This document shows positions 1-64,000 of a DNA stretch of 64,000 nt, piece by piece (within the stretch, counting starts at the first letter, position 1; every line of letters starts with the position of its first letter). The stretch lies in contig NZ_FOKT01000001.1 of assembly GCF_900112305.1 (NCBI RefSeq), positions 248,001 through 312,000 of the forward strand, written 5' to 3'. This DNA is from Microbulbifer thermotolerans (GTDB taxonomy: Bacteria > Pseudomonadota > Gammaproteobacteria > Pseudomonadales > Cellvibrionaceae). The position numbers and the translations under genes are program-made. The notes under the pieces were generated by a model. That model did no database searches. It had not been told where the DNA came from and saw only the letters and a program-made list of their open reading frames with translations.

Positions 1-154
1 GATGCGCGATGTCCCGGATCACACAAAGGAAGATTTTATTCTGTTGTCTGGAACCAAGGTGCGCGAGATGCTGGGAGATGGCATAGCTCCGCCGCCAGAA
101 TTCTCCCGCCCTGAAGTGGCTCAGATTCTGATGGATTACTATCAGAGCCTGTAA
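1..154 (+). CDS. sat: Sulfate adenylyltransferase (ATP sulfurylase), C-terminal end
   Basis: Only the last 50 codons are present; the reading frame enters at base 2 and stops with TAA at 152-154. The visible peptide contains [12 protein letters not shown] and ends [17 protein letters not shown], which is the typical C-terminus of the single-chain (Sat-type) ATP sulfurylase. That enzyme makes adenosine 5'-phosphosulfate from ATP and sulfate in the cytoplasm. The gene ends just before a strong hairpin terminator. The CysD/CysN form is less likely, because the SGTKVRE stretch belongs to the Sat family. Nothing can be said about the catalytic N-terminal part from this window. Confidence 0.8.
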
Positions 155-163
155 GTAATAAAC

Positions 164-195
164 AAAAAAGGGCGGAGTGTTATCCGCCCTTTTTT
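164..195. terminator. Bidirectional rho-independent terminator
   Basis: A run of six A, a GGGCGGA/TCCGCCC stem with a 6-nt loop, and a run of six T form a symmetric hairpin. It sits between the converging sat (plus) and zapG (minus) genes and can serve both. Confidence 0.9.
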
Positions 196-265
196 GTTTG
201 CAATCGCTTGGGGTGCCCCTGATATGGTTGCCCAAGTGCTGCGACACCTGGGCTGGATTGGGGGG

Positions 266-727
266 TTAGCGTGTCGCGGTGCCTTCTCCGCTCAAGGGCT
301 CTTTTTCCAGGCCGAAGTCTTCTGCCAGGGTGCCCTTGGCCCCGGGTTCTTTCGGTGCCCAGTCCCGCGGCGGGGCGACGACTTCCTGTAGGTGCTCATC
401 GTTGTCGCTCAGTTTCCCGCTGCCCGCTTCCAGCATTTGGCGCCCGATGTCCTGGCTGGAAAGGCGCAGGGCGCTGTTGGCCAGATATTCGTGCACTTCC
501 CGGTAACTTTCGGTGAGGTTGTGGACCAGCTGGGCAGTTTGGTCAAAGTGCTCGTTAACCTGCAGCTGAAAATCCTCCAGCTTCTGGTTGGCCTCCCGCA
601 GGCGCAGTTCCAGCTCCTGGGTGCGGGCTGTACTGTTGCCGCGGCTGCGTACAGCCAGGAAAGCGAGCAGGGCGCCCAGTGCCAAGCCTAGGATACCCAC
701 CAGAATCAATAGCGAAGTAGAGTGCAC
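266..727 (-). CDS. zapG: Z-ring associated protein ZapG / YhcB (DUF1043)
   Basis: A 153-residue protein with one N-terminal membrane helix (about residues 6-26), then a charged, heptad-like stretch (about 30-75) and a low-complexity, Pro/Glu-rich tail. This layout and length match the YhcB/ZapG family, an inner-membrane factor that links division and envelope growth in gammaproteobacteria. The start is GTG at 727, preceded on the minus strand by AGGAGG at good spacing. It is divergent from zapE with a 163-bp shared upstream region, as is common in the group. Annotation rests on topology and gene neighbourhood; the tail is poorly conserved in the family. Confidence 0.8.
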   Translation of the reverse strand: MHSTSLLILVGILGLALGALLAFLAVRSRGNSTARTQELELRLREANQKLEDFQLQVNEHFDQTAQLVHNLTESYREVHEYLANSALRLSSQDIGRQMLEAGSGKLSDNDEHLQEVVAPPRDWAPKEPGAKGTLAEDFGLEKEPLSGEGTATR

Positions 728-890
728 TAATGCTTCCTCCTCTAGATAAATGACAGCAGCGGTCGTCCGTGACGGAGTGGCCGGCGGTGATGGCCGGCGC
801 TGGGCTATGAGTATACGCGAATAGTGCCGCGCCGTCGGCTAGTCGGTCAGTCGTTGAATTTGATAGAGTGCGCCCCTCGTAAGAAGGTAG

Positions 891-2039
891 TTGATTTTCT
901 CGCCAGTTATGTCCCTAGTCAGCAGTTCCCAACTCTCACCGCTTGAGCGTTATCGGCGCGATCTGCAGCGTCCGGATTTTATTGCCGATCCGGCGCAGGA
1001 AAGCGCGGTACGCGAGCTGCAAGATCTGTACACGCGCCTGTTGCAACGGGAGAGGGGGAACGGAGGCGGGCTGTTCGGGCGTGTCCGGCGTTTGTGGCAA
1101 GGCGCAACCGAGCCCGAGCGCGGCCTCTATTTCTGGGGCGGGGTAGGGCGGGGTAAAACCTACCTGATGGATGCATTTTTCGAGTCGTTGCCTTTCGAGC
1201 GCAAGCAGCGCACTCATTTTCACCGCTTTATGCGTGAGGTGCACCGGGAGCTGAAGGCGCTAGCGGGGGCGAAGAACCCACTGGAGCGGGTGGCGGACCG
1301 CATCGCCGCCAGGGCAAAGGTCTTGTGCTTCGATGAGTTTTTCGTTTCCGATATTACCGATGCGATGATACTCGCCAACCTTCTCGGCGCTCTCTTTCAG
1401 CGAGGAGTGACTTTGGTGGCCACCTCCAATATTGAGCCGGAGGGGCTCTATAAGGATGGTCTGCAGCGAGCGCGTTTCCTGCCCGCCATCGCTCTGCTGA
1501 AGCGGCACACCAAAGTGGTCAATGTGGACAGCGGTGTCGATTACCGGTTGCGCGCGCTGGAAATGGCGGAGCTCTATCACTCACCCCTGGGGGCAGTGGC
1601 GGATGCCAGTCTGGCCCGCAGCTTTGCGCGCTTAAGCGTGGAGGGTTGTGAAGTGCGGGAAAGGGTGGATCTGAGTATTGAGGGGCGCCCCATCCGCGCG
1701 TTGAAAGTGGCCGACGATGTGGCCTGGTTCGATTTTGCTGCGCTCTGTGACGGCCCGCGCTCACAGAATGACTACATAGAGCTGGCGCGGGAATTCCATA
1801 CCGTGCTGCTGGCTGGGGTACCGCGCTTTGACGAGCGTATGGAAGCGCAGGCGCGGCGGTTTATTAATATGGTGGACGAGTTCTACGATCGCAGCGTCAA
1901 GCTGGTGATTTCCGCCGAAGTGCCGGCCGAGCAGCTGTACGGTGGCAAACACTTGCGATTTGAGTTCGAGCGCACAGTCAGCCGGTTGCTCGAAATGCAG
2001 TCCCATGAGTATCTGGCCCGGCCGCACCGCCCCGGCTGA
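891..2039 (+). CDS. zapE: Cell division protein ZapE (AFG1-family ATPase)
   Basis: A 382-residue P-loop ATPase. Walker A is GGVGRGKT at about 83-90 and Walker B is the FDEFF segment. The HFHRFM motif and the SNIEPEGLYKDGLQR segment are hallmarks of the AFG1/ZapE family. ZapE binds FtsZ and helps late Z-ring constriction. The start is uncertain: TTG at 891 has AAGAAGG very close (about 3 nt), while ATG at 909 has no well-placed ribosome site. The position upstream of rplM-rpsI is conserved in Pseudomonas and relatives. Confidence 0.92.
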   Translation: MIFSPVMSLVSSSQLSPLERYRRDLQRPDFIADPAQESAVRELQDLYTRLLQRERGNGGGLFGRVRRLWQGATEPERGLYFWGGVGRGKTYLMDAFFESLPFERKQRTHFHRFMREVHRELKALAGAKNPLERVADRIAARAKVLCFDEFFVSDITDAMILANLLGALFQRGVTLVATSNIEPEGLYKDGLQRARFLPAIALLKRHTKVVNVDSGVDYRLRALEMAELYHSPLGAVADASLARSFARLSVEGCEVRERVDLSIEGRPIRALKVADDVAWFDFAALCDGPRSQNDYIELAREFHTVLLAGVPRFDERMEAQARRFINMVDEFYDRSVKLVISAEVPAEQLYGGKHLRFEFERTVSRLLEMQSHEYLARPHRPG

Positions 2040-2123
2040 AGGGGGGATTGCGCCTGACCGGACAGGCCTCGGTGGCTTCTGGGGGCGGGGTGTGGAGGCG
2101 GGGAGGAAAGCGTTCAAATTCGC

Positions 2124-2152
2124 TTGAAAAGCGAACACTCCTTATGTACTAT
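2124..2152 (+). promoter_or_regulatory. Sigma-70 promoter of rplM-rpsI
   Basis: TTGAAA at 2124-2129 and TACTAT at 2147-2152 are separated by 17 bp, a near-consensus sigma-70 promoter. Transcription would start around 2159, giving a leader of about 50 nt. That leader contains CCCC-attcc-GGGG at 2174-2186, which could be a structured site; L13 autoregulation is known in E. coli, but its link to this hairpin is only a guess. Confidence 0.75.
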
Positions 2153-2208
2153 CCGCGCTCTTTCGTGGGACGGCCCCATTCCGGGGTCATATTACAGGTG
2201 TTTATAAC

Positions 2209-2637
2209 ATGAAGACTTACAGTGCCAAACCGGAAGCGGTAAAACGCGACTGGTACATTGTCGACGCTGCGGGTAAGACGCTCGGCCGTATTTCTGCCGA
2301 GATCGCTCACCGTCTGCGCGGCAAGCACAAGCCTGAATACACGCCCCACGTGGACACCGGTGATTACATTATCGTGATCAATGCCGAGAAGGTCCGCGTG
2401 ACCGGCAACAAGGCCAAAGACAAGATCTACCACAGCCATTCCGGCTATCCCGGTGGTCTCAAATCCATCAGCTTCGAGAAGCTGATCGAGAAGGCGCCCG
2501 AGCGCACCATCCAGAATGCCGTCAAAGGCATGCTGCCGAAGGGTCCGTTGGGTCGCGCCATGTTCAAGAAGCTGAAGGTGTACAGCGGTAGCGAACATCC
2601 TCACGCGGCGCAGCAGCCGATTGAACTGGCGATCTAA
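2209..2637 (+). CDS. rplM: 50S ribosomal protein L13
   Basis: 142 residues, exactly the E. coli L13 length. The start [20 protein letters not shown], the [17 protein letters not shown] segment and the MLPKGPLGR motif are diagnostic of bacterial L13, an early-assembling 23S rRNA-binding protein. It is the first gene of the conserved rplM-rpsI operon, with rpsI 14 bp downstream and a single promoter in front. Confidence 0.99.
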
Positions 2638-2651
2638 ACGGGAATACTCTT

Positions 2652-3044
2652 ATGGCAACTACTCAATACTACGGTACCGGCCGCCGCAAGACCTCCACTG
2701 CCCGCGTCTTTATTGCGCAGGGTGAAGGCAAGATCACCATCAACGGCCGCTCCCTGGATGAATATTTTGGCCGTGAGGTGGCGCGCATGATCGTGCGTCA
2801 GCCGCTCGAAGTGGTCGAAATGACTGACAAATTTGATATCAATGTCACCGTGAAGGGTGGTGGATCTTTCGGTCAGGCGGGTGCTATCCGCCACGGCCTG
2901 ACCCGAGCCCTGATCCAGTATGATGAAGGGCTGCGCCAGCCGCTGCGCTCAGCGGGCTATGTCACCCGCGATGCCCGCGCTGTGGAGCGCAAGAAAGTGG
3001 GTCTGCGCAAGGCGCGCAAGAGACCGCAATACTCCAAGCGTTAA
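2652..3044 (+). CDS. rpsI: 30S ribosomal protein S9
   Basis: 130 residues, the standard length. It begins [20 protein letters not shown] and ends in the basic tail [12 protein letters not shown], whose last residues reach the ribosomal P site in known structures. The gene follows rplM after 14 bp and is closed by a strong terminator. Confidence 0.99.
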
Positions 3045-3056
3045 GCTTTCTTTCAG

Positions 3057-3080
3057 GCCCGGCGAACGCCGGGCTTTTTT
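3057..3080 (+). terminator. Rho-independent terminator after rpsI
   Basis: GCCCGGCG pairs with CGCCGGGC around a minimal loop and is followed by six T. It closes the rplM-rpsI operon. The next 260 bp up to petA carry no gene. Confidence 0.92.
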
Positions 3081-3210
3081 GTGTCTTCGGGTCCCCCTTC
3101 CGGGTGGGGATTTCTTGTTATTTCTGCTTGTTTTCTCGCCAGTTCGCTGCGGGATTAAAGATGTTCCCCCTTTGTCTTTGCCTTGTATCAAATTGGCATT
3201 TTCTTTAACA

Positions 3211-3240
3211 TTGCGCAAATTTGTATCCGCTTGATTTATA
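3211..3240 (+). promoter_or_regulatory. Possible petA promoter
   Basis: TTGCGC at 3211-3216 and TTTATA at 3235-3240 with 18-bp spacing lie in an AT-rich patch about 100 bp upstream of petA. The elements are far from consensus, so this is a weak call. Confidence 0.3.
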
Positions 3241-3340
3241 GGGTTAATTTTGCACCGGCGAGGCCGGGGCATAACCGTATGCAGGATTTTTTTGGGTTGG
3301 GTCAGCCCAGTGTATCGGGCTGAGATGGGAGAAATACGTC

Positions 3341-3937
3341 ATGACTGACGGTGTAAACGTAGGGCGGCGGCGTTTTCTGACCGGGATGACCTCGGCAGTT
3401 GGCGCGGCCGGAGCGGTCGGTATAGCCGTTCCGTTCGTGAAATCCTGGAATCCGAGCGCCAAGGCCAAGGCCGCAGGTGCGCCGGTCAAATACAATATCA
3501 GCAAGCTTGAGCCGGGCCAGATGGTTACGGTGGAGTGGCGCGGCAAGCCGGTCTATGTGGTGCGCCGTACCGAAGAGGCTCTGCAGAACCTGGAGAAAGT
3601 CGAGCCCCTGTTGCGCGACCCCAACTCCGAAGAGTCCGTCCAGCCCGCCTATGTCAATCCGGAAAATCGCGCGATCAAACCGCAGCTGTTGGTGTTGGTC
3701 GGGCTTTGTACCCACCTGGGATGCGCGCCCATGTACCGCCCTGAAGTAGGTGCCACCGATCTCGGTGGTGCCGAGTGGATGGGCGGCTTCTTCTGCCCCT
3801 GTCACGGTTCCAAGTACGATATGGCCGGCCGTGTTTACAAGGGGGTGCCCGCACCCACCAATCTGGATGTGCCGCCTTATTCCTATGAGGGTGACGACAT
3901 CATCGTAATCGGCGTGGATCAGGAGGGCACTGCATGA
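3341..3937 (+). CDS. petA: Ubiquinol-cytochrome c reductase, Rieske iron-sulfur subunit
   Basis: 198 residues. The N-terminus carries a twin-arginine signal-anchor (RRRFLT at about residues 9-14, then a hydrophobic segment), as expected for a folded [2Fe-2S] protein exported by Tat and held in the membrane. The cluster-binding boxes are CTHLGC at 123-128 and CPCHGS at 152-157, with both Cys/His pairs intact. The subunit carries electrons from ubiquinol to cytochrome c1 in complex III. ATG at 3341 follows GGGAG at workable spacing. The stop overlaps the start of the cytochrome b/c1 gene by 4 nt (ATGA), indicating translational coupling. Confidence 0.98.
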   Translation: MTDGVNVGRRRFLTGMTSAVGAAGAVGIAVPFVKSWNPSAKAKAAGAPVKYNISKLEPGQMVTVEWRGKPVYVVRRTEEALQNLEKVEPLLRDPNSEESVQPAYVNPENRAIKPQLLVLVGLCTHLGCAPMYRPEVGATDLGGAEWMGGFFCPCHGSKYDMAGRVYKGVPAPTNLDVPPYSYEGDDIIVIGVDQEGTA

Positions 3938-6135
3938 ACTGGCTAACCGCTCTGGGCGATTGGATCGATCAACGCCTGCCGATCTACGATGCCTGGGATC
4001 GGCATATGGGCAAGTACTACGCGCCCAAGAACTTCAATGTCTGGTATTTCTTCGGTGTATTTTCACTGCTGGTGCTGGTCAATCAGCTGTTGACTGGTAT
4101 TTGGCTGGTAATGAGTTTCACTCCTTCGGCTGAGGGCGCCTTCGCCTCAGTCGAGTACATTATGCGCGACGTCGAATGGGGCTGGTTGATCCGCTATATG
4201 CACTCCACCGGCGCATCGGCTTTCTTCGTTGTTGTCTACCTGCACATGTTCCGCGGTCTCATGTACGGTTCTTATAAGCCGCCGCGGGAACTGGTATGGA
4301 TTTTCGGCATGTGCATCTATCTGGTGCTGATGGCCGAAGCCTTTATGGGTTATGTACTGCCCTGGGGGCAGATGTCCTATTGGGGGGCTCAGGTAATCGT
4401 ATCCCTGTTCGGTGCAATACCGGTTATCGGTGAGGATCTTGTGCAGTGGATTCGCGGTGACTACCTGATTTCCGGTATCACTCTCACGCGCTTCTTCTCC
4501 CTGCACGTAATTGCACTGCCGCTGGTGCTGGTGCTGCTGGTGGTGCTGCACATCCTGGCGTTGCACGAAGTGGGCTCCAACAACCCTGACGGTATCGAAA
4601 TCAAGAAGAACAAAGACGAAAACGGCATCCCCAAGGATGGCGTGCCCTTCCACCCGTACTACACTGTGCACGATCTGGTGGGGATAGCGGTATTCCTGTT
4701 TATTTTCTGCACTGTGGTGTTTTTCTTCCCGGAAATGGGCGGCTTCTTCCTGGAGCACGCCAACTTTGAGGAAGCTAACCCACTGAAGACACCGCCGCAT
4801 ATCGCACCGGTTTGGTACTTTACGCCCTTCTACGCGATTCTGCGCGCGGTGACGATCGACATAGGTCCGCTGACCGCGAAGTTCCTCGGCCTGGTGGCCA
4901 TGGGCGCCGCTATCGCGATACTTTTTGTACTGCCCTGGCTGGACAAGAGCCCGGTACGCTCCATTCGCTACAAAGGCTGGTTGCCGAAAGCGCTGTTGCT
5001 GGTCTTCGCCGCGGTGTTCATTATCCTCGGTTACCTGGGCGTGCAGTCTCCAACCCCGGGCCGCAACTTCCTGGCCCAGGTGGGAACCCTGTTCTATTTC
5101 GCTTTCTTTGTGACCATGCCCATCTGGAGTAATCCGAAGGCGCGCAAAGGTATTGCCTCCTGGATTGTGAGCGGAATTTTCGGCCTGCTCTTCCTGTGGA
5201 TGGCTGTCACCAACTTCTCTGCCAGTGTCTTCGTCGGTGTTGTCGCCCTGCTGTTGGGGGCCTTTTTCGCCGCGTTGCCCTGGGTGGCCTCCCACGATGA
5301 TGTGTACCCAACGCCTGAGCGGGTTACCAGCCCGTCCGGCGAGAAGACCTTTGCCGTACTCTTCTTTGGCCTGATCGTGGTTGCGCTGCTGGCCTTTATC
5401 CCGATCAAGGCAGTGGGCGCTGAGAGCGATGTTGAGCTCGACCATATCAACATTGACTTGACTAACAAGCCGTCCCTGCAGCGGGGGGCGAAGTATTTCG
5501 TCAACTACTGCATGGGGTGTCACAGCGCCAACTTCTCCCGCTGGGAGCGCGTGGCCAACGATTTGGATATTCCCAATGACTTGATGATGCAGAACCTGGT
5601 GCTGGGAGATGCGAAGATCGGTGATCTTATGCAGATTTCCATGCGCCCCGAGGACTCAAAAGTATGGTTTGGCGCCACGCCGCCGGATCTGACTTTGGTG
5701 GCCCGCGCTCGTTCGCCGGAATGGCTCTACACTTACCTGCGCAGTTTCTACAAGGATGACAGCCGTCCTACCGGTGTGAATAACAAGGTTTTCCCGAACG
5801 TGGGTATGCCCCATGTTCTAATGGAACTGCAGGGCCTGCCCGAGTGTGCTGCCGGTCCGAAGCGCGAACACGGCCGTGTTGTGCGGGATGAGCTCGGCAA
5901 TCCGATTATGGATGCGGAGTGCGGCAGCCTGAAAGTCGGCAATATCAAGGGCTCGATGAACGAAGAGGAATTCGACCAGGCAATGTACGACTTGGTGAAC
6001 TTCCTGGAATATATCGCCGAGCCCATGGCGGAAGAACGCAAACGCGTTGGCTTTTACGTGCTGGCGTTTATCCTCGTGTTCTTCATTTTCGCCTGGCTGT
6101 TGAACCGCGAATACTGGAAAGACGTGCACCACTAA
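3934..6135 (+). CDS. petBC: Fused cytochrome b / cytochrome c1 polyprotein
   Basis: One uninterrupted 733-codon frame covers two complex III subunits. Residues 1 to about 400 are cytochrome b: haem-ligand helices with RYMHSTGASAFF and RFFSLHVIALPL, the quinol-oxidation motif PVWY at about 292-295 and the LPWLDKSPV segment. Residues about 410-470 add further hydrophobic helices beyond a usual PetB. Residues about 475-496 look like a cytochrome c1 signal peptide ending in AVGA before ESDVELDH. Cytochrome c1 follows, with the haem c site CMGCH at 526-530 and a C-terminal membrane anchor (about 705-725). Fused b/c1 precursors cut by signal peptidase are known in Bradyrhizobium (FbcH). The sequence shows no stop and no second ribosome site between the two parts. 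Confidence 0.95.
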   Translation: MNWLTALGDWIDQRLPIYDAWDRHMGKYYAPKNFNVWYFFGVFSLLVLVNQLLTGIWLVMSFTPSAEGAFASVEYIMRDVEWGWLIRYMHSTGASAFFVVVYLHMFRGLMYGSYKPPRELVWIFGMCIYLVLMAEAFMGYVLPWGQMSYWGAQVIVSLFGAIPVIGEDLVQWIRGDYLISGITLTRFFSLHVIALPLVLVLLVVLHILALHEVGSNNPDGIEIKKNKDENGIPKDGVPFHPYYTVHDLVGIAVFLFIFCTVVFFFPEMGGFFLEHANFEEANPLKTPPHIAPVWYFTPFYAILRAVTIDIGPLTAKFLGLVAMGAAIAILFVLPWLDKSPVRSIRYKGWLPKALLLVFAAVFIILGYLGVQSPTPGRNFLAQVGTLFYFAFFVTMPIWSNPKARKGIASWIVSGIFGLLFLWMAVTNFSASVFVGVVALLLGAFFAALPWVASHDDVYPTPERVTSPSGEKTFAVLFFGLIVVALLAFIPIKAVGAESDVELDHINIDLTNKPSLQRGAKYFVNYCMGCHSANFSRWERVANDLDIPNDLMMQNLVLGDAKIGDLMQISMRPEDSKVWFGATPPDLTLVARARSPEWLYTYLRSFYKDDSRPTGVNNKVFPNVGMPHVLMELQGLPECAAGPKREHGRVVRDELGNPIMDAECGSLKVGNIKGSMNEEEFDQAMYDLVNFLEYIAEPMAEERKRVGFYVLAFILVFFIFAWLLNREYWKDVHH

Positions 6136-6159
6136 GCTGCGCGCCTTTTCTGAATCTCT

Positions 6160-6188
6160 GGGTGGTAGAGCTGCTCTGCCACCCTTTT
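6160..6188 (+). terminator. Rho-independent terminator after the pet operon
   Basis: GGGTGGTAGAG pairs with CTCTGCCACCC (one G-U pair) across a 3-nt loop, followed by four T. It separates petABC from sspAB. Confidence 0.85.
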
Positions 6189-6247
6189 GCGTTTATTGAC
6201 AGAGGGCCGGCGCCGCAGCCGGCTGAATAGTTCGAGGTAGTTAGAAG

Positions 6248-6874
6248 ATGGGTGTGCCGACCAACAAGCGCTCCTCAATGACCTTCTTTTCCGATGGTCG
6301 CAGTCATTTCAGTCACCGCGTGCGTATCGTGCTCGCTGAGAAAGGGGTTTCCGTCGATATCATTGATGTAGACCCGGATGATAAGCCGGCGGAACTGGCT
6401 GATCTCAATCCGTATAACTCCCTGCCCACTCTGGTGGACCGCGACTTGGTTCTGTTCGAAACCAAGGTGATGATGGAATACCTGGATGAGCGTTTCCCGC
6501 ATCCGCCACTATTGCCGGTTTACCCAGTGGCACGGGCCCAGAGTCGTCAGATCATGTACCGCATCGAGCGCGACTGGTGCCCTCTGGTCGACAAAATTCT
6601 TGCTGGTGGTAAAGAAGCAGCCGCCGCGCGCAAGGATTTGCGTGACAGTTTGGTGGGTATCGCGCCCCTGTTTACGGATTTGCCGTACTTCTTCAATGAA
6701 GAGTTTTCTCTGGTGGACTGTTGCATGGCTCCTCTGCTTTGGCGCTTGGAGCAATTTGAAATCAGCCTGCCGAAGACAAAACAGGCCAAGCCTTTGTTGG
6801 AATATATGGATCGGCTCTTTACCCGCGAGTCTTTCCAACAGAGTCTGACCGAGTATGAGCGGGAAATGCGTTGA
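6248..6874 (+). CDS. sspA: Stringent starvation protein A
   Basis: 208 residues with a glutathione-transferase fold: a thioredoxin-like N-terminal part ([38 protein letters not shown]) and a helical C-terminal part. SspA binds RNA polymerase and is active in stationary phase and acid tolerance in E. coli; it lacks glutathione transferase activity there. ATG at 6248 is preceded by GAGG. A TTGACA hexamer lies at 6196-6201, but no well-spaced -10 was found, so its promoter is unresolved. sspB follows 25 bp later, the usual sspAB operon, and the petABC-sspAB order is conserved in pseudomonads. Confidence 0.95.
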
Positions 6875-6899
6875 GAGGACGGTATAAAGGGAGAGTGTT

Positions 6900-7310
6900 T
6901 TGAGCAAGCCGGCGATGACATCCAACCGCCCGTATATTCTGCGGGCTTTCTACGAGTGGATAACCGATAACCGGTGCACTCCCTATATTCTCGTCGACAC
7001 TCATCTGCCCGGAGTGCTGGTTCCTCAGCAGCATGTCAACGAGGACGGGCAAATCGTGTTGAATATCTCCGAGTCCGCGGTGGTCGGCCTCACGATGGAT
7101 AATTACGCTATCCGCTTCAACGCCCGCTTCGGCGGCGTGCCCACCGATATCCAGGTACCGGTGGGTGCGGTGGTGGGTATCTACGCGCGTGAAAACGGCC
7201 AGGGAATGGTATTCGAGGCTGAGGAGACGCCGGAACCGCCGGAGCCCACGCCGCCCACCAGTCTGGGGCGCAAGTCCGCGCGCAAACCCGCCCTGCGAGT
7301 GGTCAAGTAG
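6900..7310 (+). CDS. sspB: ClpXP protease specificity-enhancing factor SspB
   Basis: 136 residues. The N-terminal substrate-binding fold starts RPYILRAFYEWITDN and includes VLNISESAVVGL; a Pro/Glu-rich linker leads to the C-terminal ALRVVK peptide, the ClpX-docking motif of the family. SspB brings ssrA-tagged proteins to ClpXP. The start is TTG at 6900, chosen because GGGAGAG lies about 6 nt upstream; ATG at 6915 is an alternative with poorer spacing. Confidence 0.95.
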   Translation: MSKPAMTSNRPYILRAFYEWITDNRCTPYILVDTHLPGVLVPQQHVNEDGQIVLNISESAVVGLTMDNYAIRFNARFGGVPTDIQVPVGAVVGIYARENGQGMVFEAEETPEPPEPTPPTSLGRKSARKPALRVVK

Positions 7311-7406
7311 TCGGCGGTGGCAATTGCCATCGTCGGCGCGTAGGTGGCTGATTGGCGTGCCTGTGCTGGCCCCTGACACCTGTGTGTAGGGGTAAAGGAT
7401 GTGGGC

Positions 7407-7550
7407 ATGTGGAAGAGACTCGAATGGGCTCCTGAAATCTCCGGCTTGGCATTCGACGGTTTCAAGCTATCCACGCTATGGGTTGAGTGTTGTGTGCGGG
7501 GCATCGTATCTCCCCGGGGCGAGCGAATTCAGGTGAGTTTCCCTAACTGA
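7407..7550 (+). CDS. Possible 47-residue small ORF, no recognised family
   Basis: ATG at 7407 is preceded by AAAGGA about 8 nt upstream and runs 47 codons to TGA at 7548-7550. The product would be soluble, with four Trp/Cys-rich positions (WKRLEW, LWVECC). It lies alone in the 300-bp gap between sspB and the GGDEF gene. I see no homologue and no other support, so it may be chance. Confidence 0.2.
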   Translation: MWKRLEWAPEISGLAFDGFKLSTLWVECCVRGIVSPRGERIQVSFPN

Positions 7551-7583
7551 GATCCACGCCCTCCGGCGCGCTTTACTGAGCGA

Positions 7584-7613
7584 TATAATCCGGGGCAAAC
7601 GTCACGTTTTGCC
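7584..7613 (+). promoter_or_regulatory. Possible promoter and 5' hairpin of the GGDEF gene
   Basis: A perfect TATAAT lies at 7584-7589 without a clear -35 element. Immediately downstream, GGCAAAC (7594-7600) can pair with GTTTTGCC (7606-7613), placing a stem-loop at or near the transcript start and close to the start codon. Confidence 0.35.
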
Positions 7614-7617
7614 GCCT

Positions 7618-8811
7618 ATGTCTCTATTCATGCAGTGGTTGCGCCACGGCTGGCTGCCGCTTCTCTTGTTGACTGCTTTTGTGCTACAGCGTTATGCGTG
7701 GTTGGACTTCCCGTTCCCAGCACCTGTGAAGCTTTCACCGGTACTCCTTGGCGTCGCGCTGGCACTGGCGGTTTTTTTCAAGTCCAGTCGACTGGCGTAT
7801 GCCGCCACACTGATTCTCGCCTTCTATTTGGCCTTGGATGCTGTGCCCTGGTTGCGGCAGGAAAGCCTATTTTCCCTGAGCCTGGCATTGGTGTCGCTGA
7901 ATATAGCTTTAGTTGCCTATACCAGTGACAGGAATCCACTCAGCGGATTTGGCCTGTTGCTACTGTTCGCGGCCCTCGGGCAGGGGGTGGGACTCTACTT
8001 GCTACAGAGTTGGCCGAACTCCTTTAGTTGGCTCATGCCCCTGACGCTGCCTTATGGCGGTGGAATCCAGTTTGACCTGGCGGCACAGGTGTTTGTCTGT
8101 GCGATTCTGCTTTTACTCGTGAAGGTCAGTGTGAGGCCTGAAGCTACCGGCTTCGGATTGCTCGCTTGTACTTTGCTGTTGTATTTGGTTCGGGACCCGG
8201 CTTTGCCGCCGGGACAGTTTCACCTAGCTGCGTCCATTAGTAGTTTGCTGCTGACCTTCCTTGTTTTGCACAGTGCCTACGAACTGGCATTTCGCGATGA
8301 GTTGACGGGTATTCCGTCGCGGCGCGCATACAACCGGTATCTGCTGACACTGGGGCGCCATTACATGATCGCGGTGATTGATATCGACCATTTCAAGAAG
8401 CTCAACGATCGGCACGGCCACCGCGTCGGCGATCAGGTACTGCGCATGGTGGCGGGCAAAATTGCTCGTTATGGCGGTGGGCGTGCATTTCGTTACGGGG
8501 GTGAGGAATTTGTGGTGGTTTTTCGTGGGCGCGATAGAGAAAAAGCGCTGAATGCACTTGAGCGTATGCGTGAGAAAATCGCCGGTTATCCCTTGAAGCT
8601 GCGTTCGGCCATGCGCGATCCCACCGACAACGCCAAGGCTCGCCGCCGGCGGGGGCAGGGCGGTGGTCGGGCGATCAAGACAACTGTCAGTGTCGGCCTA
8701 GCTGGCAGTGGCGGTAATCACCGGTCGCCGGAAGCAGTGTTGGAGGCCGCGGATCGGGCCCTCTACAGAGCGAAGCGCGGTGGGCGCAACAGAGTCTGCA
8801 CGCAGGCCTGA
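7618..8811 (+). CDS. Membrane GGDEF-domain protein (probable diguanylate cyclase)
   Basis: 397 residues from ATG 7618 (TTG at 7609 is also possible). About seven hydrophobic segments fill the first ~215 residues, then a GGDEF domain begins near FRDELTGIPSRRAYN. The active-site loop is RYGGEEF (GGEEF at about 294-298), an accepted active variant, and the metal-binding DIDHFKKLND motif is present, so it can probably make cyclic di-GMP. No RxxD inhibitory site is visible before GGEEF. An unusual basic, Gly/Arg-rich insertion (KARRRRGQGGGR) lies in the C-terminal half of the domain. The membrane part has no recognised sensor name. No operon partner is evident. Confidence 0.88.
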   Translation: MSLFMQWLRHGWLPLLLLTAFVLQRYAWLDFPFPAPVKLSPVLLGVALALAVFFKSSRLAYAATLILAFYLALDAVPWLRQESLFSLSLALVSLNIALVAYTSDRNPLSGFGLLLLFAALGQGVGLYLLQSWPNSFSWLMPLTLPYGGGIQFDLAAQVFVCAILLLLVKVSVRPEATGFGLLACTLLLYLVRDPALPPGQFHLAASISSLLLTFLVLHSAYELAFRDELTGIPSRRAYNRYLLTLGRHYMIAVIDIDHFKKLNDRHGHRVGDQVLRMVAGKIARYGGGRAFRYGGEEFVVVFRGRDREKALNALERMREKIAGYPLKLRSAMRDPTDNAKARRRRGQGGGRAIKTTVSVGLAGSGGNHRSPEAVLEAADRALYRAKRGGRNRVCTQA

Positions 8812-8924
8812 TATAAATCATCCTCCTATAAAAATGGCGCTTCATTCCTGGTTTGGATTGGTTAATTCCACGCCGGCTCCCGATACTGCTAAACAGGCAG
8901 TGAAAGATGAGAGGGAGAAAGCGC

Positions 8925-9539
8925 GTGCGATTACTCAGCCATACCATTGGAATATTCACCCATCCCGACAAAGAGTGGAAAGCCATTCGCGCCGACCACC
9001 TTTCCTTTGCGCAGGTGTTTTTCAGTCATGTGCCCATTTTGGCACTGATACCGACCATCGCCGGATATATCGGTGTGACCTATGTCGGCTTTGAGCTGGG
9101 TGGCCATCTCACGAAGCTGACATCGCAAAGCGCTGCTTTATTGGCAGTGGTGACCTATTTCGCCATTGTGCTCGGCGTTTACCTGTTGGGAGAGTTCATT
9201 AACTGGATGGCCAAGTCCTACGGTGTAGAGGGTGATGAACCCCGGCGCCACTACGAAGGCACGGCTCTGGCGGTCTTCGTGACCACGCCTATATTCCTAG
9301 CCAGCTTTGTGCTGATTTACCCGCACTTGTGGCTGACGGTGATTGTTTTTGGGTTAGCTGGAACCTATTCCATCTATCTGCTGTTTGAAGGTATCCCGAT
9401 CCTGATGAATATGAACAAGGAGCGTGCCTTTCTTTATGCGTGTGCTGTGGTGACAGTGGCGCTCGTCATGATGGTGACGGTGATGATCGGCTCGGTGATT
9501 CTCTGGAGTATTGGGATCGGACCCGTATATCAGCATTAG
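8925..9539 (+). CDS. Yip1-domain (DUF1282) inner-membrane protein
   Basis: 204 residues with about five to six membrane helices and the opening LLSHTIGIFTHPDKEW typical of the YohC/Yip1 family in proteobacteria. Function is unknown in bacteria. The start is chosen as GTG at 8925, because GAGGGAG lies 7 nt upstream and the family usually starts here; ATG at 8907 would add six residues. It stands alone between the GGDEF gene and a repeat-rich region. Confidence 0.8.
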   Translation: MRLLSHTIGIFTHPDKEWKAIRADHLSFAQVFFSHVPILALIPTIAGYIGVTYVGFELGGHLTKLTSQSAALLAVVTYFAIVLGVYLLGEFINWMAKSYGVEGDEPRRHYEGTALAVFVTTPIFLASFVLIYPHLWLTVIVFGLAGTYSIYLLFEGIPILMNMNKERAFLYACAVVTVALVMMVTVMIGSVILWSIGIGPVYQH

Positions 9540-9634
9540 GGCACCTCCGATGCGATCAAGCTGGGTTTCTGGGTGTCGCCCCATCACCTGCGCTTTTCAT
9601 CTGGTCTCAAAGTAGCTTGACCGTCAGTACGCAA

Positions 9635-9650
9635 CTTAATCAGAGGTTCC
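9635..9650. repeat. Solo terminal-repeat fragment of the MITE-like element
   Basis: CTTAATCAGAGGTTCC matches the right end of the two complete elements at 9683-9892 and 14040-14252. It points away from copy 1 and has no matching left end nearby, so it looks like the remnant of a third insertion. Confidence 0.6.
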
Positions 9651-9682
9651 CTGGGTTCTTCCTGCGGAAACGGACTGGGTTA

Positions 9683-9892
9683 GGAAACCTCTAATTCGCG
9701 TGAACACAATGGTAGGTTTCGGGGCGCTCAGGCAATAGCGCAGATATTTCGAAAACGCACGAGTACTTCCCTGTAGCTCCGCCGGATACCGCCTTGTATC
9801 CGACGGTTTCGAAATAGCCGTCCTATTACCTGAGCTTCACATCCGCCCCCGAAGAACCTCTGCCACCAGGAAATGAATTAATCAGAGGTTCC
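9683..9892 (-). mobile_element. MITE-like element, copy 1 (inverted relative to copy 2)
   Basis: About 210 bp bounded by imperfect inverted ends (GGAAACCTCTAATTCGCG on the left, the complement of GGAACCTCTGATTAATTC on the right). The reverse complement aligns with copy 2 along its whole length, including TTTCGAAACCGTCGGATAC and GTACTTCCCTGTAGCTCC blocks. No ORF of transposase type lies inside. A TTAG flanks the right end and TTAG overlaps the left end, compatible with a 4-bp target duplication. It lies 42 bp past the stop of the M48 peptidase gene and may affect its 3' end. Confidence 0.75.
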
Positions 9893-9934
9893 TTAGTTGT
9901 AGCAACACAGTCCGCAAAGGCCGTGCTTGGGGGG

Positions 9935-11893
9935 TTAAGTGCGCTCTGTAACGGCTGTGGTCCCGGCTGCAGCGGTAGTTGCAGTTGTCGGTGCAATGGG
10001 GGGCATGGGACAATCCAGGCTGTCGGCCACGGCACGCAGCAGTTCGATTTCCTCGGCCGCCACTATTCCATCGTGAACCATAGTGGTCGCGATTGCTTTG
10101 AGCAGTACCGGCTTCTTGAGCGGAGGCATAAGGGCGGCGATGGCGACAGCTTTATCCAGGCGCGGCAGAGTGATGTCCGCCGAGGTGGGCAGCGGTGTGA
10201 TATTCAATTGCATGGCGTTGAGGCCTGTCTCGTAGGCTCGCTTGGCGGAGAGATAATCCGGGTTACCGGCATGGGCCACTGCGGCCAGTATAAAGCGCGC
10301 AGCGTCCTTTTCAGCCCCACCTTTTGGCGATAAGCGCTGGCGATCCGGGCTGCCTTCCAGTGCGTGCATCAGCACCCGGTACAGGGCCCACTCCCAGAGC
10401 TCCACCACCCCGTCACTGCGCAATAGCTTGATCAGATTGCGCTTGAAAACTTGGTATTGCTGGGGAGCCAGCGCCTTCAGCGCAGGTACACACAGATCTA
10501 GCAGCACCAAACGCGTGCCAGCGGCCAAGTCCCGCAGCTGCGGCCCCAATCTTTGCAGCTCCCGCATCACCGCCGGATGGGCAATCTTTTGCAGCAGCTG
10601 GTGTTGTTGCTTTCTGTGCTGCTGATCGCCGTGCATCATCAGGTGATAGACCAGCGCGCGCGCGGCGAAAGGGTCGTGAGCGGCCTGCTTGACGGCCTCC
10701 GGCACCGCCTGCAGAAGCTGTCTGCCGTACGCCACCTGTTGATCGCTAGGGCTGCAAATGCTGTTGTCGACCGCGTCGATCACCTGCTGGAGGGATGCAC
10801 TGCTGCTCGCGGATGCCACCGGGGCAATACCCATAACCTGGGCATTTTGCTGCTCTGTCACGGAAAATCCCAGGGACTCTTTGTCCACATTCGGAAAGTG
10901 CCCGTTCCATTGCGGGTCCAGCCTCGCGATGCGTTCCGCCAGCGGCGGATGGGTTGCAAAGAGATTGGCGAAGGATTTTTTCAGGCCGCTGGCGAAGTAC
11001 ATGTGGCTGAATTCCGCCGCATTGCTCGATGCCAGTTCCGAACCGGCGCTGTAGCCGCCGATTTTCTTTAGCGCACCGGCGATACCCCGGTTGTTGCGCG
11101 TGTATTGCACTGCCGAAGCGTCGGCGAGGAATTCCCGTTGGCGGCTGACGGCGGACTTGATTAGGTTGCCGAAGAAGGTACCGGTGTAGCCGATCACCAT
11201 CAGTCCGGCGCCGATGCCGAACAGCGCTGTGCGGCCGCGATTATCCCGGCTGGAGCTGAAGTGCGAACCGCGCAGCAGCCAGTAGCCGAGCATCCCGATA
11301 ATCAGTATGCCGTGCAGAAGACCGACAATGCGAATATTGAGACGCATGTCGCCGTTGAAAATATGGCTGAACTCATGTGCCACCACGCCCGCGAGCTCGT
11401 CGCGGTTGAGCTTTTCGATGCAGCCGCGGGTCAGGCCAATCACCGCATCGCTGGGTTTGTAGCCGGCGGCAAAGGCGTTGATGGCATCGTCTTCGATCAG
11501 ATACACGTCGGGGACAGGTGTACCGGAGGCGATAGCCATCTCCTCGACGACGTTGAGCGCGCGCTTTTCCGCGTCGCCATGGGGGGCGATGTTGATCTTG
11601 CGTCCACCCAAAGACTCCGCCACCGCGCGACCGCCCGCCGCTAACTGACGCAATTTGTAAAGGCTGCCCAGGCCGATCACCGCGGCGATGGAAAGCGCGA
11701 TGGTGACGACAGTGTCCCAGCCCAGCAGCTGACCGATTTGCGCCGGGGAGAAGTCTAGGCCCTGCGAGTAGGCTACCAGCGCGGCGGCGAGTAGAGTGGT
11801 GATCCCGATCAAAAGCAGTACGGCCAGAGTGAAGAGCCCCACCAGCAGACCGGTGTTGCGTTTGGCCCTGTCCTGGTACTCGAAGAAATTCAT
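9935..11893 (-). CDS. M48-family membrane metalloprotease (HtpX-like) with long C-terminal region
   Basis: 652 residues. Two N-terminal membrane helices (about 16-42 and 62-78), then a peptidase M48 domain with the zinc motif HEFSH at 173-177 and a second pair of membrane segments (about 190-245), followed by the ASAVQYTRN segment. After about residue 330 comes a ~320-residue helical cytoplasmic extension ending in a Thr/Ala-rich tail; I do not recognise it. Classic HtpX is about 290 residues, so this belongs to the larger M48 proteins found next to lemA. The start lies 3 bp after the lemA stop. A role in membrane-protein quality control is inferred from the family. Confidence 0.88.
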   Translation of the reverse strand: MNFFEYQDRAKRNTGLLVGLFTLAVLLLIGITTLLAAALVAYSQGLDFSPAQIGQLLGWDTVVTIALSIAAVIGLGSLYKLRQLAAGGRAVAESLGGRKINIAPHGDAEKRALNVVEEMAIASGTPVPDVYLIEDDAINAFAAGYKPSDAVIGLTRGCIEKLNRDELAGVVAHEFSHIFNGDMRLNIRIVGLLHGILIIGMLGYWLLRGSHFSSSRDNRGRTALFGIGAGLMVIGYTGTFFGNLIKSAVSRQREFLADASAVQYTRNNRGIAGALKKIGGYSAGSELASSNAAEFSHMYFASGLKKSFANLFATHPPLAERIARLDPQWNGHFPNVDKESLGFSVTEQQNAQVMGIAPVASASSSASLQQVIDAVDNSICSPSDQQVAYGRQLLQAVPEAVKQAAHDPFAARALVYHLMMHGDQQHRKQQHQLLQKIAHPAVMRELQRLGPQLRDLAAGTRLVLLDLCVPALKALAPQQYQVFKRNLIKLLRSDGVVELWEWALYRVLMHALEGSPDRQRLSPKGGAEKDAARFILAAVAHAGNPDYLSAKRAYETGLNAMQLNITPLPTSADITLPRLDKAVAIAALMPPLKKPVLLKAIATTMVHDGIVAAEEIELLRAVADSLDCPMPPIAPTTATTAAAGTTAVTERT

Positions 11894-11896
11894 GGG

Positions 11897-12493
11897 TTAG
11901 AACTCGATCCGCGGTGCCGCTTGTATGGTGTCTGAATCAGCGAACTCCAGCAGCTTGCCGTCTTCCCGGTGACCAAAGAAACCGGCGAAGAAGACCGGCG
12001 GGAAGCTCTGTTTGTAGATGTTGTAAGCGGTTACCGCGTCATTGAAGGCCTGGCGGGCGAAGGAGACTTTGTTTTCAGTACTGGTGAGCTCTTCGGTGAG
12101 CTGCATCATATTTTGGTTGGCCTTGAGTTCTGGGTAGGCCTCCATCACTACATTCAGGCGTCCCAGCGCATTGGCCAGTGCGCCCTCGGCTTGTCCCAGA
12201 TCGGCGATAACATTGGCGCTGCCGGGGTTGGCGGCGGCTGCCTTGAGGCCTGCCAGGGCAGTATTGCGGGCTTCGATCACTGCCTGCAGTGTCTCCCGCT
12301 CGTGTTTCAAATAGCCTTTGGCGGTTTCCACCAGGTTGGGGATAAGGTCGTAACGGCGTTTTAGCTGTACCTCGATCTGCGCAAAAGCGTTTTCGTAACG
12401 GTTTTTTAGTGATACCAACTTGTTGTAGATACCGATAACGTAGAACAAAAGTGCGGCGATGATCACCAGCCAGACGATAGTTGAGATTTCCAT
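11897..12493 (-). CDS. lemA: LemA-family membrane protein
   Basis: 198 residues: one N-terminal membrane helix (about 4-22), the conserved [20 protein letters not shown] and [16 protein letters not shown] motifs, then helical hairpins. The longer open frame to 12652 is rejected: ATG at 12493 gives the standard family length and has GAGAAG upstream. LemA proteins often pair with M48 proteases or TPM-domain proteins; the gene is cotranscribed with the protease here (3-bp gap). Function in this species is unknown; a joint envelope-stress role is an inference. Confidence 0.93.
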
Positions 12494-12628
12494 ATGACTT
12501 CTCACTGTTGTTGTAAGTTGTTGGCGTCGATAGTAACACGGCGGACGTGGAGTAAATGCGTCGTGCGGCGGGTTCTTGCGCGCTGTCTCATGCCAAGGGT
12601 GGATGGCGTCGGATGCGGGCGCATCGGT

Positions 12629-12634
12629 TATAAT
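12629..12634 (+). promoter_or_regulatory. Possible -10 element for the thiolase gene
   Basis: A perfect TATAAT hexamer lies 70 bp upstream of the thiolase start in the intergenic region shared with lemA. No good -35 was found. Confidence 0.35.
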
Positions 12635-12703
12635 GCCGCCGCAATATAACAATCGCCGGTGTCCGATAAGAGCGGCGGCGGCACAGATTTGGGAGCAGCC
12701 AGT

Positions 12704-13894
12704 ATGAGCGATGTAACTTCAGATCCGGTAGTCATAGTCGGAATGGCGCGGACGCCGATGGGCGCCATGCAGGGAGGACTGTCAGAGGTCAGCGCGCCGG
12801 AGTTGGGCTCTGTGGCCATCCGCGCGGCGCTCGAGGATGCGGGTGTGGCGCCGGCGGACGTCGATGAAGTGCTGATGGGTTGCGTTTTGCCCGCCGGTGT
12901 GGGGCAGGCTCCCGCGCGTCAGGCATCTATCCGTGCGGGAGTTCCCGAAGGCACCCCCTGTACTACTGTCAACAAGGTGTGCGGTTCGGGCATGAAAACC
13001 GTGATGATGGCCCGGGATGCCTTGTTGCTGGGCGAGGGTAGGGTGATTGTCGCTGGCGGCATGGAGAGCATGACCAACGCTCCCTACCTTTTGCCAAAGG
13101 CCCGTGGTGGCATGCGACTGGGCCACGGTGAGGTAAAAGACCATATGTTCCTGGATGGTCTGGAGAATGCCTACGATGGCAAGTTGATGGGTAACTTCGC
13201 CGAGAATACCGCGGACAAGTATGGGTTCACCCGCGAGGAGCAGGATGCCTTTGCGCTGGAATCCCTGGCCCGGGCGCAAAAGGCCATAGAGAGCGGTGCC
13301 TTTGAACGCGAAATAGCGCCGGTGACTATTTCCACTCGCCGCGGTGATGTACAGGTTCGCGTGGACGAAGGGCCGGGCAATGCGCGTCCGGACAAAATCC
13401 CTCAGCTGAAACCCGCATTCCGCAAGGACGGCACTATCACCGCCGCCAATGCCAGCTCTATCTCCGATGGCGCCGCGGCCCTGGTGCTGATGCGCCGGAG
13501 CGAGGCCGAGCGGCGCGGCCTGAAGGTGCTGGCAGTATTGCGCGGCCAGGCCCAGTTCGCGCACCAGCCGGAGTGGTTTACCACTGCCCCTGTGGGGGCC
13601 ATGCAGAAGCTGTTGGAGCGCACGGGCTGGAGTGTGGATGAAGTGGACTTGTTCGAGATCAACGAGGCCTTCGCTGTGGTGGCCATGGCAGCGATGCGTG
13701 AGTTGAACCTGCCGCACGACAAAGTCAACGTCAACGGTGGTGCCTGCGCACTGGGCCACCCGCTGGGCGCCAGTGGTGCTCGTATACTGGTCACTCTTTT
13801 GGCGGCGATGGAAAAGCGCGATGTGAGGCGAGGAGTTGCCAGCCTGTGCATCGGTGGCGGTGAGGCGACTGCGGTCGCGATTGAGCGGGCCTGA
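12704..13894 (+). CDS. Acetyl-CoA acetyltransferase (thiolase)
   Basis: 396 residues, the normal thiolase length. Catalytic landmarks are all visible: the nucleophile in [10 protein letters not shown], the [13 protein letters not shown] signature, NEAFAV, and the C-terminal [16 protein letters not shown] with active-site His and the final Cys in CIGGGEA. Thiolases join or split acetyl-CoA units; the sequence fits a biosynthetic acetoacetyl-CoA thiolase (AtoB/PhaA type), but FadA-like activity cannot be excluded. ATG at 12704 is chosen over GTG at 12659 because GGGAG precedes it. It is divergent from lemA and has no beta-oxidation partner next to it. Confidence 0.92.
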
Positions 13895-13906
13895 CGTGAC
13901 CGAGGG

Positions 13907-13939
13907 GCGGGCTGCTGGGAAAGCGTTGCAGCAGCCCGC
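13907..13939 (+). terminator. Hairpin after the thiolase gene, possible terminator
   Basis: GCGGGCTGCTG pairs perfectly with CAGCAGCCCGC over an 11-nt loop. A T-run occurs only about 15 nt later, so termination is plausible but unproven. Confidence 0.5.
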
Positions 13940-14039
13940 TCAGAACCCCTGAATTTTTTCGCTCCCTGACGTTAAACAGATATCGCAGCGGGGCAATAAG
14001 CTCAGCGGATTATCGACTGGCTAGCGGCTTCGAAACTAT

Positions 14040-14252
14040 GGAACCTCTGATTAATTCGCTTCCTGACGGTAAGAATTCTTTGGAGCTAGATGAGAAGCTC
14101 AGGTGATAGGATGGCCATTTCGAAACCGTCGGATACAGGGATGTATCCGTCGGAGCTACAGGGAAGTACTCGTGCGTTTTCGAAATGGCCATCCTATTGC
14201 CTGAGCGCCACGGAACTAACCAAAGCGTTCACGCGAATTAATCAGAGGTTCC
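14040..14252 (+). mobile_element. MITE-like element, copy 2
   Basis: 213 bp with 20-bp perfect terminal inverted repeats (GGAACCTCTGATTAATTCGC and its complement) and a flanking CTAT duplication at 14036-14039 and 14253-14256. Inside is a long hairpin with 29-bp arms (14097-14125 and 14178-14206) around a second small stem. No transposase is encoded, so movement would need a transposase from elsewhere. The ends and 4-bp duplication recall IS5-family relatives, which is an inference. Confidence 0.8.
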
Positions 14253-14366
14253 CTATCAATTTTCAAAGTGCTGTCAGCAGGGACGCAGGGACTTTCTCCT
14301 GTGCTCTTTTATGCTTCAAGCGCCCTGGAGAATCCAGGGCGCTCAGGAGAATAGGGGCAAAGTTCC

Positions 14367-14960
14367 TTAGTCGATATATTCCACCGCCTTAACCACCTTT
14401 TGCACACCTCCGATACTGCGGGTCACATCCGCCGCTTTTTCCGCCTCGGCGCGGGTCAGCAGCCCCATCAGATAGACGACGCCATTTTCCGTTACCACTT
14501 TAATACGGCCGCTGTCGATTTCCTTGTTGGCAAGGAGATTACTTTTCACCTTGGTGGTCAGCCAGGTGTCGCTGGAGGCCGCCAGGAGGGAAGCATTGCC
14601 ACGCACTTGGATTTCGTTATACACCTGGCGGACATTCTGCACCTGTTGGGCGGTGCGGCCGGCCAGCAGGCGCAGTTCGTTGTTTGGAACCTGGCCTGTG
14701 AGCAGCACTACGCCGTTGAAGGCGTTGACATTGATATTGGCTGCCTTGAGATCCGGGTGCGCCTTGTTGATATTGACAGTGGTTATGGTTTCGATTTTTT
14801 GGTCATCGATAAAGGTGCCCAGTGAGCGTTTGCCTGGGTCCTGCTGGATAGGACCGTCGTGCGTGGCTTCCAGCACAGTACTGCAGCCGGCACTCAAAAT
14901 GGCACTCGCGATCAGGGCGATAAAAAAGCGTTTCTTTTGAAACTTTAATTTTTTTTTCAC
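14367..14960 (-). CDS. dolP: Outer-membrane lipoprotein with two BON domains (DolP/YraP)
   Basis: 197 residues from GTG at 14960, chosen because CGAGG lies 8-10 nt upstream and it yields a proper lipoprotein signal (basic N-region, hydrophobic core, LSAGC with lipidated Cys at about 26). An upstream GTG at 14981 would overlap diaA. Two BON domains follow (about 50-115 and 125-195), each with the conserved GVVLLTGQV / GVVYLMGLL pattern. DolP supports outer-membrane integrity and lipoprotein or BAM function in E. coli. It is last in the lpoA-yraN-diaA-dolP cluster, an order shared with enterobacteria. Confidence 0.92.
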   Translation of the reverse strand: MKKKLKFQKKRFFIALIASAILSAGCSTVLEATHDGPIQQDPGKRSLGTFIDDQKIETITTVNINKAHPDLKAANINVNAFNGVVLLTGQVPNNELRLLAGRTAQQVQNVRQVYNEIQVRGNASLLAASSDTWLTTKVKSNLLANKEIDSGRIKVVTENGVVYLMGLLTRAEAEKAADVTRSIGGVQKVVKAVEYID

Positions 14961-14964
14961 GGTT

Positions 14965-15555
14965 TCAGTCCTCGTAACCACCGAAAAGACTGCTGTCGAT
15001 CAGGTCGCACAGACAGAAAATCGTAAGCAGGTGTACTTGGTGTACCTCTGCTGCGACCTCTGAAGGTACGCGCAGTTCAATATCGTGTGTGTCCAGCAGT
15101 GCAGCGCAGTCGCCGCCGTCACCACCGGTCAGCGCCAGTATACCCATATCCCGGTCGCGCGCCGCGCGCATGGCCTGAATTAGGTTGGAGTCGCGGCCGT
15201 CGCTACTCAGGATTACCAGCAGGTCACCCGGCTGGCCCAGGGCGCGCACCGGCCGGGCGAAGATTTCCGCGCGGCCGTGATTGCGCGAGACAGTGCCCAT
15301 GGACACGGCGTCGCCATTTAAGGCGATTGCCGGCAGGCCGGGGCGCTCGCGCTGGAAGCCTCCCAATAATTGGGCGCAAAAGCTTTGCGCCAGTGCGCCG
15401 CTGACACCGTTGCCGCACAGGAGAAGCTTGTTTTCCGCCAGCAGGGTGTGCACCACCATTTCGCTCGCTTCGGCCACCAGTGGCGCCAGCACCTCGCCCG
15501 CGTTCATTGTGGCTTCCAGACTGCGGTGGAATAGGGTTACAACTCGCTGTTCCAT
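14965..15555 (-). CDS. diaA: SIS-domain protein, DnaA initiator-associating factor DiaA-like
   Basis: 196 residues with a single SIS (sugar isomerase) fold: the phosphosugar-binding loop CGNGVSGALAQSF and the ILSSDGRDSNLIQAM segment. In E. coli the gene at this position encodes DiaA, a tetramer that binds DnaA and times initiation. The sequence alone cannot separate it from GmhA phosphoheptose isomerase; the chromosomal context between yraN and dolP favours DiaA. ATG at 15553-15555 with AAAGG upstream. Confidence 0.88.
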   Translation of the reverse strand: MEQRVVTLFHRSLEATMNAGEVLAPLVAEASEMVVHTLLAENKLLLCGNGVSGALAQSFCAQLLGGFQRERPGLPAIALNGDAVSMGTVSRNHGRAEIFARPVRALGQPGDLLVILSSDGRDSNLIQAMRAARDRDMGILALTGGDGGDCAALLDTHDIELRVPSEVAAEVHQVHLLTIFCLCDLIDSSLFGGYED

Positions 15556-15615
15556 AATTACCTTTGACGGGAGAACGCGTGGTTCACCCTATTGATTCCA
15601 TAATTCAGATATGGG

Positions 15616-15966
15616 TTATGCCCCGAAGGCGCCTTTTATCCAGTGAATATCCTGGGTATCGCCTTCAATCGCAATGACATCGAAGCGGCAGGGGCAGTCC
15701 AGTTTGTTTTGCTGTAAATAGGTTTGTGCGGTGGCTACGAGCTTCTTCTGCTTGCGCAGATCGACACTGGCGCCCGCCGAGCCGAATCGGCTACTGCGAC
15801 GGTAGCGCACCTCAACAAATACCAGTGTGTTGCCGTCCTTTGCGATCAGGTCGATTTCACCGTAGCGGCCGTGGTAGTTGCGAGTCACGAGCCTCAGGCC
15901 GGCGGCTTGCAGGTAGCGCGCCGCCACCGTTTCCATTCGGGGGCCAATGCCTTCAGAAGGCTTCAC
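15616..15966 (-). CDS. yraN: UPF0102 family protein YraN (nuclease fold)
   Basis: 116 residues with the restriction-endonuclease-like core of the family: GRYGEIDLIAKDG and FVEVRYR carry the expected E-D-ExK-type residues (the last Lys is Arg here). Function is not established. GTG start at 15966, overlapping the end of lpoA by 14 nt, as is typical for this gene pair. Confidence 0.93.
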   Translation of the reverse strand: MKPSEGIGPRMETVAARYLQAAGLRLVTRNYHGRYGEIDLIAKDGNTLVFVEVRYRRSSRFGSAGASVDLRKQKKLVATAQTYLQQNKLDCPCRFDVIAIEGDTQDIHWIKGAFGA

Positions 15967-17875
15967 TGTTTCCCGTAAGCTCCATGTTTTCCACTGGCTG
16001 TGGGGCTACCTCCTCCGTTGTGGTGATTGGCACTGGCGCCCCTTTCTTGATACGCGCCCATATTTGTTCGCGCACGATGCGTCCGTCGGCAGTGAGGCTG
16101 AGCGCTCCGGTCAGACCGTGTACCCGCTGTTCCGGGAAGCGGCGCAGCATGGGAATGCGTGGGAAAAGGCGGAAAGCGTCCGCCCCCAGGGCATACAGTC
16201 GCGCGAAAGCCGGGGCCGGGGCTGCCTGTGCTTCGATATTGCGTTTGGTGAGATTGTCATCCTCGAACAGCCAGGGCAGTGCGGTGAAGCGGATGCCGTT
16301 GATGTCTCTGTCGCGCTGTGGGTCAACACGTCCCCCAAATACCTGTGATGTGGCGTAGACAGGCAGGTCGCCGGCATAGAAAAAGGCCAGCATCGGGTTA
16401 ATCTGGCGCGCCTGCTGGGGCTGCGCCAGCAGGAAGATCATATCCACATCGCCGCGGCGTCGCGGTGTAAATGCCAAGGGGGCGGCCAGTTTCCGCCGCA
16501 GGCTTGCCTCGCGGGCCTTACTGTCTGAGATCAGCAGGGCATCGCTCACCAAGCGGGAAAAGTTGCTGTTGTCATTGAAGCTGCGGCTGACAGTTACTGT
16601 GCCGCCCAGCCGCTGCCACTCCTCTTGGAAGGCCTTGGTTCCGCGCTGGCCCCAGCCGGAGTCGGTGGCGAGGATCATCGCCTGGCGGTGTCCCTGCAGA
16701 TAGGCGTGCCGGGCCACTTGGCGCGCTTCGTCCTCGATGGCCAGTCCGAACTGCACCAGGTCGCCGGTCAGGCGGCCTTCGTCACCGTAGTTCAATGCCA
16801 GGGTGGGCACCGGCAGTTTTTCGGTGGCGAGCAAGTTGGATACTCTGCGCTTGTCCAGTGGACCCACGATGGCCTGGGCGCCAGCGTCGACGGCGGACTG
16901 GTAGATCTCTTCAAACGGCCGGTCACCGCCGGTGTCGTACACTTGCACCGCTGGCGTCGGGGCACCTGCGTTCAGGGCCGTGTAGTAGGCGGCCATAAAA
17001 CCGTCGCGAATGGCCCGGCCTGCGCCGCCCAGTGGGCCGGACAGAGGTAGCAGCAGGGCTATGTGGTCGGCGCGCTGAGTCGCCAGCTGCTCCAGAAGCT
17101 GCAGCGCCTGGGGCGGATGGGTGTTGGCGCTATGGTGCGGCCACTGCTGGCGCCAGCGTGTCAGGGCGGACAATTGTGAGCTGATATCGGTCTGGGTGTC
17201 GCGTCCCAGCAGGGCGAGTTGATACCATCCGCGCATCTGCGGGTCGCTGCTTTCGTCGGCGCGCAGTTGCAGCTCACGGGATGGGAGTTGGGTGAGAAGC
17301 TGCCAGAAGCCGTTGTTATTGTCCGCGATGGCGTCGTCGGTGCGCGCCAGTTCCGCGATTTGACGGCGCTCGGCGATGGCGCTGTCTAGGTCGCCCAGCA
17401 ATCCCCAGAGATCAGCGCGCAGGTCGCGCAGCGGCAGTGCGGTGTCCGCGGGTAACTGCGACAATATGGCATCGAGGCGCGGGGCGGTGGTCAGGTCGAG
17501 GGCGCGAAAAAATTCGTCTTCCTCGGAGAGCAGGCCACCGTACACCCGGGCATAGCGGGCGTAACTCAGGTCGTCCAGCTGTTCCGGGGCTACTTTCGCA
17601 ACCGCCTGCTTTGCGGACGCCTTATCTCCCAGTTCGTATAGAATGGCCGCCGCCTGCAGGCGCTGTTTGTCCCGCTCTGGTGCGGGTAGTGATTCGGCGC
17701 TGTGCAGCAACTGTATCGCGGCACTGCGGCTCGCGGCACTCGTGTTATCCACCGGCAGCTGCGCGTCGGGTCTGGTAGCCGGCGTTTGACAAGCGGCCAA
17801 GGCCACGGTTAGAGCACCAGCGGCAAATCGGGCGGCTAACCTGCTGACAAGGGAGGATGCGCCGGGCGCGGACAT
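15953..17875 (-). CDS. lpoA: Penicillin-binding protein activator LpoA
   Basis: 640 residues. Lipoprotein signal with VALAAC (lipidated Cys at about 29), a TPR-like helical N-terminal half, and a periplasmic-binding-protein-like C-terminal half beginning near HIALLLPLSGPLGGAGRAIRDG. LpoA is anchored in the outer membrane and stimulates PBP1a. The start is ATG at 17875 (GGAG 6 nt upstream) rather than TTG at 17908. It diverges from rsmI with only about 36 bp between the starts, so the two promoters must overlap the opposing gene ends or lie within this short gap. Confidence 0.93.
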   Translation of the reverse strand: MSAPGASSLVSRLAARFAAGALTVALAACQTPATRPDAQLPVDNTSAASRSAAIQLLHSAESLPAPERDKQRLQAAAILYELGDKASAKQAVAKVAPEQLDDLSYARYARVYGGLLSEEDEFFRALDLTTAPRLDAILSQLPADTALPLRDLRADLWGLLGDLDSAIAERRQIAELARTDDAIADNNNGFWQLLTQLPSRELQLRADESSDPQMRGWYQLALLGRDTQTDISSQLSALTRWRQQWPHHSANTHPPQALQLLEQLATQRADHIALLLPLSGPLGGAGRAIRDGFMAAYYTALNAGAPTPAVQVYDTGGDRPFEEIYQSAVDAGAQAIVGPLDKRRVSNLLATEKLPVPTLALNYGDEGRLTGDLVQFGLAIEDEARQVARHAYLQGHRQAMILATDSGWGQRGTKAFQEEWQRLGGTVTVSRSFNDNSNFSRLVSDALLISDSKAREASLRRKLAAPLAFTPRRRGDVDMIFLLAQPQQARQINPMLAFFYAGDLPVYATSQVFGGRVDPQRDRDINGIRFTALPWLFEDDNLTKRNIEAQAAPAPAFARLYALGADAFRLFPRIPMLRRFPEQRVHGLTGALSLTADGRIVREQIWARIKKGAPVPITTTEEVAPQPVENMELTGNSEAF

Positions 17876-17911
17876 ATTCTTCTCCAGCAAAATGTAACTT
17901 TTACTCAAACA

Positions 17912-18775
17912 ATGGGATTGTCTATGGGGCCGGATCAGGCGCTGCTTTATATCGTCGCTACGCCTATTGGTAATTTGTCCGATATGGTACCGCGAGCTGT
18001 TGAAGTTCTACAATGCGCCGACCTAGTAGCGGCGGAGGACACACGTCACAGTCAGAGGCTTTTTTCTCACTTCGCTATCGATACTCCGCTGATAGCGTAT
18101 CACGACCACTCGGATGAAAAGCGGACGGAGCAGATACTGCAGCGGCTGGAGAGCGGTCAGACGGTTGCGCTAATCTCAGATGCGGGTACGCCTCTGATTT
18201 CGGATCCCGGATACAGGCTGGTGCGCGAAGCTCGCCGCCGGGGCATTCGCGTGGTGCCTATTCCCGGACCCTGTGCGCTGATCGCCGCGCTCAGCGCCGC
18301 GGGCTTGCCCAGCGACCGTTTCAGCTTCGAAGGGTTCCTCCCCGCCAAACCGGTGGCGCGCCAAAAAGCTTTACATACTCTGGCGTCGGAGAGCCGCACA
18401 ATGGTCTTTTACGAGGCTCCGCACCGGGTGGTGGAGACGCTGGAAACGATGGTGGCGGTGTTTGGGGGCGATCGGGAAGCGGTGATCGCCCGTGAGTTGA
18501 CCAAAGCGTTCGAGACCTTCCATTCCGCCCCCCTGAGCGAGCTGGCGGCCTGGGTGGGGGACGACAGCAATCAACAGCGTGGTGAAATCGTATTGTTGGT
18601 GCGTGGTGCCGAGCGCCGTCGAGGTGACGAAGAGGTGGATGCAGAGGCTGAGCGGGTAATGAAGCTATTGTTGGGGGAGCTACCTCCCAAGAAGGCTGCA
18701 GCGCTGGCCGCTGAGATCACCGGAATAAATAAGAAGGTGTTATATAAATGGAGTCTGGCGAGCAAGGGCGAGTGA
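17912..18775 (+). CDS. rsmI: 16S rRNA (cytidine1402-2'-O)-methyltransferase RsmI
   Basis: 287 residues. The tetrapyrrole-methylase fold is marked by LYIVATPIGNLSDM, AAEDTRHS, LISDAGTPLISDPG, and the family signature FEGFLPAK. It methylates the ribose of C1402 in the ribosomal P site. The C-terminal small domain (LPPKKAAALAAEITGINKKVLYKW) is complete. ATG at 17912 or 17924 could be the start. Confidence 0.97.
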   Translation: MGLSMGPDQALLYIVATPIGNLSDMVPRAVEVLQCADLVAAEDTRHSQRLFSHFAIDTPLIAYHDHSDEKRTEQILQRLESGQTVALISDAGTPLISDPGYRLVREARRRGIRVVPIPGPCALIAALSAAGLPSDRFSFEGFLPAKPVARQKALHTLASESRTMVFYEAPHRVVETLETMVAVFGGDREAVIARELTKAFETFHSAPLSELAAWVGDDSNQQRGEIVLLVRGAERRRGDEEVDAEAERVMKLLLGELPPKKAAALAAEITGINKKVLYKWSLASKGE

Positions 18776-18807
18776 CTGCGTGCCGTCGGTTGCCCTGTGT
18801 TTGTGCC

Positions 18808-18836
18808 TTGCATTTCCCGTCTTCCACCACTAACCT
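18808..18836 (+). promoter_or_regulatory. Possible rnpB promoter
   Basis: TTGCAT at 18808-18813 and TAACCT at 18831-18836 have 17-bp spacing and would start transcription at about 18844, exactly where the RNase P RNA begins. The -10 is weak. Confidence 0.4.
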
Positions 18837-18843
18837 TCGCCGT

Positions 18844-19220
<377 letters not shown>

Positions 19221-19228
19221 CTTTTAGA

Positions 19229-19251
19229 ACCCGGCGCCCAGCCGGGTTTTT
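19229..19251 (+). terminator. Rho-independent terminator of rnpB
   Basis: ACCCGGC pairs with GCCGGGT across a 5-nt loop, followed by a T-run. Confidence 0.9.
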
Positions 19252-19404
19252 CCTGTTGATTGAAGATCTAATGGCGTATCCGCGCCTGAGTGCGCACTTG
19301 GGGCCCGGTGGCGCTCGTTTCCTCTCCCTGATTTGTGTCCATTGCGATTGCCGGCCGCGAGTGCGGCTAGTGCAGCGGGTGTGTTTATTGCCGGGGTTGT
19401 GTGC

Positions 19405-19427
19405 AAGTTAAAGTGTTTCCTTAACTT
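19405..19427. other. Hairpin in the 300-bp stretch between rnpB and the mraZ promoter
   Basis: AAGTTAA (19405-19411) and TTAACTT (19421-19427) form a stem with a 9-nt loop, followed by A-rich sequence. No gene is apparent from 19252 to 19548. The hairpin could be an upstream protein-binding dyad, but there is no further support. Confidence 0.4.
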
Positions 19428-19548
19428 AAAAAAGTAAGTGCTTGCTCCATTTTGCAATTGCAGTGTCGCCTGAAGCCCATTTTCTCCCCTTTTTTCTCTG
19501 CAGCCCCCGAGATTGCTGGGTTTTCGCGGCACTTTGCCGCCGATTTCC

Positions 19549-19576
19549 TTGACTTTAACCCGACCAGATTTATAGT
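19549..19576 (+). promoter_or_regulatory. Promoter of the dcw cluster (Pmra-like)
   Basis: TTGACT at 19549-19554 and TATAGT at 19571-19576 with 16-bp spacing form a strong sigma-70 promoter. Transcription would begin at about 19583, directly at the first GTGG repeat of the MraZ operator. Confidence 0.85.
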
Positions 19577-19583
19577 GTCGGTG

Positions 19584-19640
19584 GTGGAGAAAAGTGGAAA
19601 TTTGTGGAATTAAGTGGTTTATTCGTGGCTGTGAGTGGGT
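19584..19640 (+). promoter_or_regulatory. MraZ operator: six GTGG repeats at helical spacing
   Basis: GTGG occurs at 19584, 19594, 19604, 19614, 19625 and 19635, i.e. every 10 bp with a single 11-bp step. MraZ is known to bind three to four TGGG-type repeats with 5-bp spacers just downstream of its promoter. Here the array has six units, starts at the predicted +1, and is 110 bp upstream of the mraZ start. Confidence 0.8.
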
Positions 19641-19752
19641 ATTTACACTGCTCGAATGAGAATTGCTCAAATTTTCTCCGCTAGCATTCCCGGCAACTAG
19701 GTCGCGTCCGGGGCGGATAGCGCACACGAGAAAAAACGCACACCGATAAAAA

Positions 19753-20196
19753 GTGTATTTAGGCAGCCACGCAATCAATATGGACGCCAAGGGGCGTCTG
19801 GCCATTCCGGCGCGCGTTCGCGACACGCTGCTGGAAGAGTGTGGCGGGCGGCTCGTGGTGACAGCTCATACCGAGGAGCGCTGTCTGCTGGTTTACCCGG
19901 AGCCTCAATGGCGGGAAATTCTTCCGAAAATTGAAGCCTTGTCCAGTTTTAACAAGGTGGCACGGCGTGCCCAGCGGCTGTTGATTGGCTATGCCTGCGA
20001 GCTGCAAGTGGATGGCAATGGCCGCGTATTGATTCCGCCGACACTGCGGGAATACGCGGGGTTGGAAAAGAAGCTGATGCTGGTGGGGCAAGGCAAGAAA
20101 TTGGAATTGTGGAGCGAGGACCGCTGGATGGCCTGGCTCGACGACAGTGAGGGTGAGGGGGAGATGCCGGAGGAGATGGCGTCCCTCTCTTTATAA
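19753..20196 (+). CDS. mraZ: Transcriptional regulator MraZ
   Basis: 147 residues with two AbrB-like SpoVT folds: [20 protein letters not shown] (about 2-21) and the second repeat [17 protein letters not shown] (about 78-94). MraZ forms rings of 8-12 subunits and represses the dcw promoter through repeats such as those at 19584-19640. GTG at 19753 is chosen because it gives the standard N-terminus; no clear ribosome site precedes it, hinting at weak translation. rsmH follows after 12 bp. Confidence 0.97.
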
Positions 20197-20208
20197 GGAG
20201 AACACAGG

Positions 20209-21135
20209 GTGTCTCAAGAACTGCATCGCAGTGTGTTACTGCGCGAGGCCGTGGATGCCCTGGTTACCGATCCAGGCGGCTTCTATATAGACGGCACTTT
20301 TGGTCGCGGAGGCCACAGTGCGGCGATATTGCAAAAGCTGAATGATGCGGGGCGCCTCCTGGGTGTCGACAAAGACCCGCAGGCGGTCGAGTACGCACAA
20401 CAGCGCTTTTCCGATGATGCGCGGTTTGCGATTTGGCACGGTTCCTTCGCTGATATGGACACTGCGGCCGGGGACTGGGCAGGCCGGGTGAACGGAATAC
20501 TGCTGGATCTAGGAGTGTCCTCTCCTCAGCTGGATCAGCCAGAGCGCGGTTTCAGCTTTATGCAGGATGGCCCGCTGGATATGCGTATGGACACCAGCAG
20601 GGGTGACAGCGCGGCAGACTGGATCAACAGCGAATCGGAGGCGGAGCTGGCCCACGTATTTAAGGAGTATGGAGAGGAGCGCTTCGCCCGCCGCATAGCG
20701 GCGGCTATCGTCCGGCGCAGGGCGGAAAGGCCGTTTTCGCGCACCTTAGATCTGGCGGAGGTCGTCAAGGCGGCCAACCCCGCCTGGGAAAAGGGAAAAC
20801 ACCCGGCTACGCGCGTGTTTCAGGCAATACGTATTCGGATCAACGGCGAGCTGGATGACCTGCAGCGGGCCCTGGATCAGTCCCTGCAGCTGCTTGCACC
20901 CGGTGGACGTCTGGTGGTGATCAGCTTTCACTCATTGGAAGACCGCATGGTGAAACGTTTTATCCGCGAAAAGGAACGCGGTCCGCAGTTACCGCGGGGG
21001 CTGCCGGTGAGGGAGAGTCAGATCAGCAAGACGCTGAAGTCGGTCGGCAAGGCAGTCAAGGCTGATACCGGAGAGGTGAGCGAGAACATCCGCTCCCGCA
21101 GCGCGGTGATGCGGGTCGCGGAGAAGCTGGGGTGA
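20209..21135 (+). CDS. rsmH: 16S rRNA (cytosine1402-N4)-methyltransferase RsmH
   Basis: 308 residues. The SAM-binding [10 protein letters not shown] and the [12 protein letters not shown] and [15 protein letters not shown] signatures are intact; the C-terminal [18 protein letters not shown] is present. It adds the base methyl to C1402, the same nucleotide that RsmI 2'-O-methylates. GTG start preceded by AAGGAG. Overlaps ftsL by 4 nt. Confidence 0.98.
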
Positions 21136-21410
21136 AAGGTGGAAAGCACCTGGTGGTGGTGTTGTGGCTGGCGACCATCGTATCGGCTTTGGCGGTGGTG
21201 TATAGCACCCAGCGCAGCCGGGAGTTGACCGCTCAGTTGATGCAGGCGCAAAAAGCCCGCGACGAACTGCGTTATGAGCAGGAGCGGTTACTTTTGGAGA
21301 AGAGTGCCTGGTCTGCATACAGCCGTATTGAGAGGGTCGCGCGGGAAGAGTTGAAAATGCGTGTGCCGTCGCCGGCCGAGCGGGTGTTGGTGCCGGCGGA
21401 GCACAATTAG
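21132..21410 (+). CDS. ftsL: Cell division protein FtsL
   Basis: 92 residues: short cytoplasmic start, one membrane helix (about 6-22), then a leucine-zipper-like periplasmic coiled coil (about 25-70). Size, topology and place between rsmH and ftsI identify it although sequence conservation is low. FtsL acts with FtsB and FtsQ to activate FtsWI. GTG start, overlapping rsmH stop (GTGA). Confidence 0.92.
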
Positions 21411-21538
21411 AGAAGCAGGGTGGAACAGGCGTTTGGGCGGGCATACGGAGTCAGCGAGTTGCCCCATTCGATGCCGAACAGGTGAGCAAGTGGCTCACTA
21501 CATAATTGATACAACAGATAAAGCGAACAGGGACTTCA

Positions 21539-23323
21539 ATGGGCGCAGTCAAGAAACAGCAAAATCAGCCGGGTATTGCCCGCTGGCGCTTTGCGCTGGT
21601 GGCGGCTTTGCTGTGCCTGCTCGCCCTGGCATTGATTTTCCATCTCGCGCGCCTGCAGGTGCTGCCGGAGGCGGAGCGCGGCTACCGCTTTCTGCAAGAT
21701 CAAGGCCGGGCACGCACAATACGTACCGAAGAAATTCCCGCCTACCGCGGTGCCATTCTCGACCGCAACGGCGAACTGTTGGCAGTCAGCACGCCAGTAC
21801 ACAGCCTGTGGGCCAATCCACAGTTGTTGCGGGAGGCCAGTGCCAAGCAGCTGCGCAAGCTGGCCGCGGCCCTGGATATGAATCCCGCGAACTTGGCCAA
21901 ACGGCTGGAAAAATACCGCAATAAGGAGTTTATGTACCTGCGCCGCCACCTGTCGCCGGAACAGGCCGGGCGGGTGCTGGATCTGCAACTGACAGGCGTG
22001 TATAGCAGGAAGGAATACCGCCGCTTTTACCCCGCCGGTGAGGTAGTGGCGCAGTTGGTGGGCTTTACTGATATTGATGACCGTGGTCAGGAAGGGTTGG
22101 AGCTGGCCTACGAGGACTGGCTGTCCGGTCAGCCCGGTGCCCAGCAGGTGGTCAAGGATCTTAAGGGGCGCACGGTGCAGGATTTGGCGACCAAGCGCGA
22201 AGCGCGCCCGGGCCGCGACTTGCGCCTGTCCATCGATATGCGGCTGCAGTATCTTGCCTATCGTGAACTGAAGAAAGCCGTAGCGGAAAATGACGCCGCT
22301 TCCGGTTTTATGGTCATCCTGGATACCCGCAGCGGCGATGTGTTGGCGATGGCCAACCAGCCTTCCTTCAACCCCAACAATCGCAGCGGGGTGAAAGCCG
22401 CGGCGACACGCAACCGCGCCTTGATTGACCAGTTTGAACCCGGCTCTACGGTCAAGCCGTTAACCGCGTTGGCGGCGCTGGAAACCGGCCGTTATCAGCC
22501 GCACACGCCGGTGGACACCAGTCCCGGTTATATCCGTGTTCCCGGCAAGACCCTGGTGGACCCGGTGAACTACGGCCGCCTGGATCTGACCGGTGTGATT
22601 ACAAAATCGAGTCAGGTGGGTATCACCAAAATCGCGTTGGATTTGGAACCAAACGCACTGCGAGAGCTCTTTTACCGATTGGGTCTGGGAGAGGCGGTCG
22701 GCACCGGCTTTCCGGGTGAAGCGGCTGGAATACTGCCCAGCCGCAGTCGCTGGCACCCGATAGAGCGGGCGAATTTTGCCTTTGGCTACGGATTAACGGT
22801 AAACGGATTGCAATTGGCACAGGCCTACAGTGTGCTTGCCAACGCCGGGCTAAAGCGCCCGGTTTCTTTGGTTTTAAGCGGTGAAAAATTGGCGGTGGAG
22901 CCGGAACGTGTGGTCGACGGGGAATTGGCCAAGCAGGTGACAGCAATGCTGGAAACCGTAATCGGCGCTCACGGTACCGGCAAACGCGCCGCGGTCGAGG
23001 GGTACCGGGTGGCGGGCAAAACCGGCACGGTGCACAAAGTGGGCACTGACGGCTATGCGGACAACCGCTACCGATCGGTGTTCGCGGGTTTTATTCCCGC
23101 GGACAATCCGCGCCTGGCTGCGGTGGTGGTGATCGACGACCCGCGCCACGCCAAATATTACGGTGGTGAAGTGGCCGCTCCGGTGTTTGGTTCAGTGATG
23201 GCCGGCGCCATGCGCCTGCTCAGGGTGCCGCCCGCGGAGCTGGCCCCGGCGGCACAGCAGCTGGCCAGGAGCCTGCCCGCCGGGCAGGCGCCTGTGGCAA
23301 ACGAGAGAGGTAGCAAATCGTGA
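21539..23323 (+). CDS. ftsI: Peptidoglycan transpeptidase FtsI (PBP3)
   Basis: 594 residues from ATG 21539 (AGGGAC upstream; TTG 21506 would add 11 residues without a ribosome site). One membrane helix (about 17-37), the RGAILDRNGELLAVS pedestal motif, and a class B PBP transpeptidase domain. Catalytic motifs: STVK with Ser at 303, KTGT with Lys at 494. The SxN motif reads SSQ at 357-359 rather than the usual SSN. FtsI cross-links septal peptidoglycan with FtsW. Its stop overlaps murE by 4 nt. Confidence 0.97.
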   Translation: MGAVKKQQNQPGIARWRFALVAALLCLLALALIFHLARLQVLPEAERGYRFLQDQGRARTIRTEEIPAYRGAILDRNGELLAVSTPVHSLWANPQLLREASAKQLRKLAAALDMNPANLAKRLEKYRNKEFMYLRRHLSPEQAGRVLDLQLTGVYSRKEYRRFYPAGEVVAQLVGFTDIDDRGQEGLELAYEDWLSGQPGAQQVVKDLKGRTVQDLATKREARPGRDLRLSIDMRLQYLAYRELKKAVAENDAASGFMVILDTRSGDVLAMANQPSFNPNNRSGVKAAATRNRALIDQFEPGSTVKPLTALAALETGRYQPHTPVDTSPGYIRVPGKTLVDPVNYGRLDLTGVITKSSQVGITKIALDLEPNALRELFYRLGLGEAVGTGFPGEAAGILPSRSRWHPIERANFAFGYGLTVNGLQLAQAYSVLANAGLKRPVSLVLSGEKLAVEPERVVDGELAKQVTAMLETVIGAHGTGKRAAVEGYRVAGKTGTVHKVGTDGYADNRYRSVFAGFIPADNPRLAAVVVIDDPRHAKYYGGEVAAPVFGSVMAGAMRLLRVPPAELAPAAQQLARSLPAGQAPVANERGSKS

Positions 23324-24834
23324 GTCAGCGCGAAAAAAGAGCCGTGTCGCTAAAAGTGCTGGTGCCGGGTTACGCCGGCATTCCAGAAGTCCCCGTAAGT
23401 GGCGTGGCACTGGACAGCCGTTTGGTGCAGCCGGGTGATGTTTTCATGGCCCTGCGCGGCACAGTCGTGGACGGGCGCGAGTATATCGCTGAGGCTATCG
23501 CTGCTGGAGCCGCAGCGGTGCTGGCAGACGGCGACACCCTGGAGACAAAGGTGTGCGATGGCATTCAGATCGTCAGTGTTCCGGGGCTGGCCAAGCGGGT
23601 GGGTGAAATCGCCGCACGCTTCCACGGCAATCCAACTGGGCAAATGCACTTGGTGGGAGTGACGGGCACAAATGGCAAAACCACCTGTGCGTACCTGACT
23701 TCCCAGCTGTTGGCGCGTCATTTCGGTAGTGCCGCGCTGATGGGCACTATCGGCAACGGCATCTGGACTGACGGTGATATCGAGTTACAGGAAACGGGGC
23801 TGACAACACCGGATCCCGTGCGCCTGCAGGCGGATTACGCGCGATTCCGCGACTACGGCGTGCGCGCAGCGGCAATGGAGGTGTCTTCTCACGCTCTGTC
23901 CCAGGGCCGGGTGCACGGCTTGATTTTCGATACCGCGATTTTCACCAACTTGTCGCGGGACCACTTGGACTACCACGGCAATATGGCTGACTACGGAGCG
24001 GCCAAGGAAAAATTGTTCGGGCTGCCCAAACTCAAGCGCGGCATCATTAATTTGGATGATCCTTTTGGTGCACAACTGGCAGAGCGTTGCAAGCTGCGCA
24101 ATTTGAATGTCATTACCTATGGGCTGCAGGCCGGTGATCTGCATGTGACCGACTTGTGTCGGCACGAAGGCGGCTTTTCCGTACAACTGGCTACGCCTTG
24201 GGGTAGTGGCGAATTGAAAGCGCCGCTAATCGGTGACTTCAACATCCACAACGCATTGGCAGTGGTTGCCGCGGCGGCATCCGCGGGGATGCCTTTTGAA
24301 GCCATTCTCGCCGCGTTCCCTGAGATACAGCCGGTGCCCGGTCGCATGGAGCGCGTGAAGGTGGACGGGACTGAGGATATCAGTGTGCTGGTGGATTACG
24401 CCCATACGCCGGACGCACTGCGCGCGGCCCTGGCAGCGGCGCGGCCATATTGCCGCGGTAACCTCTGGTGCGTATTCGGTTGCGGGGGCGACCGCGATTC
24501 TGGCAAGCGCGCACCCATGGGGCGTATCGCTTCTGAGATGGCGGACCGCACCATTGTGACCAGCGACAATCCGCGTGGCGAGGAACCGCAAAAAATTATC
24601 GACGATATTCTCGAAGGTGCAGCCAGTAATGTTGAAGTGGAAGCCGATCGCGCCCGGGCAATCCAGCGCGCGGTAACTTGTGCTCAGCCGGGAGACATTA
24701 TTCTCATTGCCGGTAAGGGCCACGAGGATTACCAGATTATCGGCAGTGAAAAAATTCATTTCTGCGATCGCGAGCAGGCCGCGGCGGCATTGCAGCAACG
24801 CCTCGCGGAAACAGTGCGGGGAGCAGGCTTATGA
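23320..24834 (+). CDS. murE: UDP-MurNAc-L-Ala-D-Glu:meso-DAP ligase MurE
   Basis: 504 residues, Mur ligase fold with the P-loop GVTGTNGKTTCAYL and the substrate-specificity motif DNPRGEEP, which marks meso-diaminopimelate as the added amino acid. The carbamylated-Lys region follows the AMEVSSHALSQGR segment. Cytoplasmic step of peptidoglycan precursor synthesis. GTG start overlaps ftsI; the stop overlaps murF by 4 nt. Confidence 0.98.
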   Translation: MSQREKRAVSLKVLVPGYAGIPEVPVSGVALDSRLVQPGDVFMALRGTVVDGREYIAEAIAAGAAAVLADGDTLETKVCDGIQIVSVPGLAKRVGEIAARFHGNPTGQMHLVGVTGTNGKTTCAYLTSQLLARHFGSAALMGTIGNGIWTDGDIELQETGLTTPDPVRLQADYARFRDYGVRAAAMEVSSHALSQGRVHGLIFDTAIFTNLSRDHLDYHGNMADYGAAKEKLFGLPKLKRGIINLDDPFGAQLAERCKLRNLNVITYGLQAGDLHVTDLCRHEGGFSVQLATPWGSGELKAPLIGDFNIHNALAVVAAAASAGMPFEAILAAFPEIQPVPGRMERVKVDGTEDISVLVDYAHTPDALRAALAAARPYCRGNLWCVFGCGGDRDSGKRAPMGRIASEMADRTIVTSDNPRGEEPQKIIDDILEGAASNVEVEADRARAIQRAVTCAQPGDIILIAGKGHEDYQIIGSEKIHFCDREQAAAALQQRLAETVRGAGL

Positions 24835-26210
24835 TCAGCGCCATCTCCCTGCAGCAACTTCAAACGCGTTTCGGCGGTGAGCTCATCAATGGTTCGGTGC
24901 AGTTTGAACAGGTGTGCACCGACACGCGCCAGCTGGATTCCAACGCCCTCTTTGTCGCCTTGAAGGGGGAGCGTTTCGATGCGCACGACTTTGTCGGCGA
25001 ACTCGAAGGGCAGGTATTGGGGCTGGTAGTGGATCGGGAAATTCCCGGCAGCAAGCTGCCACAGTGGCGGGTGGCCGATACCACTGAGGCCCTCGGGCAG
25101 ATAGGCCGCATGTGCCGGGAACAGTTTAAAGGCCGGGTGATCGCGGTGACTGGCTCCTGCGGGAAAACTACGGTCAAGGAAATGCTCGCGGCGATATTTT
25201 CCCAGCGGCATAACCCCTGTGTGACCCGTGGCAATTTGAACAATCAGTTCGGCCTGCCCATGACCCTGTTCGAGCTGACTTCAGATCATGATGTTTTGAT
25301 TCTGGAGATGGGCGCCAGTGGTCCGGATGAGATCGCTTATCTGTGCGGCATTGCGAAACCCCAGGTGAGTGCGGTCAACAACGTCATGCCGGCCCATGTG
25401 GAAGGCTTCGGTTCTGTGGACGCCATAGCTAGGGCCAAGGGGAAGATCTACACCGGTCTCGAAACCGGCGGCACAGCTGTGGTCAATGCCGATGACGACT
25501 ACGCGAACTATTGGCTGGAGCGGATGCCGGAGGGGGTGCACACGCTGGAAGTGGGATTGGGGCATCAGTGGCCCATCCACGCGGACAATATTGCACTTGA
25601 TGATAATGGGTGCCCCACCTTCGATTTGTGCATCGAAGGCTTGGCGTACCGCGTGCGGTTGCAATTGCTTGGCGAACACAATGTGCACAATGCGCTGGTG
25701 GCCGCCGGCTGCGCCTTTGCCGCCGGTGTCCCTGCGGCGGAAATCGCCAGTGGCCTGCAAAGCCTGGGTGGCGTCGCCGGTCGTATGCAGGAGCTCTGCG
25801 GCATCAAGGGCGCGGCGATTATTGACGACACATACAACGCCAACCCCGGCTCGGTGGCGGCAGCGATTGAGTTGTTGGCACAGCGCCGCGGCAAGCGCGT
25901 TCTAGTGCTCGGCGACATGGCCGAACTGGGAGCGGATGCAGAGGAAATGCACCGTCAAATGGGCGAGCTGGCGCGGGAACGCGGCCTGGATGCTCTGTTT
26001 ACCCTTGGGCCGCTGGGTGCCGCCGCCAGTGTTGCCTTCAGTGCCGGGCGTCACTTGCCCCTGCACAGTTATAGGGACAGGCAGCCGCTTATCGCGGCGT
26101 TGACCCATGAATTGAATAAAAACACCACAGTGCTGGTGAAAGGTTCCCGCAGTGCCCGTATGGAACTGGTGGTGCAGGCACTCTGTGGGAACGCCAAAGA
26201 GGATAAATAA
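24831..26210 (+). CDS. murF: UDP-MurNAc-tripeptide:D-Ala-D-Ala ligase MurF
   Basis: 459 residues. P-loop [14 protein letters not shown], then [16 protein letters not shown] and the C-terminal [12 protein letters not shown] and VLGDMAELG motifs of MurF. It adds D-Ala-D-Ala to complete the pentapeptide. The required D-Ala-D-Ala ligase is not in this window. ATG at 24831 overlaps murE; the stop shares one base with mraY. Confidence 0.98.
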
Positions 26211-27295
26211 TGCTGCTCTGGCTGGCAGAAATACTGCAACAATATGTAAGCACCTTTGCGGTGTTCAATTATCTCACGGTGCGCGCCATCCTCGGGGCCC
26301 TCACGGCTTTGGGGATTTCACTGATTGTCGGTCCGCGCATGATCACCTGGCTGAACCAGTTGCAAGTGGGACAAGCGGTACGGGATGACGGCCCGCAAAC
26401 GCATTTGAGCAAATCCGGCACGCCCACCATGGGGGGCACTCTGATACTTGCCTCTATTTTTTCTTCGGCACTGCTGTGGTCGGACCTCAGTAACCGATAT
26501 GTGTGGGTGACGCTGTTGGTGACCTTCGTCTTCGGCGCTGTGGGTTTTGTCGATGACTACAAAAAAGTCGTGAACAAGAATCCCCGCGGCCTGATCGCGC
26601 GCTGGAAATACTTCTGGCAGTCGGTCGCCGGCCTGGGAGCAGCTATTTATCTATACATGAGCGCCACCAGTCCGGTGGAGACACAGTTCTTCGTGCCTTT
26701 CTTCAAGGATGTGGCGATAGATCTGGGCCCGGTGTTTTTTATTTTGCTGACTTATTTCGTTGTGGTGGGATCAAGCAACGCGGTAAACCTGACCGATGGT
26801 CTGGACGGATTGGCAATTATGCCAACAGTTATGGTCGGCGGTGCCTTGGGGCTGATTGCTTATTTGGCTGGCCATTTGGAGTTTGCCAACTATCTGCATA
26901 TTCCATCGGTTCCCGGTGCCGGTGAGCTCGCAGTTTTTTGCGCGGCTCTGGGCGGAGCCGGACTCGGCTTTTTGTGGTTTAACACTTATCCCGCGCAAGT
27001 TTTTATGGGGGACGTAGGGGCTCTGGCTCTGGGAGCGGCTCTTGGCATTATCGCGGTGATTACCCGTCACGAAATCGTGCTGTTCATTATGGGCGGTGTC
27101 TTTGTCATGGAGACTGTATCGGTCATCCTGCAAGTGGCTTCGTTCAAACTCACCGGAAAGCGCATATTCCGCATGGCGCCGTTGCACCATCACTTCGAAC
27201 TGAAGGGGTGGCCGGAGCCGCGTGTGATAGTGCGTTTTTGGATTATTACCGTCGTATTGGTTTTGGCGGGTTTGGCAACGCTTAAACTGCGATAA
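26210..27295 (+). CDS. mraY: Phospho-MurNAc-pentapeptide translocase MraY
   Basis: 361 residues and about ten membrane helices. Catalytic landmarks: [17 protein letters not shown], and the C-terminal [13 protein letters not shown] loop. It transfers phospho-MurNAc-pentapeptide to undecaprenyl phosphate, forming lipid I. The same lipid carrier pool may also be tapped by the arabinose pathway encoded at 51-56 kb. ATG overlaps the murF stop by 1 nt. Confidence 0.98.
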
Positions 27296-27301
27296 ATAAA
27301 C

Positions 27302-28684
27302 ATGGCATTGATTGCGACTTCGGAGCAAAAAGTGGTTATCGGCATGGGCGCTACCGGTATTTCGGTAGTGCGCTTTTTGCTGCGTGCCGGAATCACTCCC
27401 GTGGTTGTAGACAGCCGTGAACAGCCGTCCGGACTGGATGCCTTCCGCGCTGAATTTCCCCAGGTGCCGGTGGAGACGGGGGTGCTCAATCCGGAGACTC
27501 TGCTTGCCGCCAGCGAGATTATTGTCAGCCCTGGTGTTGCCTTGGCGGAACCGGCTTTGCGGCGGGCTGCCGAGGCGGGCATCCCGTTGATCGGCGATAT
27601 CGAACTTTTCGCCCGCCAGCTGGCCGAGCTCCCGCGGGCGCCGAAGTTGGTGGCCATTACCGGTTCCAATGGCAAGAGTACCGTTACTACCCTTGTGGGC
27701 CAGATGGCGGAAGAGGCCGGGGTGGATGTCCGGGTGGGTGGCAACATCGGTGTGCCAGTGTTGGATCTACTGGATCAGCCCATGCCGGAACTGTTTGTAC
27801 TGGAACTTTCCAGTTTCCAACTGGAGACCACCTTTTCGTTGAGGCCGTCTGCGGCGACCATTTTGAACCTGAGCGCGGATCATATGGATCGCTATGCCAC
27901 CCTGGCGGATTACCACAGGGCCAAGCAGCGTATTTATCGCAATGCACAGCAGCTAGTGGTTAATCGCGCGGATCCCCTAACCCGCGGCCCGCTGGCGCGC
28001 AACAGCCTCGAGTGGACTTTCGGCCTCGATCGGCCGGATTTGCGCCAGTTCGGAGTCATAGAGTTTTCCGGTGAAGAGTGGTTGGCGCGGGGAGCGGAAA
28101 AACTCATGCCTGTCAGCCAGCTGGCCATGGTCGGAAGACACAATATCGCCAATGCGCTGGCAGCGATGGCGCTCGGCAGTGCGGTGGAACTGCCACTGGA
28201 AGCGATGCTGACTGTGCTGCGGAATTTCAAGGGGCTGCCGCATCGCTGCGAGCGTGTGGCGGATCTGGACGGTGTCACCTTTGTGAACGACTCCAAAGGC
28301 ACCAACGTCGGCGCCACGCGCGCAGCGCTGGATGGCCTGGCAACAGAGAAAAACAAAGTTGTGCTGATTGCGGGCGGAGATGGTAAAGGTGCGGACTTTT
28401 CCCCGCTGGCGGAAGCTGCCAGTGCATTGCGCGCGCTGGTCACGATCGGTGTAGACGGCGAGAAAATCGCGCAGGTTTTTGCCCATAAAACAGAGATTCA
28501 CCGCGCTGCATCCATGGATGACGCGGTGATACAGGCGCGGGCGCTGGCGGAGCGCGGTGACTATGTCGTGCTTTCACCGGCCTGCGCCAGTTTCGATATG
28601 TACCGCAATTTCGAAGCGCGCGGAGAGGATTTCCGCCGCGCAGTGGCGTCACTCGGCTGTGCATCGGCAGGAGGTGCCAAATGA
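27302..28684 (+). CDS. murD: UDP-MurNAc-L-Ala:D-Glu ligase MurD
   Basis: 460 residues. A dinucleotide-like N-terminal domain (VVIGMGATGISVVRFL), P-loop AITGSNGKSTVTTL, and the C-terminal FVNDSKGTNVGAT segment identify MurD, which adds D-glutamate. Stop overlaps ftsW by 4 nt (ATGA). Confidence 0.98.
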   Translation: MALIATSEQKVVIGMGATGISVVRFLLRAGITPVVVDSREQPSGLDAFRAEFPQVPVETGVLNPETLLAASEIIVSPGVALAEPALRRAAEAGIPLIGDIELFARQLAELPRAPKLVAITGSNGKSTVTTLVGQMAEEAGVDVRVGGNIGVPVLDLLDQPMPELFVLELSSFQLETTFSLRPSAATILNLSADHMDRYATLADYHRAKQRIYRNAQQLVVNRADPLTRGPLARNSLEWTFGLDRPDLRQFGVIEFSGEEWLARGAEKLMPVSQLAMVGRHNIANALAAMALGSAVELPLEAMLTVLRNFKGLPHRCERVADLDGVTFVNDSKGTNVGATRAALDGLATEKNKVVLIAGGDGKGADFSPLAEAASALRALVTIGVDGEKIAQVFAHKTEIHRAASMDDAVIQARALAERGDYVVLSPACASFDMYRNFEARGEDFRRAVASLGCASAGGAK

Positions 28685-29898
28685 GTCAGGCGCAGACAAT
28701 GAGCGCAAAAAACTTCGACTGGCTACTGCCGTTTTGCGTGCTCTCGCTGGCCAGTATCGGCGTGGTGATGGTCGCCTCGGCCTCTATTGCCTATGCGGCG
28801 GATATCCACGGCGACCCCTGGTTTTTTCTCAAGCGCCACCTGATTTATCTGGGGGTGGGTGCCTGCGTCGCGCTGGTAGTGAGTCAAGTGCCACTTTATG
28901 TCTGGTCGCGCCTGTCGTGGCCACTGTTGCTGTTTTCCTGTTTGCTGCTGATGGCGGTGTTGGTCCCGGGTATCGGCCGTGAGGTGAATGGTAGCCGGAG
29001 GTGGTTGGCGCTGGGGTCCATTACCGTGCAGCCGGCGGAAATCGCCAAGTTTTGCCTGCTGGTGTTTTTCGCCAGCTTTTTGACCCGCCGCAACCGGCAG
29101 TTGCGCCACTGGAGCAGCTTTATGGTGCCGGTAGTGATTTTGGGCATTGTCGCGCTGTTGTTGTTGCTGCAACCGGATTTCGGCTCTGTGGTGGTGATTT
29201 CCGGCACCGTTTTGGCCATGGTTTTCCTCGCCGGGGCGCGCCTGCCACACACATTTGTGCTGGTGGCTGCCGCAGCTTGCGGCCTGGTGCTGATGGCGCT
29301 GGTGAGTCCCTATCGGTTGCAGCGGTTGATGACGTTCCTGGACCCCTGGAGAGATCAGTTCGCCGGCGGTTATCAGCTGACGCAATCGCTGATTGCATTT
29401 GGCCGCGGGGAGTGGTTCGGCGTGGGGCTGGGAAATAGCGTGCAGAAGTTATTTTATCTGCCGGAGGCACATACGGATTTTATTTTCGCGATTCTCTCCG
29501 AGGAGTGGGGCATGGTCGGAGGGCTGGCAGTCATAGCGCTCTTCGCCGGACTCACGGTGTCGCTACTGCGCCTGGTGCGCGGTGCACTAGCGCAACAGAA
29601 TTTTTTTGCCGCACTGCTTGCTTTTGGTATTGCAGTGCTGATGGCCGGGCAGGCCTTTGTCAATATGGGCGTGGCCTCCGGACTGTTGCCGACGAAGGGG
29701 CTGACTTTGCCATTTGTCAGCTCGGGGGGAAGTAGTTTGGTGATTTGCTGCGTGTTGTTTGCGCTGGCGCTGCGCCTGCAAGTGGAGCTTCGGTCGGAGA
29801 ACGGCAGCAAAGAGACTGGAGTGGCACCGATCAGTCAGTTGCCGATATTCAACCCGCTGCAGATGGGGGACAGGACAGTGAAAGGGGAGGCCGCGTGA
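28681..29898 (+). CDS. ftsW: Septal peptidoglycan polymerase FtsW (SEDS family)
   Basis: 405 residues with about ten membrane helices. SEDS features are the catalytic-loop LDPWRDQFAGGYQLTQSL, the PEAHTDFIFAILSEEWG motif and the terminal LPTKGLTLPFVSSGGSS. FtsW is the septal glycosyltransferase partner of FtsI. Its TGA overlaps the murG ATG by one base. Confidence 0.98.
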   Translation: MSQAQTMSAKNFDWLLPFCVLSLASIGVVMVASASIAYAADIHGDPWFFLKRHLIYLGVGACVALVVSQVPLYVWSRLSWPLLLFSCLLLMAVLVPGIGREVNGSRRWLALGSITVQPAEIAKFCLLVFFASFLTRRNRQLRHWSSFMVPVVILGIVALLLLLQPDFGSVVVISGTVLAMVFLAGARLPHTFVLVAAAACGLVLMALVSPYRLQRLMTFLDPWRDQFAGGYQLTQSLIAFGRGEWFGVGLGNSVQKLFYLPEAHTDFIFAILSEEWGMVGGLAVIALFAGLTVSLLRLVRGALAQQNFFAALLAFGIAVLMAGQAFVNMGVASGLLPTKGLTLPFVSSGGSSLVICCVLFALALRLQVELRSENGSKETGVAPISQLPIFNPLQMGDRTVKGEAA

Positions 29899-30995
29899 TG
29901 GTAGAACATTCAGCTCCCTTTTCCGGTAAAAAGTTTTTGCTAATGGCCGGGGGTACTGGTGGACATGTGTTTCCGGCCCTGGCTGTGGCGAATGCTTTAC
30001 GGGAGCAAGGCGCGGCCATTGAATGGCTGGGTACGGCGCGGGGGATAGAAGCACAGTTGATTCCGGATGTGGATATCCCGCTGCACTGTATTTCCGTCGA
30101 GGGCGTGCGCGGTAAGGGCAAACTGGCGCTGCTGAAGGCGCCGCTGCAAATACTGCGGGCGATTTTGCAGGCGCGCGCAGTGGTGAAGAAAGTGCAGCCG
30201 GATGCGGTGCTTGGCTTTGGCGGTTTTGCTACTGGCCCCGGTGGGGTAGCTGCGCGTCTTGCCGGCATTCCTTTAATCATTCACGAACAGAATGCCGTGG
30301 CAGGCACTACCAACCGCTTGTTGGCGCGCATCGCCAATCGCGTGCTGGAAGCTTTTCCCAGCGGACTGCCGGGTGCGCGGCAGGTGGGTAACCCGGTTCG
30401 CAGTGAGATCGCGCAGCTGCCGGAGCCGCAGGTGCGTATCGGAAAAGAAAGTCCGCTGCGTCTGCTGGTCCTTGGCGGCAGTCTCGGAGCAGTGGCAATC
30501 AATGAGCTGGTGCCTCAGGCGATTGCTCTGCTCGGAGAGGATTTGCGCCCGCGCGTCGTGCACCAAGCGGGCAAGCGTCACCTGGATATTGCCAGGGAAG
30601 CCTACCGGCAGGCGGGTGTAGAGGCGGAAGTGACACCGTTTATTGCCGATATGGCTGCCGCCTACGGCGCGGCGGATCTGATTATTTGCCGCGCCGGCGC
30701 ATTGACCGTATCAGAAATTGCCGCGGCGGGGGTGGGCGCCATCATGGTGCCTTTCCCGTTTGCTATCGACGACCACCAGACAAAAAACGGCGAGTGGTTG
30801 GCGCAGGCTGGCGCAGCCATAGTGATTCAGCAGGAAGATCTGGACGCGGAAAAGCTGGCAATGCTGCTGAAGACTTTGTTTGCCGAGCCGGAAAAATTGT
30901 TGGCGATGGCCGAGGCCGCGCGCCGGGTAGCAAAAACCGATGCTACCGCGCGGGTACTGGATGCCTGTGCCGAAGAATTGGCACTGGCCGGGTAG
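29898..30995 (+). CDS. murG: UDP-GlcNAc:lipid I N-acetylglucosaminyltransferase MurG
   Basis: 365 residues. GT-B fold with LLMAGGTGGHVFPALAVA, HEQNAVAGTTNRLLARIA, LVLGGSLGA and the ICRAGALTVSEIAAAGVG sugar-nucleotide site. Makes lipid II at the inner membrane face. The frame stays open upstream into ftsW, but ATG at 29898 gives the standard N-terminus and the tight overlap expected in this cluster. Confidence 0.98.
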   Translation: MVEHSAPFSGKKFLLMAGGTGGHVFPALAVANALREQGAAIEWLGTARGIEAQLIPDVDIPLHCISVEGVRGKGKLALLKAPLQILRAILQARAVVKKVQPDAVLGFGGFATGPGGVAARLAGIPLIIHEQNAVAGTTNRLLARIANRVLEAFPSGLPGARQVGNPVRSEIAQLPEPQVRIGKESPLRLLVLGGSLGAVAINELVPQAIALLGEDLRPRVVHQAGKRHLDIAREAYRQAGVEAEVTPFIADMAAAYGAADLIICRAGALTVSEIAAAGVGAIMVPFPFAIDDHQTKNGEWLAQAGAAIVIQQEDLDAEKLAMLLKTLFAEPEKLLAMAEAARRVAKTDATARVLDACAEELALAG

Positions 30996-31013
30996 CGGGT
31001 GAGGATTGAGAAG

Positions 31014-32474
31014 ATGCCATCAGAACTGACCGCGGCACAGAACAGATTTAGCGTACCGGCAATGCGCCGCATCCGCCGCATTCATTTTATCGGCATTGGC
31101 GGAGCCGGTATGAGCGGTATTGCCGAAGTACTGCAGAATCAGGGTTACGAGGTTTCCGGTTCCGATCTGCGCGAGTCATCGGTCACCGAGCGGCTGCGCA
31201 ATCTCGGTATCCGGGTGCAAATAGGGCACAGCGCCGACAATGTTCGCGGTGTCGACGTGGTAGTGAATTCGTCCGCCGTCAAAGGCGATAACCCGGAACT
31301 GCTGTCGGCCAGAGAAAACCGTATCCCGGTTGTGCGCCGCGCGGAAATGCTCGGCGAGCTGATGCGGTACCGCTATGGCATCGCTGTGGCGGGTACCCAC
31401 GGCAAGACAACCACGACAAGTCTGATCGCTTCGATTTTTGCAGCGGATAAAAAGGACCCGACCTTCGTTATCGGTGGTTTGGTGAACGCCGCCGGTACCA
31501 ACGCCGCGTTGGGGGAGAGCCGTTACCTGATCGCAGAGGCGGATGAAAGCGATGCGTCATTTATTCATCTGCAGCCTATGGTGACGGTGATCACCAATAT
31601 CGACGCGGATCACATGGAAACCTATGGCGGCGACTTTGAAAAGGTCAAGCAGATCTTTATCGATTTCGTGCACAACCTGCCCTTTTATGGGCTAGCAGTG
31701 GTCTGCGGGGACGACGAGCATATCCGAGAGGTGATTCCGAAGTTCTCGCGCCCAGTACTCACCTACGGTTTCAACGAAGGGAACGACTTTCGCATCGTCG
31801 ATGTGAAACAGGAACCCCTGCGCAGTCATTTCACTGTGCTGCGCCCAGATGGCGATACCCTGGATGTATGTGTGAATACCCCAGGTATTCACAACGTATT
31901 AAATGCGACCGCGGCGATCGCGGTGGCGACGGACGAAGGTATAGGCGATGAAGCCATTCTCGCCGGCTTGAAAGGTTTCCAAGGGGTTGGCCGCCGCTTC
32001 CAAATCTACGGTCAATACGCCGTCAGTGCAGATCGGAGTGCGGAAAAAGTCATGCTGGTGGACGACTACGGCCACCATCCTCGGGAGGTGGCCGCGACCA
32101 TAAAAACGGTGCGCGATGGCTGGCCGGAGCGGCGTTTGGTGATGATCTACCAACCGCACCGCTACACCCGTACCCGCGACCTGTTCGAGGACTTTGTGGA
32201 TGTTTTGTCGCGCGTCGACAAGCTGATTTTGCTGGATGTGTACAGCGCGGGAGAGCAACCTATTCCCGGCGCCGACGGTCGGACCCTGGCGCGCAGTCTG
32301 CGCAACCGTGGCCAAGTGGATCCGATTTTTGTCGAGACTGTTGAGCAGGTGCCGCCGTTACTCGCGGACCTGCTGGAGCCCGGTGACATTGTGCTGACCC
32401 AGGGAGCGGGGAATGTCGGCGCCCTGGCTCAGCAGCTGGCCAGTTGGCGCTTGGGTGAAGGAAATACGGAGTGA
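31014..32474 (+). CDS. murC: UDP-N-acetylmuramate:L-alanine ligase MurC
   Basis: 486 residues from ATG 31014 (GTG at 30999 is possible). [19 protein letters not shown] nucleotide motif, P-loop [13 protein letters not shown] and [14 protein letters not shown] are MurC hallmarks. It starts pentapeptide synthesis by adding L-alanine. The next genes in many gammaproteobacteria, murB and/or ddlB, are absent here; the stop overlaps a 17-codon ORF leading to ftsQ. Confidence 0.98.
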
Positions 32475-32527
32475 TGGCTGTACCGCAGGGGTTGATTTGG
32501 CCGGGCCTCAAATTGGAGGTCGATTAG
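32474..32527 (+). CDS. 17-residue ORF linking murC and ftsQ
   Basis: ATG at 32474 overlaps the murC stop (ATGA) and reads 17 codons to TAG at 32525-32527, one base before the ftsQ GTG. It contains the GGAGG ribosome site of ftsQ. It sits where ddlB lies in many relatives. It could be a coupling peptide, a remnant, or chance; no similarity to the DdlB ends is apparent. Confidence 0.25.
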   Translation: MAVPQGLIWPGLKLEVD

Positions 32528-32528
32528 G

Positions 32529-33326
32529 GTGAGAAAACCGGAGCGCGCCTATCGCGGACGCAAAACGAAATTGCGCGGTGCGCGCCGTATTGCGAACCGT
32601 GTTGACGGCACGAGCCGCAACTGGCGTCCGCTGTTGGTGGCTGTTTTGGCAATTGTCACTCTGGCCGGCATCAGCTACGGCGGCCTCTGGCTTTGGCGGT
32701 CCCCGTTAGGGGAGCTGAGCCGAATTGACAGTCTGGAACAGGTGCGGGTCAAGGGCCCCTTCAATGCGGTGACCCAACGGCAGATAGAGGAAACATTGCT
32801 GCCTTTTTTGCAGAAAGGTTTTTTTTCCGCGGATATTCGCGGCATGCGCGAAGCGCTGTTGCGGAACCCTTGGATTACCAGCGCTTCGGTGAGTCGGCGC
32901 TGGCCCCACGGTGTGGAAGTGGAAGTGCGAGAGGCGCAGCCGCTGGCGGTTTGGGGAGAGGATAAACTGCTGGTGGCGAGCGGAGAGTTGCTGCCGAGAC
33001 CAGCACAGATGCGTACTGGCCACCTGCCGGAACTGGCGGGTGACGAAGAGCTGGTGGAGCGCATAGTGACCCAATACCAAGCGTTGGCCAGGTTATTGAC
33101 CACGCGGGATATGGAAGTGAAGCGACTCACTTTCGATGAGCTGTCCGGTTGGCAGCTGGAGTTGGTCTCCGGAGTGGAGTTACATCTGGGGCACGAGGAA
33201 CTGCTGGAGCGGGTTGATCGCTTCTTGCAATTGAGCAGGGGCCTGTTGGCACCGCACTTGGCCAAGGTTAGAAGGGTGGATACCCGCTACAGCAATGCGG
33301 TGGCAGTGCAGTGGAAACAAAATTGA
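32529..33326 (+). CDS. ftsQ: Cell division protein FtsQ
   Basis: 265 residues: basic cytoplasmic tail, one membrane helix (about 35-55), a POTRA domain (about 65-135) with KGPFNAVTQRQIEETL, and the beta domain containing PWITSASVSRRWPHGVEVEV. FtsQ recruits FtsL and FtsB to the septum. GTG start with GGAGG about 10 nt upstream. A 118-bp gap before ftsA may hold an internal promoter. Confidence 0.96.
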   Translation: MRKPERAYRGRKTKLRGARRIANRVDGTSRNWRPLLVAVLAIVTLAGISYGGLWLWRSPLGELSRIDSLEQVRVKGPFNAVTQRQIEETLLPFLQKGFFSADIRGMREALLRNPWITSASVSRRWPHGVEVEVREAQPLAVWGEDKLLVASGELLPRPAQMRTGHLPELAGDEELVERIVTQYQALARLLTTRDMEVKRLTFDELSGWQLELVSGVELHLGHEELLERVDRFLQLSRGLLAPHLAKVRRVDTRYSNAVAVQWKQN

Positions 33327-33444
33327 GAGAGAAAACCTGCAGTGTTCAAGCTGCGGAAAAAACGAAATTTAAAAGCGAACGCTGTGCCCTGAAACCTTAT
33401 TGGAAATAGGAATCGGAGCGCGGCTCAGCGAGGTTGGTACAAAA

Positions 33445-34680
33445 ATGACACATGCATCCGATCACCGCATGATTGTGGGACTGGATATCGGCACAAGTAA
33501 AGTGGTCGCTATCGTCGGCGAAGTTTCCGGTGATGGTGAGCTGAATATCGTCGGTATCGGTTCTCACAAATCCACTGGTATGAAAAAAGGTGTGGTGGTG
33601 AATATCGAGTCCACCGTGCAGTCCATACAGCGCGCGGTGGAAGAGGCGGAGCTAATGGCCGGGTGCGAAATTCACTCGGTTTACGCCGGCATAGCCGGCA
33701 GCCATATCCGCAGCCTGAATTCCCACGGCATTGTCGCTATTAAGGATCGCGAGGTGACCCAGCAGGATTTGGATCGGGTGATAGACGCCGCGCGCGCAGT
33801 GGCAATTCCCGCGGATCAGAAGATTTTGCACACCCTGCCGCAGGAATATCTGATCGACAACCAGGAGGGTGTCAAAGAACCGTTGGGTATGTCCGGCGTG
33901 CGTCTGGAAGCCAAGGTGCATTTGGTCAGTGGGGCGGTCAATGCGGCGCAGAATATTGAGAAGTGCATCCGGCGCTGCGGTCTGGAAGTGGAAGACATCA
34001 TCCTCGAGCAGCTGGCATCCAGCTACGCGGTGCTTACCGAAGATGAGAAGGAACTCGGTGTCTGTATGGTCGACATTGGTGGCGGCACCACCGATATCGC
34101 GGTGTTCACCGGCGGTGCCATCCGCCACACCGGGGTTATTCCCATCGCCGGCGATCAGGTGACCAATGACATCGCCATGGCCCTGCGCACACCGACGCCA
34201 CACGCGGAGGATCTGAAAATTAAATACGCCTGTGCGCTGGCCAAGCTGGCGCGCGAGGGGGAGACCATCAAGGTGCCCAGTGTTGGCGACCGCGCGCCGC
34301 GGGATCTGTCCCGGCAGGCGCTGGCCGAAGTAGTGGAACCGCGGTACGACGAACTGTTTACCTTGGTGCAGGCGGAATTGCGCCGCAGCGGCTTCGAAGA
34401 TCTGTGCGCGGCGGGTGTGGTATTGACCGGCGGCTCCTCGAAGATGGAGGGTGCCGTGGAACTGGCCGAGGAGATTTTCCATATGCCGGTGCGCCTGGCC
34501 GTACCCCAAGGTGTATCTGGGCTGACAGATATCGTCAGCAACCCAATTTATTCCACTGGCGTGGGACTTTTGATGTATGCCATGCAGGGAGAGGAAAACA
34601 GTGAGGGGCGGCAGCGCCCAGTGAGGGAGGAGAATCAGTGGTGGGACAAAGTAAAGCATTGGTTTAGAGGAAACTTGTAG
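33445..34680 (+). CDS. ftsA: Cell division protein FtsA
   Basis: 411 residues. Actin-like ATPase with phosphate-1 GLDIGTSKVVAIVGE, phosphate-2 MVDIGGGTTDIAVF and adenosine motif VVLTGGSSKMEG. The C-terminal amphipathic helix that tethers it to the membrane is visible as WWDKVKHWFRGNL. ATG at 33445 is preferred over TTG at 33400 because it fits the family N-terminus. Confidence 0.98.
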   Translation: MTHASDHRMIVGLDIGTSKVVAIVGEVSGDGELNIVGIGSHKSTGMKKGVVVNIESTVQSIQRAVEEAELMAGCEIHSVYAGIAGSHIRSLNSHGIVAIKDREVTQQDLDRVIDAARAVAIPADQKILHTLPQEYLIDNQEGVKEPLGMSGVRLEAKVHLVSGAVNAAQNIEKCIRRCGLEVEDIILEQLASSYAVLTEDEKELGVCMVDIGGGTTDIAVFTGGAIRHTGVIPIAGDQVTNDIAMALRTPTPHAEDLKIKYACALAKLAREGETIKVPSVGDRAPRDLSRQALAEVVEPRYDELFTLVQAELRRSGFEDLCAAGVVLTGGSSKMEGAVELAEEIFHMPVRLAVPQGVSGLTDIVSNPIYSTGVGLLMYAMQGEENSEGRQRPVREENQWWDKVKHWFRGNL

Positions 34681-34846
34681 TGAAAGGGGCTGGGAAGGGG
34701 CGGTAACAATGCGCCCTGGAGAAATCGCCTCTCGGTTTGGGGCGGGCTGGCAAATACAGATTTGGCGGCATAACGCCGTGGAGTCCGGGCGCCCATGATC
34801 CCGGGCACAGAAACAGATTTGACATGAGCAGAGAAGGGGAACAGCA

Positions 34847-36058
34847 ATGTTCGAATTAGTTGATAGCGTACAGGATAAGCCTGTCATCAAAGTGATTGGT
34901 GTCGGCGGCGGCGGCGGCAACGCGGTTAAGCATATGATCGCCAGCGAAGTAGAAGGTGTGGATTTCATCTGCGCCAACACGGATGCCCAGGCACTGAAAG
35001 ACATCCAAGCGCGTACTATTTTGCAGCTAGGCAACAACATTACGCGCGGCCTCGGCGCTGGAGCCAATCCAGATGTGGGCCGTCAGTCCGCACTGGAGGA
35101 TCGCGATCGTATCGCCGAGGTTCTCACCGGTGCAGACATGGTATTTATCACTGCCGGCATGGGTGGTGGTACAGGTACCGGTGGTGCGCCAATCGTGGCT
35201 GAAATTGCCAAGGATCTCGGTATTCTGACCGTTGCAGTGGTCACTCGCCCGTTCACCATCGAGGGTAAAAAGCGCTCTCTGGTGGCCGAAGAGGGTATCC
35301 GTGAGTTGCGCGACAAAGTGGATTCCCTGATCACTATTCCCAATGACCGCCTCCTCGAGGTGCTGGGAAACAAGATCACTATGAAAGCTGCTTATAAAGA
35401 GGCGGACAATGTGCTGCTGGGGGCGGTGCAGGGTATCGCCGACCTGATGATCCGTCCGGGAATTATGAACGTGGACTTTGCCGATGTGCGCACGGTGATG
35501 TCGGAAATGGGAATGGCCATGATGGGCTCCGGCTCTGCTGTGGGTGAAAACCGCGCGCGCGAGGCGGCTGAAAAGGCGGTGCGCAGCCCGCTGCTGGACA
35601 ATGTCAATTTGCAGGGAGCTCGCGGCATACTGGTGAACATCATCACCGGCAGCGAAGAGGGCGGCTGTCAGGAGCTGACGCTGGGCGAGTACTCGGAAGT
35701 GGGTGAAATCGTGCAGGAGATCGCCTCCGACGACGCCACCGTGGTGATCGGTACCGCAGTGGATGACAAGCTGGGCGACGAGATGCGGGTCACCGTGGTT
35801 GCCGCGGGCCTGGGTGAGGGTGTCCAGCAAGCCGCGCGTCCCACTAAGGTTGTGGACAATACCCGTCGCGCGCAGCTGCACGAGGGGCGTGAAGCGCGCG
35901 AAGGCGGACAGGGTGGCCTGGCCGGCCGGGACGCCGCCGACAACCGGGTGCGCGTTGAAAGCGAGCGACCCAAGCGCCCGGCTCCGACACTGAACCCGGC
36001 CGACGCCGATATGGAATACCTGGACATCCCCGCGTTTTTGCGCCGCCAAGCGGATTAG
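34847..36058 (+). CDS. ftsZ: Cell division GTPase FtsZ
   Basis: 403 residues. Tubulin signature GGGTGTG at 106-112, N-terminal IKVIGVGGGGGNAVKHM, and the T7 loop FADVRTVM are present. A variable Arg/Gly/Ala-rich linker (about 335-385) leads to the conserved C-terminal peptide YLDIPAFLRRQAD that binds FtsA, ZipA and other partners. The 166-bp gap after ftsA is large for this cluster, compatible with an ftsZ promoter, though none was resolved. Confidence 0.99.
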   Translation: MFELVDSVQDKPVIKVIGVGGGGGNAVKHMIASEVEGVDFICANTDAQALKDIQARTILQLGNNITRGLGAGANPDVGRQSALEDRDRIAEVLTGADMVFITAGMGGGTGTGGAPIVAEIAKDLGILTVAVVTRPFTIEGKKRSLVAEEGIRELRDKVDSLITIPNDRLLEVLGNKITMKAAYKEADNVLLGAVQGIADLMIRPGIMNVDFADVRTVMSEMGMAMMGSGSAVGENRAREAAEKAVRSPLLDNVNLQGARGILVNIITGSEEGGCQELTLGEYSEVGEIVQEIASDDATVVIGTAVDDKLGDEMRVTVVAAGLGEGVQQAARPTKVVDNTRRAQLHEGREAREGGQGGLAGRDAADNRVRVESERPKRPAPTLNPADADMEYLDIPAFLRRQAD

Positions 36059-36516
36059 CGCGGGAATCAGTACAACACCGAAGGGCCGCAAAGGCTTCGG
36101 CGGCCGTATATGAAGTCTTTCCGGGCGCTCTCCGGCGATATGTCGCAGCCGTCGCTCCGAGGCAAAACCCCGCTCATGTCACGCCCGGTCTCTCTATGGA
36201 GAGTCCGGGCCTGCCTCGGCGGCGCGGATTTGCCGGCATGTTGACCGCCGGAAGATTCCGACGCTTCTCCTGATGCTTTTTCTGCCGTGCAACAGGGGCC
36301 TTTTCGCCGCGCCAGCATTTGTGTTCGCGCTATTCCGTGACCAGTGAGTCACCGCCGGTTAACAATATTTAACAGCGGCATTGCCGAACACCGCCCTAAA
36401 ATGGGGTCAAAGTCTTCGGTATGGCGCTGCAATCGTCACCGCTGCGCTATTCTGAAAGAACGAGGCGATAGACAGAAATGACCGTCAGGCAGTATGTGGT
36501 TTTGGCGTAATATTTC
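36059..36516. other. Intergenic region between ftsZ and lpxC
   Basis: No gene is supported in this stretch. It contains an interrupted hairpin at 36183-36210 (GCCCGG-T-CTCTC, 4-nt loop, GAGAG-T-CCGGGC) lacking a T-run, and AT-richer sequence after 36350 leading to the lpxC promoter. The hairpin may terminate or stabilise the dcw transcript. Confidence 0.5.
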
Positions 36517-36525
36517 TGCTATTAT
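36517..36525 (+). promoter_or_regulatory. Extended -10 promoter of lpxC
   Basis: TGC-TATTAT at 36517-36525 is an extended -10 element 54 bp upstream of lpxC. No consensus -35 lies at the right distance, as expected for extended -10 promoters. Confidence 0.5.
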
Positions 36526-36579
36526 CGCCGGCTCGCCGCGGCTTCTGTTGCCGTCCACCGACTTGGAAACGACACATTC

Positions 36580-37491
36580 ATGATCAAACAGCGCACTCTC
36601 AAGAATGCTATCCGCGCCACCGGCGTAGGTCTGCACACGGGCAAGAAGGTCGTTCTGACCCTGAAACCGGCGCCCGTGAATACCGGCATCGTATTCCGCC
36701 GTACAGATCTGGACCCGATGGTTGAGATTGAAGCCCGGGCAGAAAACGTTGGCGATACGCTTTTGTCCACGACCCTGGTAAAAGACGATGTGCGCATCGC
36801 CACGGTCGAGCATTTGCTGTCCGCCATGGCGGGCCTGGGCATCGACAATGCCATTGTGGAACTCTCCGCCCAGGAAGTGCCGATCATGGACGGCAGCGCG
36901 GGTCCCTTTGTGTTCCTGATACAGTCCGCCGGCATCCAAGAGCAGTCTGCGCCGAAGAAATTCCTGCGCATCAAGAAACCGGTGACCGTGGAAGAGGGTG
37001 ATAAGGTGGCCAGCTTCCTGCCGTTCGACGGTTTTAAGGTGACCTTCACCATCGATTTTGATCACCCAGTGTTCCAGGGGCGCAATTTGACATCCTCGGT
37101 GGACTTCTCCAGCACTTCTTTTGTCAAAGAGGTGAGCCGGGCGCGCACCTTCGGCTTTATGCACGAAATAGAGTACCTCCGCTCTAAAGGGCTGGTTCAG
37201 GGAGGCAGTGTCGATAACGCCATTGTGATCGACCAGTACCGTATTTTGAACGAAGGCGGATTACGCTACGAAGACGAATTTGTTAAGCATAAGATTCTGG
37301 ACGCCATTGGCGATCTCTATCTGCTGGGCACCAGTCTGATCGGCGAATTCAAGGCGCACAAATCCGGTCACGCACTGAATAATAAATCCCTGCGCACCCT
37401 GATGGCCCAGGAGGACGCTTGGGAGATGGTGACCTTCGAGGATGAGAAGGAAGCGCCGATTTCCTATGTGAAGCCAATACTGGCGGTTTGA
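36580..37491 (+). CDS. lpxC: UDP-3-O-acyl-N-acetylglucosamine deacetylase LpxC
   Basis: 303 residues. Zinc ligands are visible in [15 protein letters not shown] (His at 78) and [10 protein letters not shown] (His 237, Asp 241); the VGLHTGKKV opening and [11 protein letters not shown] loop are conserved. It commits UDP-acyl-GlcNAc to lipid A synthesis. In pseudomonads a small DUF721 (dciA) gene usually follows between lpxC and the M23 gene; it is not present here. Confidence 0.98.
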
Positions 37492-37504
37492 TCAAGAACA
37501 GTGG

Positions 37505-37531
37505 AGCCGGCATAAAAATTGCCGGCTTTTT
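37505..37531 (+). terminator. Rho-independent terminator after lpxC
   Basis: AGCCGGCA pairs with TGCCGGCT over a 7-nt loop, followed by five T. Confidence 0.92.
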
Positions 37532-37810
37532 CTTGCGCGGGAGACCGCTCTGCGGATGAATTTACCGTGTTGTGCGTTCTCCTGGCGCGCATAGCGGCCT
37601 GTAGTGGCGCTGATTCAGTGCGTTCACAAATAAAAATGCGTGGGGAGCTGTTATCTCACAAGATTTTTGTTGTTTGGCCGATGTTGTGTATAGGATGGGG
37701 CCTCCGGCCTAGTAGCCATTGGATGGGCGTGCGAGCGAGGCCAGGAGAGAGCCCCTGGCTTCGCAGCGGATTGCGAAATAACCAAAATTGTCGATAGTCT
37801 CACGCCTGTT
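37532..37810. other. Intergenic region upstream of the M23 peptidase gene
   Basis: No gene is supported. A 92-codon open frame at 37519-37797 has no family features and overlaps the lpxC terminator. The promoter for the M23 gene should lie here but no convincing element was found. Confidence 0.5.
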
Positions 37811-38746
37811 ATGAAAGTAATTCTGGTCAATGAGCGCGGTGCCACGCGCAGCTTTAGCTTTGGCGGCCTGAGTAAGGCGCTGCTGGGGCTGTGCCTGTTG
37901 GGCTTGCCTGTGGGCGCTTTTTTGATCGGCGCCAACCTGCCTGTAGCGGAAACGGATGTTTTCGATTCCCGTACCGCCAAGGCCTGGAGCAAGGCGCTGC
38001 GCAAGCAGCAGCAACAGATAGAGGCGGCGGACCGCGAGGCGCGCGAGCAGTTGACGGCACTGACCGTCAAGTTGGCGGAGATGCAGGCACGTCTGACACG
38101 CCTAGACGCTCTTGGCGAGCGCCTTACCGTCGCTGCTAAATTGGATGAGGGCGAATTCCAGTTTGGTACCGCTCCGGCTGTTGGCGGGCCCGAGGATCCG
38201 GGTATCGCCGGTGCCGCTGAGCTGCCTTATCAGCCACCGGAGTTTCTCGAGGTGATTGATGAGTTGGCGGACCAAATCGAAGACCGCCAGATGCAGCTCA
38301 ACACCCTCGAAACCCTACTCGCCAGACGCCAGTTGCAGGACGAGCAGTTTATTGCTGGCCGCCCCATCAGTCGCGGCTGGATGTCTTCTCGATACGGATA
38401 CCGCACTGACCCCTTCACTGGGCGGCGCGCTTGGCATAAAGGAGTGGATTTCGCCGGCAAGATGGGCTCAGAAGTGGTTTCCGTCGCCGCCGGTGTTGTG
38501 ACCTGGGCCGAGGAACGCTACGGCTATGGCCAGTTAGTGGAGATCAACCACGGCAATGGCTATAAAACCCGCTACGGCCACAATAGTGAAATCAAGGTAA
38601 AGTTGGGCGATGTGGTCAAGAAGGGCCAGGTGATTGCCTTGATGGGGTCCAGCGGTCGCTCCACCGGCCCCCATGTGCATTTTGAAGTGTACAAAAACAA
38701 TCGCCCTGTGGACCCCGCCACCTACATCCGCCGCACTGGCAGATAA
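37811..38746 (+). CDS. M23-family (LytM) peptidoglycan endopeptidase or activator
   Basis: 311 residues: one N-terminal membrane helix (about 24-43), a coiled coil (about 55-100), a linker, then a C-terminal LytM domain. The metal motif is complete (HKGVDFAG and HVHFEVYK, with the RYGHNS His), so it may be an active endopeptidase rather than a degenerate EnvC-like activator. The position between lpxC and secA is conserved in Pseudomonas. It faces the periplasm. Confidence 0.93.
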   Translation: MKVILVNERGATRSFSFGGLSKALLGLCLLGLPVGAFLIGANLPVAETDVFDSRTAKAWSKALRKQQQQIEAADREAREQLTALTVKLAEMQARLTRLDALGERLTVAAKLDEGEFQFGTAPAVGGPEDPGIAGAAELPYQPPEFLEVIDELADQIEDRQMQLNTLETLLARRQLQDEQFIAGRPISRGWMSSRYGYRTDPFTGRRAWHKGVDFAGKMGSEVVSVAAGVVTWAEERYGYGQLVEINHGNGYKTRYGHNSEIKVKLGDVVKKGQVIALMGSSGRSTGPHVHFEVYKNNRPVDPATYIRRTGR

Positions 38747-38798
38747 CATCTATCCTTTCCTGTATCGCGCCACCACCGGCAGTTGTCTGAGGAGACAG

Positions 38799-38921
38799 TT
38801 GCTAGTCGTGGCGCCTTCCTGTTTACTTGCATCCCTCACCAGCGCAGCGCGCCAGGATTGGGTGCTGATGGTTTCCCGGCGCTCCGGCCGGCAGAGCGAA
38901 AAAAGAAAAGTGGTTTCTTGA
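38799..38921 (+). CDS. Possible 40-residue leader ORF upstream of secA
   Basis: TTG at 38799 has GGAG 4 nt upstream and reads 40 codons to TGA at 38919-38921, two bases before the secA ATG. The product starts with a hydrophobic, signal-like stretch ([16 protein letters not shown]) and ends in a basic tail. The ribosome site lies at the tip of a hairpin (GCGCCAC at 38767-38773 with GTGGCGC at 38808-38814, and inner TGTCT/AGACA). SecM and VemP are export-sensing leaders of this kind upstream of secA or secDF elsewhere; no arrest motif is recognisable, so this is a hypothesis. Confidence 0.3.
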
Positions 38922-38923
38922 TA

Positions 38924-41668
38924 ATGATTGGCAAACTGATTACATCGATCTTCGGTTCGAAAAATGACCGCGAGCTGAAGCGTATGCGCCGTGTGGTGGC
39001 GCAGATCAATGAGCGGGAGGATGAATACCGCAAGCTTGATGACGCCGGGCTCAGGGCTAAAACCGATGAGTTTAAGAAGCGTCTCGCCGATGGTGAGAGT
39101 CTCGACCAGCTGTTGCCGGAGGCATTCGCCGCCGTGCGCGAGGCCAGCCGCCGTACCCTGGGCCTGCGCCATTTTGATGTCCAGCTGATCGGCGGTATGA
39201 CCCTGCACGAAGGCAGGATCGCCGAGATGCGTACCGGTGAAGGTAAGACCCTGGTGGCGACCCTGCCCGCGTATCTGAACGCGCTGGAAGGCAAAGGGGT
39301 ACATATCGTTACGGTGAATGACTATCTGGCCGCACGGGACGCCAATTGGATGCGTCCGGTGTATGAATTCCTCGGTCTAAGCGTGGGCATTATCGTGTCC
39401 CAGCAGCACCCGGAGGAAAAAAAGGCCGCCTACGGCGCGGACATTACTTACGGTACCAACAACGAATTCGGTTTCGATTATCTGCGCGACAACATGGTGC
39501 TGCGCAAGGAAGACCGGGTACAGCGCCCGCAGAACTTCGCAATTGTCGACGAAGTGGATTCCATCCTGATCGATGAAGCCCGGACCCCATTGATTATCTC
39601 CGGCGCCGCGGAGGATTCTTCGCACCTCTACCTAGCCATTAACCAATTGGTTCCCAAATTGCAACGGGCAGAAGAAGGGGGGGCGGGACACTATACGGTC
39701 GATGAGAAGACCCGGCAGGTGGAGTTGACCGAGGAGGGGCACCAGCTGATCGAAGAGCTGCTCGCGCGCAGTGGCTTGATGAAGGAAGATGAATCCCTCT
39801 ACGCCCCCGGTAACCTGGGGCTGCTGCATCATGTACACGCCGCTTTGCGCGCCCATGTGCTTTTCCACCGGGATGTGGATTACATAGTGCAGAATGGCCA
39901 AGTGGTCCTGATCGACGAGCATACCGGTCGCACCATGCCCGGTCGCCGTCTTTCAGAGGGACTGCACCAAGCACTGGAAGCGAAAGAGAAAGTGCAGATT
40001 CAGAGCGAGAGTCAAACCCTGGCCTCCACAACCTTCCAGAACTTGTTCCGCTTCTATCCCAAGCTTGCCGGTATGACGGGCACTGCGGATACCGAGGCCT
40101 TCGAGTTCCGCCAGATCTACGGTCTGGACGTGGTGGTGATCCCCACCAACAAGCCGGTACAGCGGGAGGATTTGAACGACTTGGTCTATCTGACCAAAGA
40201 AGAAAAGATGGAAGCCATTATCGAGGACATCAAGTACTGCCGAGAAAAGCAGGCACCGGTCCTGGTAGGTACCGCTTCCATCGAGACATCGGAAGAGATG
40301 TCCCGCATGCTTAAGAAGGCCGGAATTGCTCACCAGGTACTGAACGCCAAGTACCACGAGCGGGAGGCGCAGATCATCGCTCAGGCTGGCCGCCCCGGTA
40401 CCGTCACCATTGCGACTAATATGGCCGGTCGCGGCACTGATATTGTGCTCGGCGGTAACTGGGAAGCGGAGGTGGAGGAACTGCGCCAGAAGGAAGGCCG
40501 CGAGCCCACCGAAGAGGAAATCACCGCGATCAAATCCGAGTGGCAGAAGCGGCACGACACGGTCATAGAGGCGGGCGGTCTGCACATTATCGGCACCGAG
40601 CGTCACGAATCCCGACGCATCGACAACCAGCTGCGCGGCCGCGCCGGCCGCCAGGGTGACCCCGGCGTAACCCGCTTCTACTTGTCCCTGGAAGATAATC
40701 TGATGCGTATCTTCGCCTCGGACCGCGTGAAGAATTTCATGCAAATGCTGGGGATGGAGCGCGGAGAGGCTATTGAGCACCGCATGGTGTCCAATGCGAT
40801 TGAAAAAGCCCAGCGCCGTGTGGAGGGACGCAACTTCGATATTCGCAAGCAATTGCTGGAATACGATGATGTCGCCAACGATCAGCGCCAGGTGATCTAC
40901 AGTCAGCGCAACGAGCTGCTGGAGGCGGAGACGATCAGTGACACCATTACCGCCATTCGCGAAGATGTGGTCAACGATATCATCTCCGGTTTTGTGCCGC
41001 CGCAGAGCGTGGAGGAGCAGTGGGACATCCCTGGCCTGGAGAAACAGCTGGCCGGCGAGCTGGGCTTACAGTTGCCGATTCAGCAGTGGCTGGACGAGGA
41101 TCGCACTCTGCATGAAGAAAGCTTGCGGGAGAAAATAGTCGCCGCGGCTCAGGAGGCCTATCAGGCCAAGGTGACGCGTATTAGTGAGTCTTCGGGCGAG
41201 CCCAATCTGATGCCGACCGTGGAGCGCCAAATCATGCTGCAGGTACTGGACCAGCTGTGGAAGGAGCACCTTGCCAGCATGGACCACCTGCGCGCCGGAA
41301 TCGGTTTGCGCGCCTACGCCAACAAGAACCCCAAACAGGAGTTCAAGCGCGAGTCTTTCCACTTGTTCCAAAGCATGCTGGATAACCTCAAGCATGAGGT
41401 GGTGCGTATCCTCGCCCATGTGGAGCCGATGACCCGCGAGCAGATGGAAGAAATGGAGCGCCGCCGTCTCGAGCAGCAACGCAAGCAGCAGTTAGAACTG
41501 CAACACGCCCAGGCTTCTGCGATTCCACAGGCGAAAGAGCCTCAGGCGCAAATGCCGGAGCGGCGCGGTCCCAAAGTTGGTCGCAACGACCCCTGTCCCT
41601 GCGGTTCTGGCAAGAAATATAAGCAGTGTCACGGCAAGCTGGCTTCCTCTACCTCGACTTCAAATTGA
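38924..41668 (+). CDS. secA: Protein translocase ATPase SecA
   Basis: 914 residues from ATG 38924, which gives the classic start [19 protein letters not shown]; the frame is open a further 47 codons upstream, but that part is not SecA-like. Walker A is [13 protein letters not shown], the DEAD-type box is [20 protein letters not shown], and the helicase C-terminal [10 protein letters not shown] and [10 protein letters not shown] motifs are present. The C-terminal zinc-binding tail [14 protein letters not shown], which contacts SecB and ribosomes, is intact. It drives Sec-dependent export. Confidence 0.99.
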
Positions 41669-41673
41669 TCGCC

Positions 41674-41696
41674 AAGCGGCGCCTCGGCGCCGCTTT
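41674..41696 (+). terminator. Probable terminator after secA
   Basis: AAGCGGCGCC and GGCGCCGCTT form a GC-rich perfect hairpin immediately after the secA stop; the T-run is only three bases, so efficiency is uncertain. Confidence 0.6.
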
Positions 41697-41777
41697 CATG
41701 GTATGGGCAGAGCGCAGCATGCCCGTTGAAAGATACTGATGGGCGCGCTGCGTTTGCCCATTTCGTGAATCGCATCA

Positions 41778-42980
41778 ATGCTCCAAGACCATTTGCCTCA
41801 AGTTCCCGGCATTCGCCTGGCCAGTGTGGCTGCCGGTATAAAAAATTGGCAGCGGGATGACCTGTTGCTGATTGAGATCAATGAAGGTGCTTCCGTCTCC
41901 GCCACTTTTACCCAAAACGCCTTTTGCGCGGCTCCGGTCGTTGTGGCCAAGGAACATATTGGCAGCGGCGATATCAGGGCGCTGTTGGTCAACGCTGGCA
42001 ATGCCAATGCCGCAACAGGTGCGCGCGGCATCAGTGACGCCCGCGCCTGTTGCGCGGCGGTGGCCACAGCGCTCAACATCAGAGCGGAGCAGGTGTTGCC
42101 ATTTAGTACTGGTGTCATTGGCGAGCATCTGCCTTTGCAGAAAATTTTGGAGGCGGTTCCCGTTGCGGCAGATCAACTTGAGGGTGCGGGCTGGGACAAA
42201 GCCGCGCGCGCCATTATGACCACGGATACCCGGCCCAAAATCGCCTTCCGCACTGTCGATATTGCCGGTGAACAGATCCGGATTCAGGGCATCGCCAAGG
42301 GTGCAGGCATGATCAAGCCCAATATGGCCACCATGCTCGCCTATGTGGCAACGGACGCGCGTATCCCACAGCCCCTGCTGGACCAGCTGATCGGTGAAGC
42401 GGTGGGCGAATCCTTCAACCGCATTAGCATCGACGGTGACACTTCCACCAACGACGCTTGTGTACTGATTGCCAGTGGTACCACGGGACCTCTGTTGAGC
42501 GATGCCAACAGTGCGGATTACCAGCGTCTGAAGGCGGCAGTCGTGGAAGTGCATATTGAACTGGCCCAGGCCATCGTCCGCGATGGAGAAGGCGCGAGTA
42601 AATTTGTCACAGTGCAGGTACGCGGGGCGAATAGCAGTGAGGAAGCACTGAAAGTCGCCTTTGCTATTGGTGAATCGCCACTGGTCAAAACTGCACTATA
42701 CGCTTCGGACCCCAATTGGGGCCGGCTGGTTATGGCGGTCGGCAAGGCCGACGTTGAGGGCTTGGATACTTCCAGGGTCAATATTTACCTGGATCAGATT
42801 CAGGTGGTGGCGTCCGGCGGCCTTGCCGCTGGCTACAGGGAAGAAGACGGTCAGCAGGTTTTCTCGAAACCGGAGTTCACCATTACTGTTGATTTGGGGC
42901 GTGGGGATTTCAGCGAGCATATCTGGACCTGCGACTTTTCCCACGAGTATGTCACCATCAATGCGGAGTACCGTACTTGA
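41778..42980 (+). CDS. argJ: Bifunctional ornithine acetyltransferase / N-acetylglutamate synthase ArgJ
   Basis: 400 residues. The self-cleavage site is MIKPNMATMLAYV with the catalytic Thr at 185, giving alpha and beta chains. SATFTQNAFCAAPV and STGVIGEHLP are conserved. It recycles acetyl groups in the arginine pathway, from acetylornithine to glutamate. ATG at 41778. The secA-argJ-mutT order matches pseudomonads. The stop shares one base with the mutT start. Confidence 0.98.
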   Translation: MLQDHLPQVPGIRLASVAAGIKNWQRDDLLLIEINEGASVSATFTQNAFCAAPVVVAKEHIGSGDIRALLVNAGNANAATGARGISDARACCAAVATALNIRAEQVLPFSTGVIGEHLPLQKILEAVPVAADQLEGAGWDKAARAIMTTDTRPKIAFRTVDIAGEQIRIQGIAKGAGMIKPNMATMLAYVATDARIPQPLLDQLIGEAVGESFNRISIDGDTSTNDACVLIASGTTGPLLSDANSADYQRLKAAVVEVHIELAQAIVRDGEGASKFVTVQVRGANSSEEALKVAFAIGESPLVKTALYASDPNWGRLVMAVGKADVEGLDTSRVNIYLDQIQVVASGGLAAGYREEDGQQVFSKPEFTITVDLGRGDFSEHIWTCDFSHEYVTINAEYRT

Positions 42981-43384
42981 TGGGTAAGGTGGTACATGTC
43001 GCAGTGGGAGTGGTGCGGCGGAAGGACGGCAAAATCCTGATCGCTCGCCGCCCGGAACACTTGCATATGGGGGGGCGCTGGGAGTTCCCCGGAGGTAAAG
43101 TGGAAGCGGGGGAGACAGTCCAGCAAGCTCTGACCCGGGAGCTGCGGGAAGAAGTGGCGATTGAAGTGACAGGGTTAAGGCCGCTGACGAAAATCCGCCA
43201 CACTTATGCGGAAAAAACCGTATTGCTGGATACCTGGTGGGTGACGGAATTCGAAGGCGAGGCAAAAGGTCTGGAGGGCCAGCAGACCACTTGGGTCGAA
43301 GTGGTGGACCTCAATAGTTATCAGTTTCCCGACGCGAACCAGGAGATTATTCAAGCCATCCGGGAGGCCGAAAACTGCTGCTGA
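42980..43384 (+). CDS. mutT: Nudix hydrolase MutT (8-oxo-dGTP diphosphatase)
   Basis: 134 residues with a complete Nudix box at about 38-60 (GGKVEAGET ... RELREEV). The opening VVHVAVGVVRRKDGKILIARR and the WEFPGGKVE context are those of MutT, which removes oxidised guanine nucleotides. ATG at 42980 overlaps the argJ TGA by one base. In Pseudomonas the homologue is often fused to a thiamine-phosphate synthase domain; here it is Nudix only. Confidence 0.95.
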   Translation: MGKVVHVAVGVVRRKDGKILIARRPEHLHMGGRWEFPGGKVEAGETVQQALTRELREEVAIEVTGLRPLTKIRHTYAEKTVLLDTWWVTEFEGEAKGLEGQQTTWVEVVDLNSYQFPDANQEIIQAIREAENCC

Positions 43385-43476
43385 GCGCCTCCTGCGATTG
43401 TGCCGCAGTGCCAAGGAAATGCACTCCTTGGGGGAAGAGACACTTTGAGGCCGGATAAGCGCCCCGTACAGATTCC

Positions 43477-43686
43477 TTAATGGCGGGTGCCTGGTTGTTC
43501 CAGCTCTCCGCTCAATACATCGTCAAAGGCCGGTTCCCCCGGAATCCGATGCCCCTCCGAGGCCCACTCTCCAAGATCGATCAGTTTGCAGCGTTCGCAG
43601 CAGAAAGGGCGGAATGGAAATCGGTCGCTCCACTCAATTGGTTTCTTGCAGGTGGGGCAGCTGAGGCTGGTGGTCTCTTTTGTCAT
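43477..43686 (-). CDS. yacG: DNA gyrase inhibitor YacG (zinc protein)
   Basis: 69 residues from ATG 43686 (TTG at 43698 would overlap coaE by 4 nt and add four residues). Four zinc-binding Cys in CPTC and CCERC, then [17 protein letters not shown], the YacG signature. E. coli YacG binds GyrB and blocks its DNA binding. The coaE-yacG pair next to pilD is standard in gammaproteobacteria. Confidence 0.95.
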
Positions 43687-43694
43687 AATTTGCT

Positions 43695-44306
43695 TCAACG
43701 CTGTGCTTGGGCCATTTGTAGATACTTCCGGTGCAGTGATTCAACCTGTGTCTTCAGCTTCTCCGGAGGGCCGCTATTGTCCAGTACATCGTCCGCTTTC
43801 GCCAGCCGCTCGTTGCGGGACAGCTGGGCCGCCATAATCTTGCGGATTTGCGCCGGGTCATTGCGGTCGCGTTCACTGGCCCGTTGGACCTGCAATTCTT
43901 CGGGTAGGTCGACTACACAGATTCTGTTCACCAGTTTATATTGCCCGGACTCGATCAATAGCGGGGATTCCAGAATCCCATAGGGGCCAGTGCCGTTTTG
44001 CAGCGCCCGCAATATTTCCTCGCGGATCAGGGGATGCAATAAATTCTCCAGCCACCGCCGTTCGTCGCTGTCTTCAAAAATCCGCTGGCGAAGCTTGGCT
44101 CTGTCAAGTTCACCACTGTCCAGCAAGATACCGGCGCCAAAGTGCCCGGCGATTTTTTCCAGTGCTGGCTGACCAGGTTGTACCACTACCCGCGCCGCCC
44201 AATCCGCGTCGACTACGTTGACGCCCAGCGCTCGAAAACAGCCCGCCGCTGCTGACTTTCCGCTGCCGATGCCGCCCGTCAATCCCACAGTGAACACTGC
44301 TTCCAT
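43695..44306 (-). CDS. coaE: Dephospho-CoA kinase CoaE
   Basis: 203 residues. P-loop [32 protein letters not shown] and HPLIREEI are CoaE motifs; it performs the last step of coenzyme A synthesis. Start set at ATG 44306 because GAGGGA precedes it; the longer frame to 44339 is not conserved-looking. Confidence 0.97.
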
Positions 44307-44385
44307 TCCCTCTTGCTGATGGTTTGTGCCCCAAGCCAAGTATTAGTATCTGCATTTTGTTCGCTTTCATCCGCAGACCACAAGT

Positions 44386-44416
44386 AAAAAGGGCGAACCA
44401 CTGGTTCGCCCTTTTT
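44386..44416 (-). terminator. Rho-independent terminator after pilBCD
   Basis: GGGCGAACC pairs with GGTTCGCCC over a 3-nt loop, flanked by A5 and T5, so it works for minus-strand transcripts leaving pilD and separates them from coaE-yacG. Confidence 0.92.
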
Positions 44417-44435
44417 GCGGGAGTCCTATCCGCGG

Positions 44436-45320
44436 CTATGACCCGAGTCCTGAGAAATTCAGATACCAGTTTACAATCCGCTCCCCCCACAGCATCGCTA
44501 TCCAGCCGGCACCGGCCAGATAGGGGCCAAAGGCGATGGGCAGGTTTTTGTCCCGCCCCGCGATCAGACTCCAGCTCAATCCGGCCAGGGCGCCAACACC
44601 GGCGGACAGCAGGATGACCATCGGCAACATCTGCCACCCGAACCAGGCGCCGATGGCTGCCAGGATTTTGAAATCCCCGGCCCCCATTCCCTCCTTGCCG
44701 GTTACCAGCTTAAACAGGTGGAACACAGCCCAAAGAGAGAGATAGCCAGCCATGGCCCCTATCACCGCATCACTAAGGGGAGTGAACAGTCCCCAGAGAT
44801 TAACCAGTAATCCCGTCCACAGCAGCGGCAGGGTGATACTGTCCGGCAGCAGTTGCTTGTCGAAGTCTATTCCCGTTAGAGCCACCAGTGCCCAGGTAAA
44901 ACCACAGCCCGCCAGCGCCTGCCAGGTAAAGCCCAATTGCCACACGACCAGCGCGGTCAACAGCCCTGTAACCAGCTCCACCAGCGGATAGCGCTTGGAG
45001 ATGGGGGTACCGCAATGGCTGCACCTGCCTTTCAGGAGTAGAAAGCTAAGCAGCGGTACATTGTGCCAAGGTTTGACCTCGGCGCCGCAACTGGGGCAGT
45101 GGGAGTAGGGCAGTATAAGGTTAAAGGGTTCGTCCAGTATTTTTTGCTCTGCCGGATCGGGATTGGTGCCGAAATAGCTGTGGAAATCCCGCTTGTATTC
45201 CCGCTCCATCATGATGGGCAGGCGGTAAATAACCACGTTTAGAAAGCTGCCCACTAATAGGCCCAAAACAAAAGCGCTGCCGAGGAGCAGCGCTTGGTGA
45301 GAAACCAGTGTTTCTAGCAT
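44436..45320 (-). CDS. pilD: Prepilin peptidase / N-methyltransferase PilD
   Basis: 294 residues, polytopic. The N-terminal cytoplasmic domain has the zinc tetracysteine (CPSC ... CSHC), and the aspartyl protease residues are in TGIDFDKQLLPD and GMGAGDFKILAAIG. It cuts type IV prepilins after Gly and methylates the new N-terminus. The gene starts 5 bp after the pilC stop. Confidence 0.98.
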   Translation of the reverse strand: MLETLVSHQALLLGSAFVLGLLVGSFLNVVIYRLPIMMEREYKRDFHSYFGTNPDPAEQKILDEPFNLILPYSHCPSCGAEVKPWHNVPLLSFLLLKGRCSHCGTPISKRYPLVELVTGLLTALVVWQLGFTWQALAGCGFTWALVALTGIDFDKQLLPDSITLPLLWTGLLVNLWGLFTPLSDAVIGAMAGYLSLWAVFHLFKLVTGKEGMGAGDFKILAAIGAWFGWQMLPMVILLSAGVGALAGLSWSLIAGRDKNLPIAFGPYLAGAGWIAMLWGERIVNWYLNFSGLGS

Positions 45321-45325
45321 TGCTT

Positions 45326-46537
45326 TTATACAACCTGACCCAGTTGGAAGATCGGCAGATACATAGCCACCATCAGACCGCCGACCAGAATACCCAGCAC
45401 CGCCATAATCATCGGTTCCAGCAGGGTTGTCAGATTATCCACCATATTGTCCACGGCCTCCTCGTAAAAGTCCGCGGCCTTGCCCAGCATTTCGTCCAGG
45501 GCGCCGGACTCTTCACCAATCGCGGCCATCTGTACCAGCATGGTGGGGTAGAGGTTGGAAGCGCGCATGGCGCCGTTGAGCGGAATACCGGTGGCCACAG
45601 AATCGCGGATTTTAAGGGTGGCGTCCTCATAAATCACATTGCCGGTGGCGCCGGCAACGGACTTTAGGGCATCGATCAAGGGAACACCCGCGGCGAAAGT
45701 GGTGGACAGCGTACGGGCGAAACGGGCGGCGATGGAGTTATAGGTAATCTGGCCGAGAATTGGCATTTTGAGGATTAACCGGTCAAAGAAATCGGCCACT
45801 TTTTTGTTGCGCTTTTTGGCTTCAAGGGTACCCCCGATCCCGATTACTGCACAAATCAGGGCAATAAACCAGTTGGCCTGCATCCACTCAGACATACCCA
45901 CTACCATTTGGGTAAATGCCGGCAGGTCGGCGCCAAAGCTGGAGAAGGTTTCGGCGAACTGGGGTACTACCTTGATCAGCAGAATAGAGGTAACCACAAT
46001 GGCGACAACGATTACCGCAATCGGGTAGGTCATCGCCTTTTTGATTTTTTTCTTCAGGGATTCGGTTTTTTCTTTATAGGTGGCGATGCGGTCCAGCATG
46101 GTTTCCAGGGCGCCGGACTGCTCACCGGAGGCCACCAGGTTGCAGAAGAGATCGTCGAAATAGAGCGGGTGCTTGCGCAGGGCATCGGCAAAGGCGGTAC
46201 CGGAGGCCACGTCGTCGCGGATTTTAAAAATCAGTTCCTTAACGCCCTGATTGTCCAGGCCGTCGGCGACGATTTCGAAGCTCTGTACCAGTGGCACCCC
46301 GGCCTTCATCATGGTGGCCATCTGCCGTGTGAACAGCGCGATATCTTCAGGTTTGACTTTTTTCTTGCCGCCAAATAAGGGCTTGGGCTTTTTCTGCACC
46401 CGGTTGGCTATAATGCCCTGTTTGCGCAGCTGCGCCTTGATCAGCGCAGGGCTGGTGCCGTTGATCTCTCCCTCGACCTTGTTGCCTTTACTGTCCACAC
46501 CCTTGTAGACGTAGGTGACCGCTGCGGCGTTGGCCAT
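45326..46537 (-). CDS. pilC: Type IV pilus inner-membrane platform protein PilC
   Basis: 403 residues with two GspF-type domains (about 70-190 and 275-395) and three membrane helices. FTRQMATMMKAGVPLVQSFEI and the repeated FARTLSTTFAAGVPLIDAL motif are diagnostic. It couples the PilB motor to pilus assembly. Confidence 0.98.
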   Translation of the reverse strand: MANAAAVTYVYKGVDSKGNKVEGEINGTSPALIKAQLRKQGIIANRVQKKPKPLFGGKKKVKPEDIALFTRQMATMMKAGVPLVQSFEIVADGLDNQGVKELIFKIRDDVASGTAFADALRKHPLYFDDLFCNLVASGEQSGALETMLDRIATYKEKTESLKKKIKKAMTYPIAVIVVAIVVTSILLIKVVPQFAETFSSFGADLPAFTQMVVGMSEWMQANWFIALICAVIGIGGTLEAKKRNKKVADFFDRLILKMPILGQITYNSIAARFARTLSTTFAAGVPLIDALKSVAGATGNVIYEDATLKIRDSVATGIPLNGAMRASNLYPTMLVQMAAIGEESGALDEMLGKAADFYEEAVDNMVDNLTTLLEPMIMAVLGILVGGLMVAMYLPIFQLGQVV

Positions 46538-46606
46538 GGTTTATCCTGTCTTTTATTGTTTCGCTATAAATTGGTTTTTTACCGGAGACCAGTGATCAAT
46601 GGTTTT

Positions 46607-48319
46607 TTAATCTTTGGTTACCCGGTTTGCCTCCTCCAGACTGGTAATTCCCATTACCACCTTGCGCAATGCGGAGGTGCGCAGGTTGTTAAAGCCTTCC
46701 TTGCGCGCCTGGTCGGCAATCTGAATAGAGTTGCCGCCCTCCATTATAATTCTGGAGATCCCCTCGGTGATGCGAACCACTTCATAGACCCCCACGCGCC
46801 CCTTATAGCCCTTGCTGCAGTGCTCGCAGCCCACGGGCTGGTAGATGGTCCACTCCTTGCGGTCGATGGTGACCGCGTCGAACCCCTCTTGCTTCAGGAC
46901 TTCTTGCGGGAGGTCGATAGGCTTCTTGCACTCGCTGCACAGCCGTCGCGCCAAGCGCTGGGCGATGATCAGGCTGACGGAGGTGGCGATATTGAATGAG
47001 GGAACCCCCATATTCATCAAGCGCGTCAGGGTTTCCGGTGCCGAATTGGTGTGCAGGGTGGAGAGCACCAAGTGGCCCGTCTGCGCGGCCTTGATTGCGA
47101 TTTCCGCGGTTTCCAGGTCACGGATCTCCCCCACCATAACGATATCCGGGTCCTGGCGGAGGAAGGAGCGCAGCGCCTCGGCAAAGTTCAATCCCACCTT
47201 GGCAGAGACGTTGACCTGGTTGATGCCCTCCAGATTGATTTCCACCGGGTCTTCCGCCGTGGAGATATTCCGCTCGGGTGTATTGAGGATATTGAGACCC
47301 GTATACAGGGATACAGTTTTGCCGGAGCCGGTGGGACCGGTCACCAGAATCATGCCCTGGGGCTGGGCCAGCGCGTCCAGATAGAGCTTTTTCTGGTCGT
47401 CCTCGTAACCGAGGGCGTCGATACCGAGTTTTGCGGAGGAGGGATCGAGAATCCGCAGAACGATTTTTTCTCCCCAAAGCGTCGGCAGGCTGTTAACCCG
47501 GAAGTCAATAGCTTTGGTTTTGGACAGCTTCATCTTAATACGGCCGTCTTGGGGCACCCGCCGTTCGGAGATATCCATCTTGGACATCACCTTTAGGCGC
47601 GCGGCCAGGCGAGTTGCCAGCTGGATCGGCGGTTTGGCCACCTCGTGCAGCACCCCGTCGGTACGGAAGCGCACCCGGTAGCTTTTTTCGTAGGGTTCGA
47701 AGTGGATATCCGAGGCACCAGTGCGGATTGCGTCTAGCAGCACCTTGTTAACAAAGCGCACAACCGGTGCTTCGTCGCCTCCCAGGCTGTCGTCATCATT
47801 GCGCTCGTCGTCAGCACCATCGACATCGAGGGAATCCAGATCCTCGTCATCCATACCGTCGAGGCCGGCCCCCATATCGCCGCCATCGGACAGGTAGCTG
47901 TCGATGGCCTTGGCCAGTTTGTCCGCTTCGACCAGTACCGCTTCAGTATTGAGGCCTGTATTGAAATTGATCTCGTCCAGCCCGGCGAGATTGGTGGGAT
48001 CGGCGACGGCTACAAACAAGCGGTTTCCGCGCTTGTAAAGGGGTAGGGCAAAGTGTTTGCTGATCAGTTTTTCGTCAACAATATCCCTGGGGATCAGATC
48101 AAAGTTATAGCTTGAGAGATCGAACAGCGGTGAGCCAAAAGCCTGCGAGGCGATACCGGCAAGATCCCGGCTCTTAACCAGTTTGGCCTCCACCGCGTGC
48201 TGGGCAAAGGTCTGATTTTCCCGCTTGGCCGCCTTGGTGGCGGAAACCGCGGTGGCTTCATCGAGAACCTGGTCGGCTACCAAACGCTTGGCCAGGCCCG
48301 AGAGTTGGCTAACACTCAT
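46607..48319 (-). CDS. pilB: Type IV pilus assembly ATPase PilB
   Basis: 570 residues. N-terminal MshEN/GspE-N region, then an acidic, Asp/Gly-rich linker (about 146-185), then the hexameric secretion ATPase with Walker A GPTGSGKT at about 328-335, the Asp box EDPVEINLEGINQV and His box LSTLHTNSAPETLTRLM. A tetracysteine zinc site (CSECKK and CEHCSKG) is present. It powers pilus extension. No clear ribosome site precedes the ATG. Confidence 0.98.
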   Translation of the reverse strand: MSVSQLSGLAKRLVADQVLDEATAVSATKAAKRENQTFAQHAVEAKLVKSRDLAGIASQAFGSPLFDLSSYNFDLIPRDIVDEKLISKHFALPLYKRGNRLFVAVADPTNLAGLDEINFNTGLNTEAVLVEADKLAKAIDSYLSDGGDMGAGLDGMDDEDLDSLDVDGADDERNDDDSLGGDEAPVVRFVNKVLLDAIRTGASDIHFEPYEKSYRVRFRTDGVLHEVAKPPIQLATRLAARLKVMSKMDISERRVPQDGRIKMKLSKTKAIDFRVNSLPTLWGEKIVLRILDPSSAKLGIDALGYEDDQKKLYLDALAQPQGMILVTGPTGSGKTVSLYTGLNILNTPERNISTAEDPVEINLEGINQVNVSAKVGLNFAEALRSFLRQDPDIVMVGEIRDLETAEIAIKAAQTGHLVLSTLHTNSAPETLTRLMNMGVPSFNIATSVSLIIAQRLARRLCSECKKPIDLPQEVLKQEGFDAVTIDRKEWTIYQPVGCEHCSKGYKGRVGVYEVVRITEGISRIIMEGGNSIQIADQARKEGFNNLRTSALRKVVMGITSLEEANRVTKD

Positions 48320-48554
48320 AGAGGACGCTACCCCAACAGGGTTATGTTTGTTTGTTTTTTAATCCACTTTGCGCGTGGTCTTACCTTTGCACTTTAGGGA
48401 AAGGCGAGCAAAGGGCAAGCTGCGCAGTTTCGCCAATATAGCGAAATCACCCGCTGGCGCCAAACACCAGTGACATATGGATTTCATTTGGAATAAGCGG
48501 TTGCTGACATTGGCTTTAGAGGTGGTTTCTTATGGTGCCGTGCTCGGCACAAGT

Positions 48555-48569
48555 TGACACTTTTTGTCA
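48555..48569 (+). promoter_or_regulatory. Candidate PilR activator dyad upstream of pilA
   Basis: TGACA-CTTTT-TGTCA is an inverted repeat about 125 bp upstream of the sigma-54 site. P. aeruginosa PilR recognises TGTC-type repeats at such enhancer-like distances, so this is a reasonable inference. Confidence 0.4.
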
Positions 48570-48681
48570 GCAATGGGTTTTGTGTGTTAGCACCTGTTCA
48601 GGTTGCTCGACAAATCGATAAAATTGATGTGACTTACCTCTCATTCATGTCGTCACCGGCCATTTTCTCGCTTGCCACAAT

Positions 48682-48697
48682 TGGCACAAAGCTTGTA
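48682..48697 (+). promoter_or_regulatory. Sigma-54 promoter of pilA
   Basis: TGGCACA-N4-TTGTA matches the -24/-12 consensus (TGGCACG-N4-TTGCW) with the GG and the spacing intact. It lies 80 bp upstream of the pilA ATG, consistent with RpoN/PilSR control known for this gene in Pseudomonas. Confidence 0.75.
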
Positions 48698-48776
48698 TCT
48701 TGTTCAGGGACTTCCTCACGGGATGCTCTCCCAATTGGGATTCACCAAACCAAAAGTCTGTATGGAGACGGTTACA

Positions 48777-49205
48777 ATGAAAAAGCAACAGGGTTTTACT
48801 CTTATTGAATTGATGATCGTGGTTGCGATTATCGGCATTCTGGCTGCGGTGGCGCTGCCGGCTTATCAGGATTACACGGTTCGCGCGAAAGTAACAGAAG
48901 GTTTAGCGCTGGCTTCTGCAGCTAAAGCCACAGTGGCTGAGAACGCGGTCAGCGGTACTTCCCCGCTGAACTTGGGCTGGACTCCACCGGGTTCTACTGA
49001 TGCTGTTAATGCAGTTGCTGTTGACGGCTCTACCGGCGTGATTACTATTACCTACAGCAATAGTGCAGGTAATGGCACTATTACGTTGAGTCCGGCTGCT
49101 GGTGGTACTGCACTGAGTGCTGGTACAGTCCCGACTACCAGTCTTGTTTGGGACTGCAAAGGCGGCTCCCTGGATGACAAATTTCGCCCGAGCAACTGCC
49201 GCTGA
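48777..49205 (+). CDS. pilA: Type IV major pilin PilA
   Basis: 142 residues. Type IVa prepilin leader MKKQQG followed by [20 protein letters not shown]; cleavage lies after Gly6 and mature Glu5 is present. The C-terminal disulfide loop is formed by Cys127 and Cys141. The mid-region is rich in Thr, Ser and Gly, giving many possible O-glycosylation sites. It ends in Cys-Arg, not Ser, which excludes the TfpO-type C-terminal Ser modification. ATG at 48777 with GGAG upstream; divergent from pilBCD. The sugar genes follow directly. Confidence 0.98.
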
Positions 49206-49265
49206 TGACAAGTTTCATCCGAGTCATTGCTGCCAGTATGCGGTGACAGTTTTATATAGTGTTAT

Positions 49266-49291
49266 AAAGGGCCCTATATTGGGCCCTTTTT
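49266..49291 (+). terminator. Rho-independent terminator after pilA
   Basis: AAAGGGCCC, 6-nt loop, GGGCCCTTTTT. Strong pilA transcripts should mostly stop here, with limited read-through into the AT-rich sugar genes. Confidence 0.92.
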
Positions 49292-49315
49292 AGTTTGTGC
49301 AGGCAATTATCTAAA

Positions 49316-51193
49316 ATGAAAAGTGTAAAGATATTTATCCCCTATACTCTTTTGCTGCTTCTCGTATTGTATTCGTTCGCAGCAGTTTTTGGGCTGCAAT
49401 ACGTTTGGGATGATATCTCTTTATTTGTGGATTCGCCGGCACTTCGGGCACCCGAAAATATTATTGATAGTATTAGTCAGCCTATTTTACCGGGAACCAG
49501 TTACTTCCGGCCGCTCCCTCTGCTTACTTTTATGGCTGAGTTTCTCTTGGTAGATGTCGATGCTACTTTGTCACATACGATTAATTTGATATTTCACTTG
49601 GCGACTACTTTGATTATCGCCTTATGTGTATGGACATTGATGAGGAATTTGCCTCAACGTTCCCGTGTTGTTGTCAGCCTATTAGGTGGTGCATTTTACG
49701 GATTGCACCCCGCGATGGTAGAGCCAGTCTCTTGGGTTGCTGGCCGTTTCGATCTAATGGCTGCATTCTTTTCATCGATTGCACTATATGCGGCGATATC
49801 CCTAAGTGGAATATGGCGAATGGTCGTGGTCTGTGCAGCTTTTTTTCTTGGTGCCTTGTCGAAGGAAATGGTAGCAACTCTGCCTGCTATCATTATTTTA
49901 GCTCTTTGGATAGCAAATAATCCAAATGGATTTTCTTATATGCAGCTGGGCAAGTTTGCATACAGCTATAAAAACTTATGTGCGGCTTTAGTTGCTACCG
50001 GAGTCGTTTATTTGATAGTTAGAGGTGCTGGCATCAATGGCTCCATTTACCATACGGATGATGTTCGGAGCGCGTACAGTTTTATCGATCAACTCACATA
50101 TATTGGAAATACAATTCTTTTCTATCTGAAAATGACCGTATGGCCTTTCAGTGATATTAACCCTATGCACAGATTTCCAGTTGTTTTTTCAGCTGCTGAA
50201 TATGTGGGAGGGGCTGTTGGTTGGGTTATTGCTGGAATTCTTATTTTTTTTAAAGGCCAATTGTACAAAAGATATAAGGCCTACGTGTTGGCATACCTAA
50301 TTTCTCTATTGCCGGTGCTGAATATTATCCCACTAACCATTGGTGAGAATATAGGTCATGAGCGCTTTCTGGCTGTTCCACTCTTGCTTTATGCGTTACT
50401 TATATCCCGTATTTTGAGTGATTTGATTACCAAATATGCTGACAAAAAAAATGTTGTCATCCTATTCGCTGGTTCGTTGCTCTGTTTGTGTGTGATTAAT
50501 GTAAAAGTAACAGTGCCTCTATGGTCAAACAATATAATTTTATGGAAGTGGGCATTTGATAAAAATCCAAGCGATCCGTATGTGCAGTTTAGTTTGATTT
50601 CTGCTGCTGTACGTAAAGGGCAGCTTGATTTGGCACAGGAAACTGTTAATAGTATTGTTGATATGGGATCAATTCCAAATAACGTAAAAGTTGCAGTTAG
50701 CTACTTGGAAGTTCGCAAGCACAATTTTAACGAGGCGATCAATCTTATAGAGAATTATCTATCCGAATCAAGAATGCTTTTGCCTCATGAAGTTTTATCT
50801 GATGAGGAGTTGGCTTCCGGGGATTACAGCCTTGGGGTTGATTCTCGGTACTTATCTATGTGGAGTGTGAGATCTGCGTATGGAGTTTTAGCTGAGTCAC
50901 GTATTGGCTTGAAGCAATTTGCCCAAGCCAAGAAAGACGCAGAAGTAATGCTTTTTTATCAGCCTTCTTATCCTCCAGCGCATCTGTTACATGCATTATC
51001 ACTGTATGGATTGGGGTTGGTGGAGGAAGCAGATAATGCTTTTCGTAGAGCGGAAGAGTTGATAATAGATGACTCTGTTGCTGAACTGTATGAAATTCGA
51101 AGACAGTTTTTTTCACAATTGTGTGAGCCAGATAGTGAAAATCCTTCATGTTCTTCTGAAATTGTTGATGCTTCAATGAAGAAGGAGGGTTAA
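49316..51193 (+). CDS. GT-C type membrane transferase with C-terminal TPR region (candidate pilin glycosyltransferase)
   Basis: 625 residues. About ten to twelve membrane helices fill residues 1-420. An acidic pair after the first helix (YVWDDISLF, Asp32-Asp33) and the FRPLPLLTFMAEF, LHPAMVEPVSWVAGRFDLMAA and GENIGHERFLAVPLL motifs are those of GT-C proteins of the TMTC/PMT type, which move sugars from polyprenyl phosphates to proteins in the periplasm. Residues about 440-610 are TPR-like helices. Position directly behind pilA parallels tfpW, the arabinosyltransferase of P. aeruginosa group IV pilins. Function is inferred from family and place; the donor could also be another lipid-linked sugar. 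Base composition is clearly AT-richer than in pilA. Confidence 0.7.
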   Translation: MKSVKIFIPYTLLLLLVLYSFAAVFGLQYVWDDISLFVDSPALRAPENIIDSISQPILPGTSYFRPLPLLTFMAEFLLVDVDATLSHTINLIFHLATTLIIALCVWTLMRNLPQRSRVVVSLLGGAFYGLHPAMVEPVSWVAGRFDLMAAFFSSIALYAAISLSGIWRMVVVCAAFFLGALSKEMVATLPAIIILALWIANNPNGFSYMQLGKFAYSYKNLCAALVATGVVYLIVRGAGINGSIYHTDDVRSAYSFIDQLTYIGNTILFYLKMTVWPFSDINPMHRFPVVFSAAEYVGGAVGWVIAGILIFFKGQLYKRYKAYVLAYLISLLPVLNIIPLTIGENIGHERFLAVPLLLYALLISRILSDLITKYADKKNVVILFAGSLLCLCVINVKVTVPLWSNNIILWKWAFDKNPSDPYVQFSLISAAVRKGQLDLAQETVNSIVDMGSIPNNVKVAVSYLEVRKHNFNEAINLIENYLSESRMLLPHEVLSDEELASGDYSLGVDSRYLSMWSVRSAYGVLAESRIGLKQFAQAKKDAEVMLFYQPSYPPAHLLHALSLYGLGLVEEADNAFRRAEELIIDDSVAELYEIRRQFFSQLCEPDSENPSCSSEIVDASMKKEG

Positions 51194-51226
51194 CGTTATT
51201 TAATAAATTTCTTGTTTTTCAGAATT

Positions 51227-51243
51227 GATCTACTTTGTAGATC
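51227..51243. other. Perfect short hairpin between the GT-C and UbiA-family genes
   Basis: GATCTAC, TTT loop, GTAGATC. No T-run follows, so it is more likely an RNA-processing structure or protein-binding dyad than a terminator. Confidence 0.4.
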
Positions 51244-51321
51244 ACTATGGATGGTGGAGAATACATTTATACTTGTTTCTAAAGGTCAAAGATTTTATGA
51301 GGTTGGCTGGAGTTCCTTAAA

Positions 51322-52263
51322 ATGAGAGAGTTGAGTGTATCGGGCGGGGCCCAAAGTCGAATGAGCCGAAGCATTCCTCTCTTTTTTAAGGGGATGCTTC
51401 CTGTATGGAAGCTGCTTAGACCGCATCAATATATAAAAAATAGCTTTGTTTTTATCGGCCCGCTTTTTGCGCATCAGTGGTCTTTGGTTACCATGCTTCA
51501 TGCATTTTGGGCTTTTTTTGCTTTTTGCTGTATGGCTAGTGCGGTATATATTCTCAATGATATTGTGGATATTGAAGCAGACCGTGAACACCCCGTTAAA
51601 AGAAATCGTCCAATCGTAAGTGGTGCGGTGTCTCTGACGCAGGCCAAAAGGCTTTTTATAGAGCTAACTATACTATCTCTTATTCTTTCTTCCCTTGTTA
51701 GTTTTTGGGTTGTGATCTTTGTTTTAATGTACTTGTTTCTTAATATTTTGTATTCGTGGAGGCTAAAACATATAGTCATTCTTGATGTATTTATTATTTC
51801 ATCTGGATTTATGTTGCGTATTTTGTCCGGAACTATTGGTCTTTATATAGAGCCGTCTCAGTGGTTGTTGCTTTGTGGGTTAATGGTGACATTATTGCTT
51901 GGATTCTCTAAACGTCGTGCTGAGCTACTGGTTTTGGAGGGTGCTGGGACCAATGGTATTCTTACGCGGCGAGTATTGGATGATTATAATCCAGCAATGT
52001 TGGATCAATTTATTGCGGTCACTGCAGCCTGCACGATACTGAGTTATGGGCTCTATACTGTTGCTCCTTCAACTATTGAGTTACATGACACTAAAAATTT
52101 AGTGTATACATTGCCTTTCGTTGTTTATGGAATATTGCGCTATTTGTTTTTACTCCATTTTAGGAAAAAGGGTCAGGATACAGCTAAAGACCTACTAACG
52201 GATAAGCACATGCTTGTAACCGTATTTGCTTGGGCTGGAGTTACCTTTGGGATTTTGGCGTGA
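51322..52263 (+). CDS. UbiA-family prenyltransferase, decaprenyl-phosphate phosphoribosyltransferase-like (Rv3806c type)
   Basis: 313 residues, about nine membrane helices. The first Asp-rich motif is NDIVDIEADREHP (Asn79-Pro91), followed by KRNRPIVSG, the exact pattern of mycobacterial Rv3806c/UbiA rather than of the ubiquinone or haem O enzymes. That enzyme joins phosphoribosyl pyrophosphate to a polyprenyl phosphate, the first committed step to lipid-linked D-arabinofuranose. The opening LLRPHQYIKNSFVFIGPLFA is also typical. ATG at 51322 with GGAG upstream. It begins a run of five genes whose ends overlap by 4 nt. Confidence 0.85.
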   Translation: MRELSVSGGAQSRMSRSIPLFFKGMLPVWKLLRPHQYIKNSFVFIGPLFAHQWSLVTMLHAFWAFFAFCCMASAVYILNDIVDIEADREHPVKRNRPIVSGAVSLTQAKRLFIELTILSLILSSLVSFWVVIFVLMYLFLNILYSWRLKHIVILDVFIISSGFMLRILSGTIGLYIEPSQWLLLCGLMVTLLLGFSKRRAELLVLEGAGTNGILTRRVLDDYNPAMLDQFIAVTAACTILSYGLYTVAPSTIELHDTKNLVYTLPFVVYGILRYLFLLHFRKKGQDTAKDLLTDKHMLVTVFAWAGVTFGILA

Positions 52264-53219
52264 TCGGTGGGCAAAAAGTTAATGAGAGGCAGCTGCACTT
52301 TTTGATTTTATCAATTTTGATTGCGGTTGTTGGATACTTGCTTTTTGCACTCTGGAGCGGATGGCAAGATGTAGTGAAGGGCTTCGTTTCTATAGGCCTG
52401 TGGGGTGTCTTTGTTGCTCTATGTCTTTCCTTGGTGAATTATAGTCTTAGATTCGTTCGCTGGCAGAAATATTTGCTCAATATGCAGTGTATAGTGCCTT
52501 GGAAAGCAAGTCTTAGAATCTATCTAAGTGGCTTTGCTTTAACAACCACCCCAGGCAAGGCTGGCGAAATATTTCGTGGTTTTTTGTTGAGTCGGTATGG
52601 TATTCAATTTTCTAAAACTTTTGCTGCTTTTATAAGTGAGCGTGTGTCGGACCTTACTGCAATAATATTTCTTGCATTTCTTGGTTTGTCATATTACCCG
52701 CAATTTCAAAATCTAGTATATGTTGGAGTGGGTTTATGTGTTTTTATATTAATTTGCTTAGCAAATCGCGAAGTATTGCAGGGGATTAAAAGCTGGACTG
52801 AAAGTAGGAAAAGCAAGTTGGCAAGAGTGATGAGAAGCACGGCAAATATGCTATTAAGCATGCGGGAGTGCCATCGCCCTAAAGTCCTACTTTTCGCCAC
52901 TTTTCTTAGTGTTATTGCATGGGGCGCGGAAGCATTAGCGTTTCACTGGATTTTAACGTGGTTGGGAGTGGATGTCCCCTTATATTTTTCATTTTTTGTG
53001 TATTCTATTTCAATGCTAGTTGGCGCCTTTAGTTTTTTGCCGGGAGGATTGGGGAGCGCTGAAGGCGTGATGATTTCTCTGTTGGTTTTTAAGGGAATGC
53101 CCATGCATGATGCTGTTGCAGCTACTATCGTTATTCGTTTAGCAACATTGTGGTTTGCCGTTTTTATTGGTTTGTTTGCATTGTATAGTAGCAGAAATGA
53201 GCAGGTAGCCACGATATGA
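52260..53219 (+). CDS. UPF0104 / lysylphosphatidylglycerol-synthase-TM-like membrane protein (candidate lipid-sugar flippase)
   Basis: 319 residues from GTG 52260, overlapping the previous stop (GTGA). About eight membrane helices with the family motif TTTPGKAGEIFRGFLL and FSFLPGGLGSAEGVMI. It lacks the catalytic domain of MprF, so it is not a lysyl-lipid synthase. Members of this family occur in glycolipid clusters and are suspected transporters. Embedded between the prenyltransferase and the epimerase genes, it is the best candidate for flipping polyprenyl-phospho-arabinose to the periplasm; mycobacteria have a different protein proposed for that step. This role is an inference. Confidence 0.7.
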   Translation: MIGGQKVNERQLHFLILSILIAVVGYLLFALWSGWQDVVKGFVSIGLWGVFVALCLSLVNYSLRFVRWQKYLLNMQCIVPWKASLRIYLSGFALTTTPGKAGEIFRGFLLSRYGIQFSKTFAAFISERVSDLTAIIFLAFLGLSYYPQFQNLVYVGVGLCVFILICLANREVLQGIKSWTESRKSKLARVMRSTANMLLSMRECHRPKVLLFATFLSVIAWGAEALAFHWILTWLGVDVPLYFSFFVYSISMLVGAFSFLPGGLGSAEGVMISLLVFKGMPMHDAVAATIVIRLATLWFAVFIGLFALYSSRNEQVATI

Positions 53220-54517
53220 GCAAGCAACTATTATCTTGGAACCGTTATCCCCGTCTTTGTGCGGCTCAAATACACGCCATCTCAAATAGACTTGCTCACT
53301 TACCTAACGCTGAAAGCTCTATGCTGGCTTACGGAAATGGGCGCAGCTATGGAGATGTATGTTTAAACCAAGATGGCTGTTTATTGATGACGCGTTATTT
53401 AGATCGCTTTATCAATTTTGATTCTGATTCTGGTATTTTGCGCTGTGAATCGGGGGTAACGTTAGAAAAAATACTTTCAATAATAGTGCCGAAAGGGTGG
53501 TTTTTGCCAAGTACTCCGGGAACTCGATATGTTACTATCGGCGGAGCTCTGGCAAATGATGTTCACGGGAAAAATCATCACTCTGTAGGCACTTTTGGTC
53601 ATCATATTCGAAGTTTTGAATTATTGAGATCAGATGGCCAGAGATTAGAATGTACGCCAAGTAAAAATTCAGAATATTTTCACGCAACTATTGGTGGGTT
53701 AGGGCTTACGGGTCTTGTAACCTGGGTTGAAATTCAATTGGCGCCTATTCGTAGCCCATGGATGCATGTTGAATCGAAGAGTTTTCCTAACTTGAAAGAA
53801 TTTTGGTCAATAAATCAGCAGTATGAGGCAGAGTGGCCTTATACTGTAGCATGGGTTGACTGTTTAGCTCAAAATAAACAAAGAGGGCGTGGTATATTTT
53901 TTTCTGCTCGTCATGCCTCAATGGAAGATGCTTTTCCTTGTTTTAAGGAAAATTCATGGCGGATTCCTGTCACGCCCCCTATTAGTCTTGTCAATAATTT
54001 AAGTGTTCGCGTTTTCAATGAAATTTACTACCGGAATCCAAACAGGCCGAACTCTAAATTGACTCATTATATACCTTATTTTTATCCATTAGATAAAATT
54101 AAAAATTGGAATCGTATATATGGTCGTAAAGGGTTTCTTCAGTATCAATGTGTTTTGCCTCATGAAAGCGCTGAAGCGGCTATAGATAGTCTTCTAGAAA
54201 TTATTTCAAAAAATGGCCAGGGTTCTTTTCTGGCGGTGCTCAAAACATTTGGTAATAGAGCCTCTCTGGGGATGCTCTCATTTGCCAGACCTGGAGTAAC
54301 GTTGGCGCTAGATTTTCCTAATCACGGAGAAAGAACCCTTCGTCTTTTGGATTCACTTGATTTTGTTGTAAAGGAGGCGGGCGGGGCCTTATATCCTGCT
54401 AAGGATTCAAGAATGTCTGGAGAAATGTTTCAATGCGGATTTCCCGAGTGGGAGAGCTTTATGAAATTTATAGATCCGAAGTTTTCGTCGAGTTTTTGGC
54501 GTAGGGTGACTCAATGA
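53216..54517 (+). CDS. dprE1: DprE1-like FAD-dependent decaprenylphosphoryl-ribose 2'-oxidase
   Basis: 433 residues. VAO-type FAD fold with AYGNGRSYGD (about 38-47) and TPGTRYVTIGGALANDVHGK, both characteristic of DprE1. Near the C-terminus YPAKDSRMSGEMF carries Lys396, matching catalytic Lys418 of the M. tuberculosis enzyme. The Cys387 position, target of benzothiazinone drugs, appears to be Ala364 here (LALDFP). It oxidises the ribose 2'-OH of the lipid-linked sugar as the first half of epimerisation to arabinose. ATG overlaps the upstream stop by 4 nt. Alignment with the mycobacterial protein is from memory. Confidence 0.88.
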   Translation: MSKQLLSWNRYPRLCAAQIHAISNRLAHLPNAESSMLAYGNGRSYGDVCLNQDGCLLMTRYLDRFINFDSDSGILRCESGVTLEKILSIIVPKGWFLPSTPGTRYVTIGGALANDVHGKNHHSVGTFGHHIRSFELLRSDGQRLECTPSKNSEYFHATIGGLGLTGLVTWVEIQLAPIRSPWMHVESKSFPNLKEFWSINQQYEAEWPYTVAWVDCLAQNKQRGRGIFFSARHASMEDAFPCFKENSWRIPVTPPISLVNNLSVRVFNEIYYRNPNRPNSKLTHYIPYFYPLDKIKNWNRIYGRKGFLQYQCVLPHESAEAAIDSLLEIISKNGQGSFLAVLKTFGNRASLGMLSFARPGVTLALDFPNHGERTLRLLDSLDFVVKEAGGALYPAKDSRMSGEMFQCGFPEWESFMKFIDPKFSSSFWRRVTQ

Positions 54518-55269
54518 ATGAGTTAAAAAAAGTTGTCATCTTTGGGGCGACCTCGGCCATTGCAGAACATGCTGCAAGAGATTTGATTGACCGAGGAGCA
54601 TCCTTGTTTTGTGTTGGCCGTGACCAAGGTAAGCTTGAAGTAATTGTAACTGATCTTAAGATTCGTAATTCAACTAGTCAGAGGATTGAAGGGTATGTGG
54701 CCGATTTGATGGATACAGAAGGCCACTCTCAGATACTGAAAGTAGCGGAGGAGACTCTAGGGGGCATCGATGCAGCCCTTGTTTGTTATGGCACATTACC
54801 GGACCAAAAAAGATGTGAATCTTCTTTTTCTATGGCTCGCGACGCAATAGACGTAAATGCCATCAGTGTGATTAGTTTACTTACTGAATTAGCCAATAAA
54901 TTTGAGAGTCAAAAAAGAGGCGTTATTGCTGTAGTTAGCTCAGTTGCAGGAGACCGAGGGCGACAGAGCAATTATGTCTATGGTGCGGCAAAAGGTATGG
55001 TATCAATTTTCATGCAGGGGCTGCGAAACCGTCTTGCTAAACATGGTGTATCCGTCGTAACTATAAAGCCTGGATTCGTGGATACTCCTATGACTGAAGG
55101 TTTTGATAAATCCAGTATTCTCTGGACAAAACCAGAGAAAATCTCTAAAGGGCTGGTAAATGCTATGGAGTCTGGAAAGAGCTGTGTTTATTTGCCAGGA
55201 TTTTGGCGTTGGATAATGCTTTTAATACGATGTATTCCTGAAGGTTTATTTAAGCGGTTGTCTCTGTGA
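54514..55269 (+). CDS. dprE2: DprE2-like SDR, decaprenylphosphoryl-2-keto-erythropentose reductase
   Basis: 251 residues. Short-chain dehydrogenase with the nucleotide site VVIFGATSAIAEHAAR (Gly11), catalytic Ser142/143 and Tyr156-x3-Lys160 (YVYGAAKG). The C-terminal membrane-associating end FWRWIMLLIRCIPEGLFKRL closely resembles that of mycobacterial DprE2, which distinguishes it from generic SDRs. It reduces the keto intermediate to give the arabino configuration and works as a pair with DprE1. Starts within the dprE1 stop (ATGA). Confidence 0.87.
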   Translation: MNELKKVVIFGATSAIAEHAARDLIDRGASLFCVGRDQGKLEVIVTDLKIRNSTSQRIEGYVADLMDTEGHSQILKVAEETLGGIDAALVCYGTLPDQKRCESSFSMARDAIDVNAISVISLLTELANKFESQKRGVIAVVSSVAGDRGRQSNYVYGAAKGMVSIFMQGLRNRLAKHGVSVVTIKPGFVDTPMTEGFDKSSILWTKPEKISKGLVNAMESGKSCVYLPGFWRWIMLLIRCIPEGLFKRLSL

Positions 55270-55886
55270 ATACTACCCCTGTCGCATTTTTTGACTTCGA
55301 TGGAACTTTAACTAAAAGTGACACATTGTTACCTTTTCTTAAGTTTGTTATTGGAAGACCCTCTTTCTATATTAAGTTAACAAAGGTGTCGCCTGTACTT
55401 ATTGCTTATATAGCTGGAGTTTTACGCAATGATGTAGCTAAAGAGATTGTGTTGCAAAGTTTTCTTTCTGGATATTCTTTGCAAGAGTTAAATGAATTTG
55501 GAAAAAGATTTTCTTCTGAAGTTATTCCGAAAATGCTTCGTGCTGAGGGAATTGATCGCCTTTTGTGGCATAAGTCTCAAGGGCATGATTGTGTGTTAGT
55601 TAGTGCCTCTCTCGATGTTTATCTAAGGTACTGGGCTAGATCATTTGGTTTTTCAGGTTTATTAAGTACGAGCCTCGTTTTTTCCAGTGATGGTGTTACT
55701 TGCGGAAATTTGAAAGGAAAAAATTGCTATGGTGATGAAAAATTAAGGAGAGTAAAGGAGTGGTTAAGTGATCGCTGTCCATCCTTGATATACGCATATG
55801 GAGATACAAAAGGTGATATGCCTTTAATTAAGTTTTCTAATAATGGATGGATATGGAAGAAGGGGAGGTTTGTTCGTATTGTTTGA
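55266..55886 (+). CDS. HAD-superfamily subclass IB phosphatase (probable 5'-phosphoribosyl-lipid phosphatase)
   Basis: 206 residues. Motif I FFDFDGTLT (Asp10, Asp12), motif II VLVSAS, and motif IV YGDTKGDMPLI are intact; helical cap between them. It resembles the HAD-IB phosphoserine-phosphatase-like group. In the pathway, the phosphoribosyl-lipid must lose its 5'-phosphate before epimerisation; mycobacteria use a PAP2-type enzyme (Rv3807c), whereas here this HAD protein is the only phosphatase in the cluster. GTG start overlaps the dprE2 stop by 4 nt. Substrate is inferred from context. Confidence 0.75.
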   Translation: MNTTPVAFFDFDGTLTKSDTLLPFLKFVIGRPSFYIKLTKVSPVLIAYIAGVLRNDVAKEIVLQSFLSGYSLQELNEFGKRFSSEVIPKMLRAEGIDRLLWHKSQGHDCVLVSASLDVYLRYWARSFGFSGLLSTSLVFSSDGVTCGNLKGKNCYGDEKLRRVKEWLSDRCPSLIYAYGDTKGDMPLIKFSNNGWIWKKGRFVRIV

Positions 55887-56074
55887 GTAAACTGTAAGAA
55901 TTACTAATTTTCGAGCTTATTAGGTTATGTTTGTTTATTATTTGAGATAAGCTACTGTTTGTAATTTTCAATCTGAATTATACAGTTTATAGCATTTTAC
56001 TCATTAGGAAGGTCCAATAAATTTGTTGGGTGGTATGTTTGCTCCAGTGTGCTTATGTAGTGTAAATCTTTTAG

Positions 56075-57685
56075 GTGACGGATAAAGAACAAATGTTTAC
56101 TGGCTTGGTTTTTGAAAAAAGATGGTCGTTAAATGTGCAAGAGTCCCATTTAGTATGGATGCTGCTGGCATTTTTTGTTTCAGTACTTGTGCATGTTGCG
56201 ATTGGATATCAGGACTTGGTTTATCTGGATAGAACCTTTTTGCCAGATGATACTTATTATACACTCTCGATTGCCAAGAATTTAGCACTTGGACGCGGAC
56301 CTTCAACAGATGGAGTAATTCTAACCTCCGGTTTTCAGCCATTATTTGCCTTTATGCTTGTCCCCGTTTTTTGGATTTTGGAGGAGGGGGCAGGACCAGT
56401 TTATGCTGCTATTGCATTAAGTGCTTTATTTGGGGTTGTGAATACCTGTTTGATTGGTTTTCTTATAAAGAGAATAACGCAATCTTATATCGTTGCCACT
56501 TTAGCAATGCTTTTTGTAACGTCATCGCCAGTTTTGTTGAAGAATAATTTCAATGGGCTCGAAACATCTTTATCTTCTTTTTTTGCATTGAGCTTGTTGT
56601 TGTTGGTTGGTGTTGTCCGCAAGGATAGTCCATGGTGGCATATGGTCATTATGGGAATTTGTTCTGGGCTTGCTTTATTGTCTCGTATAGATAATTGTTT
56701 TATTGTTTTTTTAGTTGGGGTTTGGAGTATTTTTACTCTTGGTTTTAAGAAGACAGTTTTTATAGTGTTGGCAGCATTGGGTGTGGTTGCTCCATGGTGG
56801 CTGTACTGCTTTTTTTCTTTTGGGTCGGTGATTCCTGAAAGTGGTATGGCTGTTAAACAGATTGTTGGGTTTCATCAAGAATTACACCTTACTTTATCTT
56901 CTTCTGTCGATAAAAGTTTATTAGCTTTAAATCGACCAGTGAGCATGATTTTAGACGTTCCAGTTCGAATCTATGTTGTGCTTTTTTTGTTTGCGATAGC
57001 TGTTTCTGCCTATAGGATTGTTAAATTTCGACGTTTGGATGAAGTTTCTATGTCAGCTATCGTAAGTGTTTTGTTATTTCTGTTTTATACGTTCTATTTA
57101 TCTGCATTTTGGTTTTTTGATCGGTATTATCATTTTTTGTTTTTGTGTTTGATCGTTTGTGTGGCTTATAGCTGGAATGCTGTTTTTTTATGGCTTTCAA
57201 GAAAAGAAAATGTGTCTTGGTTTAGATACGCATCTCTGTTTTTGATGTTATGTGCTATAGTGATTAATCTGACTTTATTGAAGCCGTTAAGATCTTCTCC
57301 TGATTCCAGTTTATATGCTGGAGATGAGGGGGCTCGTGGCTATGGTGAAGTGGCTCAAGAAATAATAAACGAATTGCCTGATGGTTCTACGATAGCTGCA
57401 ATGCAGAGTGGCGCTCTAGGATATTATGCGAATCGTAATATTAGAGTGATTAATTTGGATGGCGTTGTAAATAGGAATGCATATTTGGCTATCAAGGATA
57501 GTCAACTTGCAGAGTACTTAAGAGTAGAATCCGTAGAGTATTTTTCCGATTGGGGATTGAATGTATTAATGTTGCTGCGTTACTCCGGAGTTGAAAATTA
57601 TGAAAGGCTCCTTTCCCCTGTGAGAAATATGAAGCCGCAAGGGCAGGATCGTTTTACTATTTATCGGATTAACGAATCATTGTGA
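56075..57685 (+). CDS. Second GT-C family membrane glycosyltransferase (candidate arabinofuranosyltransferase)
   Basis: 536 residues, about eleven membrane helices and a C-terminal periplasmic domain of about 120 residues. The first loop holds FLPDDTYYTLSIAKNLALG (Asp58-Asp59) and LTSGFQPLFAFML, a pattern shared with AftB-like mycobacterial arabinosyltransferases and other polyprenyl-sugar users. It lies 188 bp after the HAD gene in AT-rich DNA, so it may be transcribed separately. It could transfer D-arabinofuranose to pilin or extend a glycan begun by the GT-C at 49316. The start is ambiguous: GTG 56075 or ATG 56093, neither with a good ribosome site. Confidence 0.68.
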   Translation: MTDKEQMFTGLVFEKRWSLNVQESHLVWMLLAFFVSVLVHVAIGYQDLVYLDRTFLPDDTYYTLSIAKNLALGRGPSTDGVILTSGFQPLFAFMLVPVFWILEEGAGPVYAAIALSALFGVVNTCLIGFLIKRITQSYIVATLAMLFVTSSPVLLKNNFNGLETSLSSFFALSLLLLVGVVRKDSPWWHMVIMGICSGLALLSRIDNCFIVFLVGVWSIFTLGFKKTVFIVLAALGVVAPWWLYCFFSFGSVIPESGMAVKQIVGFHQELHLTLSSSVDKSLLALNRPVSMILDVPVRIYVVLFLFAIAVSAYRIVKFRRLDEVSMSAIVSVLLFLFYTFYLSAFWFFDRYYHFLFLCLIVCVAYSWNAVFLWLSRKENVSWFRYASLFLMLCAIVINLTLLKPLRSSPDSSLYAGDEGARGYGEVAQEIINELPDGSTIAAMQSGALGYYANRNIRVINLDGVVNRNAYLAIKDSQLAEYLRVESVEYFSDWGLNVLMLLRYSGVENYERLLSPVRNMKPQGQDRFTIYRINESL

Positions 57686-57759
57686 AAAAGAGAGTAACTC
57701 ATTTGCATGCTTTCTGGGTTAAGCCTGTCATGGCATGGTGAAATATGGGGGAAAGGCTA

Positions 57760-57836
57760 GAGGCTATTCAAAATTCAGTGGTAGACAAATAGCCTCAGAG
57801 GGTGTTCAAAATTCTGTGTCAGCCAAATAGCTTCAC
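57760..57836. repeat. Two tandem ~38-bp units resembling insertion-sequence ends
   Basis: Units starting at 57760 and 57798 share GAGG-T-TTCAAAATTC-GTG and AAATAGC-TCA. The first unit also has 9-bp inverted ends (GAGGCTATT / AATAGCCTC). They lie at the border between the AT-rich sugar island and the GC-rich imu operon and look like leftover ends of a mobile element; no transposase remains. Confidence 0.55.
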
Positions 57837-57850
57837 AGACTGATGTATTC

Positions 57851-57876
57851 CTCCGAGCAAGCCCTCCGAGCAAGCC
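57851..57876. repeat. Perfect 13-bp tandem duplication
   Basis: CTCCGAGCAAGCC occurs twice back to back. It is part of the 57.69-58.04 kb gene-free stretch. The 76-codon minus-strand frame over it (57775-58005) has no protein features and resembles repeat-derived spurious ORFs. Confidence 0.7.
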
Positions 57877-58036
57877 GAAAAACGGGGCGCCCGCTATGAT
57901 AGCGTCAGGTTCCAATTGTGGATTGGATGTATCCTGTGTTCGGAGGCTTCGGTAGCAACTTGAGTAAGCTGCATTCTTTGGCGGAGCCGCCCTTAGCCCT
58001 GTCATCTTGACGATCTTCTGGGGGAGGGTATTTAGA

Positions 58037-61000
58037 TCACTGAAAACTCCTCACCCCCTGAACCTCCCCCCACTCCAAACACCGAACTTCCCGCCCAACC
58101 AAGTGAATCACCGGACTGTCGTCTGTACAGCGACTGCTGTCGATTTGTAGCCTGCCAGTGATCTCCAGAATACTTCCCCGCTTTATTTCCGCCCGGTAGC
58201 GCTGTTGTACTTGCTCCCAAAGTACGACATTGATCACGCCGGTCTCATCTTCCAGGGTCAGGAATATCACGCCCGAGGCGCTGCCAGGTCTCTGGCGGCA
58301 GGTGACAAGGCCGATGACGGTGGTGTGTTGGCCGTTGCGGTGGTGGATTAGGTCTTGTGCTTTGCAGTGTTGGGGGAAGCGGTTCCGGCGGCGGAGCAGG
58401 GCGATGGGGTGTTCGCGCAGGGTGAGGCCTGTGCTGGCGTAGTCGCTGTAGGTGTTGTCTTCCACGGAGTGGGCGGGGTTGTGTGTTGTGGTATCGGTAT
58501 TTTCTATTTCCAGGTGCAGTGATTGCCAGGTATCCAGGTAGCGATTTTCTGTCAGGCTGTTGAAGACGTTGGCACTTGCTAGGGCGGCGGCTTGTTCCCG
58601 GGGCAGTTGGGTTCGTGTGCGGAATTCATTCAAGGAGGTGAAGGCCCGCTTTGCGCGTTCGGTAATGATGGTTGTCGCGCTTTGTTCATTGACCCCTTTG
58701 ATCAGGCGCATGCCCAGGCGGAGCTTTGGGGGTTCGAGTTGGCGCTTGTGTCGGGGCGGCAGTGGTGTGGCGAGTTCCAGTTTGTGGTGCCAGTGGCTGT
58801 AGAGTACGTCTATGGGCAGAATTTTTACGTTGTGGCGCTGGGCGTCGTAGATCAGTTGAGCGGGGGCGTAGAAGCCCATAGGCTGGCTGTTGAGCAGACC
58901 GCAGTAGAAGGCGGCGGGATGATGGCGTTTTATCCAGGCGGAGAAGTAGGCCAGCAGAGCAAAGCTGGCGGAGTGAGATTCGGGAAATCCGTAGGCGCCG
59001 AAGCCTTTCATCTGATTGAAGAGCTGCTCGGCAAAAGTTGCTTTGTAGCCGTTGGCGAGCATTCCGCGGATCAAACGACCTTTGAATTTGTTCAGATTGC
59101 CATTCCTGCTCCAGCTGGCCATAGCGCGGCGAAGTTCATCCGCTTCGCCACCGCTGAAGCCGGCGGCAATCATGGATAGCTGGATCACTTGTTCCTGGAA
59201 AATAGGAACACCGAGGGTGCGTTCGAGAACCGGGCGCAGTTTTTCGTGAGGGTAGGTGACGGGCTCCAGCCCCTGTTTGCGCTTTAGGTAGGGGTGCACC
59301 ATGCCGCCCTGGATAGGACCGGGCCGGACTATGGCGACCTCTATTGTGAGCTCGTAAAAATTGCTTGGCCGCAGTCTGGGCAGCATACTCATTTGCGCGC
59401 GGGATTCTATCTGGAATACGCCGACGGTATCGGCACGGCAGATCATATCGTAAGTGGCTTTGTCTTTGGGCGGAATGTCCTGCAGGCGCAGGCGGGGGCC
59501 GTAGAGGGCGATGTAGTCCAGGGATTTGCGCAGAGCGGTGAGCATGCCCAGGGCGAGAATGTCCACCTTCATCAGTTTTAAGTCTTCTATATCTTCCTTG
59601 TCCCATTGCACGATGGTGCGGTCTTCCATGGCTGCATTTTCCACGGGCACCAGGGTGTGCAGGGGTTGCTCGGTAATGACGAATCCGCCCACATGCTGGG
59701 ACAGGTGGCGGGGGAAGCCGAGAAGTTGTTGCAGTAGCGGGGGCAGGGTTCTGCCCGCGGTGCTATGGGGATCTATGCCGGCTTTCTGCATTTGTTGGGG
59801 AAAGTCTTCGAGCTTGTCCCACCAGGCGCGCTCTGCGATCAGCTGTTCAATGGTGGCGGCGCTGAGCCCCAGGGCTTTGCCGATATCGCGCAGGGCGCTT
59901 TTAAAGCGATAGGTGATTTTTGTCGCGGCCAGACCGGCGCGGTGGCGGCCGTATTTGCGGTAGATGTATTGGATGATCTCTTCGCGCCTTTCGTGCTCGA
60001 AGTCCACATCGATATCCGGCGGTTCGTTGCGCTCGCGGGAAATAAAGCGCTCGAAGAGCAGGGATATTTTGTGCGGGTCTATTTCAGTGATAAACAGGCA
60101 ATAGCAGACTACTGAGTTGGCGGCGGAGCCGCGCCCCTGGTAGAGGATGTGTTGGCTGCGGGCGTACCGGACGATGTCGTGGATGGTCAGGAAGTAGTGT
60201 TCGTATTGCAGCTCGGCGATCAGGGCCAGTTCTTTTTCGATCTGTGCATCGATATGTGGTTCGGGGCCCTGGGGCCAGCGCGCTTTTCTGCCGGTTTCTA
60301 CCAGTTCACGCAGGTAGGTGCCGGCCTGTTTGCCGGTGGGCAGCACTTCGGAGGGGTATTGGTAGCGCAGTTCGTCGAGGCTGAAATGGCAGCACTCAGC
60401 AATGGCCAGGGTATTTTTTATGGCCTGGGCGGGATAGAGCGCTTTAATTTCTTCCAGGCTGCGCAGATAGCGCTCGGCGTTTTGCTCAATGCGGTAGCCC
60501 AGTTGCTCCAGGGTGCAGTTATGGTAGTTGGCATTGAGCACGTCCTGCAGGGGCTTGCGGCTGCGGCAATGCATCAGTACGGCATTGGTGGCGACCAGGG
60601 GCAGGTCTTCCCGTTTGGCGAAGGCAACTAATTCCGTGCAACGCTGGTTTTGTTGCGGCAGCAGGTGGTTGCTGATGGCGATGTAGAGGCGTTTGCCGAA
60701 GTGTTGTTTCAGTGCTGGGGGAATTTCCTGTGTCGATCTCTGTGGCAGCCAGATGGCGATGGTGTTTTTGCATATTGCCAGAAGGTCTTTGAGGTGGGTT
60801 TGATAGCGGCCTTTTTCTGCGCGCAGGCGAGAAGTGGATATCAACTGGCAGAGTTCACTGTAGGCGGTTTTGTCGGGGGCCAGGAGAGTCAGCTGCCCGC
60901 CTTCCTGCAGGCGGAAGAAGCTGCCACAGATCAGTTTGAGATCGCCTCCCTCCGCTTTCAGTTTTTCCAGTGCTTTATAAGCGCGGACGATTCCGGACAG

Positions 61001-61129
61001 GGAGCACTCGTCGGTGATGGCCAGGGCCTTGTAGCCCAGTTGATGTGCGGTTTGGATCAATTCCTGTGGGTGGGAGGCACCCTGCAGGAAGGAGAAATTA
61101 CTTTGGCAAAAGAGCTCGGCGTACTGCAT
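58037..61129 (-). CDS. dnaE2: Error-prone DNA polymerase DnaE2
   Basis: 1030 residues, shorter than replicative DnaE. PHP domain at the N-terminus (ELFCQSNFSFLQGASHPQEL, ALAITDECSLSG), C-family palm with the catalytic aspartates in EPPDIDVDFEH, and a C-terminal OB domain (VIFLTLEDETGVINVVLW). The QGRGSAANSVVCYCL segment is DnaE2-like. It extends past lesions as part of the ImuA-ImuB-DnaE2 mutasome. It is last in the SOS-controlled operon. Confidence 0.97.
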   Translation of the reverse strand: MQYAELFCQSNFSFLQGASHPQELIQTAHQLGYKALAITDECSLSGIVRAYKALEKLKAEGGDLKLICGSFFRLQEGGQLTLLAPDKTAYSELCQLISTSRLRAEKGRYQTHLKDLLAICKNTIAIWLPQRSTQEIPPALKQHFGKRLYIAISNHLLPQQNQRCTELVAFAKREDLPLVATNAVLMHCRSRKPLQDVLNANYHNCTLEQLGYRIEQNAERYLRSLEEIKALYPAQAIKNTLAIAECCHFSLDELRYQYPSEVLPTGKQAGTYLRELVETGRKARWPQGPEPHIDAQIEKELALIAELQYEHYFLTIHDIVRYARSQHILYQGRGSAANSVVCYCLFITEIDPHKISLLFERFISRERNEPPDIDVDFEHERREEIIQYIYRKYGRHRAGLAATKITYRFKSALRDIGKALGLSAATIEQLIAERAWWDKLEDFPQQMQKAGIDPHSTAGRTLPPLLQQLLGFPRHLSQHVGGFVITEQPLHTLVPVENAAMEDRTIVQWDKEDIEDLKLMKVDILALGMLTALRKSLDYIALYGPRLRLQDIPPKDKATYDMICRADTVGVFQIESRAQMSMLPRLRPSNFYELTIEVAIVRPGPIQGGMVHPYLKRKQGLEPVTYPHEKLRPVLERTLGVPIFQEQVIQLSMIAAGFSGGEADELRRAMASWSRNGNLNKFKGRLIRGMLANGYKATFAEQLFNQMKGFGAYGFPESHSASFALLAYFSAWIKRHHPAAFYCGLLNSQPMGFYAPAQLIYDAQRHNVKILPIDVLYSHWHHKLELATPLPPRHKRQLEPPKLRLGMRLIKGVNEQSATTIITERAKRAFTSLNEFRTRTQLPREQAAALASANVFNSLTENRYLDTWQSLHLEIENTDTTTHNPAHSVEDNTYSDYASTGLTLREHPIALLRRRNRFPQHCKAQDLIHHRNGQHTTVIGLVTCRQRPGSASGVIFLTLEDETGVINVVLWEQVQQRYRAEIKRGSILEITGRLQIDSSRCTDDSPVIHLVGREVRCLEWGEVQGVRSFQ

Positions 61130-61185
61130 GGGGCGTCACTCGTGTATTGTCAGGTTACCTCGCGGGGGCGCACTCCCCTCCCGAT

Positions 61186-61208
61186 ACGGGATCAGGAATA
61201 GATCCCGT
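61186..61208 (-). other. Hairpin overlapping the imuB stop codon
   Basis: ACGGGATC and GATCCCGT flank a 7-nt loop that contains the last codons of imuB. It lies 57 nt before the dnaE2 start, without a T-run. It might tune translation or mRNA stability of dnaE2 relative to imuB. Confidence 0.45.
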
Positions 61209-62697
61209 GCAGATACCAATCCTCCGAGCCCAAATCCTGATACACCCAGTAGAGCCCTCCATCCTCACCTTGGGCTATGTAGTAATCGCGGCTGTGGCGA
61301 TTGTGTTGCCACCAGTAGCCATCAATGCGCTCCGGGCCTTGCAGCAGCTTGATTTCGCCGCGATAGAAAAGTTTGTGTCCGCGCATTTGCAGTTTGTCGG
61401 GCCTGGGAAGCAGCCAGACAGGACGGGGGGCCTGAATGGGCTGCAGGCGGTGTCCCTTGCTACTGTGGTGGCTTTGCAGCACCAGGGTGTCGGCGCTGGC
61501 CCAGGCCTGTTCCGGTAGATAGCTTTCCTTAAGTGTGATCCCGGACAGGGCTTCATGACCGAGGCGGGCCACCAGCTTGTCCAGTAGCTGGTGGCTGCGC
61601 TGTGTCTGGTTTTCCCCGTCGAAGAGGTCGCTGTCGAGTGTGTTTTCTTCCAGGGGCAGCAGCCGGTCACAGGTGAGACTCAGGGCCTGGGTGGGTTGCT
61701 CCAGCCGGATTCGCTCCAGTTGCAGCTTGGTCAGTGCAATCAGACGTTGTGGGTCCAGCATGGGGCGGGAAACTGCGACACTGAAAACTTTACAGCCTTG
61801 TCGGCCGAAATCCAGTTTCCAGCGCAGTTGGTGGCTGTAGAGCTGGCGCCGCTGCAGCTGCTGGCAGAGTTCGCGCACCAGCCGCCCGGCGGGAAACAAC
61901 AGTTGTTCGCTGTTATCCAGTGGGCTGGGGAAAAAGAGTTCGCCGTGAAATTCCGCTGGTGGCTGATAGCAGGGCATAGGGTCGTGGCGGCTTCCGTTAA
62001 GGCGCGCCAGATAATCAACGAAGCCGCGCCCGAAGCGGTTGCCCACTTCCGACAGGGGGATAGCCAGGAGCTGGCTGATGCGCTTGATGCCGCAGGCGTA
62101 GAGTTTGGCAATGGTTTTGTTGTCGCAGTCGAGCAGTTTGCTGGGGGAAAAACTGATCCACTGGCGCCATTGCTGGGGACTGGGCGGCGTTTGGGTTTGC
62201 TGCAGCCAGTGGCGGTGCTCCGGCAACTGGCTGAGCATGCGCGCGGCACTGGGGCTGTGTCCCAATCCCATCAGGGGGCTGATGCGCATTTGGCGAAGCT
62301 CCCGCCTGAGCTGCTGTAGCAGGGGCCTTAGGCCCCCGTTGGCTTTGAGACAGCCGGAGATTTCCAGGTAGAGGCAGGCGAAGCGGTCGCCTTCGGCGCT
62401 CACGGTGCCGGCGGGCTGGGTGGAAACGATGGGGGTGAAGCTGTAGCCCCACTGGGCCAGTTGTCGAAGTTGCCGTTCCTCACGCTGCATATCCCGTTGC
62501 AGTAGTTGCAGGTCTGCGCAGAGAGCGCAGGCAGTGGCCAGGCTGAGGCCGGTTTCCACACCCCGTTCGGTGGCGGGGCGGTTGGCTTCCACGATCAACT
62601 GTTGTTCCACCACAGCCTGGGGTTGGGCGCTGTCGTGCTGGGCGCGGGTGAGCACTTCTAGGGAAAGCTTGGGGAATTGGATACAGAGCCAGAGCAT
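61192..62697 (-). CDS. imuB: Mutasome subunit ImuB (inactive Y-family polymerase)
   Basis: 501 residues with Y-family layout: palm (LWLCIQFPKLSLEV, LYLEISGCLKANGG), helix-hairpin-helix-like thumb (LLDCDNKTIAKLYACGIKRI) and little finger. The usual first catalytic Asp (DxD in active enzymes) is replaced (CIQFPKL), as is normal for ImuB, which acts as a hub joining DnaE2, ImuA and the beta clamp. The C-terminal tail of about 100 residues is the protein-interaction region. Starts 22 bp after imuA. Confidence 0.95.
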   Translation of the reverse strand: MLWLCIQFPKLSLEVLTRAQHDSAQPQAVVEQQLIVEANRPATERGVETGLSLATACALCADLQLLQRDMQREERQLRQLAQWGYSFTPIVSTQPAGTVSAEGDRFACLYLEISGCLKANGGLRPLLQQLRRELRQMRISPLMGLGHSPSAARMLSQLPEHRHWLQQTQTPPSPQQWRQWISFSPSKLLDCDNKTIAKLYACGIKRISQLLAIPLSEVGNRFGRGFVDYLARLNGSRHDPMPCYQPPAEFHGELFFPSPLDNSEQLLFPAGRLVRELCQQLQRRQLYSHQLRWKLDFGRQGCKVFSVAVSRPMLDPQRLIALTKLQLERIRLEQPTQALSLTCDRLLPLEENTLDSDLFDGENQTQRSHQLLDKLVARLGHEALSGITLKESYLPEQAWASADTLVLQSHHSSKGHRLQPIQAPRPVWLLPRPDKLQMRGHKLFYRGEIKLLQGPERIDGYWWQHNRHSRDYYIAQGEDGGLYWVYQDLGSEDWYLHGIYS

Positions 62698-62719
62698 GGT
62701 TGTTTCCGTTGTTTGGGCT

Positions 62720-63427
62720 TTAGTGCAATGGACGGTCGCGACGGATTAGATCGGCGCTGCGGGCCAGGTGTAGTTTTTGGCCAGCTTGGCCGCCCAGCTG
62801 TTTTCGTAGCTGTACGGTCAATTGCTCACCGTCGCCGCCCAGCTGCAGGCGCAGGCCGGCAGGGGAGGGGCTGGCTGCCGCGGATAGGGGACGGAAGTGG
62901 AAGTGCAGACAGTCGCCTTCACGGGCGGCGACTTGCAGCCGGCGGAGGTCTTTGTCTGATGTTGGTCTGTGTCCCTGCCAGCTGACCAGGGCGCCGCAAC
63001 AGCCCGATTGCAGGGCCTGCTCCATCGCCCAGAGCGCTTCTTTCCACCCCCGGGGGTGCAGTAACAGCAGTTTTTCCAGTTGTATACCGGCGTTGGCCAG
63101 AGCGGGGGCGTAGGGAATAAAGGGTGGGTTGACCAGTATTGCGATTTGCCCCTGCCGGGTTATTTCCGCCACTGCTGGTAGTAGCAGGGAAATCTCGCCG
63201 ATGCCGGACCGGTCTATCAGTAGCTCGGTGGTGGCGCCGCGGGGCCAGCCGTGGCCGGAGAGCAGGGCGTTCAGGCTGGCGTAACCACTGTCAATGCCGT
63301 TGCGCCGGTGTCCGCGTTCATTGGCGGCCCGCCAGATATCCGGTCTCGCGAGCAGCTGGCGCAGCCGCTGCTGTTTGGTGTGATTTGCTAACTGTTTGTT
63401 TTGCAAAAGGTTTTCGGCGTTGCTCAC
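62720..63427 (-). CDS. imuA: SOS mutasome subunit ImuA (SulA/RecA-like)
   Basis: 235 residues with a RecA-like fold: GIDSGYASLNALLSGHGWPRGATTELL and the LLHPRGWKEALWAMEQAL segment are typical of ImuA. No proper Walker A is seen, as in the family. It supports ImuB-DnaE2 lesion bypass. GTG start at 63427. Two LexA boxes lie 40-77 bp upstream. Confidence 0.93.
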   Translation of the reverse strand: MSNAENLLQNKQLANHTKQQRLRQLLARPDIWRAANERGHRRNGIDSGYASLNALLSGHGWPRGATTELLIDRSGIGEISLLLPAVAEITRQGQIAILVNPPFIPYAPALANAGIQLEKLLLLHPRGWKEALWAMEQALQSGCCGALVSWQGHRPTSDKDLRRLQVAAREGDCLHFHFRPLSAAASPSPAGLRLQLGGDGEQLTVQLRKQLGGQAGQKLHLARSADLIRRDRPLH

Positions 63428-63466
63428 TGTCTGCGGCCCTCGCTGGATGCCCCTCGGGAGCGGGAT

Positions 63467-63482
63467 CTGTATATGTGTACAG
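63467..63482 (-). promoter_or_regulatory. LexA box 1 of the imu operon
   Basis: CTGT-ATATGTGT-ACAG matches the LexA consensus CTGT-N8-ACAG, 40 bp upstream of imuA. Confidence 0.88.
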
Positions 63483-63488
63483 TGTTAA

Positions 63489-63504
63489 CTGTTTTTTTAT
63501 ACAG
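63489..63504 (-). promoter_or_regulatory. LexA box 2 of the imu operon
   Basis: CTGT-TTTTTTAT-ACAG, 6 bp from box 1 and so two helical turns apart centre to centre. Paired boxes suggest tight repression until DNA damage. The site also lies 117 bp upstream of dcd on the other strand. Confidence 0.85.
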
Positions 63505-63620
63505 TAGTTTATCCAGGGCAACAAGAGGGTTAAGGCCTGAGTGGCACTTTTTTGTACAGCGTAAAAGGGCTATGATTCGGCCTCCTTATCGACCGGCAAA
63601 CAAGATGAATGGGGGGGGAA

Positions 63621-64000
63621 GTGAGTATCAAGTCCGACAAGTGGATTCGCCGCATGGCCGAGCAGCACGGTATGATCGAGCCGTTTGAGCCGGGGCAGGT
63701 GCGCCAAAGCGCCAGTGGCGAGCGGCTGATCTCTTACGGTACCTCCAGTTACGGCTACGATGTGCGCTGTGCCGGTGAGTTTAAAATCTTCACCAATGTG
63801 CACTCCGCCACTGTGGACCCCAAGACTTTTGACGAGAACAGTTTTGTCGATGTCGAGGGAGATTACTGCATTATTCCACCCAATTCCTTCGCCTTGGCGC
63901 GCACTGTTGAGTATTTCCGTATTCCGCGCTCGGTGCTGACTATCTGCCTGGGTAAATCCACCTACGCTCGCTGTGGCATTATCGTCAATGTGACACCGCT
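63621..64000 (+). CDS. dcd: dCTP deaminase, N-terminal part
   Basis: 126 codons are present; the gene runs off the window end. It starts with GTG at 63621 after a G-rich ribosome site. [32 protein letters not shown] and [18 protein letters not shown] are Dcd signatures, including the conserved Ser/Arg/Glu region near the nucleotide site (the catalytic Glu lies just past the end). The enzyme makes dUTP for thymidylate synthesis. Promoter elements upstream are weak (TATGAT at 63571). Confidence 0.97.

Follow-up and report, generated by a model that had tools for sequence, protein, structure and literature searches.

Gene content and organization of the island downstream of pilA

The window, i.e. 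the whole analyzed stretch of 64,000 nucleotides from Microbulbifer thermotolerans, contains at positions 48777-57685 the pilA gene and seven more genes (49316-57685), all of which are intact open reading frames. The features are:

48777..49205, plus strand: pilA, type IVa major pilin, 142 aa, ATG at 48777; Pilin PF00114 (E 2.4e-18), N_methyl
49200..57900, no strand: low-GC block between pilA and dnaE2, apparently an acquired island
49266..49289, plus strand: terminator-like hairpin between pilA and tfpW, 9 pairs, T-rich tail
49316..51193, plus strand: tfpW homologue, GT-C membrane glycosyltransferase with a C-terminal TPR-like part, 625 aa; presumed pilin D-arabinofuranosyltransferase
51322..52263, plus strand: ubiA-family polyprenyl-phosphate phosphoribosyltransferase, Rv3806c-like, 313 aa; NF008977, PDB 8j8j
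52260..53219, plus strand: PF03706 (LPG synthase TM / flippase-like) membrane protein, GTG start at 52260; PF03706 E 2.3e-47
53216..54517, plus strand: dprE1-like FAD oxidase, 433 aa; PDB DprE1 chains, E 1.6e-71
54514..55269, plus strand: dprE2-like SDR reductase, 251 aa; PRK07102, NF053786
55266..55886, plus strand: HAD-IB phosphatase, 206 aa; PF12710 E 1.6e-36
56075..57685, plus strand: second GT-C, 536 aa; hhalign match to an AftB-like GT-C profile

Downstream of pilA, which is divergent from pilB/pilC, the gene order is TfpW-like GT-C, UbiA, flippase-like protein, DprE1, DprE2, HAD phosphatase, and second GT-C. All genes named in the first-pass annotation were found as open reading frames, and the family matches agree with the names. 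The 4-nt overlaps that it had reported for five genes were borne out as four exact overlaps joining the five genes from ubiA through the HAD gene, i.e. GTGA at 52260, ATGA at 53216, ATGA at 54514, and GTGA at 55266. By sequence, the island contains an operon. The GC content is 0.36-0.45 across the block versus about 0.57 in the flanks, and therefore the island adjacent to pilA looks like acquired, foreign DNA. In the region, 15 terminator-like sites were observed versus 9.2 expected, so that the hairpin pattern by itself is weak.

Candidate genes of the D-arabinofuranose pathway

The Rv3806c-like synthase, DprE1 and DprE2, the phosphatase, and the flippase-type membrane protein, all proposed earlier, were identified by profiles, and solved structures agree for UbiA and DprE1. 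With NF008977, the NCBIfam model of decaprenyl-phosphate phosphoribosyltransferase, the UbiA protein scored 251.8 bits, above the cut-off of 234, and it matched the solved enzyme (8j8j) with an E value of 1.2e-31. The alignment with solved DprE1 covers residues 35-430 of 433 (E 1.6e-71). The scores with the DprE1 profile NF053785 (351.5 bits, E 8.6e-105, cut-off 500) and the DprE2 profile NF053786 (160 bits, cut-off 250) are below the cut-offs, which for both profiles are equivalog cut-offs; with PRK07102 the DprE2 candidate scored 290 bits, above the cut-off. At an E value of 1e-20, the dprE1 of the island is the sole DprE1 gene of the genome.

The HAD-IB enzyme is presumed to take off the 5-phosphate, and the PF03706 protein is presumed to be the lipid-P-sugar flippase; the latter is about 50-53% identical to a protein encoded adjacent to dprE1/dprE2 in four Pseudomonas loci (L165, L168, L173, L186). 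Neither a DUF212/PAP2-type phosphatase nor a GtrA-type carrier is present in the cluster; DUF212 and GtrA are presumably the mycobacterial phosphatase and carrier types. A UbiA reading frame of at least 450 aa, the size of a HAD-UbiA fusion, was present in 47 of the best 80 named loci.

The first GT-C is a homologue of TfpW

The first GT-C proved to be a homologue of Pseudomonas paraeruginosa PA7 TfpW (33% identity over 452 aa, E 5e-56, BLASTP), and a quick tree placed it inside the TfpW clade with an SH-aLRT of 100. Both results support the TfpW-like D-arabinofuranose pilin reading that the first-pass annotation had derived from gene order alone. A W-D-D near the N terminus, which may be the acidic first-loop motif of GT-C enzymes, was invariant in nine of nine aligned sequences, PA7 included. 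The first GT-C had no Pfam glycosyltransferase match, and the listed matches of TfpW profiles to solved structures lay almost only in the TPR part; one weak match elsewhere (E 0.36) was judged to be due to chance. The structure model (pLDDT 43.8) was too poor to use. TfpW may resemble eukaryotic TMTC transferases; a literature search pairing TMTC with pilin found nothing. A TfpX gene was not detected in the island, where only about 130 nt separate tfpW from ubiA and none of the proteins has a TfpX-like family match. Scanning viral contigs with TfpW and DprE1 alignments confirmed no phage-borne copies, and no TfpW copy was found on plasmids.

TfpW genes co-occurred with the sugar pathway in the genome samples. 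In the Pseudomonas family sample of 248 genomes, TfpW was found in seven, all of which encode DprE1, compared to 30 of 248 overall (hypergeometric 1.9e-7 with genomes treated as independent; such figures ignore shared ancestry). In the window's own family, DprE1 was present in three of four TfpW-type genomes versus 12 of 144, and in two of three versus 11 of 143 when the window's genome was left out (p 0.016). In the class sample, strong TfpW matches came from two genomes, G211 and that of the window, and both have DprE1, versus 69 of 369 overall. Within the TfpW clade of 14 members, DprE1 was present in 13 genomes, two of them chosen as DprE1-positive, and a pilin gene lies directly upstream in 12. 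In one genome of the clade, G051, DprE1 was not detected at E 1e-20, and its 24.7 kb contig showed no pilin gene.

The DprE1 link was found only in the TfpW clade and not in the wider TPR-bearing GT-C family, which was rejected as a D-arabinofuranose marker: in the class sample, weaker relatives were accompanied by DprE1 in 8 of 29 versus 67 of 367 cases, which is not significant (p 0.14). The presence of DprE1 alone was likewise discarded as a sign of pilin modification, a pilin motif being found in just one of the 80 best named loci. Sets with DprE1 occur widely, as a rule away from pilin genes, and thus the pathway often serves other glycans.

PilA as the presumed acceptor

PilA, the presumed acceptor of the sugar, has a short leader ahead of a GFTLIEL motif. 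It had been described as lacking a C-terminal Ser, which is right (it ends SNCR), and as Thr/Ser-rich, which held only weakly. Its Ser plus Thr content is 23.9%, compared to a mean of 25.8% in 12 TfpW-linked pilins, itself included, and 21.7% in 33 others. The TfpW-linked pilins are slightly richer as a group (p 0.001); the window's PilA is not enriched, and Ser/Thr content was therefore rejected as evidence for its modification.

Among the 18 best pilins listed for the PilA variable domain, the nearest five (53-74%) all come from TfpW loci outside the window's family. Among 20 loci from the same genus that lack a TfpW of the clade, the best pilin reached 50%. The TfpW-linked pilin of G068 had just 45%, and the 18 best listed did not include those of G096, PA7, and G597. 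The sequences thus bear out a pairing of pilin and TfpW in part.

Linked islands in other genomes and the second GT-C

The first-pass annotation had suggested a search for the same gene set near pilA elsewhere, and five further genomes with pilA, tfpW, and D-arabinofuranose genes in a single island were found, giving six with the window's own (G000, G068, G096, G556, G597, G627). Both epimerase subunits are present and adjacent in all six, but the islands differ in the phosphatase and flippase parts. The G627 island repeats the order ubiA-flip-dprE1-dprE2-had with 52-67% identity, and DUF212 and GtrA versions of pathway parts occur in G068, G096, G556, and PA7. G127 has a C-terminal TfpW remnant only, beside pilA and sugar genes. 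The same five sugar genes occur in Halomonas (L110), with no pilin gene within the stretch examined, and in Alcaligenaceae (L113), where by eye they adjoin polysaccharide-type genes.

Two GT-C transferases had been proposed for the window. The first is the TfpW homologue; for the second there is a remote match to an AftB-like GT-C profile (hhalign probability 96.5, E 7e-10, 276 columns, 18% identity), and the only Pfam match, to PMT, is just under the cut-off (21.6 vs. 22.7 bits). No direct match to solved chains or to NF041481 was obtained, and the structure model (pLDDT 42.8) was too poor to use. By sequence, this protein is not clearly an arabinosyltransferase, and no such enzyme was seen in the G627 island. 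A homologue of the second GT-C adjoins a D-arabinofuranose gene set in G137. An AftB-like arabinosyltransferase, recognized by its profile match to PDB 9dlf (E 1.5e-32), is encoded in four of the five other linked islands.

Comparison with known systems

Like the P. paraeruginosa TfpW system (Pa5196, PA7; group IV pilins), the window has a TfpW homologue directly after pilA, and both genomes encode a UbiA-type synthase, DprE1, and DprE2. In PA7, however, some 1.15 Mb lies between the sugar genes and pilA (6.46 Mb for dprE1, 5.31 Mb for pilB), and the sugar genes include members of the GtrA and DUF212 types. In the window, the pilA island itself holds the whole pathway, and its phosphatase and flippase are instead of the HAD and PF03706 types. 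PA7 also has a TfpX gene after tfpW, which the window lacks, and an AftB-related GT-C near the sugar genes (L287), of which the second GT-C is a remote relative. The mycobacterial decaprenyl-phospho-arabinose pathway (Rv3806c, Rv3807c, DprE1, DprE2, Rv3789) shares the UbiA-type synthase and both epimerase subunits; the HAD enzyme replaces an unrelated phosphatase and the PF03706 protein the small Rv3789 carrier. The mycobacterial product goes to galactan, in contrast to the window, where it would go to a protein. The three-component pentofuranose systems of Citrobacter youngae O1/O2 share a UbiA-type synthase, a HAD phosphatase module, a flippase, and a GT-C, but use a MATE flippase and GT136 for side chains on the O antigen (accessible part of PMC11127046); the window has PF03706 and TfpW beside pilA, plus DprE1/DprE2.

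Discussion

The window very probably harbors a self-contained pilin-arabinosylation island with the following pathway. In the cytoplasm, the UbiA-family enzyme would link PRPP with a polyprenyl phosphate (the lipid is probably undecaprenyl phosphate), the 5-phosphate would then be stripped by the HAD enzyme, and DprE1/DprE2 would invert C2, yielding lipid-P-D-arabinofuranose. The PF03706 protein would flip the lipid-linked sugar, and in the periplasm the TfpW homologue would transfer D-arabinofuranose to Ser/Thr residues of the PilA encoded upstream. The second GT-C would probably extend or cap the chain. The predicted arabinosylation of PilA is well supported, and it may confer a benefit such as protection against pilus phages.

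It is improbable that the D-arabinofuranose is destined for a different glycan of the cell surface (LPS, capsule, or exopolysaccharide), with pilA nearby only by coincidence. The frequency of DprE1-type sets in the class, the rarity of pilin motifs at such loci, and the occurrence of the same five genes without a nearby pilin in Halomonas and near polysaccharide-type genes in Alcaligenaceae would fit this explanation, but the GT-C adjacent to pilA is a TfpW homologue, in 12 of 14 genomes the genes of its clade come directly after one for a pilin, none of the island's genes was recognized as serving another glycan, and the only DprE1 of the genome at E 1e-20 is located here. We consider it about equally improbable that the island glycosylates the pilin with another pentofuranose, e.g. 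ribofuranose, or with D-arabinofuranose atop a different first sugar. The nearly full-length match to solved DprE1 and the adjacent epimerase subunits in six of six linked islands argue against this, despite the scores below the equivalog cut-offs, the presence of two GT-C genes, and the fact that a UbiA-type synthase, HAD module, flippase, and GT-C can deliver ribofuranose (accessible part of PMC11127046).

That the island is silent or decayed is the least probable explanation. The hairpin between pilA and tfpW and the TfpW remnant in the relative G127 would be in line with it, but the eight frames are intact, tight overlaps occur among them, and an attenuating terminator is described at the equivalent position of working Pseudomonas pilin cassettes, in analogy to the hairpin at 49266..49289 (accessible part of PMC11841053).

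The island had been called an undescribed version of the system. This stands for a self-contained, pilA-linked island with HAD and PF03706 genes, for which no account was found in a literature search with partial texts and with the primary TfpW papers outside its coverage; the underlying system has been described. The island is a variant of the TfpW system, not a new kind. In the accessible parts of the literature surveyed, P. paraeruginosa is the only documented case of pilus D-arabinofuranose, and its sugar genes lie apart from pilA; homologous sugar-gene systems are reported for two P. syringae strains (PMC12369383).

A broader reading is held tentatively, at somewhat less than even chances: rather than being peculiar to one Pseudomonas species, pilin arabinosylation may be a trait of Gammaproteobacteria that coats their pili, is modular, and moves horizontally. 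An often co-inherited pilA-tfpW pair would be joined, in one and the same chromosomal slot, to at least three different D-arabinofuranose kits (ubiA-flip-dprE1-dprE2-HAD, GtrA/DUF212 type, HAD-UbiA-fusion type). Several islands encode an AftB-like enzyme, so the pili may bear mycobacterium-like arabinan ends. In the window's genus, different pilin cassettes would alternate in the slot, a pattern in keeping with selection by pilus phages.

With this compact and complete island, found in a different family, the entire pathway can be tested as one piece. For a pathway known mainly from mycobacteria, the island offers other choices of phosphatase, flippase, and arabinosyltransferase, and it suggests that further bacteria harbor a pool of arabinosylated pili.

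Organization of the pilA-linked island

All genes from pilA to the second GT-C protein that had been named in the first-pass annotation were found at their positions, and the assertion that five genes overlap by 4 nt held, as four exact 4-nt overlaps join the five middle genes ubiA, flip, dprE1, dprE2, and had. The names pilB, pilC, and dnaE2 were assigned by reading the translations.

Features of the island and its flanks (window positions)
46607-48319, minus strand, pilB (name read from translation; pilC lies beyond it)
48777-49205, plus strand, pilA
49266-49289, terminator-like hairpin between pilA and the tfpW homologue
49316-51193, plus strand, TfpW homologue, membrane protein of 625 aa
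51322-52263, plus strand, UbiA-family gene (ubiA)
52260-53219, plus strand, PF03706 membrane protein (flip)
53216-54517, plus strand, DprE1-like oxidase
54514-55269, plus strand, DprE2-like reductase
55266-55886, plus strand, HAD phosphatase (had)
56075-57685, plus strand, second GT-C protein
58037-61129, minus strand, dnaE2 (name read from translation)

The GC content is about 0.57 on either flank and drops to 0.36-0.45 within the island, and therefore, the block between pilB and dnaE2 was probably acquired. The hairpin after pilA resembles the terminator-like hairpin between pilA and the next gene that the consulted part of one report describes for Pseudomonas pilin cassettes (PMC11841053).

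The first GT-C protein is a TfpW homologue

In G662, the genome taken as PA7, pilA is followed by a gene for a 641-aa protein and by one for a protein named TfpX/TfpZ family by NCBIfam, in agreement with the order pilA-tfpW-tfpX printed for PA7 (PMC12369383, seen in part). The first GT-C protein of the window shares 33% identity with this PA7 TfpW over 452 aa (E 5e-56). A quick tree of 36 relatives, which has SH-aLRT support only, no bootstrap, and several long branches, places it within a 14-member clade (support 100) and, together with PA7 TfpW, within an inner 10-member clade (support 99). On these comparisons, the protein is a TfpW homologue, and the earlier proposal of a TfpW-type transferase next to pilA is supported.

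The D-arabinofuranose enzymes were assigned with different confidence. UbiA scored above the NCBIfam cut-off for decaprenyl-phosphate phosphoribosyltransferase and matched the solved enzyme with E 1.2e-31. DprE1 (433 aa) matched solved DprE1 across residues 35-430 with E 1.6e-71, but it stayed below the equivalog cut-off (351.5 versus 500), as did DprE2 (160 versus 250), and therefore, orthology of both is likely, not certain. In contrast to the mycobacterial pathway, the phosphatase and the flippase are not of the mycobacterial types.

Pilin linkage and co-occurrence of TfpW with DprE1

A pilin gene lies directly upstream of tfpW in 12 of the 14 genomes of the clade. In G534, tfpW follows pilB-pilC, and a pilin-like ORF lies farther along; in G051, no pilin gene was found on the 24.7 kb contig. 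DprE1 occurs in 13 of the 14 members, two of which (G526 and G534) had been reached through having DprE1. The Pseudomonas-family sample comprised 248 genomes from the family to which Pseudomonas sp. ICMP 561 belongs, taken here to be Pseudomonadaceae. DprE1 was detected at E 1e-60 in 30 of these and TfpW at E 1e-20 in seven (weakest match E 3.6e-159). All seven were among the 30 (hypergeometric 1.9e-7, with genomes treated as independent and three of the seven having served as rows in the search alignment). On one contig of this family (G659, C43), two DprE1 genes are separated by about 11 kb.

Within the family of the window's genome, 4/144 genomes had TfpW-type proteins at E 1e-10 and 12/144 had DprE1 at E 1e-20. 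Three of the four TfpW-type genomes had DprE1, or two of three excluding the window's genome; the exception was G051, which has a TfpW-clade gene (L008:1025-2929) and no DprE1 at E 1e-20. In the class sample, 69 of 369 genomes had DprE1, and strong TfpW was confined to the window's genome and G211, both with DprE1. Weaker TfpW relatives in this sample showed no link to DprE1 (8/29 versus 67/367). TPR-bearing GT-C relatives outside the TfpW clade (L060-L089) often adjoin pilin genes, and TPR-bearing GT-C genes did so in 12 of 30 fetched genomes (34 had a match), including those of the window and G211; the relatives outside the clade may glycosylate pilins with other sugars.

Variants of the island

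The search for the gene set near pilA elsewhere, which had been suggested as a check, yielded five further genomes, so that D-Araf genes share an island with tfpW in six: the window's, G068 and G096 of the same genus, G556, G597, and G627. The order ubiA-flip-dprE1-dprE2-had recurs with 52-67% identity in the G627 island, where a second GT-C was not seen. The others contain different kits, i.e., a GtrA/DUF212 kit in G068, G096, and G556, and in G597, a PF03706-type protein together with a UbiA ORF as long as a HAD fusion. The D-Araf genes of PA7 are also of the GtrA/DUF212 type, but unlike those of the window, they lie about 1.15 Mb away from pilA. Since the islands differ in their parts, the same combination was probably assembled more than once. 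In G127, pilA and a D-Araf set are separated only by a C-terminal TfpW remnant that comprises the final hydrophobic stretch and the TPR part (L030:7961-8707).

A scan of named genomes with a DprE1 alignment gave at least 588 relatives. Among the best 80 of these, chosen regardless of TfpW, 47 loci had a UbiA ORF of at least 450 aa, as long as a HAD-UbiA fusion, whereas four had the five separate genes together as in the window: L110 (Halomonas sp.), L111 (Methylophaga sp.), L113 (Alcaligenaceae), and L114 (Thioalkalivibrio sp.). In the Halomonas locus, ORF calling had made dprE2 part of a longer frame; for the Thioalkalivibrio locus, it had given overlapping frames for ubiA and flip. The HAD protein of the window showed slight direct similarity to the fused N-terminus of locus L165 (E 4e-4). 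In the DNA fetched around the 80 loci (longer than 20 kb for 45 of them), a pilin motif occurred at only one locus, and at none of the four five-gene loci, whose downstream ORFs differ.

The gene after tfpW in G068, G096, G556, and G597 (L033:16002-17699, L010:6727-8418, L268:5474-7162, and L269:4815-6623) and a PA7 gene near dprE1/dprE2 (L287:13618-15246) encode one protein family of AftB-like arabinosyltransferase homologues. Its profile matched solved AftB (9dlf) with E 1.5e-32; matches to NF041481 were far under the cut-off of 1050 (68 bits for the G597 protein, 38 for that of PA7). The second GT-C of the window is only remotely related to this profile (hhalign probability 96.5, E 7e-10, 18% identity). 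It had one clear homologue among the gathered ORFs, adjoining the D-Araf set in G137. We infer that it caps or extends the chain.

Pilin pairing and the slot after pilA

The variable domain of the window PilA was compared with pilins of 46 loci. The five nearest (G556, G211, G612, G595, and G627; 53-74% identity) all belong to TfpW loci outside the window's family. The best pilin from 20 same-genus loci without clade TfpW reached 50%, the TfpW-linked pilin of G068 reached 45%, and those of G096, PA7, and G597 were not among the 18 best matches listed. Judged by these identities, the pairing of pilin and TfpW is not strict.

The 20 same-genus genomes (L333-L352) were picked for absence of DprE1 and TfpW matches and give no frequency. 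Their slot after pilA is highly variable: it may be empty up to dnaE2, it may encode TfpX-like proteins (3/20), or it may hold ORFs that are either about 380-490 aa long or about 620-660 aa long and accompanied by more genes. Two ORFs of the last kind are weak TfpW-profile relatives (G074, E 5.6e-18; G072, E 1e-9), and most slot ORFs have no family label. Because of this variable content, the slot behaves like a pilin-cassette exchange site.

Proposed function

The gene content points most likely to a route from PRPP via lipid-P-Araf to PilA. PRPP would be converted to lipid-P-Rib-5-P, which would be dephosphorylated and epimerised to lipid-P-Araf. After flipping, the TfpW homologue would move the sugar onto PilA, and the chain would be extended by the TfpW homologue itself or by the second GT-C.

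The literature search found no description of a pilA-linked D-Araf island outside Pseudomonas in the parts of the sources covered, which is no proof of its absence from print. Homologous sugar-gene systems are noted for P. syringae pv. syringae B728a and pv. phaseolicola 1448A in the portion consulted (PMC12369383). The consulted parts of two papers (PMC12369383, PMC11841053) report that P. paraeruginosa gains resistance to pilus phages, and by analogy, such resistance is a plausible benefit of the island in M. thermotolerans.
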